DNA from: Apostichopus japonicus
Taxonomy: Eukaryota; Echinodermata; Holothuroidea; Aspidochirotida; Stichopodidae
Assembly: GCF_037975245.1 (NCBI RefSeq)
Contig: NC_092569.1
Span: 30,696,668 to 30,760,667, forward strand
DNA: 64,000 bases
Direction of reading: 5' to 3'
Shown: positions 1-64,000 of the stretch, in pieces
Numbering within the stretch: position 1 is the stretch's first letter
How the letters are laid out: every line of letters starts with the position of its first letter
Notes under the pieces: generated by a model
Seen by the model: the letters and a program-made list of their open reading frames with translations, nothing else
Database searches by the model: none
What the model was told of the DNA's origin: nothing
Position numbers and translations under genes: made by a program

Positions 1-2020
1 AGGAGAAAACTCAATTGTATGGGAAGCCTTGGTTGAGAAATCCCTCCAGAAGCACCTATTCTATTTTACGATTGTGTAAGATTATCAATCCGCCAGGTTT
101 CCCTCAGTGTTGATATATTGAAATTTAAGACTTTATTAAGGATGAAATGGTTATTTTCCAGACCCAACATCAACAATGAAGAAAAAAAGCATGTTTTGAA
201 GAATTTGGACACATCATGGAGGTAAAACAGGTTTTACCTCCATGGACACATGTAGCGACGTGACCGTGATGTCATGTAATATGTGCAAAAGTGAACAGGG
301 ATTGACCTTTTTAAAAGCATTTACCTACCGGACATGTTTGCCGAGTACCTTTAATCTGGAATCCAAAATATCCATATCGCCAATGATATTTGATAGAAAG
401 TCATAATAAAGACCAATGGAGGCGGAAGAACTCTTAAATGTTTAGACTTTTTTTCTTCAACAGCAGGGATTTGTTTTACAATCTCTTTTCAGAAGCTAAG
501 CAGTACGACCTTTAAATGGTATCCGATTATTTTAATGCATGTGATCCTGTGTTTCATGTTGCGCGTGAGTGTTGTACGTGTGGGCGTGTGTGGATTACAT
601 TTTTGGATGTGAGTGGCGTCGTGCAGTGTTTCTTGGTTTAAATTACCCTTTATGCTATTTGCTTCTGGTTTATTCTAAATAATTGTCACAACAACGATTG
701 ACGACAAAGGACATGCATCTGTTTTGTAGGCTTAAAGCCAACAATTTCATGTTAGTTGTTTTCCCTGAAACCTCCTTTGATGTCACAAATGACATTAGTG
801 TAATTTAAGAATCATATTGTCTATGCAAAGTACAGTTTTATTTTTATGTCATATATCCAATGATTGTTATTCATGTTGGTTTGGCACAGGCTTGTCCAGA
901 TTGCACAGAATGACTGTATAGAACTGATAATGAATACAATTTGTTCAATGATTTAAGATTTGAACTACGTTGTGTGAATTGTTGGCTATGTGACTGTTTA
1001 AAATAAATCGCTGTGAGATTTGTACACCTTTTGGAATATAATCTATTTAACTACTTATTTTTACCCTTCCCTATCACCCAAACTCCCTGCCCAACAAAAA
1101 ATGGTTTTTGTGGAATACAAATGAGAAATAGTATTGCCATAACCAACTGACCCAGCATATTCCAGGAACACATTGAGGCACTGAGCTTTTTCACAAGGAG
1201 ATGTAACCTAGCCCTTTTGAAGCTAACCTCGTAGCTTGTTACTACAAAAATAAGGAAATGAAGGGGGTGTTAATTTAGATGGTACAGCAAAAATTATTTG
1301 TGTACTACGACTTCAGTGTAGTTACGCCAATACCACTGATACTAGTACTCGGCCGTTCTTCCTCCAAAGGTTCACCACTTGTACCACTGGAGGATTCCTC
1401 TTCCCCGATCTTGTCTTCGGGGTTTTTAATGTCGGTTATTTGATAGGAAAACTAATCGTTATGTCGACCCGTTAAAGCCCATTTATTTTTTTATAAGAAA
1501 GGACGGATCGTAGTCTGCTTCCGTGAAGTGTTCGCTACATACGGAGCTGTACACTAGCTAGGCCCAGTGAATCGGCGCTGGTGTTCTCCACTAAATTGGT
1601 CACAATCGCCGTGTTATTTTCGTCCTTCGGCCATCGATGAATGCTAATTACATGGGTTATGACATTACTGCAACCCCCAAAAACACAAAGAACCGGCATT
1701 TCTCTCGGATATATTACAACATGTAAAAACAACCTTGAAATTTATAACAATATAGCGTAATACAGTGGTTGTTCTCTCAGTGTAAATGTTCGTGTATGTA
1801 GCGGTATGATCGTCGCGCATCCGGTACATGCTTGGGCTTTGCACTTGTGTTCCTAATATGACGTCATCGTTGTCTTGTTTCAAAGTCGCATTTTTCAGAG
1901 GTCTTTATTCGGATGCAAATATTAAAATTTAATTTCTAATCAGTCCTTGAAGTTTTGAAGGTGACAAGAATAGTTTTGAACAAAGATGTTCTCATAGATT
2001 CAGAGAAAGTTACTCTCGAT
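1..2020. other. no gene recognised
   Basis: I see no coding segment, RNA gene or clear repeat here on either strand. Short open frames exist (for example around 1535-1883 on the minus strand), but they overlap one another, lack family motifs and have no convincing splice context. A short GT-rich patch lies near 540-600. Confidence 0.5.
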
Positions 2021-3610
2021 TAGTTGGATTTTACATTTCATGGCCTCTTTAAGAGAATGTCTGTTATGATAATGAAAAAGACAGCTTCATCCGCGTATTG
2101 AAGCAACATTGTTTCATTTCCGGTGCAATGAAGTCCCCTGAGAATTGTATTACAATTAATTGTCAAGGCTGGAATTTCTGCACACAGAGTAAGAATATTA
2201 AGGCTTAAGGAGCAGTCTTGCCTAACGCCTCTATTAATTGAAAAGAAACCTGCAGTACATCTATTGTTATAAATGCAAAAACTACTGTTGTTAAAGAGAA
2301 CATGAATCCACTTTTTAACGCTATTGCCGAAATTAAAGAAAGGGAGAGTCGAGTGGATAAAGTTCCACTCCAATATATCAAGAGCTTGCTCAAAGTCAAC
2401 TATAAAAATGAAGCCTGGTACATTTTGCTTAGAAGTATAATTAATCAGATCTAAACAAATCAAATATTTTCGCCAATGAATTTTCCTTTAATGACACCGC
2501 GTTGCTGAGCACCGATTACTTTAGGAATAACTAGTTAAGTCGTGACGCAAGGGCCTTAGCAACTATTTTGTAATCGGTATTCAGTAATGCGATAGGACGG
2601 TAATTTTTGTAGCATTATTTCCAGCTTTTATATTAAGAATTACAGTACCTCTTGACTGTTCCTCCGACAAAGTACCATTAGGGTAACCATGGTTAAATGC
2701 GTCTAACAAAGTTTGACCGATCACTGGCCAAAATTTCTTATAAAAGTTAACACATAGACAAGCAGAGCCTGGGGCGTTGCATTTACCATCGATAACATGG
2801 CTTGTTTACATCCATATAGGGAAAAGCATCTTCACATAATTCAGAATCTTCAACATTTGTTTGGATAATTATTAAGGAAGTTCTTTGCAAAGCTACTGTT
2901 AGAGGAATAACAATTTTTTTTTTTATATATTTATTTGAATATACCGTGTTTATCAGTCAAAACACAGCCATCACTATTCTAAAGTCTCCGAATTGAACTA
3001 TTGGTTTTACTTTTTTTCTAAGCCTAAGAAATGCTTGGTATTTTCTAATTCTTGTTAACTAATCTAGCCCTATAACTAACGATTTCGGCCTAAAGCTTAC
3101 AATTATAACAATCCAGCAACTTATGTGGGCCTCCTTTGGTTGTAAACGGATAACAGCAGTGTCGGAAATGTACAGCTGCTGTTCTAAAATAGAATCTTTG
3201 AAAGGAGCGACAGCGTGTTTTGGCTTTGGCTTTCTCGAAAACCATACTATTTCTTTTAATACTGTATTAAAAGTACTCCCGTCGTACAGATTGATCCGGA
3301 AAGCAATTTTGGACAGGTTTTCACTGATATATTTTTAATTAGGGCAACCAAATTATGATCATTTAGAAAATTATTATTGAATTTCAAGTAGCCGGGCTTC
3401 TGTTTTTTGAATAGTTAGGCTAAGATTAACCATATAATGGTCGTACAAGATACCGGGAGAAAGGGTGATGCTATTTAGACAATGCTTGAGATCACTAGAA
3501 AGAAGAAAGAAATATAACCTACTATGAATGCCAGGAGTAACGTTAGAACTCCAAGTAAATTTGTGCACAACTGATTTAACTTCCCCACACGTCAATGAGA
3601 TCAAAGATAC
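2020..3610 (-). mobile_element. degenerate LINE (L1/Tx1-like), endonuclease end to reverse transcriptase
   Basis: Read 5' to 3' on the minus strand, a decayed non-LTR retrotransposon. At 3604-3374 the translation resembles the end of an AP-type endonuclease (SPGILYDHYMVNLSL, where related LINEs usually have an SDH box). A linker follows near 3000-2930. The reverse transcriptase begins near 2760 (PGSACLCVNFYKKFW, degenerate) and continues at 2463-2038 with FIFIVDFEQALDILEWNFIH, GFFSINRGVRQDCSLS and LLQYADEAVFF. The catalytic YADD box reads YADE and the frame changes several times, so the copy is dead. Clade assignment is from motif memory only. The linker and reverse-transcriptase start resemble the fragment at 49874-50560. 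Confidence 0.75.
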
Positions 3611-4125
3611 CCATCAATGATAAGATTAGTCGTTCCTAGGCGATGTCATGAAATTGAAATTAGCTCCTATCTAATATAATGAAAACAATATTAGTCAAAA
3701 TAATGATGCCAGCTTGAATTGTTTTTATTTGCGTCATTTTACATTATTCTCAGTGATTTAAGATAACATTTGAATAAATAAATGTTTAATCAATGACATT
3801 ATCGATAAATGACAAAGTATTAGGCGTCATCGAGTTCCATGCAGTGCTAACTATTCCCTTGAAAAATGGTGCACCGTCATTAATATTTACCGCATGACAT
3901 ATGGTATCATTGTAATTCGACCAATGATCACGTTTGGGTATACCTGATCTATGTTAAAGATAATGTTCATGATATGTAATGACTATACAAAGCTGATCGA
4001 CACATTGCTGCCTTTCTGTCACTTTGGTTTTCTAATTCTAAAAATCTTCTATAATTTCGATACAACGATATTTAACATATGTTGTAATGTCTCCGATCCT
4101 TGTGACCTTAAAGACTTCTAATTTA
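3611..4125. other. 3' flank of gene copy A
   Basis: Non-coding DNA downstream of copy A. It resembles the flank of copy D (for example the shared cgttcctaggcgatgtcat at about 3633 and 51281), which shows that the duplicated unit extends past the stop codon. Weaker resemblance is visible near 16395 (copy B). Confidence 0.6.
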
Positions 4126-4628
4126 CTAATTTGATCTTTGGATTGCCTGTATTTTCATTGTTGTTGTTGTTATACCGCAATCAGAACCGTGAAGATTCTT
4201 CCAGAAGATACCGCGGTTATCGTTGAACAAGTAGTCACCGTTGAGATTGGAGTAGCCGCAGGAATGGACAGTTGTTTGGTAGACCGGGTCTAGGTTTGCG
4301 CAGCATCTGTTTTTTGGATAACCATTAAAATAACAATAATAATAACCACAACCGTCACACCTAAAGCATTTACAATGTGGACGACTACGAGGGCAATAAA
4401 GATTGCTGTCACAATCACTATGACAGATACAGTCGGTGTACTCGTAGTCTCCTGTAGCTACGCGGTTGCTGAATGAGAAGCAGTTGCTGGTAGAGCCCGT
4501 ATTGCTATCGTCTGGATACCACCAGCCACCTCGGTGTTTTTCTGCGCAGTCGAAGCTACTCGATCCATCATTGTCTTGATCGTGCGTACTAAATCGTTTT
4601 CCTGAATATGCCCCCATAGCGTTGTTAC
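4126..4628 (-). CDS. copy A last exon: fibrinogen C-terminal part with Cys/Tyr-rich insertion
   Basis: Open exon, phase 1 entry after a ccag acceptor, running to the stop. It carries the calcium-site region (DQDNDGSSSF), CAEKHRGGWWY, an insertion of about 80 residues rich in Cys and Tyr, then SCGYSNLNG and the terminal TTTTMKIQ. Length 503 bp, against 482-500 in the other copies; the difference lies in the insertion. It belongs to a pseudogene but has no lesion of its own. Confidence 0.8.
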
Positions 4629-5707
4629 CTGGAAGTAACGAATAATTGGGGAATTTATTTTCTTGTTACTTTGTTCCATTTCTGACCATTTGTATGGAAA
4701 CCTTAGTTCATAACATCGTTTATTGTGTTTACAGATTTCGTTATATCAATAGTATAGTGTATAGTATACTTTCAACAATTGCGAAGAAATATGAAATAAT
4801 GAAGCAATATCAAGGTACGTGTGAGATGAGTAGAAATGTAATCAGCTCATTCTTTCAAGTACTCATATTTTGCAAATTGTAGTATGGTCCCGAATTTTCA
4901 ACGGTGTAGGTTTTCAAATAAGAGGAAAAGTTGTAATGTGCTTCTTTTTTTTTCGTCATCGTCTCTATAGTAAAATATCTTTTCTGACGTACTTTACTTC
5001 CATTTGATATAGACAAAACAATTATTTACCTATTATTATATGTTATAATATTATTATATAATTATACATTATAACGATAAGAACTAAAGCAGGTAATGAT
5101 TTTTGAGAAGTTGAAACATACAGTTCGTCTCGACTGATCTCTGTCAAAAAAGTTCAAATTTATAGTATACTTTTGTTTTTATTATTGTAATATCATTGGC
5201 TTCTTAATAAATACAATGAACTAATTTTGAATTGTGAAATGAAACTTAAATTTCTTTTTGTTTTTTCATGAAATGTAATTATTTCACTCTTGAATAATAT
5301 CTTTCATCCTCAAAGTGAACTGAAATGTTGCAGCAGTTCTATGATTTCCAAACTAGTTATTATTCCTTCCTAAGATCGACAAAGCATGTGTGAAAATGCA
5401 AGAAAGTATACCCAGAACTATATACAGGCTTGGTTGATATGATATATCATTATGTTACAATCTAAAATTATACCAACACGGGTCAAAGTGTTAAGCAATT
5501 GTTCAATGAGCAATCAGTACGGGACTCTTAGCACAATGTCTAGTACATAGTTCTACATTAGTATCCACAATAGATTTATAATATGACCTGCGTATATGTA
5601 CGAGTGCAAATACTAGAGTATGATTACGACTACAGGTAGTTATGTTAGAATAAGATAACGCAATAATTACACTTCTGCGTATGATTGACATTTAGCACAA
5701 TACATAC

Positions 5708-5969
5708 CAGCATTTCCATTGTAGCCACCCAATGACAGTTGGTATTTTTCTCCCTCGTTACTGATTCTGAAAGATGAATAACGGCTGTGGTATGTTAATC
5801 CTTCTCTGTTTGTCTTTTCTATTAGAAGTTGGTAGGGTTTTTGGTTTGTTAATTTGTATATTTTATCGTTTCCAATCCAATGATCTCCTGTGGGGTTTCC
5901 AAAACCGTTTTTGCACTCATTCCAGTTTTGATAAAAGTTGACGGATCTACTTGTACGTCTTTGCAAAAT
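5708..5969 (-). CDS. copy A middle fibrinogen exon
   Basis: 262-bp exon, phase 0 to 1, with tatag acceptor and gtatgt donor. It encodes ILQRRTSRSVNFYQNWNECK through HWIGNDKIYKLTNQ to GGYNGNAG, the central fibrinogen subdomain. Same length and boundaries as in B, C and D. ECK replaces the EYK of the other copies, which adds an unpaired cysteine. Confidence 0.85.
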
Positions 5970-6219
5970 CTATAGAAACAGAATAAACAAGTACATCGAA
6001 TGCATGTGAGTAATATATGAAGTGCCCCATTTTGCTACAATAACTTAAGAATTAACTGTTGTAGGTCACTACACTGATTGGATTGAACTGATAGGAAGAT
6101 GAATCAATTTAATCAATAGTTGAATTATTAATACGAATATTAGAGAACATAGTTCTGTCGTATGAGAAAATGTACTGTTAACATGGTAAAGCGTTTGTTT
6201 TCCAATAGTTCATACTTAC

Positions 6220-6457
6220 TGTCCAACCCCCACTAGACATTTCACAATAAACATCAAACCCGGAGCTTCCAGCGGGGTAATTGTGTATATTTTCTGTTAG
6301 TTCTTCTATCTGCTGTGTAAAGATCAGAACAATCTCTCGGTCCACTGCGGGTACATGTAAGACCATCACCTTCAAACCATTCGTTACAGTAACATCTACG
6401 GACATCATTCCGCTTCTCGCATGTTGCGTCTGCACTGCAACTGTAACTCTCACTTGT
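6220..6457 (-). pseudogene. copy A EGF/fibrinogen-start exon, 5'-truncated and frameshifted
   Basis: Homologous to the 300-bp exon of B, C and D from SESYSCSADATC onward, and ends in a good gtaagt donor. About 62 bases at the 5' end are gone. The homology stops at about 6457, where intron-1 sequence begins (compare 42716 in copy C). One inserted base near 6274-6290 pushes the fibrinogen start out of frame. No acceptor remains. Confidence 0.8.
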
Positions 6458-9400
6458 GATATTTTCGTCGGAGTAGTTATGAAAACATATAAGTGCCTAA
6501 GTAAACGATATCTGTTAACTTTAAAAGAAATGATAGGTAACTGGTCAACAGACACATTAAATTTCAAATGTGACTCTGTAAAGTTATATCCATTTTGAAA
6601 TTTTGTCACAATCAACATTATCTAGTTTCCCTCAAAACAACAGGATTTTGAATAATAGCCGTTCTTTCCTACGTGATCACGTATTGTATGGTAACATTTT
6701 CATTTTTTTTTTTTTTTTAATTATAGACTTTGCAAAAAGGAACGAAGAAATGATGGATACAAGCCTGTTTTTTCGACAACGTGGCAAAAAACTCTGAATC
6801 GTAAATTCTAAAGTTTATACAGTTTTGTTCAATTTTGAAAAACAGAATCAGGAACTTAACGACGGAAACGCACAGCGAGAAGGCAAACGCATGTATTTAT
6901 TGTTTGGTCTGGGATGATTGAGTAATGTTAATAAACAAGTCTGTTTTACTATTCTCCTTTTTCTTGACATTTGCTTGGTACAATAAAAACAAAAATCTTA
7001 GCATGAATCTTTTTTTTATGATTGTGGGTTAGTAGACGATCTTCTCGATGCTATTTGCAAAATATCAAAAGTAACAACGTTTCACATTGATTTTTTTATT
7101 TTACTTTATTCTTAATTTTTTATCACTTTTCATAACATTAAGGTTATAATTTTCGTACTTTATTTAATTTTAATGCGGCGTTTCGTGCAAACTTCTTACA
7201 AATATGTTGGATAAAAGAATATCTTAATTTAGTTGATGATTATTACATTGACATGCGTCAAACTCATCCCTATGATAAACGCACATGACCGAATCGAACA
7301 CATTATTAATAGATACATGTGTAATACGATGCTATGACCGTCAGAAGGAAAACAAGACGTCGGTGAACAAACAGTTAACAGGAAAGATTGAAATTTAGGG
7401 TTTGATACGTTTTAAGAAGGAACATTAAGTTTGCTATTGATACATAATACGATGCAATGACCGCCATAGAGAAACAAGACATTGGAGAACAAACAGTGTT
7501 ACCTTAACCCGCAAAATCATAAATGGAACGATTGAAATTTAGGGGCTGATACATTTTAAGAAGAAACATTAAGATTGACATGAAAAAAAATTCAAGACAA
7601 AATACAGAATTATTACGATACACATTTTGTACACGAAACTGTTGGAGACGGGGTTACTTGGCTTACAAATATTGGTTGCCAAATTACCTGTATCAAATAT
7701 AAGGTGTTTTGGGGATGTTTGGCAAATAATTGTTGATCATTTTGAGATGCATTTTGTTTCCTTTTCTGTATTTGCATGATGAACTGATCAATATATATTC
7801 GTACGTAGGCCTACGCAGCTGTATTGAAGAGTGTGTTACATTAATGCGTTTATTATGTTATGTTTTACAGATACCTACTTAACATATTAACACTTTTGAA
7901 TTGATCTATTACTGTTTTTGTAGTTTAAAATCGATTTTTAAATGTTGCACACATAAACTGTAACAATACTGAAGTTTTCTAAGCTCTTTTTGAAGAAAAA
8001 AAATACTGTTTAGCCATATTGCGTAAAGCTGTCATATACATGTACACGAATAACCATTAATACTTTAAGTTGACATTCTAACGTCTTTGTATTATGAATT
8101 ATGTTTTTCGATTATTGAATCCAACCTATTAAGCATATCAGTATAAAGTTGTTAATCTAGCAAATTGGATATTAAACTTATTCAAAAGTTTATTTATCAT
8201 TTCCGGATGCATATGTGTTCTTTTAAGTATCAATGTCTGAACTTGATCTACTTTATCATACTAGTTGGGCAGTCATTTTTACGGAGAGATATATTTTGTA
8301 CTTTGAAAATATGAATACTTATATGAATTGAGAGAACAAATTGTCATCGTGCAGGAATAGCTTCGCAGATTGTTTTATGATATTGTTACTTGTTCTATAC
8401 ATTTTCATTTTAAGCTTCGTGCGATATTTTCTTTGATTAAAAAAGTATTAGTTCACAAGTTAATCATAAAGTCATTTTCCTAGCGTAGGTTAACGGATAC
8501 TAAATTATATGTAGGGTTTTGTAACCCATATGCTCTCATTAAAAGACCGTTTAGGTTTTTTTGTAAAACAATTTGTAGAGTTTGTGTAAAATTATGAAAA
8601 TTCTTGGCAATAAAACCTCGTCTAGACTCAATAAAAAACAGCACGATTTTGAATAATAGCCGTTCTTGTCTACGTGATCACGTGTTGTATGGTAACATTT
8701 TTAGTAGTTTTAAATATAGACTTTGCATGAAGAAACGAGGATATGATGACTACAAGCCTGTGTTGTCGACAACGTGGGAAAATAGCTCTGAATCATAAAT
8801 GACAACATTTCTACAGTTTCTGTTCTTTTAAAAACCAGAATCAGGAACTTTACAACGGAAACGCACAGCAAGAAGATATATACATATATTAATGTTTTTG
8901 TCTGGGATGATTGAGTAATGTTAATGAACAAGTCTGTGTTACTGTTCTACTTTTTCTACACATTATTTTGGTAAAACTTTAAAAAAAAAAAACTTTCTTA
9001 GCATGAACCTTTTTTATGTAGGTTAGAAGACGCTCTTTCTGATGCTACAGGCACAATTTCAAAACTTAGAACTTTTCTTATTGATTTTTTAATGATACTT
9101 TATTTCCTATAACTTTTCATAACATTTAGTCTATAATTGTCGTACTTTATATTTATTCTTAAAGTAGCGTTTCGTGCAAAATTCTTACAAATATGTCGAC
9201 TATTTTAAAATTTACATTAGTTGATGGTTTTACATTGACATGCGTTAAAAATCATACCTATGAGTAACGCACATGACCGAATCAAATACATTTTTCACAG
9301 ATACATGTGTAATACGTTGCTTTGACCGCCAGAGGGAAAACAAAACATTGGAGAACATATAGTGTTACCTAAAACCCGCACATTCGTGAGGGGAACGATT

Positions 9401-11263
9401 GAAATTAAGAGATTGAACATTTTTAAGAAGAAACATTAACATTGTCATTGCTTGGTCATGCAAAAAAGTTTCAATATAATATACAGAATTATTGTACACT
9501 AATGGAAACGATATTTCAATATAATGCTAGTATAAAACGGTGATACTTGGATGTTAAATATTGGTTGCCAAATTACCTGAATCAAATATAAGGTGTTTTG
9601 GGGATGTTTGGCAAATAATTGTTGATCATTTTGAGATACATTCTATTTCCTCTTTGGTATTTGCATGATGAACTGATCAATATATATTTGTACGTTCTTG
9701 TCTGTATTGAAGAGTGTGTTACATTAATTCATTTAATGTGTAATGTTTTACAGATACCTGCCAAGCGAGCACATTTGTTGTCGTAGTTGTTGTCAGTTAT
9801 ATATTGTAATACTAAACATATTAACAATTTTGTAAAAAGCCAATTTAAAACTGCTTTGATTGCTCTAATGTTAACTGATATAATAATGAGGTTTTCTTGG
9901 CTCGTTTTGAAAAGAAAAACAAGAAAACAAAACATTTCAGCTCTACTGCGTAAAGCTGTTATTTTTATGTACACGAAAAACCTATCAATACTTTAATGTT
10001 GACATATTAAACTTCTGTGTATTAGGAATTATAATTTTTGGAATACTAAATCCAATAGTTTGATCATATTATTATAACTTTGTAAATACAGCAATTTAGA
10101 TATTTAATAAAGAATACTTTTATGAATTGACAGAACAAATTGTCATCGTGAAGGAATAACTTCGCAAATTGTTTTATGATATTGTTACTTGTTCTATACA
10201 TTTTCATTTTAAACTTAAAACTCATTCAAAAGTTTAATTATCATTTCTCATGCATATTTATTCTTTAAGAAAATCAATGACGGAACTTTTTCTATTTTAT
10301 CATACTAGTTGGGCGTTCATTTTGACGTATAGATAAATGCTGTATTCGGAAAATATGAATAGTTTTATGACTTGACGGAACAAATTAACATTGTGAAGAA
10401 ATAAATTCGTTGTTGAAATTGTAAGTTGTTTTATACGTTCGGATTTTACACTTCATGCTTTATTTTCTTGATAAACATATCATTAGTTCACACGTTATCA
10501 TAACGTTATTTTTTTTAGCATAGGCTAATGGCTACTTCATCATATGTATGGTTTGGAAACCCTTATGCTCTGTTTACAAGACCGTTTAGTTTTTCACTCA
10601 AGATGGATGAGAAACTTGTTGTATTAAAAACCGAATTGTGTGAATTTGAGATATATTTAAGTTATACATTAACACATTTCAATATGTATGTGTTTTTTGT
10701 ATGTTTCAAAGTTCTAATCCAAGGGATTCGTGTTGATTTTAAGTAGTTTGGTCTCTAAAAAAGACATGTAAAAGGTAGATGTACTACGTAGTTAAACTAT
10801 GTTGTAGATTTTCCATTTACGTGTTTGTTTGGTTCTCAAAAAAATCAACGATGTAATTCATAATTGTGTATCAACAATGATACAGAATGGACAGTACGAA
10901 TATTTGGGGCACATAAGAAAATATAAGGGCAAGATAATAAATGCAATAAAGTAATACAGCGAGATAATTGTGTGCAGAATAATGCTCGATAATGCAAAAC
11001 ATTCCCAAAAAATATCTAAGTTTCCAAAAAGTTAGATTCGCTCACGAATCGTAATATTTCTACAAATACTCGAGGTAAGTCAGCGCAGGTAGACCGTTGT
11101 TATATTTTATATGTAGAAAAAAAAGGTAAGTTTTTAATCTCAAGTTAATGAAATACTGAGTTCCAAATTGTAAATCACTTAAAAACGTATACAAGTAAAA
11201 CAAATCAATTCAATTTTACTTTGAAGAAATTAATTTCATTTTATTAATATTTTAGAGACTTAC
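6458..11263. repeat. intron-1-type segment with internal tandem duplication of about 2 kb
   Basis: Non-coding. Two units, about 6600-8590 and 8600-10530, share long stretches, such as tacgtgatcacgt near 6670 and 8672, the CAAATTACCTG region near 7680 and 9570, and gtttggcaaataattgttga near 7717 and 9607. The same two-unit arrangement appears in copy C (42880-44880 and 44890-46080), so the duplication is older than the split of A and C. Copy D has a single diverged unit near 60.2-62.2 kb. I see no open reading frame conserved between units. Confidence 0.75.
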
Positions 11264-11335
11264 CCGAAAACCATTTGAGTTTAAAAGCAGCAACACCGCA
11301 AAGACGAAAATACATTTGCTTCGAAGTTCTGCCAT
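11264..11335 (-). CDS. copy A signal-peptide exon
   Basis: 24 codons ending in phase 0 at a gtaagt donor. It starts MAELRSKCIFVFAVLLLLNS, a typical secretory signal: basic start, then a hydrophobic run. The ATG is chosen because copies C and D align exactly to it. With exons 2-5 deleted downstream, it has no proper partner exon. Confidence 0.75.
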
Positions 11336-11464
11336 TGATCCAAAATATCCGAAACAGAGAAAAATGGGTGCACGAAATAAAGGAGATACTTGCTGACTTT
11401 CTGAGAGAGTGACATAAGTAATGAACGTTAATTCGTTACCCAAGGAGGGACCTTCATACGTACG

Positions 11465-11495
11465 GATGTCCAATTACACCACGTTATTTATCATT
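11465..11495 (-). promoter_or_regulatory. putative core promoter, copy A
   Basis: On the minus strand, a TAAATAA element (11484-11490) lies just upstream of the motif TTGGACATCCGTACGTATG, about 130-150 bp before the ATG. The motif is shared at the same place by copies C and D and in part by B. A promoter role is inferred from position and conservation. Confidence 0.35.
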
Positions 11496-12129
11496 CGGTC
11501 ACATTTAAGATCCATAACCTATGTAATGCAATCTAGTGTGTCACATATCGACATCTGTATATAATGTAAGTGTCGTTATTATTACAAGATAAATATGTGT
11601 TATATTTTACTACAAGCTCTTTTATCTCGAACTGTTAGTAAGAATTAAAGAACTCGCAATTCAAACACAAGGAAATTATAAGAATGGTTGTTTACTTCTG
11701 ACACAATAAATGCCAAATTATCTGTATTTTGAACCATTACTGGATTAAATTACTATATTTTCATTGTCTTAAGCTTGTCACATATGTTTGCGAGTTAACA
11801 TATGATAATAAGTCGAATAGAGAAGGTGAATTATAAGAACTAAGAACTGTGTTTGTTCGTCGATTAAACTTTTTAACTGATATGGGACATCATTTCTGCA
11901 AAGGACGCTCACAACTTATTAAAATACTTTAACACCAAATCACTCGGAATCGTAACATATCAATATCAAACAGCACCTTTCGGATATTAAACGAATCACT
12001 TTCTGCTGGCATATCAAGGAAATAGAGTAATTCTATTTAACGATGTGGTTTTGTCTTTATTTACTGGGGTGTTAACAATTATCAATAATTTGGTTAAATC
12101 AACAACATTAATATTGTTTTTCCACCCGA

Positions 12130-12540
12130 TATTCATGACTTGTTCAGTACCTAACTACTGTTCATGTCCTGTAACACTTGTTTTGAACACAAAGTAGTAA
12201 TTACTGATAATTATTGATACACGGTTGTGGTACATAACAGTAGTTGCTGTGCCAACCATTGGGTGCGAGTTATTTAACACGCGATTATAAAATGAAGTCG
12301 TATCTAGTCGTTTTATGCTATCAGTAAGCCTATGGGTATACGGAACACGGCCTTTCTTCGTTCTCGGCATGACAAATTGGCGTAATTTACCTCAAACACA
12401 TAGCGAGTACAGTAACTACTGGTGCCACCTGTAACACATGTTATCTACTGTTCATGTCCTACATTCGTGCATCATTAATTTTTACTTTGTGTTAATAACA
12501 ATGTAACATGTGTTACAGGTGGCACCAGTAGTTAGTGAAC
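12130..12540. repeat. foldback (MITE-like) element
   Basis: The right end has a perfect 31-bp inverted repeat (12413-12443 against 12504-12534, core GGTGCCACCTGTAACACATG). A wider, imperfect inverted symmetry joins the stretch around 12170-12235 (cacaaagtagtaattactga...) to 12455-12495 (...catcattaatttttactttg). It has no coding capacity, as expected for a non-autonomous DNA element. A diverged copy sits at 47590-48015. Confidence 0.55.
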
Positions 12541-13537
12541 TAGTGTGAGTATCGGCTGGTTTTCCAGATATAATTATATTATGTGTTACAATATCACTCA
12601 TGCAGTAAACTGTTTAAAGCAGCATTTTGCGTCCTTTTCTATGATTTTTCTCAACCACACTGACCCCCTATGTCATAACGACATACATAAATAGCGTATC
12701 TATTTAAATCTTAAAAAAATTTAATCTTCAAATGGTGGCATAAAAGTCGAAAACTTTGCAACTTTCAACTTTGTTTTTCTCCAAGATATTTCCGTTAGAA
12801 CCAAATAAACCTCGCCCATAATATGAATATTTAAAAACTTCGAACGTCATTGACCAATAGGCCTATGTAATACAACACCATGCTTTATTTGTGTACAGTC
12901 TATATGGCAGTTGTACCAGGGAGTTCCATACATCTCCCTGGTTGTACCAACGCAAAGTCTCGAATCTATTTTTAGCAACGACTCATAACTAATCCTGTAT
13001 CTCTGATTGGTTGAATTCAAACTAGTGGGTTTTGGGGGAACTGTATACGATTAATTTTAACTGTGGAATTTGTCGTGGACACTCTTCTCATTATCTGCAA
13101 ATTTCCTTAATAACTCGCCAATTAACGTTGTTGGCAGGGAAAAACTTGGATTAAATCTTAGTTTGCTGTTTTGTGATTGTTATATGTAGAAAACTTGATG
13201 GACATGTCAAAAAAGTAGGAAACGGCGACCAAACGCAAATTGCTGCTTTAAATGATACAATTCACTTTAAATTATCATGACCAGGAACTAACCATTTTAT
13301 ACGCAATATGACGAACACCATGATATATATTATGATTTCAAAGTACATAAACTGCTTTAACGTTTCACAATCATTTACAAGGTAATGCCTTCTATTTTCA
13401 TAGCTGGTATGCACAAGTTACTATATGCTAAACAACGTGGCTGGCAACATACGATACTTTAAGGAATCTTATGGACGTATAAAACCGTATGATATCACGT
13501 GATTGAGCCACCTAGCACTGTTCCACGTGTTCGATAT

Positions 13538-13558
13538 GATGACATCACAAGGAAATAC
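13538..13558 (+). promoter_or_regulatory. conserved flank motif TGATGACATCACAAGGAAAT, copy A
   Basis: About 2.2 kb upstream of the copy A ATG. The same motif recurs upstream of B (32221), C (48358) and D (63810). It contains a CRE/AP-1-like TGACATCA followed by an ETS-like AGGAAAT. An E-box CACGTG lies just before it. The regulatory role is inferred. Confidence 0.35.
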
Positions 13559-14888
13559 ATCTTGAATGATGAATAATCGAGGCTGGATTCTTTACTACAA
13601 AAAAACAAAGGCATATTGTCAGACGTTATTATCTTTGCCAAGAAATCGGAATTCTTGCGTCGAAGCATTTGCCTACCCCCTAACTCACAAAACCTAGTAG
13701 AGGTATATTACCTAGTTATAATTACAGGATTTTATTCGGAATGTGGTGACAGAGGATCAGAGTGAAGTATTATATAAGCCTACTAAATGAGATCACATTC
13801 AATTTTTCTGTGACTGACAAAATGTTTGACACTGGGTTACTGGTAGCAAGAAACAGCCAAATGGTTGTACCTGCATATATGCCGTGAGTTACCCTGAATG
13901 ATATAGATGGGTGTATAGTACATGATGATGTGGTTAAAATGATACAAACATATATCGTTGGTGTCTCTAATGTTAATATTACAACACCGAATTAGGCGGT
14001 CTCAACGACAATCATTGTGACATGTCAGAGAGCCATCTCCTCATACTTATAAATGATAAGCGTTTATTCAAACACATTTCTAGCAATATTTAAGAAAATT
14101 CGCCAATCATAATTCATTTTCGAATATTATTAACATTTCTCTCGTGTTCTTCTTCATTTTCTCCCATTCCGTCTCAGTGTTTTTATCTTTACTGTACGTA
14201 GTAGCCAATGAAAGTCCTAACCATATTATTGTTACTGAAAACTATTTCGATCAATATCAATAAATGCCATTCCAAAAACGTTGATAATATTTCTACCTGC
14301 TTATGCTTGTGTTAAGTCCCACACTATGAACCCACAAATATCACTTTGAATTACCTGTAGCAACTCGTTAATAAAATATTCTGACGTTATACATGAAAAA
14401 AAGTGCAAACAAATAAGCAACTTGGTACGTTTGTCTATGTATGACATAAATAATAGTTCCTAAATGTTGTGTATTATTGAAATACAATTAAAAATTAAAC
14501 TAAGAATGTGTGCATAATTTTAATACATCTTAATACATCCTTGAGCTTATTGCATAGGCGTTTGATGGAAAGATCCCTTAGATGTTTCTTGTACCATGAT
14601 AGTTTTGACTTTCTGGACGTGAGTTAACGGTATATTACTTTTTACCACATTGGCGGCTCATTCACATAAACTGGTAATTAATTGGGTGTCCTCGTGTAGT
14701 AGAAAAGCATTTCGCATTTTGGGCGAAAATTTGTAAAACCATCCATTTCACGAGCATGGTTTATAAATCGACGTGATGCTGGTGCTATTGTGGTGCTAGT
14801 AAAGTTTTAGAACTATGCGTCTATGTTTTATCTTTTTTTTTGGGGGGGGGGGGGATCCGATCACTTGGCTACGTAAGCAGACTTGGTC

Positions 14889-15260
14889 TCATAAGTAAGT
14901 GTTTGTACGTAGACGAAAAACCGTGGGCGTATAAGGCTTTAAATTGATGCATAGGTATCCGTATGGTTCCTTGGTAGCATCTGCAAACTCTTCCTGCATA
15001 CATTTGACTTGCTCTGGATACATCTGTTTTATCAAATTTGAGACTTTTTTTTCTAGGGCTTTTAAATAGCACGATGCAATGTGTGATATTACTCGTTTCC
15101 TTTGCCAGTTAAAGAAAAAACTGTGATATAGCTCATGGAAATATTTCATATCATCATATTTTTTATTAAATCCATATTTTTATGATAAGTTTCTTTTAGA
15201 AAACCAATCATTTATGCGTTGATCGTTCCCATGTGACGTCATGATATGTTCTAAAATCAT
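14889..15260 (-). pseudogene. unidentified coding remnant (mobile element or integrated virus?)
   Basis: An 86-codon open stretch on the minus strand, preceded in the same frame by about 20 more protein-like codons and one stop. It is rich in Lys, Tyr and Phe and ends with EPYGYLCINLKPYTPTVFRL. The composition and the run of aromatic and charged residues look like real protein. I cannot name the family. No host-type splice sites fit well, so an old element or virus-derived gene is more likely than a host exon. It is absent at the matching place in copy C. Confidence 0.3.
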
Positions 15261-16844
15261 CAACGTTTTGTAAGATGGGTCAATAATGTCTCCAATTCCG
15301 ACGGGAGACCCTCAGCAAAAGGATTTTAGAGAGGGCCACATACAGCTTCATAACAGCTGGCTGGTATTCCCCCATAGCAACACACAATCCTCTCAGGCGT
15401 ATATTCGTAACTTCGGAATTAATGAGACATGAATTCAAATATCACCTTAAATATAAAGAAAAAAACGTCGCGACTTTGAAAAGAACAATATACGCAATTG
15501 TCTAATGAGAGCTACCTTCATTTTAGCTTACAAATAGTTGAATCCTGATCATCACGCACACTTCGTATTAAAATGATTCTGGCCATTTGAAATGCCAGAA
15601 TAAGACGTCCAAAGGAGTAAAAGAAAATTATATTTGCTCAACTCTAACGAAAATTACCACCCAATTACTTCCCGGTTCTCCTTTTATTTAATTGTTTTTA
15701 ATTGTTATTAATGACGGTTCCAGAAAAGAGGGTTAATTGTCTTTTAATACGTTACGAGTTTAACCACTACTATCACAACGTCATATTCAGCGTATACAAA
15801 CACGCTCACACGTCTGGTCAGGGCGTGCTTAAATTGCATTTCAAGACGCACATGACCCTTTAGATTAAAGTCGCCTCCGCTAGCTGGGTCAGGTGTCATA
15901 CCAAAGGCATACAACGGGTACCCTTTGGCGTAGTCACTACGACTGATATGATGGCCGTTGTCACTGAACGTACTAAGGATTCAATGTTTTCAAAAGGGCA
16001 GACAAAGGACCACTTCTATAGATCAAAGTGTACCTTCTGTCAAAAATAACGTGTTTGTCATTGTTTTCATCTTAAAGAAAAAAACGCAAGTTCTTTGAAT
16101 AATCAAGAAGACTCCATTATCTGATGTTAAGTACCAGGAAAGTAGAGTCGAAATACAAAGGCTACTGCGATCCCGTGTCCCCCACCTGTGTCCTCCCTAT
16201 ATGTATCATCTAATTGTGTCAATGTAAGGATATTGATTCATGAATAAGAGGGCACATATTCTGGTGATTTCGGTTGGTTGTGTTCTTTCTGCATAAACTA
16301 GTGCGCTTTACTCTGGCAGTAGAACTGTTCTCTCAAACATATTACATAAACAACCCAGAAATTAAATCGAAACGTAAAAGATATCGTTAATAGTAGGGCG
16401 ATGTCATAGCATTGACACTTGTTTTCATTTAATATAATCGCAACTTTTGAGAAGGAATATTACTGGTCAGTATACTGATGTATTTTTTTAATATATTTTA
16501 TTTGCATCACTTCTTAGTATTCTCAGTGACATCATTACTAATAACATTTAAGAAAAATCGAATTCAATACCATTTTTGAAAACTCTGGGCAAATTATCAA
16601 ATGCCATCGAGTTTCCCGTGATTGTTGTACCCCTCTTAAATTGTTTTACCGTCGTTTGATAGTTTGACCCATAACATAGTATTGCATTGGAAGGCTAATT
16701 AGTGTCTCTTTCCTTCACTTCCATCTTTTAAATATGCAAACTTGTACTAGCTTCGATATGTACTTCCTTGTTTAATATATGTTATTATATCGCCAACCGT
16801 TTCCTGTCGTTGTAACCTTGAAGACTTCAAATCCACTACTTTGA
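15261..16844. other. intergenic DNA, 3' flank of copy B
   Basis: No gene recognised. The part at 16080-16200 matches 34680-34800 downstream of copy C (shared atcccgtgtcccccacct), so the duplicated unit of B and C reaches at least this far. The sharing is at DNA level, without a conserved reading frame. Confidence 0.5.
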
Positions 16845-17344
16845 TCATTGACTTGGCCGTATTTTCATTGTTGTTGATGTTATACCGCAATGAGAACCGT
16901 GAAGATTCGTCCAGAAGATACCGCGGTAATCATTGGACGAGTAGTCACCGTTGAGATTGGAGTAGCCACAGGAATAGAAATTTGTCTCGTAGACCTGGTT
17001 TTTGTTTCGGCAGCATACCTTATCATCGTAATAGCAATCATAATAATAACAATGACAATTGTTATAAACACTACAGCCATCACAATTAGAGCATTTATGA
17101 TGTGAACGGCTAGAAGGACAGTCATAACAATAATTATAGCAGACACAGTCAGAGTACTCGTATCCACCTGTAGCTACGCGGTTGGTGAATGTGGAACAGT
17201 GGCTGGTTGAGCCCGTACTTCCATCGCTTGGATACCACCAGCCACCTCGGTGTTTTTCTGCGCAGTCGAAGGTACTCGATCCATCATTGTCTTGATCTCG
17301 CGTACTAAATCGAAATCCTGAATTTGCTCCCATAGCGTTATAAC
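16845..17344 (-). CDS. copy B exon 9: fibrinogen C-terminal part with Cys/Tyr-rich insertion
   Basis: Phase 1 entry after ttccag, 500 bp to the TGA. It contains FSTRDQDNDGSSTF, CAEKHRGGWWY, the insertion (with extra cysteines in NNCHCYYYDCYYDDKVCC), SCGYSNLNG and STTMKIRPSQ at the end. The most cysteine-rich insertion of the four copies. Confidence 0.85.
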
Positions 17345-20300
17345 CTGGAATGAAATTAGCAAATACTGAATGAAGGTATTTTCTTGTAAAATAAGTTTTT
17401 TTTTTCCTTTTATATATACTGAACATTACTAAGTCATGTTAGGTTCGTTTGCTAGAGTTGTCGTTTATAATTGCGTTTGTTATTTTGTTCGTTTAAGTTG
17501 GGCTTACGTTATATTTTTTTGTGGTTTCATTATACGAGTTCTAAATTATCGTAAGGAATGTTACAATATTGAACAAAGGAGTCAAGTTTGCGAATTTTTA
17601 TTGGAGCGATTCCAATTCTGTTAATTCGTCTGGGACCTCATTTGAGAACATAGTTAATTACGACAATATTTTTCTGAATGTCAGTATTGTATGTATATTA
17701 TTATTATTCGTTTCCTTTGAAAAATATTAATTAATAATATAGTAGTGATTGACAGGTTAGCAGAAATGTAATCGGGGCATTTTTTGAAGTATTCACTTTC
17801 GGCATTTTGTAAAATATATAGTTTTGACTGTTCAATATATGATAGGTGCTCAAAAAAGAGGGAGGGTAATAAAGTGTTTGATTGTATCATTCATGTCATC
17901 ATCTTCTCTCGTGATAACGTTTATATTTCATACTGACTGATTACTTTAATTTGATATCAACAAACTAATAGTTTACCATATGATTAAACATTTCTAACGA
18001 TAAGAAATGCGGCAAATAATGCTCTTTAAGAATGTAACACATACACATCGTCTCGACTGATCTCTTAAAAATATGTCCGAATTATTTGATACTTTTGTTG
18101 TTATTATTGTAATATAATTGGCCTCTCAATCAATGCAATGAACAAATATTGCATGGTCAAATGAAACTTAATTTTCTTTTGTTTGGAAACGATAAAGTCG
18201 TTCTTTAAGAAATTAATTTAATTCACTCTTTAATAACATATTTCAATCACAAAGTAAGCTGAAATGCTGCAGCAGTTCTTAGGTTTCCAGACTGGTTATA
18301 ATTCCTTAATGTTTTAAGCTCGACATTTGCGAGCAAGCAGACGCTACTAACTATATAAAAGTGGTTGATATGATATATTATGTATGATGTTACAACAATA
18401 TATCATTTTACCAACACGTGCTAAAATGCAAGGCAATTGTTTAATGAGCAATGCGCACGGGACTCTAAGCTCGACATCTAATACAGTTTGACATTAGTAT
18501 ATACACTAGATGTATAACATGACCTGAGTATATGTACGAGTTCAAATCCAAGAGTGTGATTAAAACTACAGGTAGTTATGCTAGAATGATATTACGTAAT
18601 AACTACAAGTATGCGTATGATTGACATTTAGCACAATACATACCAGCATTTCCACTGTAGCCACTCAATGACAGTCGGTATCTGTCTCCCTCGCTACTGA
18701 TTATAAATGATGAATAACTGCTGTAGTATGTTGATCCTTCCCTGTTTGTCTTTTCTATTCGAAGTTGGTAGGCTTGTTGGTTTGTCAATTTGTATATTTT
18801 ATCGTTGCCAATCCAATGATTTCCTGTGAGACTTCCAAACCCATTTTTGTACTCATACCAGTTTTGATAAAAGCTGACGGAACTACTTGTACGTCGTTGC
18901 AAAATCTACAAAGAGAATCAATTAGTTTTAGATGGCAAGTACGTACGTATGGAATATCTCATTGAACTACAATAAGTAAGAGAAATTCATTGGTGAAGGT
19001 CAATAATCCGATTTATTTTAAACTGAAAGGAAGATGGATCAATTTAATTAAATAGTTGAATGATTTACTTCAAATGTTAGTGAACGAAGTCCTGTCATAT
19101 AAGAAAACACAAGTTTAACATGGGAAAGATATTGCTTGTCAATGGCTAAAACTTATTGTCCATCCCCCACTAGACATGTCACAATAAACTTCAAACCCGG
19201 AGCTTCCAGCGGGATAAATGGTATATTTTCCGTCATTTCTTCTACCCGCTGTGTAAAGATCATAACAATCTCTCGGTCCACTGCGGGTACATGTAACACC
19301 ATCACCTCCAAACCATTCGTTACAGTAACATCTACGGATATCATTCCGCTCCTCACAGGTTGCGTCTGCACTGCAACTGTACCTCTCACTTGTGAGTAAG
19401 TTACTGTTGCAAGTTTTTCGTAATGAACAGTCAGAATTAATGTATGATTCACCTTCCTGGAAAAATAAATGTATGACGTCATATTCCAAAGATAGTAAAA
19501 TATATGTTATTTGTTACATTTTTAGCGACTTTTGATGACACACTGGATAAACACTAATACACGGTGAGCGTTGAGCGTTTTAAATATATTAGGTAACGTT
19601 AATCGTTCTGGGTGTATCATAATTGCGTTGCCATGCTTTGTATTTTCGCTAGGTATAAATGAATACAGGCAAAGCATTTAAAATACCATAAAGAATCGTA
19701 CTGACCCCTACTACACTTCCTTTGGCAGCAACGAAGCAGTTGTGAGTGCACGTGACTCCGTCACCTTCGTAGTTTGGATCGCAGTAACATTTACGGACAC
19801 CGCTCACTTAAGCTACAATTCTTTCTAATCGCAAGACTTTGGGTTCAAAAGTAAATCATTACTTTTTCTGTAACATTTATGAGGGAATACACATCCGTAT
19901 GAGTAGTATTATCAATACCTTCTTAATGTAATACATCAATCGACTGACAGGTTTGCCTGCAGCGGCAACGGAATTGGGATCCATGGTCCCTGCCTAAACC
20001 GCGATACACACGCCACCGGTATACTGTAAATGTATAGCGATAATCGACAATTTAACTTTATAAAGGTTTGATTCAAATCATATGGACAATGCGTGAAGAG
20101 CAAAGTATTTCAAATGTCCTGAAAGAAATGTACTGACCCTTAATACACTTCCTTTGGCAGCAACGAAGCAGTTGTGGGTGCACGTCACTCCGTCCCCTTG
20201 GTAGTTTTGATTGCAGTAACATTTACGTACACCGTTCCTCGTATCACAGGTTGCGTGATCACTACACTGGTAACTCGCCTCTATAATCTGGTTGTTCCTA

Positions 20301-23300
20301 CAAGTTGATCTCAGTGTACATCTTGAATTGACGTAAAACTCGTCGTCCTAATTTAAGATATTTAGCGAAAATACTAATAAATCTTTAATCAATTTGCGGT
20401 TGTCACAGTGAAATGTACAGGGTTTCAACATTATGTGGTCAATACAAACTAGGATATGAACCTTTAAGAAATTTAAATGCGGTCGTTGAAGCCAACTCGG
20501 ATGACGCGGGCTTTCCGGATTCGCCATAAAAAGGTAGCTATCAAACAATAAATGAAGAGGAAAGCATTTAAAATGCCCCGAAAAAGCCGTACTGACCCTT
20601 AATACACCTCCTTTTTCAGCAACGAAGCAGTTGCATTGGTTCAAAGGGATACATCGCTCTTGCTGTATTAGATAATCACCGACACAAACACATTGCTCTG
20701 TTTCTGGGTGAGATGTAGCCGAGATGCAAGAGTCAGGGTCATCACAATTCCTCTCACAGGTCTCATTGCTAAATATCTCATTAGCTGGACACCATTCGGG
20801 CATTATTCCTAGAGTACAGGAAATAATAAAATGTAAATAATATGAACCTGATAGAGAAACGAAGAATATGACGTGAGAAAGAAAAGGTTTGTCATTCTGC
20901 GCTCTCATGTCATTCTTATCTGAAGGTTAAAGGAAAAAACACACAATCAGAAACAGTTCGAATATATACAGAACAATTTAAATCAGGTAGTGGCTGTTCC
21001 TTATTCAACTTTATGTTAATATTTATTCAACATTACGAGATGATACTCAGTAATTTGTTGCACAACTGGTCTAAAACCATAAAGTCATAGCTTACTCCTG
21101 TTTCCGAGTTTCCGCGGAGTTACTATACTACTTTTTGACAACAATGATTATTAATTACAACGTTGGTTGTTTTGATCAAACTGGGAGACGGACCTGTTAA
21201 AGTGTGAACATTCTGTTGTACACATGTTAGATACGGTTCCTTGTTTAGAACCAAGTTTAGTGTTGAGTACGAAGCAGTAATGTAGAAAGTGCGTAATTAC
21301 AATTCAGCTAATGGAGGCCATTTCGAAATCTAGTATAGATAATAATGAAATATTAATATTTCAACATATCATATATATCATATCATGTTGTAACCGCTAC
21401 TATATGTATTGTAGCACCGTTGTACTCGCTGGTATACTCTATGTATACTCGTACTATATGTATTGCAGCAGTTTATTCAAGCTAAGAACAATTTTGACAT
21501 GTCAATTTTACTTCCAAAAGATCAATTCGATATCAGAATAAACCTTTCAGCTTATGCACGTTTACTTTCGACATTTAATAAACAAATACGAGTTATTTTG
21601 GCTTTATGCTTAATAAGAATGTAAAGACACTTACCATCTGATATTTCGAATGTACCTAAACTAGATATATGATAATCCCCCCATTCATCTGAGATACGAA
21701 ACTCGTCGTATGTTACATAGTAAGTATCTCCAGCAACGTTCTCAAAATCCATTCGCAGTTGGTACCGCTTTTGATTTGTTAAGAAGGCAATTTTCTCATT
21801 TCCAATCCAAAACTCACTCCCTAGAAAGCCAAAGCCATTTCTGAAATCTTTCCAACTTCTATTGAAATTGACGGAATCTGATCTTCGGCGCTGCAATACC
21901 TACGACGAATACCAAAGAAGTTAAGCGTTAACTAGGACGTTATAAATATTAATTATTCGTTCCCGACCGCAATGTGATTTGTTGCTAACCTTTCTAACAG
22001 AAATTAGAACTTATATATATATATAACTTCAATTTGTAGTGTAGGCTAAAGGTTTACATTTTTTCTTGGAAGGTGAACTACACTGGACTTAATTTCAAAA
22101 TGTATAAAAATAATTGATTCAAATTTTGCTTCGATAAAAAGATTCAAGTTGAAAAAATTGAAGTAAATTTGTTCAAAACTGGTTAAAGTTGAACAGGGGA
22201 CATCAAGTTATCAACTATGGCATACCGTCCATCCACCAGTATCAAGATCATTATAACAGTAAGCCTCAAACGGTTCCGGGTAGCCATCTGGTTTAATAAG
22301 GTACACTCCAGATGTATTGTGGGTAGAAGAACATGCATTCGATACCTCTCTGCAATCTCTCGGATACTCAGGTTGTTGAAAAACAAAGTATGTAAAACCT
22401 GGATGAAAGGTAAAACAAAGTAAACATTTTATCGCGATTGAAAAATCATTTCAGTTAACGAAAATAACATTCTGAGCCAATTGTAATAAACATGGCTTTG
22501 TTACTATGAGAGTTAAGATAATAGATTAGCCTTTATGCCAATTATTACTCAACTACCGTATAGAGGAAGATATCGCGACTAATATTAAATTTAATAAGGT
22601 AATCGTGGTTGGATTCTCAGATGTAACTGTTTTGAAACAATTACGTTAACATAAAATTCAAAGACCATTTGAATCAAATGTTTTCGTAGTTATCAGTAGT
22701 TAAAGACTAATGAAAACAGTCAAATTACATTTAACGTACATGAAAAAATATCGATGTAGCACGTTGGACATGTAAAGATCAAAAATATACGACTCAGAGG
22801 AAATCAATTTCATAATAGATGTTCGGAAATGGTGACATGATTGAAAAAAAAAAAACGTTTAGAGCGACCACTAAAGAACCAACATTTCCAGCCATTCAAG
22901 TTGGTCAACTGAGGTGTTAACATTTATAATACATAAGTGATATAGCTCACTGAGGTTACTTCTTATCATAAGGTCAATCATATAACATAGCAACTACACC
23001 TACCTGAAGATCTTCTGTCGGCACCGACGATTCCCTGTGTAATAAAATACTTTTAATGAATACATTACAAGACATACAGATTGATGCAGTCAACATTAAG
23101 CAGGATCAGATTGAATCTAAAGCTAATGTCTTATAAAAACAGTTCGAGGGAAAGAAAGAACAATTCGCAAACTGGTTCAAAACATGTGAGGTTAAAACAA
23201 GTTAAGTCGATATAAACTTTGGTAAATTCTCCAGATCACCACTTGTATTGATGTTTTATCTTTGTCTACATTCCATAGCTGATTTACAGGTCAATGATCA

Positions 23301-26300
23301 CTTACAGGATACAACTCTCTTCCTGGAAGCTTTAGATTAATGGCATTTTTCCGGTGTAACAGCTATCCTGGTACATGATACGTAAGTTCACGTAAAGAAC
23401 AAAGGCAATAGCTGACTGCTTCCTTAGACAGCTTTGTTGCTTAATGCAGACAGATGTTCTTTGTTCAAGTTATATTTTGACGTAAGAAGATTACAGACAA
23501 ATGTTGTAACGCATTTGTGTTTATCAGTCCTTAATAGCACTTAGGGATCATTTAAATCGTCCTAGCTGTTCTAAGATTACCGTGTCTTGATACTTACCGT
23601 GCACAACGAAACTCTAAGATTTGAAAGGGGTCATTTTACTTATAAGGTAAGTTCATGCGTTTATCAGAACGAAAACGAAAACATATTCTTTGATTGTCTA
23701 ATTTCGTGTGCGTTTTTGTCGCTTCTGTTACTGTTACTTGTCATTTAGCCTTTGAAGAAGATCATGCTAGGATCGAATCCTCAGGCCAGCTTACTTTTAC
23801 ACATTGTCTAATTTCTGTAGACACTTATTTACTTCCATCAGCCGGCTATACTAACAACTAAGTCTAGCCAAAATTAGCAAGTGCTTCGTGTTTGAAATAT
23901 TTCGTAAACCAATCGGCAACAAAATGTGATACGCAAACTTGATTTTCAAAATACAATCTTTTCATCAGTCATTGATGTTTTCACAAACGGCATCCATGAT
24001 ACTATTTGCAGCTTCTGCAATGTACACAATTTCGGAATGATTTAGAAGAGGGGTTTCCATGTGTTAAAACATATATTCTCAGCGGAGGACTGATAGGCTA
24101 CTATTGTAGGTATAAACATATATTCACATACGTTAAGTTACTATCCTGAATATAAAATTGTATAATACATCAGCCAGACTGGTGACATTTTCTTTAATGC
24201 GCGACAAAGACTGATGAGTTTTTAACGGTAATTGTCCATGACTGGTCTGTTTAGATCGGTTAATATTTTTCAGAACTTGCGTCATGCTTGTTTGACCAGC
24301 TGTTAGGCATATTGGCCACTTGCTATTAATCGAAACTGGCTTTTTGTGGGGAAAAAAAGTTAAATGTTAGTTTGCCGTTATCTTCAATGAGGCTAACTTT
24401 TACCGATACTGATATGCCGCCGATAATGCAAATATCAATAAACACTTAAAGAGTTAAACTTTATATTACAACTTTCTTCCGGGAAGACTTAGATTATTGA
24501 AATTGTCCCGGTTTTACAGCTACTCTGGCACATGATATGTAAGCTAACGTGAAAGAACAAAGGCAAACATGAACAAAATGAACTCTAAGTGAAAGGTTGT
24601 ATTTACTTGTAAGGTAAGTTTTTAGCCATAGACTTTTATATCTTACTGATTAGAAGCATGAAGCATGAAGCGGGATTGTAAGGATCAGTATTTAATTTTA
24701 AGCTATAAGGTGTGACGTAGTGAGAACACAGCAACCAATAAGTTGAAGAGAATTTTTGTCTGAATGGTTTTGTCAATTTCTTTAAAAATCCACAGCATTA
24801 AAAGTAAACCTATAATACAATACACCAGTCCGTTATGAAATAGAAAATTTAAGATATCCTTGTTGAACGTTAATTCTAGAAAGCTACGTGATATAGAGAG
24901 AAATAGATAATTTAACTTATAAACTTTATTTTCTATAACATGACAATGATGACAATTGCAAGAAATATAGAATTTCACCAGAAAAAGTGCAAAAGGGAAG
25001 GGGGAACTTTCAAAAGAAATTTAAAATGTGTTTTTTTTTTCTTTCAGACAAGTCCTTCAATGATTATAAATCCATAGAACCATAAGTAGTAAGAATTTTA
25101 CAGGTAGTCGGCTTTAAATTTGTTACAGTAAGAATGGTCGATAGCACCTTAAACAATTACATTGTTTATCTTGTTTGGTATATTCTGAATACTGACATGT
25201 TTGAACAGACGAGTATATGGCAGTTCAAATTTCATGACATTACGATGTAATCTGTCAAGAAAAAACATATTGTATAGAATTTCCAAATCTCTGTATAAAC
25301 AAGACAACGCGCTTTAGTTGTTCCCTGAAATGTTAAGAATTCTCTGATTTATTCGTCTTTATCAAATTCTTGATTTTTTGTCTGCACACTGGTCATCTTG
25401 TCAATATAGCCTTAAAACGTTCTACGGTTTACAGAAGAATATGATCCTTTGATACAAGGATATCAAACCACCTTTACCTTAAATCATGAAAATAAAATCA
25501 ATAGAATCGAAATAATTACAAAATGTAATTTGCTGTTGCCAACAAGGTAAAATACACAACATGGTATCATTTCTACAAAGATAATAACGCGGTCAAAGGC
25601 GATTGTTTTGGGATGTAGCCAAAGTTTTGTATCGTCGATAATGCTTTAAGGAAGCAATGACTTACACTTTATGAGACGTTACTGTTCTATTTGTATAAAC
25701 CATTGTAGTTTATTGTCACCGTAAGTTGAGTGACACAAGTCGTATTTTTCTTGAATACATTACTCGTTCGAACGATAGCCACGAAATATCAAATGGAGGA
25801 ATTTAATTAGATATCTTTAAACATATCAGTAAACCGAAAGTTTTTCAATCGAATTATAATGTCAAAAGTAAGATTTTCAATAAAAAATTAATATACGTTT
25901 TGTTTAAAATGTTTTTATTTATACTCTGTTTTTTTTTTTTGCTTCTATAGATATATCCGAATTTAAAGTAAAAAAAGACCAAAAAACTAAAGACAAAACA
26001 ATAAAACATGTATTAAGGTATTCCTAATCAACATACCATTGTAATGAAAATTGAAAAGCATAATTATTTAAAGGTAAGCAACCAGAATGAGCATCGGGTT
26101 ATTTTTAAAGTGTTAGAAATGTTCTCTGCATCTGCACTAAGTTATTCCGCTAGTTATACGACCTTTATTTATTTATTAATGATAGGATAAAATAGAGGAT
26201 TTGCCTTTTGCTTTTCTTCCAGAATATAGCTTATATTAAAAACTACAATGTAACAAACTGATTTAATGCATGAGAACATACAATTCTTCAGTGAAATTGA

Positions 26301-28825
26301 TTTATTTGATGAGGCATTTAAGTATTTTGGAAAAATTCATTGTGTGACTAGTTGTCTGGACTCAAAGACTAAAGAAACATCTTACTGCGATTTTATTTTG
26401 AGTATTACTTTATGAAAAAAAAAAACTATTATTTTCCCTCAGACTTCACATCGGTCACAATTACAAAACTAATGATTATTTTACATTATTCGAATGACTC
26501 GAAGAGGTAATTCAGATGTTACCAAAATGGCAATTTATAAGATCTTATAAAACAACTTATACGTATAAGTAACGTCTATAGCATTGGAAAGCGACTTTCA
26601 ATCTTTTAAACCTTCTAGTATATACAATTCAAAGATCATGTTCGTAAAAAAACAGTATTATTTTTAAACAGTTAAACAAGTCTCACACATTCGACAAACA
26701 ATACTTTATAGATGTTACATTCTAACTCACGAGAATTAAAACAGAAATTTCAAAAAGTGCAATGATCATGAAAGTGAGTTTAACATAAATGTATGTTGTT
26801 GTTTCTTGCATTAATTACTTGATAGTAATATGAGCATATTTTGGGATGTGCACATTTTTTGTACTTTTTATTTTTAGGTAACGATATATCAAAATATCTC
26901 AACTAACTCCATTCACTACTAAAATCTCATTTTCTTTCTTTCAAGTTTCCCCTTATCTTGGTATCGTTATGGGACATTAAGTCTGAGTATAGAGGAGTTA
27001 CCTCTAGTTAAGTGTTACTATACTTCTCGTGTTGACATTTTCATAGAGGAAATAACTGAGATCTCTACTTATGATATCAATCGTATTGAACTGTCACTTA
27101 GAAAGGCATGCGATAGAAGACATTTTTTACAACTTTATCATTTTAAATAAAATAAATGAAAATGTTTTACATTTCCTCCGCTCTTATATCCATGATCTAT
27201 AAAAATTGCGGTTAAAACAGTTGTTGTTATCAAGTTAACTAAGCCGAGTATCGTTATTATAATTACTAGTTAGTTTTAATTTAAATTAATGTTATTCAAC
27301 CTTGTTTCCTTAAAAATGTACATGTCCAAATTTGTTTATGCTAGTTTATGTTTACGTTTTTTTCAAAATGCATTTCAAAATATCTTAATGCCTTGTTGCA
27401 GACTGTTTTTCCAACATTGCTACATAAATAACGATATATTTTAAAGTGATATCGATGAGCATGTGAAGGAAGTAAACATTTAGGTGTTCCCTGAGAAAAT
27501 TTAAAGCTGCAAATTTCGCATTTGGATGATAGTTTACAGAAATATTATCAAGTTTAAAACTGAGCATTGTTTCAAATTTGATGAAATTGAATCGGACCTA
27601 CCACCCTTTGAAGTATATATCTTATTTAAAGGATATACCTTACCATTATAGTTTTGTGTACAGTAGTTACCCAACTGTTGACTACTTGTATTTGAAGTAA
27701 ATTTAAGCATCTTTGTGATTGGATTATGACATAGAAATATTTTGTTGTTAGATTAGTCAACGCAGATGTTGCTTTGATGGATTCATAATGATAACTTCGA
27801 CGAATACAAGCACTAACGAGCCTGTTTGGAAATCATATCAAAATAACAGAGCTGACAAAGAAATTTGCCTTGAAACAAATGGGAATCAAGTTATTCGTTG
27901 TATTATTAACAAAAAAACATTAGAAACACATAACCATACAAAAAGTAGCGACTGTCGCTCTGTATCGATAGGGAATCCCATGTCTGGATATTTAACAAGA
28001 AGATACATTTTCACTTATGAATCTAGAAATAACTGGATTTTACAGTTTAGCTTGTAGTTATCGCTGAAATGATTGAATTTCAAAGTGTTAGTTATTGTAC
28101 TTGTAGCCAAAATTATGGAACATGAATTTATAAACTTGATTAATCTACTTGTTAATTAAGTTCAACAATTGATGAAATGAAGGAGTTTTGTAACGTGTTG
28201 ATGTGTACCTCAGAAAGGTGGGCTTGGCTATTAGAGGGTAACCTTGTGCACTGATGTGCTGTAAAGGATATGTGGAGAGCGATATACTCATAGTTTGAAA
28301 AGAGATTACTTTTTCCTGGCCATGTCACGCAACTTGATTGACTTTTATTAGTTGGTGTGTAACAAAATTCGTTTAAGATGTATATATGAATGAGGTTTTC
28401 TTCTTAGTATTTTACATGTGAGCAAATATGAGAGAATACTTGATTAAGGCATAGAAAAACCAATTGATCTAAGTTAGTTTTTTTTTCCAGTATGTGTGGT
28501 TCAATTAAAGACGTGTTGTTATATGTCGAAACACTGTTGTTCTTTCGCAAGGTTAAAAATTCGAAGTATTTTAAATTGAAGGCCTTTAAAACTGAACTTC
28601 ATCAGGTATTTTTATTGATGTTTTCCTATTAAATGGAAAAGTTTTTACTTCAGTTTGTCACATCATTTAATATAAACAGAGTTAGCTCAGCAACACAACT
28701 TATATTATTTTCGAAACAGTGGTAAAATATTAAAAAATTTAAATAATAGAAAGACTTACCCTTTCTGTTCCAAACGAGTTGCAAATCGTCAAAACAGTCA
28801 AACAAACTTTGAAAAGCGTTTCCAT
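16845..28825 (-). CDS. fibrinogen/TIL/EGF secreted protein, copy B (nine exons, one broken donor)
   Basis: Exons on the minus strand: 28760-28825, 23004-23034, 22226-22398, 21635-21899, 20597-20808, 20138-20347, 19157-19456, 18644-18905, 16845-17344. Their lengths sum to 2019 bp with consistent phases, giving 672 aa. Order: signal peptide (1-22), short Ser-rich linker, first fibrinogen half-domain (about 32-178), TIL-like module (179-249), EGF-like module unique to this copy (250-319), second EGF-like module plus fibrinogen start (320-419), fibrinogen middle (420-506), C-terminal part with Cys/Tyr insertion (507-672). A secreted lectin-like or defence role is usual for invertebrate FReDs but is inference here. 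The intron after exon 7 begins with AT instead of GT, so full-length splicing is doubtful. The signal peptide differs from the MAEL type of A, C and D, yet the sequence upstream shares their promoter motif. Confidence 0.75.
18644..18905 (-). CDS. copy B exon 8: fibrinogen middle
   Basis: 262 bp, phase 0 to 1, tgtag acceptor and gtatgt donor. It encodes ILQRRTSSSVSFYQNW through HWIGNDKIYKLTNQ to GYSGNAG. The 3' part of the exon and its following intron are nearly identical to copy C (see findings). Confidence 0.85.
19157..19456 (-). CDS. copy B exon 7: EGF-like module plus fibrinogen start
   Basis: 300 bp, phase 0 to 0, ttccag acceptor. EGF-like part SDCSLRKTC...SCSADATCEERN...CYCNEWFGGDGVTC, then RDCYDLYTAG to EVYCDMSSGGWT. 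The next bases are ATAAGT where copies A, C and D have GTAAGT, so the donor is mutated. Confidence 0.8.
19706..19808 (-). pseudogene. truncated duplicate of the copy B EGF exon
   Basis: In the intron between exons 6 and 7. It matches the 3' half of exon 6 (VRKCYCDPNYEGDGVTC, then HNCFVAAKGS) including the donor region, but homology stops abruptly near 19808, in the middle of the EGF module. An in-frame stop lies just upstream and no acceptor in the right phase is present. Confidence 0.7.
20138..20347 (-). CDS. copy B exon 6: extra EGF-like module with TIL-derived tail
   Basis: 210 bp, phase 0 to 0, ttag acceptor and gtcagt donor. The first part resembles the EGF module of exon 7 (YVNSRCTLRSTC...CSDHATCDTRN...CYCNQNYQGDGVTC). 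The last 12 residues, NCFVAAKGSVLR, match the end of the TIL-like exon (NCFVAEKGGVLR), as does the intron just after it. The exon is therefore a chimera. Copies C and D lack it. Confidence 0.75.
20597..20808 (-). CDS. copy B exon 5: TIL-like cysteine-rich module
   Basis: 212 bp, phase 1 to 0. It encodes WCPANEIF...TCERNCDDPDSC...EQCVCVGDYL...RCIPLNQCNC, the spacing of a TIL (trypsin-inhibitor-like) fold as found near VWF-type domains. I count nine cysteines before the tail, against ten in canonical TIL domains, hence TIL-like. Inhibitor activity is not implied. Confidence 0.75.
21635..21899 (-). CDS. copy B exon 4: middle of the first fibrinogen half-domain
   Basis: 265 bp, phase 0 to 1, cgtag acceptor and gtaagt donor. 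It encodes VLQRRRSDSVNFNRSWKDF through FWIGNEKIAFLTNQ to ISSLG. A normal fibrinogen domain would continue with its calcium and ligand-pocket subdomain; here the next exon is the TIL-like module. Confidence 0.85.
22226..22398 (-). CDS. copy B exon 3: start of the first fibrinogen half-domain
   Basis: 173 bp, phase 1 to 0, atccag acceptor and gtatgc donor. It encodes FQQPEYPRDCREVSNACSST...SGVYLIKPDGYPEPFEAYC...TGGWT, the usual N-terminal A-subdomain of a fibrinogen domain. Confidence 0.85.
23004..23034 (-). CDS. copy B exon 2: 31-bp micro-exon
   Basis: Flanked by cacag and gtaggt. The sequence differs from the micro-exons of C and D but has the same length and phase, and encodes GIVGADRRSS. 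It links the signal exon to the fibrinogen start in frame. Confidence 0.65.
23290..24620. repeat. diverged direct duplication in intron 1 of copy B
   Basis: About 23290-23660 resembles about 24460-24620: shared segments include ttacagctactctggcacatga with its counterpart near 23360, gaacaaaggcaa, and acttgtaaggtaagttt with acttataaggtaagttc. Non-coding; the spacing is about 1.16 kb. Confidence 0.55.
23748..23789 (+). repeat. degenerate hammerhead-like repeat end
   Basis: Carries TTGAAGA, a hairpin with GATC arms and CGAATC, a decayed form of the CTGAAGA...GAAAC core seen at 40379 and 33074. Flanking bases (gttacttgtcatttagcc before, tcaggccagcttacttt after) match the 40.38-kb copy, so both belong to one dispersed repeat family. 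Confidence 0.45.
24621..28700. other. rest of copy B intron 1, nothing recognised
   Basis: AT-rich DNA with several homopolymer runs. Short open frames here (such as 24703-24978 minus, 27385-27567 minus and 27788-28057 plus) have no motif, no conserved counterpart in the other copies and low-complexity codon content. Confidence 0.5.
28760..28825 (-). CDS. copy B exon 1: signal peptide
   Basis: 22 codons, METLFKVCLTVLTICNSFGT then ER, ending in phase 0 at gtaagt. Hydrophobic core typical of secretion. The link over a 5.7-kb intron to exon 2 is inferred from phase, from the absence of a better candidate, and from the upstream motif TTTAATGGACATCC, which copy D shares at the same place. Confidence 0.55.
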
Positions 28826-28944
28826 AATTTCGGGTCTGTAGAAATGTCACGCAAAAATATATTCGATGAAGTGCAAGATGACAAATGGCACAGAGTCTCT
28901 CTTTAGGGGTGATCAACTCCCTACTGAAATGACCGCAGTAGTGG

Positions 28945-28970
28945 TATGGATGTCCATTAAATCCATAATT
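28945..28970 (-). promoter_or_regulatory. putative core promoter, copy B
   Basis: Minus strand GGATTTAATGGACATCCATA, about 125-140 bp before the ATG. It matches GTATTTAATGGACATCC upstream of copy D and, in part, the motif of A and C. An AT-rich TATA-like core is included. Promoter role inferred. Confidence 0.35.
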
Positions 28971-29955
28971 TTAATTGAAATATGGTTTGGATTATAGGTA
29001 CAACACATACGAGGAAATGCTGTACATTGGCCTCTGTGTTAATAAGGCTAGTGGTCATGCGCAATCTAACTTAATATTATTTGTAGCTATTTGCATCTTG
29101 AACTTTCACTCTTTATATACAGTAAGCTTCAGTTGCGTAATGTTGAATTGTCCTTGTTCCGATAAATATAGCATAAAACCTTGTATACTAATCGACTGTC
29201 GTGTCTCTAGTTCCAAGGACAGCAGTCATATTGCAATTTAATAACTCTTAATGTATTTGGTTTTTAAAACGAGTATCGTGCTACGTTTTAATTTTATTAC
29301 GTTCAGTGTGGTTTATGATCGAAGGTTTTGTAATTGTGCGTAGTTGTGATGTCAATTCTACCAAACCGATAAAAAGAGTAGGAATGCTGATTTACTTGTT
29401 CTGGTTGATATCATCCATATGTTTAAGAACCCTTTATGAGTGATTATGTTAGCAAAGTTACTTTGCTTTTGGTTGGAAGGCAAAATTAAAGCAGTATCGA
29501 AAGGACAGGAAGTGATACTACTAATCAACACTTTATAACATGCATGAACTAGTACAATACATATTATATACCGTGAAATGTACGGTATGATCTATTCTAC
29601 ACTATCAATATGTATGTACAAATATCTAATTAACACAGTTTGGAACGGTCGAAGTTTGTCAGTGGTATGCTATATGAACAATACTTCCTTGTTTTATGAT
29701 GTCTACGTCACACCCTGTTTGCGGAATCGAGTATCCTCACATCTGCTTGAATAAACATGTCAGCTATTTTGTTGGGCTTTCACTGAATTTGTATTATCTG
29801 TAAAAATTACATCCATACTGACTGTAAACAATAAAAAAATATTTGTCATTTATATAAGATATTGAATCTAAGGAGCTTGTTATGACATTTAAAAAGGTAC
29901 GTTGGTATCAGATTACAAACCTCTCTTTTAATTAAAATATTATCTTAATTTGTAG

Positions 29956-30071
29956 CAAGAAAGGCTCAAGGGGCTTTAAAACAAGTCAAGAATGCAGAGG
30001 AGAGACGAGTGGTCGAGGAGAAGGCTAGACGTGAGACCTTATTCGTTCCCACGGCAGCAAACCAAACGTAA
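29956..30071 (+). CDS. possible isolated exon, highly charged peptide
   Basis: After an aatttgtag acceptor-like site the plus strand reads RKAQGALKQVKNAEERRVVE, then a further Glu/Lys/Arg-rich stretch and LFVPTAANQT, to a TAA; a gtaaac donor-like site overlaps the end. It is clearly more GC-rich and protein-like than its surroundings and could form a coiled coil. Family unknown; could be an exon of an unlinked gene or a retrotransposed fragment. Confidence 0.25.
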
Positions 30072-31370
30072 ACATTTTCTAAAAAAAACATTCTAGTTCA
30101 GCTGAATTATTTCAGATGAGCTATAGCGATGCGCATGCTGCGAAAATTCTGTCACTTTTTTCCACCTTGTTTGAATGACTGCCATTTCGTCATTTTTCAT
30201 TCGATTTGACTGATCGTTTGTCAGAGGTTCGAGTGACTTCATCTTCTTTATATTCAATCATATTTGTTAGGTCATCTGAGTTCACAAGAGATACTTTTCT
30301 GATCCTCCTAGAAATGTCATCCGAATCTGCTGAAATGTTGTGGAAATAATGTTTGAATAATGGTGAACCAACGTTGTTTGGAAGAAATGTTTGTTTCGAC
30401 ATCTATGGGCCCAAAACCGGGCCTTCTGTATGTAATGTTGGCCACATGTCATATGCAGTGTACATGAAATTTGTTTCACAACTATTTACTATTCATGACC
30501 AGCTTGCGTTTTATGTGAGTAGCAAAATGTCTTCCAACTTAATTTTACCGTAATTTGGGGAAATAATTCCCCCCGTGGGAGACTTCATCATGTCAAATAT
30601 TTAGTTTCTATGCAGGCTTTCTATCTAGTTCGATGGCATACTCTGTACAAGGACTACTTGGCAGATTTGCAATTTGAACTTTTTCACGGTTGTATGTGGA
30701 ATATGTGAGAATGACCTATATTGTTGAAGCTGATTTTCTCTGCGGTACGTCGATTGTAAACAAGTTGAAGGTCGTTCTATTATTTTATAGGCGCAATTTT
30801 AGGACAGCGCAATTTAAACGTGATATCCACAACATTTTAGCAGACATAGCAGAGGAATAATTTTTTTTTGGTTTGCGTTCTAATATTGCATGAATTAAAA
30901 CTACGAAGTACATATACTTTTGGTTCTTTGTTTTTGCAATGGGGCAAAGTTTATCCCTAGTAATTAGTATAACGACATATTGTATACAATATGTTCGTGA
31001 CAGTGTTTCTAAGGAAAACAGGAGATTTGAGGAAGGATATGAAACCCGATGTGCTGCTTTGTCTTACTTTTCTGCACAAACAAATGGATAAACCGCTCAA
31101 ATATGTTGTCATTTCTCAGCGTTGCTGCTCTGGTTGGTTACTTGCTGGTAGCAAAAGATACTCAGCCATGTTTTTTGCGGGTGTGCGGGTGTCGGTGTGT
31201 GCGCTTCTGTGACACTTGCGTGGGTCCGCGATATCTCCAAACGGAGTGATGGTTATTTGTCATACTTTTTATGTAGATGTATTATAGTAAGAAGTTGTGC
31301 TCCATCTTTCTTGGCACTGACCTTATGAATATTAATGAGGTAATTGGATCAAACGTAAAAATCTTTACAT
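30072..31370. other. no gene recognised
   Basis: Only overlapping short open frames on both strands, none with motifs or splice support. Confidence 0.45.
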
Positions 31371-31990
31371 TACTATAACTCCGAAACCGTGATTCTGACT
31401 GTAGATAAACTTGGGATATTGTTGTTGGTTAATAACTAGCCCATGCAGGCCCAGATTTACATTTCCACATAAAATGCATTTTGGGACACATTCTTTTGGC
31501 CCGAGTTTGTGGGCCCCAATATTTTTGGGACCATTTAGGCCCACTTTTTCTTTTCATTGCAATAACTCCGCAACCGTAAGTCGAATTGTAGCCAAACCTA
31601 GAATACAGTTGTTGGTTAATAGCTCGTACATTTAGGCCATCTTGGCCCAAACAAATCCGGGCCCGTTTTTGGGCCGGGTGGCCCAAATTTTATTTCCACG
31701 TCAAAAGCATTTTGAGGCACATTGTTTGGGCTAAAATACTTGTAAAAAATTGGACCCTCCAAAATGTGGGCCCAAGTGGTCACTTGGGCCCACATTTTGG
31801 AGGGTCCAATTTTTTGGAGGAAACTATATTTTGAGCCACTTTGAGTCAAATATATTTGTGACCTTTTAGACGCAAAATATTATCGGGACCCAATTTTTTG
31901 GGAGGTGCCAAATTTTTAATTTGCAATAACTCCACAACCTTAAATCAGACTGTAACCAAACTTGGAATGCAGTTGTTAGTTGATAGCTGG
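31371..31990. repeat. degenerate repeat cluster
   Basis: Three diverged copies of a block (around 31376, 31560 and 31924) sharing ataactccg(c/a)aacc, gtagccaaac and ttgttggttaatagct. They are separated by stretches rich in TTGGGCC/GGCCCAA. The centre holds the perfect palindrome listed next. Probably a non-autonomous element; no coding sequence. Confidence 0.6.
31744..31815. repeat. perfect 35-bp inverted repeat with 2-bp centre
   Basis: Arms 31744-31778 and 31781-31815 are exact reverse complements around GT; the inner arm is GTGGGCCCAAGTG. The transcript or single strand would fold into a 35-bp hairpin. Confidence 0.9.
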
Positions 31991-32220
31991 TATGTGTGGG
32001 CATAAATATTTTGCTATTGATTGATGACATAAAACACTTAAAGATTCCACTTAGCAAGATTCAGTAGCGCGTATTACGGGACTGAATGTTCGGAACCAAA
32101 TAATTTTCCTTTAACTTTATGTAAACGAGGTAGAATTCTTGGATAACTTTCAATACCACTTTTGCTGGGAAACAAAATGAAATGAAGTATCATGGTTGCC
32201 GTTGTACTGTTTGATCTGAG

Positions 32221-32236
32221 GACATCACAAGGAAAT
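32221..32236 (+). promoter_or_regulatory. conserved flank motif GACATCACAAGGAAAT, copy B
   Basis: About 3.4 kb upstream of the copy B ATG. Same motif as at 13538, 48358 and 63810. Here the flanking homology is weaker, which makes the retained core more notable. Confidence 0.35.
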
Positions 32237-32879
32237 AGATATTGACGTATCGATAAAGTGTCATCAGATTCTTTAATACAATGAAACTGAGGCGTTTTGT
32301 TATTGACCTTAGTGATTATCTGTGTTATTGCATGCTAAAGGAGCTATATGACACAAGGCTGTTATATAAAAATCCGATTTAAACCCACCCCACCCCAATA
32401 CACCGTTACACTTAATTATGGAAGAAATTAACCCCCTAAAGAGAATATAAGATTGAAAGGGAACGTATTTGTTATTGACTAAAACTTCAATTCAACAATT
32501 ATACTTACAAAACAAAAGAAAAACACGAGATGCAATTTAAAGAGAAGTGTGTCTACACAATCCATGTAACATTTTGGCTACACGAGTACGTTTCGTGTTT
32601 AATTTGAAGAGCCCCCTCTATTTGCTTCCGGAAGGCACACATGTCATAGCCATCATTCCGTGCTTATAATTGATATTAGTTTATTCAACGTATTTCTATA
32701 AATATTTAAACAAAATTCAAAAAAATATTATCGTAATCACTTATTCAACCTTTTAAATTTGTCGGAATGTTATAAACGTTCTCGCGGTCTTCCAGAAATT
32801 CCCCCATTTGGCCATGTTATTTTTTTCATTTTACAGAGTAGCCTATGAAGTAATTATTTTTGCTGAAAACCCCTTAGGT

Positions 32880-33114
<235 letters not shown>

Positions 33115-33279
33115 CTAGTGTTCCACTAGTCTCATCTAGTATCAACATATATATATCTATATATATATATATATATCTATATATATATATATATACAATA
33201 CTATTCAAAATACCTTAACAACTTCAAACACCTAAATGTTCATTAAAAAGTTGAAGTTAGCATTTACGCTCGATACTTT

Positions 33280-33640
33280 TGTATTAGTTTTTCGACACTC
33301 TTATTATTTTGGACATTCTTAAATTATTTATTGACATACTTATATTAGTTTTGATATCTTGATATAAATTCGGACATACTCCTATTATATGTGACATGCT
33401 TATATTATTTTGGGACATTTTGCACCAAATGGCGTGAATTCAAATGCCAAAATGTTCTCTACAAATATGATATTAGCAGTTACATTCGACATGTTCATCT
33501 AATTTTTCGACACTCTAATGTTATTTTGGACATGCTCATTTTATTTTTGGACATACTTATATTAATTTCGACATACCTATATAAACTTGGACATACTCCT
33601 ATTTGGACATGCTTTTATTGTTTTGGACATTTACACGTAT
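33280..33640. repeat. degenerate tandem repeat, unit about 25-30 bp
   Basis: Repeated variants of ttttggacatactTATATTA (cgacactc, ggacattc, gacatact, ggacatgc, and so on), with period varying between copies. No coding meaning seen. Confidence 0.6.
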
Positions 33641-35903
33641 GGCTTTCCGTACTACGACCAGTGTAAAAGTAAATTTGTCGGAACATTCTCCGACTTTTTG
33701 AAGCACGAATGGTTACAAATTGAGTGGCTGTCGTCATAATTGGAAGAGCCCCCTCAATTCGATTTGAAGAGTACACGCATCACGGGAGAATCTTTACATA
33801 GTTTTCTGAAATATGTATTGATAGAATTGATTAGCAAATATTGAAAGAAATATTTTTCCAGCAATTTTTAGCAATATCCGTCAATATTAATTTCACAATA
33901 TATTCAATAAGAATACTTTGTCGGAACATTTTTAGGTTGTTATCAATTTGCTCTCGTGGGCTGATACGTGAAGGTTAAGGATGATGGAAAATGGTCCGGT
34001 AAAGTCCCCAAAAGTATACTCATAAGTCTACTTAAATGGTAACGTGTAACATCTTGTTCTTTGAAGGTGAAGATACGACCCGCCTAAATGTGAATCTTTC
34101 AGAAATTTCTCTGCCGTTTTAATTAGAAATACTATAATAAAAACACTAAACATGTTTATGAGTCATCTCAAAGCAATGTTAGTGTTAACAGTCTTGTTGG
34201 CATTGACAGGATAATACGTCGAGTCCGTTTATCTTGCTCTTAATTGTTAACATTTGTTCAGTGTGAATTAATACTGGTTCCATATATTAAGGTATAAAAC
34301 ACAGTCAGTTTTTTATATTGCATTATCTTTTCGTTGTAGTATTTGGCATCCATAAGTTAACACAAAGTCATGATATATTAGAAAATATTCTAGTCACATT
34401 TTAGATGCTCTGATTGTAGGAAAGAGCGGATGGGGTGCTGTCAATGAAATCCGCGGGTATTAGAGACTTTGCTATAATTTTTCCACTCTTTTAGCCTTTC
34501 TTTAGTTGATGTTTTCTAAAAAATATCTTCTTTCTATTGACGAAGACTCAAGGTTTACTCCTATACTTCCTACTTAGAAATTGCTTGAATTAATACATGA
34601 ATCGAAACTTGGAGTTCAGAGAAATTAAAATGTTTCAAACGATACCAGAAATTCGGTGACGAAAATGTGTTTTATATATAAACGCCAGTTCTTTGACTAA
34701 TCTACAAGACTCCAATGAATGTTGTTGAATACAAGAGAGTGGAGTCGGAATACATAGGCCACTGTCATCCCGTGTCCCCCACCTTTGCCTTCCCATGTCG
34801 GAAAAATTCTTGAAAATGACACTCTCCTTTGAATTTATAAGTCTCAAGGGGTTTCATGGAGGAATACCTTTCATATTTGTTATATGTTAAACACAATAGT
34901 AAATCTTTAAATATGTGCTGGATTGAAAGGGATTTGTTGGGGATCATCAGGTGTTTATTGCACTTAACTAGCAATTCGGAGGACGATGATTTATATAATT
35001 GGGACAATCAAGATGACGACAATATGAATAAAAGCTACATCATATTCTCACATGGAGATGAACCAGGGGAAAAGGAAAGTTATGTAGACTAATGACAAAG
35101 CTACTGAGGCTGGTTGAGTATACACCTTCGACAAATCGCTCATTAAAGGAGTCGCCCGGAACCATGCTTATATGATCAACTTTGTGTGAATGTAAACGCT
35201 TCTTTAGTTATCGAACGCTAATACATGATCTAATTGTTTCACTGTAAGGGAAGTGATTCGGGGATAAGGATGGAAAATATTAGGGTAGTTTCGGCTGGGT
35301 GTGTTCTTTTAGAATATAACAGTGGTGTTAACTCAGGAGTCTACTGGAATAACTGATCGTCAGACACACTCTCTTAATAACTCAGAAAGTAAATAGAAAC
35401 TGATGTCGTTCCCACGTTGCCATTTGCTTCTATACCACATAATGGCAAAATTGAAGACAAACAAACTACTCAGCATTATTATGCCATGTTTTTATATATT
35501 TTTATTTGTTTTTTATTTGATATCACTCTCAGTGCCATTATTAAAGATGTCCTTTTAATAAACACAGTTCAAGTTCAATGCAAGTAACGGGAACAGAAAA
35601 AGTATCAGAAATCATCGAGTTCCATGAGATATGCAGTTCACCGTCATTAGGTATTGTCCCTCAAAACATATTCATGTCTTGGAAGTAGTCTTTGGGTATA
35701 ATAGATCAACTTTAAATATACTGTACGTGATGTAATAACTATAAAATGTTCATCGGCTCGTTAGTGTATCTTTCATTCACTTTCATCTTCCAATACACAA
35801 ATATGCCAAGCTTTGATAAGTATTTCCATATTTAACATAGGTTAGTATATCGCCAACCGTTTCCTATCCTTATTATTTTGAAGACTTTACCTTACTATTT
35901 TGA
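33641..35903. other. intergenic DNA between copies B and C
   Basis: 33750-33960 resembles 49460-49680 (shared ttagcaatatccgtca and gtcggaac), an outer 5' flank common to B and C. 34660-34800 matches 16060-16200, the 3' flank of B. A 78-codon open frame at 34856-35092 (plus) is not kept open in the matching DNA at 50760-51000, so I do not call it a gene. Confidence 0.5.
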
Positions 35904-36385
35904 TCATCGAACAGAACGAATTTTCATTGTTGTTGTTGTGATACCGCAATCAGAACCGTGAAGATTATGCCAGAAGATACCGCGGTAATCGTTGGACCAG
36001 TAATAACCATTCAGATTGGAGTAGCCGCAGGAATAAAAAATTGTCTCATAGACCGGGTTTTTGTTTGCGCAGCATCTCCTTTGATAATAATAATAGCAAT
36101 GGTTATAATAACCACAGCCATCACAATTTTGGCATTTCTCATGTGGACGGCTAGAAGGACAATATTCACAATCATTATAACAGTTACAGTCAGAGTAATC
36201 GTAGCCACCTGTAGCTACGCGGTCGCTGAATGAGTAGCAGTTGCTGGTAGAGCCCGTGCTACTATCGTCTGGATACCACCAGCCACCTCGGTGTTTTTCT
36301 GCACAGTTGAAGGTACTCGATCCATCATTGTCTTCATTGTACGTACTAAATCGATATCCTACATTTGCTCCCATAGCATTGTTAC
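35904..36385 (-). CDS. copy C exon 8: fibrinogen C-terminal part with Cys/Tyr-rich insertion
   Basis: 482 bp after ttccag, phase 1 entry, to the stop. FSTYNEDNDGSSTF, CAEKHRGGWWY, insertion with CNCYNDCEYCPSS, KCQNCDGCGYYNHCYYYY and RRCC, then SCGYSNLNG and TTMKIRSVR. The shortest insertion of the four. Confidence 0.85.
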
Positions 36386-39300
36386 CTGGAAGGAAATTAG
36401 AGAACAATTAATGAAGGTGTTTTGTTGTAAAATACGAAGTTTTTTCCTTTTTTTTTATAAATGGACATTATTATGTCACTTTGGAGTCGTTTGCTGTAGT
36501 TGTCGGGTATATTTGCGTTTGTTGTTTGTTCGTTTAAGTTGGGCTTACGTAATATTTTTGTGCTGGAGTCAAGTTTGCGGATTTTACTGGAGTGGTTTCA
36601 ATTCTGCCAATTCGTCTGGGACCTCATTTGCGAACATCGTGAAGTATTACAATATATTTCTTTATTTATATATTGTATTCATATTAATATTTCTCTTCCT
36701 TCGACCAAAATTAAATAATAATATAGTACTGAGTGTCAGATTAACAGAATTGTAAACGGTGAATTTGTTGAAGTATTCACTTTTGGCATTTTGTACAATA
36801 TATAGTTTTGACTGTTTAATATATGCTAGGTGTTCAAATAAGAGTGAGAGAAATATAGTGTTTGATTGTATCATTCATGTCATCATCTTTTCTCGTGATA
36901 ACGTCTTATATTTCATACTGACGGATTACTTTAATTTGACATGTTTTTTGAATGTTTTAAGCTCGACATTTGCGAGCAAGCAGACGCTACTAACTATATA
37001 AAAGTGGTTGATATGATATATTATGTATGATGTTACAACAATATATCATTTTACCAACACGTGCTAAAATGCAAGGCAATTGTTTAATGAGCAATGCGCA
37101 CGGGACTCTAAGCTCGACATCTAATACAGTTTGACATTAGTGTATACACTATATTTATAACATGACCTGAGTATATGTACGAGTACAAATCCAAGAGTGT
37201 AATTACGACTACAGGTAGTTATGCTAGAATGATATTACGTAATAACTACAAGTATGCGTATGATTGACATTTAGCACAATACATACCAGCATTTCCACTG
37301 TAGCCACTCAATGACAGTCGGTATCTGTCTCCCTCGCTACTGATTATAAATGATGAATAACGGCTGTAGTATGTTGATCCTTCCCTGTTTGTCTTTTCTA
37401 TTCGAAGTTGGTAGGCTTTTTGATTTGTCAATTTGTATATTTTTTCGTTGCCAATCCAATGATCTCCTGTTGGGATTCCAAACCCGTTTTTGTACTCATT
37501 CCAGTTTCGAGAAAAGCTGACGGAGCTACTTGTACGTCGTTGCAAAATCTAGAATGAAAATCAACGAGTTTATCGATTGGATGTGAGTAATATATGAAAT
37601 ATGTCATTTTTACTACAATAATTTAGAAAAATTGATTGGTGAAGGTCAATATCCGATTGGATTAAAGCAATAGGAAGATGGATCAATTGAATCAAATAAT
37701 TGAATTATTTCATTAAAATGTTAGTGAACGAAGTCCTGTTATATGAGAAAATGAAAAGTTAACATGGTAAAGTTCTGTTTTTTCAATTGTTAAAACTTAC
37801 TGTCCAACCACCACTAGACATTTCACAATAGACTTCAAAATTAGAGCTTCCAGCGGGATAAATTGTATATTCTCCGTTATTTGTTCTGTTTGCTGCGTAA
37901 AGATCAGAACAATCTCTGGGTCCACTGCGGGTACATGTAAGACCATCGCCTTCAAACCATTCGTTACAGTAACATCTACGGACAGCATTCCGCTCCTCGC
38001 AGGTTGCGTCTGCACTACAACTGTAACTCTCATTTGTAAGTACGTTACTGTTGCAAGTTATCCGTAAGGAACAGTCAGAATTAATGTAAGATTCACTCTC
38101 CTGGAAATGGTAAATGTTAAACGACATATTTCAGTGAAAGTAAAATCAATGTTTATTTGGTACAACGCTTGATAACGCTCTTGGAGTAAAACTGAATTTC
38201 TACTACAAAATGGTCGTGAGCGTTTTATATATATTAGGTAAAGTTCATCATTCTGGGTGTAATTGCTTTGGATGCCTTGTATTTTGCTAGGTCTCAATTT
38301 AGAAGACTTTTGCAAGAACAGGTAAAACGAAATAGAAGTGAAAATCTATATCATCAATAATCATGAGAATTAATAACATATATAATAAAGAGTAAGGTCA
38401 ATCAATTGAAATCCAAGATTTTATGCTAAAGTGTACGTATTACTGGTAAATATTAAGACTTGTGAACGGCATCATATAAACTTACTGCTAATACCACGTC
38501 TTGCCCTTGAACGTAACAGCCACATTGCTCTTGAGGTATGCAGCTGTTGCCAAGCACCATGTGGTTTTCTGTACAAAGACATCTCTCTGGATCCGCTGGA
38601 TCCGGTATGACACAATCATTCGGATTCTCACAAGTTCTTTCACATGTATTGTCATAATTATCCTTGTTGGATGAGCACCAGGTAATGGGTAAATCTGGGG
38701 AAATTGAATCCACAGCCAGTTAATCCTAGCTTGAAGTGTTAACTCGCTGTTGTGACATTACGTTATTAGATCATCGTGTTACCAACGTAATGCTCTGGCC
38801 GTTCAGAAGATTTGCTGATTGTTAACATAGGATTAAATATAAGCGGGATTTTTTATCGTTAAATTAAGGCTCATTCAGCTTATTCTCATTTATGTCACAC
38901 ATACAAAATAATATGACAATTTCAAGTACTCGACTATGGGATTCTATCAATATTGTTGTGTATCATAATCATTTCCTCCATTGGAACTTTTCTTTATGCA
39001 TTCTTTAATTTTCGTTTTGACTACAAAAATATGGAGAAAATCATTTAAAAAAAGTCTAACCTGTTATTCCTTCGACAACACCAAGACTTGTTATAGAATA
39101 ATTCCCCCGTTCATCGGCAATGCGAAAGTTGTTGTATGTCAAGGAATATGACTGGCCTGCATAATTCTCTAGCTCGATGCGCAGCTGGTACCTCTTTTGG
39201 TTTATCAAGTGAGCTAACTTTTCATTACCAATCAGAAATTCACTGCCTAAGAAACCAATTCCGTTTTTGTATTCGTCCCAGGTTCGATTAAAACCGATGG

Positions 39301-42300
39301 ATCCATCAACACGTCGTTGTATGACCTGAAGAATTCAAAAGATAGGTAGACAACTAACGGATATATTGCATTATCTTATGAACTAAACCTTATAGCCAAT
39401 ACGTGCGGCTCACATCAAGTACGAATAGGATAGAACACATTTGTGATATTGTGTTGTAAATTATGTTTATACATATTTAGAACACTACCATAGGTGTGCA
39501 CAGAAAACAAGTTCTCTAATCGTACGAAAAGTCAATGTTATTACACTGAGTAGTTTTGTTTTGATATTAAACTTCAAATAAACATACCTCGTACAAGATA
39601 TATCATCAGACACAATGTAAAACTAAAATGACTGAAAATGCCAATGTGTCCTATAAAGTGTGTCTCCGAGGGTAACGTATGTGATTGTAAGTGTTCGCGT
39701 CTTGAAATATTTTACTTACTGTCCAACCTCCAGATGAAGTGTTTTGATCACAATATGTCTGAAATGGTTTAGGATACTGGTCAGGTTTAATCAGGTATAC
39801 ACCGGATTTGGCGTTGGTAGAAGAGCATTGGTTAAGTATTTCATGACAATCCCTTGGATACTCCGGAGTTTGGAATAGAAAATACTGCAAGTCTAGCACC
39901 AAAATATTGTAAAGAAAAAGATGAGAAAAAATCGTAAAACTGTTGCAGATACAGTTCCATATGTAAAGAATTATTTCAAGAGAAATATAATATATGGCTA
40001 CATTGCAATAGATTTGTTTTAACTACACAGTAAACATGACGTGGTAACTACCATGAACCATAAGAAAAGGTATTCAAACATTTTCGGCTAATATTCATGG
40101 AGGCTAATATAAGCAAGTATATTTTATTTGAAAAGAAAATCTGACGCAAAGAACTACCGTGAATCTGTGACGACATGGTCTCAGAAGCAAACATGATTAG
40201 TAATAGCTTTCCTCGACAAGAGGGTATGATTTGGACCTATTTTCAGCTTACAACAATCTCAGGATTATCAACACTGACCTGAGATTTGAAAGTGCCAAAT
40301 TATTGAACAAGCCTACAGTATACATAGTCTAAACAAAGTGCGTGTTTTGTCCCTTCTTTAATTGTTACTTGCCATTTAGCCTCTGAAGAAGATCCTGCTA
40401 GGATCGAAACGTCAGGCCAACTTACTTTGCACAAATTACTAACAAATATGAATAAACATAATCGGAAGTATTTTTATTGCTTGAAATAAATATTGACTAA
40501 TGACTTGTATTTCTTTCAGTTTTATTATCGCTGAGAATCTACAATTTACCCCAAATCAGCGCTAAAACTACTTCAAAAACAGTGCAAGGAAATTATTGAG
40601 AATTGTAAATTATTATTTATCTTACAAATTGAAATAGGAGAAAATACCACATTTGAAGTACATCTAGATGGTTCCTTTCTATATTAATTTTTTTTCCAAA
40701 TTATGATTTAGATAACAAATTTAAGTTAATTGGTTAGCTTTCGGAAGTTTATATTAACCGTTACCCTTACAGAACGAAAACTTACTTGAATCGTTGACTC
40801 TTGTGCTTGATGATATCTGATGTAACAAAAAATAAAGGAAATGTACGATTAAGCAAAGTACATTCTGAAGAAACAATATCGAGTTAAGAAGGTTGTACGA
40901 AGGTCAATGTATCACAAAAAAAGAACATACGCTTATCTATTACACTTTCATTTTAACATATACTATCATTTTAAGTTTAAATATACAAAACAGACTTGTA
41001 TAGCCTCTTAAAATACAATCTGATTTCGCTTTTGATTCAAATAAATGAACTATTTTCAACTTGAAAATTATTGTAGAAAAAGATGATAAGAACGGAAAGA
41101 AAATTTCACATTCCAAAATCTAAGCAGTAATAGAATGTTTCGCAATCTTAATATTTCTTTGACATTGATTTTACTGCTTATAAGCATAGCTAATATTGAA
41201 AGTAGGTTTTATTGAATAGCATTAATTGTTTAAACATATGATTATATGTATGTTTGCATGTCTTCTAATACCTCTCATTTATCATTACTATAAATAAAAC
41301 AATCATAAGTCACCATACACTAACTTAACTAAACGATCATAACTACGATAAGCAGATGAAAGTAATAATTCCCTGTGCATTATGCTAATTGAAATGTAAA
41401 TGACATATTATATGAGAAAACGAAAAAAAACCTACAATATATAATTGAAAGAAAATCAAAAGTACAAACATCAGCATTATCCTAGTGGTGTTCGTATAGT
41501 AAGTTAAGTGCAATTATCTATAGCGGGAAACTTGATATATTATGCTAATGAGGTACTTATATACTGGGACAACGTGCAATTTACCCTCAAAAGCTTGAAA
41601 ATAGCCAAGTTTTGAAAATATGTCCAAAAATAGAGCAACCACAATTGAAAATTCATCCGTTGTGAAGAAGAGTATTGTTTGTTGCAATACGTACGAGCCA
41701 CTTGATTGACTTGGACAAGCATCAACAACACAATATATCTTGTTTGTCTTCAACCTCACAAAACACGTATACATTTTACGCCCCAGCTACTGACGCTAAT
41801 TGTCAACATTCGTTCGCCTGAAAGCTACAACTGCTGCAACAACTTTTTGCGACAACAACGTTTTGCTCATAGAAAATATGTCGATATTTTTAGAAATATT
41901 GTACTCAGAACGTATGCAATAACTAAGGCTTTCAATGTACACACATTATGCAGAGTTATCTGTAACCTACAAAAACATTGTTAAAGTAATATTTTATATT
42001 TTTATAAATAAAAAAAAAACAAGTTTAAGAGTAGAAAATATTTGGGCAAGGTCGAACACATGTACGACGATTCACGCTCAATCAAAATAACCTTATGTAT
42101 AATAAAAAAGACAAGTTATCGTATCCATAACGAAAACTGTTTTGATTACCCTTTGTCTACATCAACAAAAGCGGATACTCTTTTGGCAACTTTACGTGTA
42201 CTGTATCTATCTAAGACAGAACACCATTCTTGAAAGCCCCACAACATGCCCGTGAACCCAGCTCCCATGAAAACACATACTTCCTCATAAAAAACGTACA

Positions 42301-45300
42301 TGAGTATTTTTTTTTTTTACCTATGGTTGGCGTAATTCTCTGAAGTATCCTAAATCAAGGATAACACATAATATCATAACGACACATATTTTTCTTTTCT
42401 TCCCTTGATATAAAAGGAAGTGTCATTTGACGCCTGTATGCAAAGCTTTGTATGAAAGAAAGTAAGATACTACGTTGAAGGAGGTCATAATTCATAATTC
42501 AGATAAATGCACGATCCGTCTAATTCAGTAAGACATCACATTTATCCTATTGAATATAACATATTAGAATTAGTCAGTATTGTATTTGTGTATTGGTTCA
42601 AGACAACTCTTACCTGGTTTACATGTGCTGAGATTATCCGATAACTCGTTAATTAAGTATGTTGGGAGAAAGAAGCTAATGATATACCAGTCGTGCAAAA
42701 ATTCTTCTCTAAAACGATATTTTTGTCAAAGTAGTTATTATAAAATCTAAGTATCAAAGTAAAGGATATCTGTTAACTTTAAAGGAAATGATAGGTAACT
42801 GTTCAACAAACACATCAAATTTCAAATATGACTACTTGTAAAACAATTTATAGAGTTTCTGTCAAGTTATATCCATTTTGAAAATTCTTGGCAATCAACA
42901 TCATCTAGATTCCCTCAAAACAACAGGATTTTGAATAATAGCCGTTCTTGTCTACGTGATCACGTGTTGTATGGTAACATTTTCCATATTTTTTAAATTA
43001 TAGACTTTGCAAGGAAGAAACGAGGAAATGATGGATACAAGCCTGTCTTGTCGACAACGTGGCAAAAAAAGCTCTGAATCCTAAATTATAACCTTTCTAC
43101 AGTTTTGTTCTTTAAAAAAAAAAAAAAGAATCAGGAAATTTACAACGGAAACGCACAGCGAGAAAGCATACGAATTTATTTATTGTTTTGTCTGGGATGA
43201 TTGAGTAATGTTAATAAACAAGTCTGTTTACTCTTTTCCTTTATCTTGACATTGGTTTGGTACAATTTAAAAAAACGAAATCTTGGAATGAATCTTTTTT
43301 ATTATTGTGGGTTAGTCGAAGATCTTTCTGATGTTATAGGCAAAATTTCAAAACTAACAACGTTTCACAGTGACTTTTTTGTAATATACTTTATTCTCAA
43401 TTTCTTATCACTTTTCATAACATTTAGGTTAAAATTTTCGTACTTTATTTTTAGTTTTAAAGCGGTGTTTCGTGCAAACTTGTTACAAAAATGTTGGCTA
43501 TTAAAATAACTATATTTAGTTGATGGTTATTACATTGATAGCGTCAAAATCATCCATATGATAAACGCAGGTGACCGAATCAAAAATATTATTAACAGAT
43601 GCATGTGTAATACAATACAATGACCGCCAGAAGGAAACAAGACATTGGAGAACAATCAGTGTTACCTTAACCCGGAAATCGTCAGAGAAACAATTGAAAT
43701 TAAGAGGTTGATACATTTTAAGAAGGAATATTAAGACTGACATTGCTTGGTCATGAAAAAAAAAGTTTCAAGACAAAATACAGAATTATTAAGATATACA
43801 GTTTGTACATAAAACTATTAGAGACGGTGTATCAGTATTGAGCTAGTACAAAAAGGGGTTACTTGGGTCACAAATATCGGTTGCCTAATTATCGTATCAA
43901 ATATAAGGTGTGTTGGGGATGTTTGGCAAATAATTGTTGATCCTTGTAAGATACATTCGTTTCCTCTTGTGTATTTGCATGGTGAACTGATCAATATTTA
44001 TTCGTTCGTAGGCCTACGTGCCTGTTTTGAATAGTGTATTACATAAATGCGTCTGTTATGTTTTACAGATACCTGCACAGAGGACAAACTTGAAAGTTGT
44101 TGTCAGATATACATATATTGTAATACTTAACATATTAACACTTTTGTGAACGAGAATTTGAAAGTGCTTGGAATTCTCTAATTTTGAATTGATCTAGTAC
44201 TGTTTTTGTAGTGTAAACTTGATTGTTAAATATTGCACACATAAACTGTTACAATAATGAGGTTTTCTTAGCTCGTTTTGTAAAAAAAAAACATTTAAGC
44301 TACACTGCGTAAAGCTGCCAGTTTTATGTACACGAAAAACCCATCAATACATTATGTTCACATATTAAACGTCTGTTTATAATGAATAATGCTTCTTACA
44401 AATATTAAATCCAACAGATTGATAATATCAGTATAAAGTTGTAAATATAGCAAGTTGGATATTAAAATGATTCAAAAGTTTATTTATCATTTCTGTATGC
44501 ATATTTATTCTTTAAAAAAATCAAAAGCTGAAAATGATCTATTTTATCATACTAGTTGGGCAGTCATTTTGACGGAGAGATACATTTTGTATTCGGAAAA
44601 TATGAAAATTTTTATGAATCGACAGAACAAATTGTCACCGTGAAGGAATAACTTCACAAGTTGTTTTATGATATTGTTACTTGTTCTATACATTTTCATT
44701 TTAAGCTTCATGCGATATTTTCTTTGATTAACAAACTATTGGTTAACAAGTTAATCATAAAGTCATTTTTCCTAGCGTAGGTTTATGGATACTTAATCAT
44801 ATGTAGGGTTTTGAAACCCATATGCTCTCGTTACAAGGCCGTTTAGGTTTCTTGTGAAACAATTTATAGAGTTTGTGTAAAATTATATCCATTTTGAAAA
44901 TTCTTGGCAATAATACCTCGTCTAGACTCAATAACAACAACACGATTTTGAAAAATAGCCGTTCTTGTCTACGTGATCACGTGTTGTATGGTAAAGTGTT
45001 CAATAGTTTTAATTAAAGACTTTGCATGAAGAAACGAGGATATGATAGCTTCAAGCCTGTGTTGTCGACAACGTGGGGAAATAGCTCTGAATCGTAAATG
45101 ACAACATTTCTACAGTTTTTGTTCTTTTAAAAAACAGAATCAGGAACTTTACAACGGAAACGCACAGCGAGAAGATATATACATCTATTTATGTTTTTGT
45201 CTGGGATGATTGAGTAATGTTAATGAACAAGTCTGTGTTACTGTTCTACCTTTTCGTAACATTGTTTTGGTAAAACTTTAAAAAAAAAACTTTCTTAGAA

Positions 45301-46820
45301 TGAATCTTTCTTTCTTATTGTCGGTTAGTAGAAGCACTTTCTGATGCTACCGTCACAATTTCAAAACTAAAAACTTTTCACATTGATTTTTTTTTATTTA
45401 TACCTTATTTCCCATCACTTTTCATAACATTTAGTCTATCATTGTCGTACTCTATTTGTATTCTTAACGGAAAGTTTCGTGCAAAATTCTTTCATGTATG
45501 TCGACTATTTAAATATTCACATTTAGTTTATGATTATTACATTGACATGCGTTAAAAATCATTCCTATGGTTAACGCACATGACTGAATCAAATACATTT
45601 TTAACAGATATTTAATTTTGACATATTAAACTTCTGTGTCTAAGAAATACTAAATCCAACATATTGATCATATCAGTATAACGTTGTAAAAATAGCAATT
45701 TAGTAATTAGACTTATTTAGAACTTTAATTATCATTTCCGCATGCATATTTCTTCTTTTAGAAAATCAAAAGCTGAACTTTATTTATTTTATCATACTAG
45801 TTCGGCAGTAATTTTGACGGAGAGATAAATGTTGTATTCGTAATATATGAATTATTTTATGAATTGATGGAACAAATTGTCATCGTGAAGGAATATCTTC
45901 TCAAGTTCTTTCTTGACATTGTTACTTGTTTTATACCTTCGCATTTTAAATTGCATCCGATATTTTCTTTGATAAACAAATGATTAGTTCACAAGTTAAT
46001 CATAACGTTATATTTCTTAGCATAGGATAATGGATATTCAATCATATGTAGGTTTTTGAAACCCTTATGCCCTCGTTACAAGACCGGCTGTGCACTCAAT
46101 ATGGACGAGAAACTTGTATTATAAACAGAATTGTGTGAATTTGAGATATATATAAGTGATAACATTTAGACATTTCCATATGTATATGTATTTTGTATGT
46201 TTCAAAGTTCTTCTCCAAAGATATTCGTCTTGATTTTTAATAGTTTAGCCTCTAAAAAGACATGTCAAAGATAGATGTTCTGCCTATTAAAATTCTGTTG
46301 TAGATTTTCTTTTTACGCGTTGGGTATCAACTAATGATACAGGATTGACAGTACGAATAGTGGGGCTATCAGCAGAAGATATAAGGGCAAGATAATAAAT
46401 GCAATAAAGTAATAAAGAGAGATAATTGTGTGCAGAATAATGCTCGATAACGCACAACATTTACACACAAAAAACATATCTCAATTTCAAAAAAGTTACA
46501 GTTGAATAGAGCCGATAGCTCACCAATCGTAATATTCTCTACGAATACTCGACGTAACAAGTCAGCGCAGATAGACCGTTGTTTTATTTTATATGTAGAA
46601 AGACGTACAGGAATTTGTTAATCTGAAGTTAATGAAATACTGAGTACCAAATTGTAAATCAGTAAAAAAAATTATACAAGTAAAACAAATCAATTCAATT
46701 TTACTTTGAAGAAATTAATTTCATTTTATTAATATTTTAGAGACTTACCCGAAAACCATTTGAGTTTAAAAGCAGCAACACCGCAAAGACGAAAAATTAT
46801 TTGCTTCGAAGTTCTGCCAT
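35904..46820 (-). CDS. fibrinogen/TIL/EGF secreted protein, copy C (eight exons, stop in signal exon)
   Basis: Exons on the minus strand: 46749-46820, 40786-40816, 39720-39892, 39061-39325, 38486-38694, 37801-38100, 37287-37548, 35904-36385. Their 1794 bp keep phase and would give 597 aa: signal (1-24), micro-exon linker (25-35), first fibrinogen half-domain (about 38-180), TIL-like (181-250), EGF-like plus fibrinogen start (251-350), middle (351-437), C-terminal part with Cys/Tyr insertion (438-597). Exons 2-8 are open. Codon 8 of the signal exon is TAA (AGC AAA TAA), where copy A has TGT and copy D TAT, and no later in-frame ATG lies in that exon. The exon 4 donor is GTTAGA, weaker than the GTGAGA of D. 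So the gene is probably a young pseudogene, unless another first exon is used or the base calls are wrong. Confidence 0.75.
37287..37548 (-). CDS. copy C exon 7: fibrinogen middle
   Basis: 262 bp, phase 0 to 1, ttctag acceptor, gtatgt donor. ILQRRTSSSVSFSRNWNEYK through HWIGNEKIYKLTNQ to GYSGNAG. Confidence 0.87.
37801..38100 (-). CDS. copy C exon 6: EGF-like module plus fibrinogen start
   Basis: 300 bp, phase 0 to 0, ttccag acceptor, gtaagt donor. SDCSLRITCNSNVL, SCSADATCEERN, CYCNEWFEGDGLTC, then RDCSDLYAAN and EVYCEMSSGGWT. Confidence 0.87.
38486..38694 (-). CDS. copy C exon 5: TIL-like module
   Basis: 209 bp, phase 1 to 0, ccccag acceptor, gtaagt donor. WCSSNKDNYDNTCERTC, NPNDCVIPDPADPERCLC, NSCIPQEQCGCYVQGQD. 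Nine cysteines, matching D closely and B more loosely. Confidence 0.8.
39061..39325 (-). CDS. copy C exon 4: middle of the first fibrinogen half-domain
   Basis: 265 bp, phase 0 to 1, cttcag acceptor, donor gttaga. VIQRRVDGSIGFNRTWDEYK through FLIGNEKLAHLINQ to ITSLG. Confidence 0.85.
39720..39892 (-). CDS. copy C exon 3: start of the first fibrinogen half-domain
   Basis: 173 bp, phase 1 to 0. The acceptor is tgctag; the nearby ttgcag would give the wrong frame. LFQTPEYPRDCHEILNQCSS, SGVYLIKPDQYPKPFQTYC, SSGGWT, then gtaagt. Confidence 0.83.
40379..40417 (+). repeat. hammerhead-like repeat motif
   Basis: GCCT, CTGAAGA, a 5-bp hairpin (GATCC/GGATC), GAAAC, GTC, AGGC. GCCT and AGGC could form stem I with GTC as the cleavage triplet, but stem III is practically absent and one extra A precedes stem II. 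Likely the conserved end of a dispersed retroelement; it is homologous to 23748-23789. Confidence 0.45.
40786..40816 (-). CDS. copy C exon 2: 31-bp micro-exon
   Basis: Between atcag and gtaagt. It encodes ISSSTRVNDS, Ser/Thr-rich, and differs from the D micro-exon at only a few bases. Phase 0 to 1. Confidence 0.75.
42716..46745. repeat. intron-1 segment of copy C, homologous to copy A 6458-11263
   Basis: Two tandem units as in copy A. The second unit (about 44890-46080) has lost some 0.7 kb near 45607, corresponding to about 9300-9990 of copy A. Non-coding. Confidence 0.75.
46749..46820 (-). CDS. copy C exon 1: signal-peptide exon with premature stop
   Basis: Aligned to copies A and D the exon starts MAELRSK and then reads TAA at codon 8; the remainder (FFVFAVLLLLNSNGFR) is intact in frame and the gtaagt donor is kept. 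TGTATT in copy A corresponds to TAATTT here. Confidence 0.75.
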
Positions 46821-46942
46821 TGACCCAACACGAAAGAGAGAAAAAAGGTGCACGAAATAAAGGAGATACTTGCTGACCTTCTGAGACAGTGACAGAAGTA
46901 ATGAACGTGAAATCGTTACACAAGGAGGCACCTTCATACGTA

Positions 46943-46972
46943 CGGATGTCCAATTGCACCACGTTATATATC
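46943..46972 (-). promoter_or_regulatory. putative core promoter, copy C
   Basis: A consensus-like TATATAA on the minus strand (46964-46970), followed by CGTGGTGCAATTGGACATCC, about 145 bp upstream of the ATG. The best TATA box among the four copies. Confidence 0.4.
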
Positions 46973-47589
46973 AGTCGGTCACATTTAAGAGCCATAATTT
47001 ATGTTATGCAATCTAGTGTGTCCCATATCGACATCTGCATTTAATGTAAGTGTCATTATTATTACATGATAAATATGTGCTTTGTTCACCTAGAAGCTCT
47101 TTTATCTCGAATCGTTAGTTAAAATTTAAAACTCGTGATTTTACCACAAGGAAATGATAAGAATGGTTGTTTACATCCCACACAATAAATGTCAAATTAT
47201 CTGTATATTGACCATTACTGAATTAAATGACTAGATTGTCATTGTCTTAAGCTTGCCACATATCTTTACGAATTAACAAATATTAAGTCGAATGTGGAAG
47301 GCAAATGATAAGCACTAAGAACCGTGTTTGTCCGTCGTTTACTGATATGGGACATCATGCATGCAAAAGACGCTCTCAACGTATTAACATACTTTAACAC
47401 CAAACCGCTCGGAATAGTGAGATATCGATATCAAACAGCACCTTTCGGATATAAGACGAATCACAGGAATAATTATTTCTGCTGGCCTATCACGGAATAG
47501 AGTATTTAACGATGTGGTTTTGTTCTTATTTACTGGGGTGTTAAAAATTATCAATAATTTGGTTAAAACAACAACAATAATATTGTTTT

Positions 47590-48015
47590 TCCACCCGATA
47601 TTCATGGCTCGTACATTAACTACTATTCATGTCTTGTAACAAATGTTTTGAACACAAAGTAGTAATTGCTGATAATTATTGATAAACGGTTGTGGGACAT
47701 AACTGTAGTTGCTGTGCCAACCATTGGGTGCGAGTTCACGCGATTCGAAAATGAAGTCGTATCTAGTCGTTTTATGCTACCAGTAAGCCTATGGGTATAC
47801 CGGAACATTGCATTTCTTCGTTCTCGGAATGACGATTTGACGTTATTTAAAGAGAGTTGTGAACTGGAATCAAACGGTACAGTACCTACTTTACTTCAAA
47901 CACATCTCTAGTACCGTACATGTTACTACTGTTCATGTCCCACAACCGTGCATCGTTAATCTTTACTTTGTGTTCGTAACACGGTAACATGTATTACAGG
48001 TGGCACCAGTACTTA
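47590..48015. repeat. diverged copy of the foldback element
   Basis: Homologous to 12130-12540; the right arm (gtattacaggtggcacca near 47990) is kept, the left arm is rearranged (gtacatgttactactgttca near 47915). Confidence 0.5.
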
Positions 48016-48357
48016 CTGTGCTAATTATGAGTATCGGCTGGTTTTCACATATTATTATATTATTTGTTACAATCTCACTCATGGAGTAAACTGTTGAAAT
48101 GATGCAATTCACTTTAAATGATCATAACCAGGAACTACCCATTTCATACGCATACTGATTTCAAAGTACCTTAACTGCTTTGACGTTACACAATCATTTA
48201 CAAGGTGATGCCTTCTATTTTCCTTGCTGGTATGTACAAGCTACTATATGATAAACAACGTGGCTGGCAACTCACGATACTTAACGGAATCCGATGGACG
48301 TATAAACCGTATGATATCACGTGATTGAGCCACGTAGCACTGTTCCACGTGTTCGAT

Positions 48358-48378
48358 GTGATGACATCACAAGGAAAT
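48358..48378 (+). promoter_or_regulatory. conserved flank motif GATGACATCACAAGGAAAT, copy C
   Basis: About 1.5 kb upstream of the copy C start codon. Same motif and same preceding cacgtg E-box as in copy A. Confidence 0.35.
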
Positions 48379-48599
48379 ACATCTTGAATGATGACGAATC
48401 GTGCGTGGTGGATTCTTTACTACAATATACACAGACAAATTGTCAGACGTTATTATCTGTGCCAAGAAATCGGAGTCCATACTTCTTGTGTTAATTCACT
48501 TGCATACCCCCTTCCTCACATAACCTTGTGTAGGTATATCACCTAGTTATAATTACAGGATTGTATTCGGAACGTGGTGAGAGAGGATGAGAGTGAAGT

Positions 48600-49870
48600 A
48601 TTATATAAGCCTAATAAAAGAGATCACATTACATTTTACTGTGTCAGACAAAATGTTTGACACTCGGTTAAAATGTTTACTGGTAGTAAGATACAACCAA
48701 ATGGTTGTACTCGCATATATGCCGTGAGTAACACTGCATGGTATCGATGGGTGTATAGTACATGATGATTTGGTCAAAATTGTACAAACATATGTCTTTA
48801 TTATCTCTAATTGTAATACTACAACAAGTAAGAAGGCGCTGTTAACGACATGTTGGAGTAGAGCTATCACCTCATACTTATTATTAATGATAAGCGTTCA
48901 TTCAAACACATTTCTATCATTATTTAAGTTAATTCGCCAATTATAACTCATTGCCGGAATATTATTACATTTCTCTCGTGATCTTCATGATTTTCTCCCA
49001 TTCCGTCTAGGTTTTTTGTACAAAGTAGCCAATGAAAGTCCTTAACATTATTGTTGCTGAAAAACTTCTCGATCAATATAAATAAATACCATTCCAAAGA
49101 CGTTTAGAATATTTCTACCTGCTTATGTTTGTGCTATGACACACCCTCTAACACAACAAAGATCACTTTGAAGTACTGGTAGAAATTTGGTAATACAATA
49201 TACGGCGTCCCATACTGCTAGCAATTCAATTCCTGTAATCGGACATATCGATTTTCACCGAAAATAGGATATACAAATAAATATTCATGGATATTTGACA
49301 ATTACCAATCACATATATGTGAATAAAGATGTTTTGATTTCAAGTGTTGTATACGCCACCTTTGTTTATATAATAAATTTGTACAGTGATGTGTTGGATT
49401 GAAATACATTAGGAATATGGGATATTTGAAATGGTTCTGTTAAAGTTCTAAAACAATACACAATTTGAAGACCCCCCTGTAATCGATTCCTGAGGGTATA
49501 TGGATCGGAGAAGAACCTTCACATCATATACTCTATGAAATATTTATTTGTGGAATTGATAAACGATTATCCAAAGACATTTTTCCACCTATATTTTAGC
49601 AATATCCGTCATATATATTTCAATCATTTTCAATCAATTAGTTAACATTGTCGGAACGTTGTATACATTGTTTTAAACTTCCTCTCGTACGAGGATGCGT
49701 GAGGGATAAGAGGTATTGAAAATGGCTCTGGTAAAGTGCTAAAAATATTCCCATACAGTTTCATTAATTGATATGGAAATACGACCGGTGTAAATGTGAA
49801 TCTGACAGAAAATCTTCAACGTTTTTGAAATATAATTAATATTGGAATATAATTAAACCGCTTTGAGGAC
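48600..49870. other. outer 5' flank of copy C, no gene recognised
   Basis: Homologous in pieces to 13770-14350 and to 33700-34100. The open frame at 48601-48870 (minus) has no counterpart in copy A. Confidence 0.5.
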
Positions 49871-49873
49871 CGA

Positions 49874-50560
49874 TTACTTTATGTATAACGACTTTGAATA
49901 GTATTCAGGATGTCGGTATTCAGCATAGGCGTAGGAGGCGGGGTTTGGGGCTGCCCCCCCCCACCCGACCAAATATTTTTGTGAAAATTCGCGCAATATG
50001 CTAAGAATTTTTCGGGCCCCCTCCCCCAAATCAAATTGGGCTCCTACGCATATGGTTTTCAGAAATGTGATAGGACGGTCATTTTTAAGGCTTTCAGAAT
50101 CCTTTCCGGCTTTTAAAATAAGAGTAACAGTACTTCTTGACTGATACTTACACAAAGTTCCATTGAGGTAACTATAGTTAAATGCGTCTAACAAAGTTTG
50201 ACCGATCGCTGGCCAAAATTTCTTATAAAAGTTAACAGACAGACCATCAGAGCCTGGGGCTTTGTCATTTACCAACGAGAAAAGGTATTGTTTACATTCA
50301 TTTAGGGAAAGAGCATCTTTACATAATTCAGAATCTTCAACACTAAGAGAATTGTTTAGAAGATTTCCAAGGAAGCTCTGGCCAAGCTTGTGACCGCACT
50401 CTCATAAAGAGAGGAATAACACCTTTTCATTTATTTCAATATCTCGTGTTTTTCAGTCAAAACACAGCCGTTATTCCTCTGAAGTTTCCGAATTGAACGA
50501 TTGGTTTTAAGCCAAAAAGTACTTGGTATTTTAAAGTGTTTTGAAAGTATCCTCCGCACT
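49874..50560 (-). mobile_element. degenerate LINE (L1/Tx1-like) reverse transcriptase fragment
   Basis: Minus strand. NDKAPGSDGLSVNFYKKFWP, then AFNYSYLNGTL, ILKAGKDSESLKND and RPITFLKT, the start of a LINE reverse transcriptase; upstream (50560-50440) are remains of the linker. Frames change between blocks. Its 3' end is interrupted by GC-rich sequence at 49925-50050 that is not LINE-like. Confidence 0.75.
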
Positions 50561-51774
50561 GATGGATTCCTTTCTTGATAACAGTAAAATCTACGTTTGG
50601 CTTGAATTTACTCCCCCACCCCGACTACAAGTACAATCTTTTCTGTAACTTTAATACGCTTTGAGCCTTTGTTTAGTTAACTGTTTTCTTACAGTTGTCA
50701 TTTTTTTCATGCTTTTATTTTATGTTCTCAATCTTCGCAAAGGATGACATGGCGAGAAAATTCCCCATATGTGCTACATTTTAGCCAAGCGCATTGTCAA
50801 CAACATTGTGCTTATTATGAGTCTGGACCGACAAGGGCTGGCGGAGATGTTCAAGTGTTTATCGCACTTAAGTAGGAATTTGTTGAACGGTCGTTAATGT
50901 ATTTCGGAAAAGCAGATGGCAAGGTCAACAAAATGCCACATTATATTTTTGCGTATTCGATGGAGATGAGATAGTGAGAATGAAAGGCAATACAGATTAA
51001 TGACAAAAGTTAGTGAGTCTATTGCAATATTTATGTTGTCAAATAATGTCGCCAAGAACATTGGTTTTATATGATCAACTCCGTGTGAATGTAAACGCTT
51101 CTTTAGTTATCAAAGCTGATATATGACCTTAGCATTTCACTGTTAGGTGGTTTTGGTAGGTTTTTTTTCTTCTGAATATAACAGTACGTTTTAATTTGAT
51201 GTATAGACAGTAAAACCGATTCTCCAGAGACAATAATTCAACAACACAGAAAGCACATCAAAATGTATAAGGTAAGTCGTTCCTAGGCGATGTCATAAAT
51301 TTGCAATTTGCTTCTATTTAATATACAAAACACAATATTACAAGTCAACATACTGATTTATTTTATTTTGCTTCATTGTACATTATTCTCAGTGATTTAA
51401 GATATTATTTAAAGAAAAACATTTTGAATCAATGCATTAATCGAAAAAGTGACAAAGTATGAGAGGATCAGACGGCATTGAGCTCCATGCAGTGCTAACT
51501 ATTCCCATGGAAAATTAATGCACCGTCATTTATATTTTTGACCATAACATAATGTAACATTGGAATTCTACAGATGATCACCTTTGCATAAACCTGCCAC
51601 ATGTTAAGGATAATGTACATGATATGTAATGACTTTACAAGACTGTTTGACTCATTGCTGTCTTTTTTCACTTTGGTTTTCTTATTCTATTAATTTTCGA
51701 CAAAACGTTATTTTACATATGTTGTAATTTTTCCGATCCGTGTTACCTTCAATGCTTCTGATTTACTATTTTGA
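50561..51774. other. 3' flank of copy D, no gene recognised
   Basis: 50760-51010 is homologous to 34860-35100 and 51270-51770 to 3625-4125. Non-coding. Confidence 0.5.
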
Positions 51775-52268
51775 TCATTGACTTGGCTGTATTTTCATTG
51801 TTGTTGTTTTTATACCGCAGTCGGAACCGTGAAGATTCTTCCAGAAGATACCGCGGTTATCGCTGAACGAGTAGTCACCGTTGAGATTGGAGTTGCCGCA
51901 TGAATAGAAGGTTGTTTCATAGATCGGGTTTATGTTTGCACAACATCTTTTTTTGTAGTTATTATATGTGTAACAAAAAATATAACCACAGCCGTCACAA
52001 TCATAACATTTGAAATGTGGATGACTAGAAGGACAATAATGATAACTGCCACAGTCATTATGACATTTACAACCAGAGTACTCGTATCGACTTGTAGCTT
52101 CGCGTTTGCTGAATGTGTAGCAGTGGTTGGTAGAGCCCGTACTACCATCATCTGGATACCACCAGCCACCTCGGTGTTTTTCTGCGCAGTCGAAGGTACT
52201 CGATCCATCATTGTCTTCATTGTGTGTACTGAATCGATGCCCTGAATTTGCCCCCATAGCATTGTTAC
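51775..52268 (-). CDS. copy D exon 8: fibrinogen C-terminal part with Cys/Tyr-rich insertion
   Basis: 494 bp after ttccag, phase 1 entry, to the stop. FSTHNEDNDGSSTF, CAEKHRGGWWY; insertion with CKCHNDC, YCPSS, KCYDCDGCGYIFCYTYNNY and RCC; then SCGNSNLNG and TTTMKIQPSQ. Confidence 0.88.
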
Positions 52269-55200
52269 CTGGAAAATAACAAATAATTAGGGAATGCTTT
52301 GTATTGTTATTTTGTTCCAATTCTGACCGTTCGTTTATGAACTTTAGTTAATAACACCGTTAATTATATCAATAGTATAATTCATACCATTATTTCAACT
52401 ATTGCAACGAATATTTTATAATAAAGCAATTTTAAAGGTTCGTGGGAGATGAGTAGAAATGTAAACATCTAACTATTTGAAGTACACATTCTCTGCTTAT
52501 TGAAAAGTAAAGTTTTAACTTTGCAGCATAGTAGGTTTGCATATTAGAGGAAAAGATGTTTAGTGCTTGATTTTTTCATCTTTGTAATCATCGTCTCCAG
52601 TGAAACGTCTTATATTTCATCTGACGTTTTTACTTTTATTTAATATCAATGAAATACTGATTAACTTTTATCTGACGATACAGCGATAAAGACGATACAA
52701 ATGATACAGCTCATAACGATATGATCCAAGTCAGGTACTGCTCTTTGGGAAGGTAAAAAATGCAATTTTTTGTGGACTGATCACTCAACAAAATGTCGCA
52801 CTATTTTTTTGGTTTTTATTGTAGTATTATTGGCTTTTAAATAAATTCCATGAAGTAATATTGAATTGTCAACTGAAACTTAATTTTCTTCTCGTTCGGA
52901 AACGATAAAGCATATTTACTGAAATTCAATGATTTAACTCTTTAATAATATATTTCAATAACAAAGAAAACTGTTGCAGCGCTTACATACTAGTTGTTAC
53001 TCTTTATCGTGTCTACTACATGAGTGAAAATGCGAGAAAGTAAATGGAAAAATATATTGAAGATGATTGATATAGTATATCACGATGTAACAATATATAA
53101 ATATACATACACATACTAAAATCGAAAGCAATTGTACAATAAGCAATTAGTACGGTACTCTAAGCACGATGTCTAGTATATAGTTCTACATTAGTCTCTA
53201 CACTAGATTTACAACATGACCTGAGTATATGTACGAGTAAAAATCCTACAGTGTGATAACGACTACAGGTAGTTATGTTAGGATCAGATTACGCAATAAC
53301 TACAAGTCTGCGTATGATTGACAGTTATCACAATACATACCAGCATTTCCATTGTAGCCACCCAATGACAGTCGGTATTTGTCTCTCTCATTACTGATTC
53401 TAAAAGATCCATAACGGCTGTGGTATGTTGATCCTTCCTTGTTTGTATTTTCTACTAGAAGTTGGTATGAATTTTGGTTTGTCAATTTGTATATTTTATC
53501 GTTGCCAATCCAGTGGTCTCCTGTGGGAATTCCAAAACCGTTCTTGTACTCATTCCACTTTCGATAAAAGTTGACGGAGCTACTTGTACGTCGTTGCAAA
53601 ATCTATAAAGAGAATATACGAGTGTATCAAAAACATGTGTAGTGTATAAAATGTCTCATTGTGCTACAATAATTTACAGAAAGTAACTGGTGTAGTTCAA
53701 TAATAGGATTGAGTTAAACTGATAAGACGATGAATAAATTTAATCTACTTCTTGACTTATTTTATTTAAATATTAGTAAAGGAAGCCCTGTCATATGAAA
53801 AATAACAATTTTAATATGATAAAGCTTTTGTTTGTCAATAGCCTAAACTTACTGTCCATCCCCCATTAGACATTTCACAATAGACTTCAAACCCAGAGCT
53901 TCCAGCGGGATAAATGGTATATTTTCTGTTATTTCTTCTATCGGCTGCGAAAAGATCAGAACAATCTCTCGGTCCACTACGGGTACATGTAACACCATTG
54001 CCTTCAAACCATTCGTTACAGTAACATCGATGGATATTATTTCGCTTCTCGCAGGTTGCGTCCTCACTACAGCTGTACCTCTCACTTGTAAGTACGTTAC
54101 TGTTGCAAGTTATCCGTAAGGAACAGTCAGAATTAATGTATGTTTCACTCTCCTGGAAAGATAAATGTAAAACGACATATACCAAAGAAGTAAACGGAAT
54201 TGCCATATGACACATTTGTAACGTATTTGATCCTTCACTGAATTACTACTACTAAACGTTAATGAGGGTTTCATCATCTTGCCTTGTATTTATACTAGTT
54301 TTCAAACTATAATTATTGTGTGCAAGAATATGTAAAACCGAAACGGAAATGCAAATAAATAATCATGCAAATTTATTATAAATCATTTCCATTTCCAAAA
54401 CGGAAATGCAAATAAATAATCATGCAAATTTATTATAAATCAAGAAAACATAAAGTTAATCAATTTGAATCAAAGATTTTATGTTAAAGTTTTGTTTTCA
54501 TATTATTTGAGATTTGTGAACTGCATCAAATAAACTTACTGTTAATACGACACCGTCCCCTTGGACGTAACAGCCACATTGCTCTTGAGGTATACAGCTG
54601 TCGCCAAGAATCATGTGGTTTTCTGGACAAAGACATCTCTCCGGATTCGCTGGATCCGGTATGACACAATTATTTGGATTTTCACAAGTTCTTTCACATG
54701 TATTGTCCAAATTATTCTTGTTGGATAAGCACCAGGTGATGTTTAAATCTGGGCAAGATTAAACCACGTCAATTTAATCCTACATTGAAGTGTTTATTCA
54801 CTGCTATGACATAATGGTATTAGAGAACGTTTCTTAACATCCTGATGGTCTAGCCCCTGGGAACATTGTTCATTGTTAACATAGGATCAAATTTAAGTAG
54901 GATTTAATATGGTTACGGTTACTTCAACTTATACTCATTTAAGTCACACAAAAATGATACTACATATTTGTTTTAAATATTTGACTGAGTGAACCAATAT
55001 ATTTAGCTATGTATCATATTCGTTTCTTCTGTTGATATATTTCTTCAAAATTTCTATTTTCCGTTTGGAGTACAAAGATATGGAGATAATAATATAAAAA
55101 ATCTCACCTGTATTTCCGTTGATATCACCAAGACTTGTTATAGAATAATTCCCCCATTCATCGGTAATGCGAAAGTTGTCGTATGTCAAGTAAATTGACA

Positions 55201-58200
55201 GGCCTGCATAAATTTCCAGCTCAATTCGCAGCTGGTACTTCTTTTGGTTTATCAAGTGAGATAACTTATCATTACCAATCAGAAATTCACTGTCTAAGAA
55301 ACCAATGCCATTTTTGTATTCGTCCCAGGTTAGATTAAACCCAATGGATCCATCTACGCGTCGCTGTATGACCTGATAAATTCAAAACAAAGCTACACAA
55401 TTAACGGATGTCTTTAATTCTCATATGGTCGTAACTTCAAACCAAACTTTCTTGCTCAGTTTAGGAAATAGAGTATGATACACTTAATTTAATTGATTTC
55501 ATTACATTAACAATTTATACAAATCGGCCCAAAATATGTTTACATCGTACAAGGTATATCATCCGATACACTGTAAAACGAAAATGGAATTAAACTTTCA
55601 ATGTGCTATACAATGCGTGACTTTTAGAATAAAGTATGAAATTGTAAGCGTACACTTCTTAAAATATATACCACTTACTGTCCAACCTCCAGATGAAGTG
55701 TTGTGATCACAATATGCGGGAAATGGTTCCGGGTACTGGTCAGGTTTGATCAGGTGTACACCGGATTTGGCTTTGGTAGGAGAACATTGGTTAAGTATTT
55801 CATGGCAATCCCTTGGGTAACCCGGAGTTTGGAATAGGAAATACTGCAAGTCTAGTAACATGATAATTAAAAGAAGAAGATCAGAACAAACAATAAAACT
55901 GTAAATAACAGCATTTTATGAAATGCGTTTCCATATGCAAAGGAATGTTTTAGCAGATATGTGGTATATGTTTACCTTGTAATAGCTTTCTTTTCACTAC
56001 ACGGTATACAAATGATATGGTAATTAAAATAAGACATATGCACATTGAGGCTAATTGAAGCAGGTGTATTGTGTTTGAAATGAAAAATATAACGCAAAGA
56101 ACTACTATAAATGATGAAACTGTAGTAACATGGTTACAGAAGCCAAACATGATGAATAATATTTTTCTTCAATAAAAGCGTATGGATGGTCCATATTTCA
56201 CTTCTTTTGTTTTGGTTTATCAATCTAATTTTGATCAGCACTGGACAGTGATTTGAAGGAGTCAAGTTATTTTCACGAGCCTACATAATTAAATTGCTAA
56301 CAAGTGATTTTTTTTTCTTTCTGTAGATTTTAGGCCCATTTTCCTGGTGACCTTTAGTAAGCCTTATTACAGTTGCCCTCGTTTGGTTACATTTTCCTGT
56401 GAGATCACTAAATCCATCAAGTATTATTCAATACAAGTTTTTATTTATGAATGTAGGACATCCTACAATAATATTTCCCAAACTGAAGCCAGTAATGAAA
56501 AATTCCACAAAAGTGAATTTCGTCGCACAGAAACGTTTTGATATTACTATAAACTACTCACAAGTGTGAATAAATCTAGTCTGAACTTTCGTAATTGCGT
56601 GAAGTAAACTATTGAAGCTAATGGCTTTTCGACGAGTATCGACAATGTGCCACAATCAGCGCTTAAACTATTTCAATACCCGACAAGGAAATTATTGAGA
56701 ATTGTAAATCATCAAACATCTTTATAACTATAAAATATGAGAAAAGTATCACATGTGAAGTACACCTGGATACTTCCTTTCCAAATAAAAATGATCCGAG
56801 CTTTTATCTAGATTACACATTTCTGTGGAATGGTTAATTCTTAGAAGTATATGTCAACCCTAACAGGGAGTCCAGCATTAAGACTAACAGAACGACAACT
56901 TACTTGAATTGTTGACTGTTGTGCTTGACGATATCTGAGGTTAGACAAAATTAAACCAAGTGTACAATTAACTGAAGTACATTCTGAAGAATCAGTGTCA
57001 AGTTAAGTAAGTTGTACAAGGCAAAGGCATACGGCCTACAATTCAGGAAAGACGCCAATCCATTAGGCCTCACCTTAACATATCCCATAATTCTATGCTT
57101 ATACTTAACAAACATAATTGATATATCTATAGCTCATTAAAAAGAACACTTATCGTTTTTGGTTCAAATAAATAAACCCTTGTTTTAAAATTGTATATCA
57201 TTATAGAAAAAGGTGCTACGAATGAAAAGAAAAATTCAATATCTAGGCAGTAATAGAAATGTTTGGCAATTGCTTCTAATTGATTTTACTGCTATAAGCT
57301 TAGTTACTATTAAAAGTTGACAGAGTTTAGTAATACTTTTCATCTACTTCGCTTACCCGTCTAATTTTCATCTTATCTAAGCTGATAAGAAGTAAAATTA
57401 TTTGAGAAGATATTAAAATTGGTAACAGTCCAGTGTATTACAAGCGCTGGTATGACAAAGGTATCCGTTTTGTTTGCGATATTGTCACAGTTGATGGCAG
57501 GTTATATAGTTTTGACAATTTCATCCAAAAATATCTTGTTTCCACAAATGTTGTAGAATATTATGGTATTATTAACTCCATTAAAACTTTTTGGAATGGA
57601 CCTGCTCTAGATGGGAATATGGATATTGCTTTTCCAAACAATTGCTACTTTAACAAAATGCTTCACAATGGTATGTTCCGTTCGAAAGATATTTACAAGA
57701 AGTTACTACAGGAATCGAAGTTGATTCAGAAATCCTATACGAAATGGTGTGGTACTCTCGATATTACTGAGGAAGATTGGTCTTTTTATTGTTCAGTGCC
57801 ATTGAAGGGTTCTAGTGATGTTAATTTGGGGCGGTTTCAGTATAGGCTGCTTCAGAGGATTATCCCGTCCAATAATTACTTGCATTTGATAAAAGCAATT
57901 ACTCATGATACTTGTACTTTTTGTCATAGGTATGTTGAGACAATTGAATATTTGTTCTATTATTGCCCACTCTTAGTTAGGCTTTGGAATCATCTCCAAA
58001 CTATGTTAAATAATATAGATATTGGTATAGTACTAGACATTAAGACAGTGTTGTTTGGTGCGGACATTGCCAGGGAGCTGGATTTGATTATAATGTTAGT
58101 TAAGAAATTCATTTTCAACTGCAAAGTACGGAAAGAAATTCCATTGCAGAATAACTTACTATTGTTTCTGAGGGACTATTTTCTATTACCAAAAAAAAAA

Positions 58201-61200
58201 AAAAAAATGCGTAATATGAAAGGCAGTGTGTGGAGGAAATATTGGTACCTTTGGTATAATTTTTTACAACTTCAGAATGTATTAAAATAAATACGTTTTA
58301 GTTTCATCTAGGAATTTTCCCTAATTCACCACTAGAGTGCTATATTATGTTAAGTTATAGTTGCAAGAGAAATAAAAAAAAAGAGAGAAAAAAAAATATT
58401 AAAGTTTCGAAACAACAGTTAATAAACAACGTATATCAATTGAAAATATGACTTTTTGTCTGTTTTAAAGTCTTTCTGATTTCCGTCCAAAAACAACAAT
58501 AGGTTACCATACACTAACTTACTTAAACGATGGAAAGTAATACTCTCTGTTCAATATGCTAATCGAAATTTAAATGACATATTATCTGAGAAAGAGAAAA
58601 GAAAACTACAGGATATAATTGAAACAAAAGCATACATATTCGAATATGCATATTAATGTATAATATATTTCGCAGTAAAGAACCCCCCTTTAAGTTGAAT
58701 AATATTGACTACAATCGGTAATTTTCAGACTTGTTGATATTTTGTGAAGACTGGTGCAATTTAACAAAACGGTTTTTTCATATGTTTACCTTTTCGTATT
58801 CTAAGAACACCTACCCATAAAAACGGTAACTTTAAGGCTTTGCAATGTGTGCATGTCTCGTATACGCTTACATAACATATTGCCAACACGAAAATGTCAA
58901 ATTTATGCAGAAGCGATGTTATTCAATGATCCACTGTAGATACGTACTGACAGGCTAGAAGAGAACAATAATTGCTATTTACATATTAAGTTGTTATGAA
59001 GTTATCCATATACATATTATGTTTGTTAGTTTAAAGAAAAAGTACATGGGGTTACTGCATTAGTCCTGCACTGAAGTAAACGTATTCTAGTTAGTCAATT
59101 GTAGTTATAATATAACAACGAGACACTTCTTGGAAAGGAGGTGCTAATTGTTAGCATACATTCGCGTGAAAGCTACATTCGTATTATATTTGCGTACCTT
59201 TGTTTGTTAAACGACTAATGTTCGACAAAATCCTGTTGCTTTTTCAAAGATAATCTATATCGCGCTCAGAATGTCTGCACTAATTAAGACTCTCAACGAG
59301 TACAGAGCTAGCTGTTACATAGGAAGCATGGTCAAAGGCATGATTTACTTTCTTACAAAGAAACAATTTTTTGATCGAAGGAGAACATATTTTGGGCAAG
59401 AACTAGCGCTTGATGGAGAATTTATATCACTCATGATGTTGTTTTTCCAACTAATCTAAACTCAACTACCTCAACTAAGTGTAGGTTGAGAATCTTCACA
59501 AAACATGTGATGGAACTATCGCGATTTTCTTTAGAGAAACGATAAAAACGACGTTTTGCGCTCAATCAAACACCATTCTTGAACGCCTGAATGGACCCGT
59601 GAATACTAAAATAGTCCCTATAAAAACACATACTTGTTCATAAAAAAATACCGTGTATGAGTTATTATATCGTCCATCAGTGGCATAACTCTCTTACATC
59701 ATCGTAAATCAAGGATCAGACATAATACCATAAAGTTTCATACACTTTTGTTTCTCTTGATATGACAAGAAGTCAAATTTTACGCCTGTTCATCAACCCC
59801 TGTACAATGGAAATATAGATGTTTCTTTAAAGAAAAATATGTTGAAGAAATATTAATTTAAATGTCCAATTACGTCCAATTAAAAGACATCTCATTTATC
59901 CTATTGAATATGTCATATAAGTACTGTCTCAATGTTATGTTTGTATAGATACTGGACAACTCTTTCAATGATCACAAGATATACATGTATTGACAATATC
60001 CAATAGTTCGTTCTTTACAATAATTATATTTGGAAAAAGGAGCTAATAATACACCTGTCGTGCAATAATTCTTCTTTACAAGGATATTTGTAACTAAAGA
60101 AGATATGATAAATTTATTTGCCTTTAAATAGTTTTCGTCAACTTATTAATTTACAGCAAATTAAAGGTATCTGATAAACATAAAAAGTACATTTTAAAAA
60201 GGAAAATTGGGATACAGTATGTTAATAGTATGTACATTTTGAGAATTCTTGACAATCAAACATCATCTAGAGTCACTCAAAACAGCACGATTTTGAATCT
60301 TGCAGGCATGATCACGTGTTTTATTGTAACATCTTAAGAATTTTTATGTTACAGACTTTGCAAGGAAGAAGCGAGGAAATGTTTACCTTTCTGTTTTGTC
60401 GCCAGCGTGGAAAGAAAGCTCAAAATCATAAATTATAACATGCTAACAGTTACAATTAGGAACTTACAACGGAACGCACTACGAAAGAATAGACGGATTT
60501 ATTTATCGTTTTGTCTGGGATTATTGCGTGATGTTAATCAACAAGTCTATTATATTTCTCTCTTTTTTCTGGAACTTGGTTTGGAAGAACTTTAAACATA
60601 GTGTTTTTGTTTTTTATGAGCATGAATATTTTTTTTTTAATTTTCGTGATTACGTAGACGATTGTTCGGATGCTACCGGTACATGTTCAAAACTAACAAC
60701 GTTTCACATTAACTATTTTAATTATACTTCGTTTTTATTTCCTGATATTTTACATAACATTTAGGTTTCATTGTCGTAGTTTATTTTTAAAGCAACGTTT
60801 CGGAGCAAACTTTTAACAAAGATACTAACAATTTGAATATGATACATATTTACACTTGGTTGATGATTATTATATTGTCATGACGCTTCAAAAGTGATCT
60901 CTATAGGAAACGGAAATGTCAGAAATAAAATACATATTAACTGACACAAGTGTGATACGATCATTTGAGCGCCAAAGTGAAACAATATATTGGCGAATAT
61001 ATAGTCTTATATTAACCAGCAAAGTCGTAGACGAACTACTTAAATATAAGGTTGAAATATTTAAAAGAAATAATATTGACATCGGCATTACTTGATCATG
61101 AATAATAAAGTCTCACGCCAAATAATCATTTATTAGTTACAATAATGAACATAAACTAGTGAAGATAATTTTTAAGTATTGAGCTTTTATCATACGGTAT

Positions 61201-62893
61201 TACTTGACAAAAAGATACTTGTTGTCATATTATCTGCTTCAAATGTTAGATGATTTATTGATGTTTCACAAATAATTGTTGATCATTTAAGGTACATTGT
61301 GCTATCTCTTGTAACTGTGTGAGAAACAGATAAGTAGTTATTCTTATGTATATACATACATTGAAGAGCGTATTACATTAATGCGTTAATTGTGTTTTGT
61401 TATTGGTTTAATTAAACAGTTACCTACCCTGCTGACACATTTGCAAGTTGTTCCAATGTTTATATTGCAATAGGTCAACTATTAACACTTTGCGGAAGCA
61501 AATTTGAAACTACTTGCTGTATTGTACAAATCAGTTTTTTTTTCTTGTAGTTTGAATTTGATTTGTTAAATATTTTACCTTTAAACTGTTACAATAATGA
61601 AGAACTATTAGCTGGTCTCGTATATAACTTGGAGCTACTGTGCGTAACGCTACCACTGTATGTATACACAAATCTGATAAAAATTTTATTTTGACAAATT
61701 TAACGTCTGCGTATTAGGCCCACGGCTCCTTTCGAAAATCATTCCACAAGATAGAACATTTCAGTATAATGGAAGAAATATCGTAATTTGGACAATGAAA
61801 TTATTCAATAGGAACGTTAATTGAACATGTCCGTTTATGTATTTGTTCTTTTAAGTAAGCTAAACTTAATTTGCTTTATCATACTGATTGGGAAGATATT
61901 TTGACGGAGAGATAAATGTTGTATTTGGAAAATAAGAGTCGTTTAATGAACTAATAGAACAAATTTTCATCATTAAAAATAACATCAATAGTAGCTGATG
62001 TTATTTTCACTCGCATGTTACAACTAATGGTTATCTACACATATGAACGGTTTCGAGACTCTTACGGTTCCGTTACGAGAACTTTTAGTATTTGCGTTGA
62101 AGATATACGCGCAACTCTATACTTTATACTCTAACTCTATACTACTATACTCAATTTTATACAGAATTGTGTATGCTACAGAAGTTTAGATATATATATA
62201 TATATATATATATTTAAATATTAAAATACATACATTCCCTGTGCTTATGTATTTGTATACTTTGAATTGTTTCAAGGTTTTCTTTCAAACAGATTCGTGT
62301 TGATAATAAATAGCTTAACCTCTGCAACGGACGTGTAAAAAAGTTGATGTGCGGTTTACTAAAAGTTTATTGTTTTATTGTCTTAAATTTAATGATTTTA
62401 TTCAAAATTGGATATCACACAAATTGACCATAATGGACTGTTAAATGGGGAGGGGAGAGGTATATGCAAAATAAAGTGTAATTTTAAATAAATACATGTA
62501 ATAAAAGGAATGGCGTGAGATTATCTGTGTTCAGAATAATGCTCAATAACGCACAAAATATGTTTCAAAAAGTTACTGTTGAATGAGCCGATAGCTTATC
62601 AATCATAATATATTCTACGAACACACGTGGTAACAAGTCAGCGCAGGTAGATAGTATTTTGAGTTTAATATGTAGAAACACGTACGTCTTTTAAACTGAA
62701 GTGAAAGAACTGCTGAGTTCCAAGTTGTCAACCAATGCATCATTATACAAGTCGAAAAATACTTGATGGAATTTTAAGTTGAATATATCAATTTGTTTTA
62801 AAGAATGTTTTAGAGACTTACCCGAAATCCTTTTGAGTTTAAAAGCAGCAATACAGCTAAGACGAAAACATATTTTCTTCGAAGTTCTGCCAT
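51775..62893 (-). CDS. fibrinogen/TIL/EGF secreted protein, copy D (eight exons, intact)
   Basis: Exons on the minus strand: 62822-62893, 56904-56934, 55679-55851, 55108-55372, 54540-54748, 53853-54152, 53341-53602, 51775-52268. They sum to 1806 bp, giving 601 aa, with all boundaries GT-AG and all phases consistent. Order: signal MAELRRKYVFVLAVLLLLNS (1-24); Ser/Thr linker (25-35); first fibrinogen half-domain (about 38-180) without its P subdomain; TIL-like, nine Cys (181-250); EGF-like (about 251-312); second fibrinogen domain (about 313-601), with calcium-site region DNDGSS, GGWWY, an inserted Cys/Tyr-rich segment, SNLNG and TTTMKIQPSQ at the end. Expected to be secreted. A lectin-like pattern-recognition role is the common inference for invertebrate FReDs and is not shown here. 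Intron 1 (5.9 kb) holds a plus-strand LINE insertion. The only fully intact copy in the window. Confidence 0.85.
53341..53602 (-). CDS. copy D exon 7: fibrinogen middle
   Basis: 262 bp, phase 0 to 1, tatag acceptor, gtatgt donor. ILQRRTSSSVNFYRKWNEYK through HWIGNDKIYKLTNQ to GYNGNAG. Confidence 0.88.
53853..54152 (-). CDS. copy D exon 6: EGF-like module plus fibrinogen start
   Basis: 300 bp, phase 0 to 0. SDCSLRITCNSNVL, SCSEDATCEKRN, CYCNEWFEGNGVTC, then RDCSDLFAAD and EVYCEMSNGGWT, then gtaagt. Confidence 0.88.
54341..54440. promoter_or_regulatory. 57-bp direct duplication with four octamer motifs
   Basis: In the copy D intron between exons 5 and 6. Two near-identical 57-bp units, each with two perfect ATGCAAAT octamers on the plus strand about 17 bp apart. 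ATGCAAAT is the classic POU/Oct site. Copy C lacks it at the equivalent place (about 38330-38400). Function unknown. Confidence 0.4.
54540..54748 (-). CDS. copy D exon 5: TIL-like module
   Basis: 209 bp, phase 1 to 0, gcccag acceptor, gtaagt donor. WCLSNKNNLDNTCERTC, NPNNCVIPDPANPERCLC, DSCIPQEQCGCYVQGDG. Confidence 0.83.
55108..55372 (-). CDS. copy D exon 4: middle of the first fibrinogen half-domain
   Basis: 265 bp, phase 0 to 1, atcag acceptor, gtgaga donor. VIQRRVDGSIGFNLTWDEYK through FLIGNDKLSHLINQ to ITSLG and a short Gly/Asn tail. Confidence 0.87.
55679..55851 (-). CDS. copy D exon 3: start of the first fibrinogen half-domain
   Basis: 173 bp, phase 1 to 0, ctag acceptor, gtaagt donor. 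LFQTPGYPRDCHEILNQCSP, SGVHLIKPDQYPEPFPAYC, SSGGWT. Confidence 0.86.
56904..56934 (-). CDS. copy D exon 2: 31-bp micro-exon
   Basis: Between cctcag and gtaagt; encodes ISSSTTVNNS, phase 0 to 1. Too short to be found by ORF scanning; supported by the same exon in C and the same length in B. Confidence 0.78.
57420..58410 (+). mobile_element. 5'-truncated LINE with open C-terminal coding part
   Basis: An open frame at 57433-58290 (285 aa) resembles the C-terminal region of L1/Tx1-like LINE polyproteins: FQYRLLQRIIPSNNYLHLIK, then a zinc-binding CTFCHRYVETIEYLFYYCPL segment and a basic end. AATAAA at 58287 and an A-rich tail (58370-58400) follow. The matching place in copy C (about 41.2-41.3 kb) lacks it. 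ATATTAAA on both sides may be a target-site duplication (57413 and 58399). It sits in intron 1 of copy D, opposite to the gene. The frame reads through an A13 run at 58189-58206. Confidence 0.75.
58411..62815. repeat. intron 1 of copy D, homologous to intron 1 of A and C
   Basis: Non-coding; 58500-59660 matches copy C 41310-42300, and 60100-62300 is a single, more diverged version of the unit tandemly repeated in A and C (shared ctgggatgattgagtaatg with ctgggattattgcgtgatg). A (TA)n run lies at 62188-62212. Confidence 0.65.
62822..62893 (-). CDS. copy D exon 1: signal peptide
   Basis: 24 codons, MAELRRKYVFVLAVLLLLNS then KGFR, phase 0 at gtaagt. It lines up exactly with A and C and has no stop. 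Confidence 0.82.
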
Positions 62894-63010
62894 CGATCCC
62901 AAATGAAAAAGAGAAATTCACACAAACTAAAAGAGAGACTTGTCGACCTTCTGTGACAGTCAAAGGACTAATGAAGGAGAAATCGTTACCTAAGGAAGGA
63001 CCTTCATACG

Positions 63011-63035
63011 TACGGATGTCCATTAAATACATGTA
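63011..63035 (-). promoter_or_regulatory. putative core promoter, copy D
   Basis: Minus strand TATTTAA (63023-63029) directly followed by TGGACATCCGTACGTATGAA, about 130 bp before the ATG. Shared with the other three copies. Confidence 0.38.
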
Positions 63036-64000
63036 CATTAATGGCTAGTCACATTAAAAAAACACAAGATATGTTGTATGCAGTATAGTATGTCTCATAT
63101 GGGCATCTGTTAATACGAGTGCCTTTACTATGAATGGAAAATTTGGGGCTAAATTTTACTTAAAAGCTCTATTATTTGGAACGTTATTTAGATTTGTAGA
63201 ACTCGAAATTCAAGTATAAGGATACGACAAGAATGGTTATTTTACATCGCAACTATCAACTTATCTGTAGTTTGAACTTTTACTGAATTAAATGAGTATA
63301 TTTGCATTTATTTAGTGTGCCGAATATGGAAGGTCGCTCGGATTCGTGCAATAGTTATATCAACCAGTAGCATCTCTCGAGTATCAAACGAATCCCAGAA
63401 ATAGTATAATTATGTACCATTTTCAATAAAAGTGTTTGCTTGTTCGAGAGTTAGAACGATTAACAATATATTTGTTACAATAATATTTATGTTTTTTTTT
63501 TCTAATTATTTTTTACAAAAATCAAACATGAAGTGAACAGTAGATGAGACATAATTCCCTTTTTGTGATATGGAACAGGAACTATTCATTCCTTGTAAAG
63601 TTGACGAACACATTTGTTTCAATGTATTGTATACAAGTGTTTTAACTGCTTAAAAACATTACAGATGTAATTAAAAAGGTCATATCTACAATTCTCAGTA
63701 ATGGCATGTATAGGTTACAATATGCTACACAACGCGGCAAGCTGAAACACGGAATGGTATCACAAACCGTATGACTTCATATGATCTAGCCATGTAGCAC
63801 TGTTTCATCTGATGTCATCACAAGGAAATACGTAATATCGATTAATCATGTTATCTGATTCTTACTACAATGATAGACTACAACAATTTTACCTTAATGA
63901 TTATCTGTGCAGAGAAATCAGACTTTATACTTTTTTTCAGGAATTTAATTATTTCCATACACCTTCTTCACATAACGTATTAGCGGTATATGACCAAACT
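63036..64000. repeat. 5' flank of copy D, runs off the window
   Basis: Homologous to 11500-13700 and 46980-48540 with large deletions. No gene recognised. Confidence 0.55.
63810..63830 (+). promoter_or_regulatory. conserved flank motif TGATGTCATCACAAGGAAAT, copy D
   Basis: About 0.9 kb upstream of the copy D ATG. Here the core is the palindromic TGATGTCATCA form of the motif seen in A, B and C. Confidence 0.35.

Follow-up and report, generated by a model that had tools for sequence, protein, structure and literature searches.

A cysteine-rich, variable insertion in the pocket loop of a clustered FReD lectin family of the sea cucumber Apostichopus japonicus

A long cysteine- and tyrosine-rich insertion interrupts the C-terminal fibrinogen domain (FReD) at a minimum of 79 places on a single chromosome of Apostichopus japonicus, where a conserved frame of cysteines carries two variable cores. 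The insertion, its scaffold, the contrast in rates between cores and framework, the repeat character of the cores and the parity of the cysteine totals were demonstrated at the sequence level. The reading that we moderately favour is that the pocket loop of a FReD lectin became a disulphide-bonded knob, which would have been diversified by gene duplication and coding-repeat change, for recognition.

In the window (the whole stretch of 64,000 nucleotides analysed here), a preliminary description had reported a fibrinogen lobe interrupted by about 75–85 residues in four copies, A to D (4126–4628, 16845–17344, 35904–36385 and 51775–52268). Indeed, reading of the ORFs identified the four copies as open terminal exons, all on the minus strand, in which 81–87 residues (from the one following WWY to the one preceding the canonical Cys of C-x-x-SNLNG) are inserted and interrupt the contiguous canonical pocket loop WWY-xx-C (Table 1). 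Copies A, B and C display 71%, 70% and 73% identity to copy D, which is L009 in the family numbering. The PF00147 profile matched copy D in two stretches with 35.4 bits, above its cut-off of 22, and the exon start given at 52268 was correct, as TTTTCCAG lies directly upstream of it. Further upstream, gene D includes additional FReD, EGF-like and Cys-rich exons, several of which are repeated at the other copies. Note that the EGF-like exon also gave a TILa match, below the cut-off of that family, and that the Cys-rich exon, which resembles a TIL domain, had no Pfam match with E of 0.01 or less. Genes C (~39060–39886) and D (55107–55845) both start with a partial FReD, followed by TIL-like and EGF exons, and the last part of this first FReD is apparently missing. 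A membrane anchor derived from a hydrophobic stretch upstream of gene D (55968–56144) was considered and dropped, since the stretch is matched in copy C only piecewise. In addition, an ORF at 57406–58290, whose zf-RVT match is weak (E 2.6e-5) and lies below the cut-off, is probably the remnant of a non-LTR retrotransposon.

Table 1. Features of copies A to D and of gene D, in window positions
Feature	Position	Strand	Basis
Copy D terminal exon, second half of the fibrinogen C-terminal domain with the insertion, stop codon at its end	51775..52268	-	ORF; PF00147 E 1.3e-8
Copy D insertion, 85 residues, WWY to canonical Cys	51901..52155	-	family comparison
Copy D insertion, N anchor (PDDGSTGSTNHCYTF...YSGC), conserved	52069..52155	-	family mean column entropy 0.63
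Copy D variable core V1	52018..52068	-	family mean column entropy 1.82
Copy D mid anchor, KCxxCxxC motif	51988..52017	-	family alignment
Copy D variable core V2	51946..51987	-	family mean column entropy 2.13
Copy D C anchor (CCANINPIYETTFYS) and canonical Cys	51898..51945	-	family alignment
Copy A insertion (L021), 85 residues	4261..4515	-	family comparison
Copy B insertion (L038), 87 residues	16971..17231	-	family comparison
Copy C insertion (L024), 81 residues	36030..36272	-	family comparison
Gene D upstream exon, same FReD	53341..53602	-	also found at copies A, B and C, with 87-90% identity
Gene D exon, EGF-like domain and FReD start	53851..54154	-	EGF_3 E 1.9e-7, Fibrinogen_C E 4.3e-6; repeated at the other three copies
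Gene D Cys-rich exon	54540..54746	-	repeated in copy C
Gene D, part of preceding FReD	55107..55372	-	PF00147 positions 44-137, E 4.8e-21; repeated in copy C
Gene D, start of preceding FReD	55672..55845	-	90% identity to copy C

Using insertion D as the query over a genome of 671,581,487 bases in 35 contigs, we found the insertion at no fewer than 79 places, all retrieved (L009–L087), all on one chromosome (C9) and grouped in clusters of 14, 5, 44, 15 and 1. This number is a lower bound, and it corresponds to 80 matches, two of which came from one broken exon. Chance is therefore excluded as the source of the insertion in copies A to D. The reading frame was open through the insertion at 64 places and broken at the remaining 15, and the open copies carry 62 distinct insertions of 71–105 residues. 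It should be noticed that the duplicates L010 and L062 were counted once, that the 15 broken copies stand outside all open-copy counts, and that L020, one of the 64 open copies, has its FReD start out of frame and was excluded from the pair, parity and model counts; its codons were kept in the composition counts, with the exception of the first region in the counts made region by region.

A small loop at the ligand pocket of fibrinogen domains is closed by a disulphide between the Cys that precedes WWY and the Cys that precedes SNLNG (C326–C339 in human gamma). Both members of this pair (columns 21 and 174) are Cys in 61/61 distinct open copies, and since the pair closes the pocket loop, the insertion is located within that loop, which agrees with the position beside the pocket proposed earlier. 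The insertion-bearing exons have kept the DxDND motif (a Ca site), CAEK, WWY, C-x-x-SNLNG and MKI, and as in ficolins and tachylectin-5A, which are FReD lectins (PF00147), the sequence on both sides of the insertion aligns with C-terminal fibrinogen domains (ficolin-1, tenascin-R, tachylectin-5A). Mean column entropy rises from 0.28 in the FReD before the insertion and 0.63 in the N anchor to 1.82 in V1, is 1.02 in the mid anchor, reaches 2.13 in V2 and falls to 0.75 in the C anchor and 0.47 in the FReD after it, so that the loop is variable, as described before, when compared to its flanks. The frame of cysteines noticed earlier is real and nearly fixed: Cys occupies the eight columns of the scaffold in 59, 61, 58, 60, 57, 58, 48 and 60 of the 61 distinct open copies, and three Cys columns outside the scaffold do so in 61/61. 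However, the earlier statement that the core is almost only Tyr, Asn and Cys was too strong for the family, as V1 contains 38% Tyr and 17% Cys, and V2 37% Tyr and 6% Cys.

The family also differs from other FReD lectins by an additional Cys within its final strand (HGSDCGI), present in 61/61 long and 23/23 shorter insertion-bearing exons and in 0/8 canonical exons. Ficolin-type acetyl-binding lectins have aromatic pocket residues and a His after the canonical Cys. HMMER aligned the new tail Cys to a Tyr of ficolin-1 GYKYSY, a region that contributes to the acetyl pocket, so that the aligned Tyr position is occupied by Cys here in 61/61 copies; the residue after the canonical Cys is Gly in 62/62 aligned rows and His in ficolin-1. 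The insertion alone matched no Pfam family, whether two insertions or 20 members were used (best E 0.039, at chance level), and a 20-row insertion profile gave no PDB hit with E of 1 or less, which is the outcome of the database search proposed with the preliminary description. The PDB entry 1wys, which appeared with the whole exon (E 0.025) and with a 4-row insertion profile (E 0.14), was gone with 20 rows, and a known inserted domain was rejected, as neither kind of match stood with 20 members. AlphaFold, applied to the four window copies of the exon, gave no confident fold for copy D (pLDDT 32, pTM 0.23).

Exons with far fewer residues at this site are found in the same genome. A genome query with the insertion removed also matched canonical FReD exons; the eight that were read (L088–L095; seven on C9 and one on C7) all carry 2 residues where the long copies carry 71–105, which is consistent with the earlier statement that only a few residues separate these motifs in canonical domains. 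A query with a 24-residue insertion gave at least 150 matches, long forms among them; 23 shorter exons were read, 20 of them from these matches (no C2 match included) and three retrieved earlier, and they carry 21–36 residues at the same site, falling into distinct classes there. In a tree built without the insertion, the long insertions form one clade (support 99/81), and long and short forms together stand apart from the canonical exons (100/98). A larger tree was built from 53 rows (22 selected long, all 23 shorter and 8 canonical exons, insertion excluded); each insertion class forms one clade in it, with weaker support for the mid (91/83) and short (86/87) classes. Both trees are limited by a small number of columns (67–70) and the lack of an outside root; the simplest reading of these sequences would be a single origin of the insertion, followed by growth.

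The number of cysteines argues strongly for the disulphide lock that had been proposed for the loop. Total exon Cys was even in 48 and odd in 13 of the 61 distinct long copies, and among the shorter insertion-bearing exons 21/23 had even totals (the odd ones being L097 and L098). In the WWH class the total is again even: the insertion holds four Cys, to which the tail and an extra upstream position add one each. L102 has WWH too, but its place is in the short group. When copies were merged by single linkage at 80% identity, 24 clusters had even and 6 odd majorities, with one tie (p 0.0014), and at 70% identity 9 were even versus 2 odd (p 0.065). A model in which Cys change depends on parity outperformed a parity-blind one on two trees of the long copies (p ~1e-4), and the fitted Cys count leaves the unpaired state ~3.5 times faster. 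A model with steps of two also outperformed single steps (p 0.0008 and 0.002), but brought no gain once parity was modelled; among 24 disjoint nearest pairs, Cys number had changed in 9, five times by two, three times by one and once by three. The even totals and the tree-aware model thus lend strong, though indirect, support to intrachain disulphides, and by its sequence the insertion is very probably disulphide-bonded.

The cores change faster than the rest of the exon. In the 24 disjoint pairs, V (V1 and V2) accumulated 0.233 changes per codon versus 0.059 in the framework, being faster in 22 pairs and slower in 2 (p 3.6e-5), and net gain or loss of codons made up 59 of the 178 V edits, 26 of them from two pairs. 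Over 64 close pairs, which are not independent, the per-base difference was 0.018 in the framework, 0.179 in V1, 0.057 in the mid anchor and 0.114 in V2. L014, L016, L017 and L018 provide an illustration, with identical V1 and 0–2 framework base differences, yet four different V2. When compared to non-coding sequence, V distance per base exceeded that of the upstream flank in 11/14 pairs and that of the downstream flank in 17/24 (medians 0.090 for V, 0.026 upstream and 0.051 downstream, with single flanks up to 0.37); this contrast is weaker than the one with the coding flanks, which is about fourfold. The comparison of dN/dS proposed earlier for insertion and domain gave, over 114 pairs, 0.51 in V1 and 1.09 in V2 (the core alignment being unsure) versus 0.16 and 0.26 in the FReD before and after the insertion, with 0.28–0.44 in the three anchors. 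The ratio is elevated in the cores but not clearly above 1, and strong positive selection was not supported.

The cores have a marked repeat character. Tyr is written TAT:TAC 421:46 in V1 and 212:28 in V2, versus 267:362 in the five non-V regions summed; the FReD after the insertion alone has 11:156, a ratio strongly influenced by a small number of conserved columns. With TRF set to a low threshold, TAT/TTA/ATT arrays occurred within V in 46/61 copies, and arrays of period 3n lay mostly in V in 51/61. Whole TAT codons are gained and lost between near-identical copies, and since part of the variation is of this kind, a mutational mechanism alone could yield it. Restriction of the core to one-base neighbours of TAT was dropped as a special signature, because composition predicts 78% of core codons to be such and 76% were seen. 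Among the transition products of TAT, TGT (136) outnumbered CAT (39) and TAC (66), counts from which shared ancestry was not removed. V1 and V2 lengths were anticorrelated (rho -0.54, not tree-corrected).

We propose that, in tandem-duplicated FReD lectin genes, the short loop from WWY to Cys has grown within terminal exons into a disulphide-bonded knob of 71–105 residues. Its conserved scaffold (N, mid and C anchors, about eight Cys and the new tail Cys) bears the cores V1 and V2, rich in TAT and its one-base neighbours (TGT for Cys, AAT for Asn, GAT for Asp, CAT for His, TTT for Phe and TCT for Ser). TAT codons are gained and lost as whole units, probably by slippage as the length-changing mechanism, and Cys numbers tend toward even totals, which would lead to new disulphide patterns. 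The knob may cover the ligand pocket, with the new tail Cys as its tether, and the repertoire would be germline-encoded. Its most likely purpose would be to recognise diverse surfaces, microbial or self, in the manner of FREPs and ficolins, a judgement for which we have moderate confidence.

The same observations are to be weighed against a tolerated coding microsatellite, namely a spacer loop with TAT expansion and contraction, in which only folding (Cys pairing and frame) is selected and the cores have no recognition role. The turnover of whole TAT codons between near-identical copies, the TAT-class arrays of V (46/61 at the low TRF threshold), dN/dS of 0.5–1.1 in the cores, a core codon set equal to the composition expectation and the weaker contrast with non-coding flanks all agree with such a spacer, which we nevertheless judge unlikely, although it deserves serious attention: the open copies have kept their anchors, Cys parity and tail Cys, the length of V1 runs opposite to that of V2, and TGT exceeds CAT and TAC, with the reservations on tree correction and shared ancestry given above. 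An adhesive or matrix role, in which Tyr (perhaps oxidised) and Cys would cross-link matrix or clotting proteins and length would tune mechanics, appears improbable to us. The Tyr/Cys composition fits it, and published work reports fibrinogens among the body-wall ECM glycoproteins of A. japonicus (PMC7599334) and FREPs that rise during regeneration (PMC5638244), neither being tied to the insertion-bearing genes; in contrast, even Cys totals suggest intrachain pairing rather than Cys free for cross-links, and a structural glue would presumably need no near-identical paralogues that differ mainly in their cores.

That the segment is an intron or an assembly artefact, missing from the protein, we regard as very improbable. 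There is a GT at the WWY codons, and an AG stands 17 bases before the canonical Cys codon in 37/64 copies. However, in 18 of the 64 open copies the stretch between 45 bases upstream and 6 bases downstream of the start of that codon lacks any AG and therefore a splice acceptor, the frame is open at 64/79 places, the Cys columns are conserved, anchor dN/dS is as low as given above, and the insertion lies inside an exon that is the last one in canonical genes too. A spliced-out segment was rejected on the open frame, the conserved anchors and the missing acceptors.

Ultralong CDR H3 loops of bovine antibodies are Tyr-rich and have a stalk-knob shape, SpTransformer (185/333) of sea urchins is another protein, not known to contain a FReD, and mollusc FREPs diversify mainly in their Ig-type part. 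According to PMC7366855, Cys totals are even in 84% of 10,869 bovine antibody V regions, and the ultralong loops use TAT, GGT and AGT codons, one step from TGT; a Cys-rich loop and a bias to even Cys (48/61 and 21/23 here) are thus common to both. Variation comes there from somatic hypermutation of an antibody loop, whereas here it lies in germline gene copies, with FReD as the carrier and no immunoglobulin fold, V(D)J or AID. The resemblance is one of working only, with no homology. A CDR-H3-like echinoderm knob in the full sense, i.e. a pocket loop turned into a disulphide-reshuffled mini-domain, with TAT-slippage diversity in a germline array and TAT-to-TGT changes seeding disulphides, is an idea that we advance only tentatively; under it, these repeats might differ from one animal to another as well, or even through somatic change. 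If the knob is a recognition surface, it would be a convergent invertebrate answer to the problem solved by ultralong antibody loops, and the mutational device would be a trinucleotide repeat with Cys among its one-base neighbours, in place of AID or recombination. The recognition idea is directly testable with near-identical paralogues whose differences lie mainly in V1 or V2, and a conservative reading would still leave a coding repeat under Cys-pairing constraint inside a lectin pocket.

Among invertebrate families, SpTransformer is likewise an echinoderm multigene family with internal repeats that is implicated in immunity (PMC8634487 and PMC9623053), and mollusc FREPs are likewise FReD proteins with diversified sequences (PMC13428168), for which an insertion like the sea cucumber one was not found in the part of the literature searched. 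Expanded and clustered FREP genes have been described in A. japonicus (Zhang et al. 2017, PMC5638244), and the insertion locus probably belongs to this expansion; the accessible part of that paper makes no mention of the insertion, repeats or Cys parity. FREP-A of Parastichopus is named in PMC2702171, and LPS treatment is followed by an increase of a FREP both in coelomocytes of A. japonicus (PMC4264123) and in the gut of Holothuria glaberrima (PMC2702171). Thus, the FREP expansion is already published, while the insertion-bearing FReD variant is common only as far as this genome goes, so that the refuting condition named earlier applies inside it alone, and is undescribed in the literature searched, which lay mostly outside subscription papers and supplements; the same literature gave no paper on repeat slippage in immune receptors.

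One part of the insertion array is decaying, given the 15 broken places (L022, L028, L030, L032, L035, L036, L051, L052, L054, L059, L067, L075, L084, L086 and L087). Frame shifts broke L084 and L086, and the other 13 hold 14 stops in total (10 TAA, 3 TAG and 1 TGA). Note that TAA and TAG, which account for 13 of the 14, differ by a single base from the TAT and TAC codons so abundant here, and stops may be a possible cost of the Tyr repeat. The exon proteins of L009 and L010, and of L061 and L062, are identical although hundreds of kb apart, which suggests recent block duplication or haplotype redundancy. Finally, the wider FReD superfamily appears, among the matches listed for the 24-residue insertion query, on C9 at 4.2, 6.3, 11.0–11.7, 13–19, 29.4–29.7 and 32–35 Mb, and on C2, C15 and C22.
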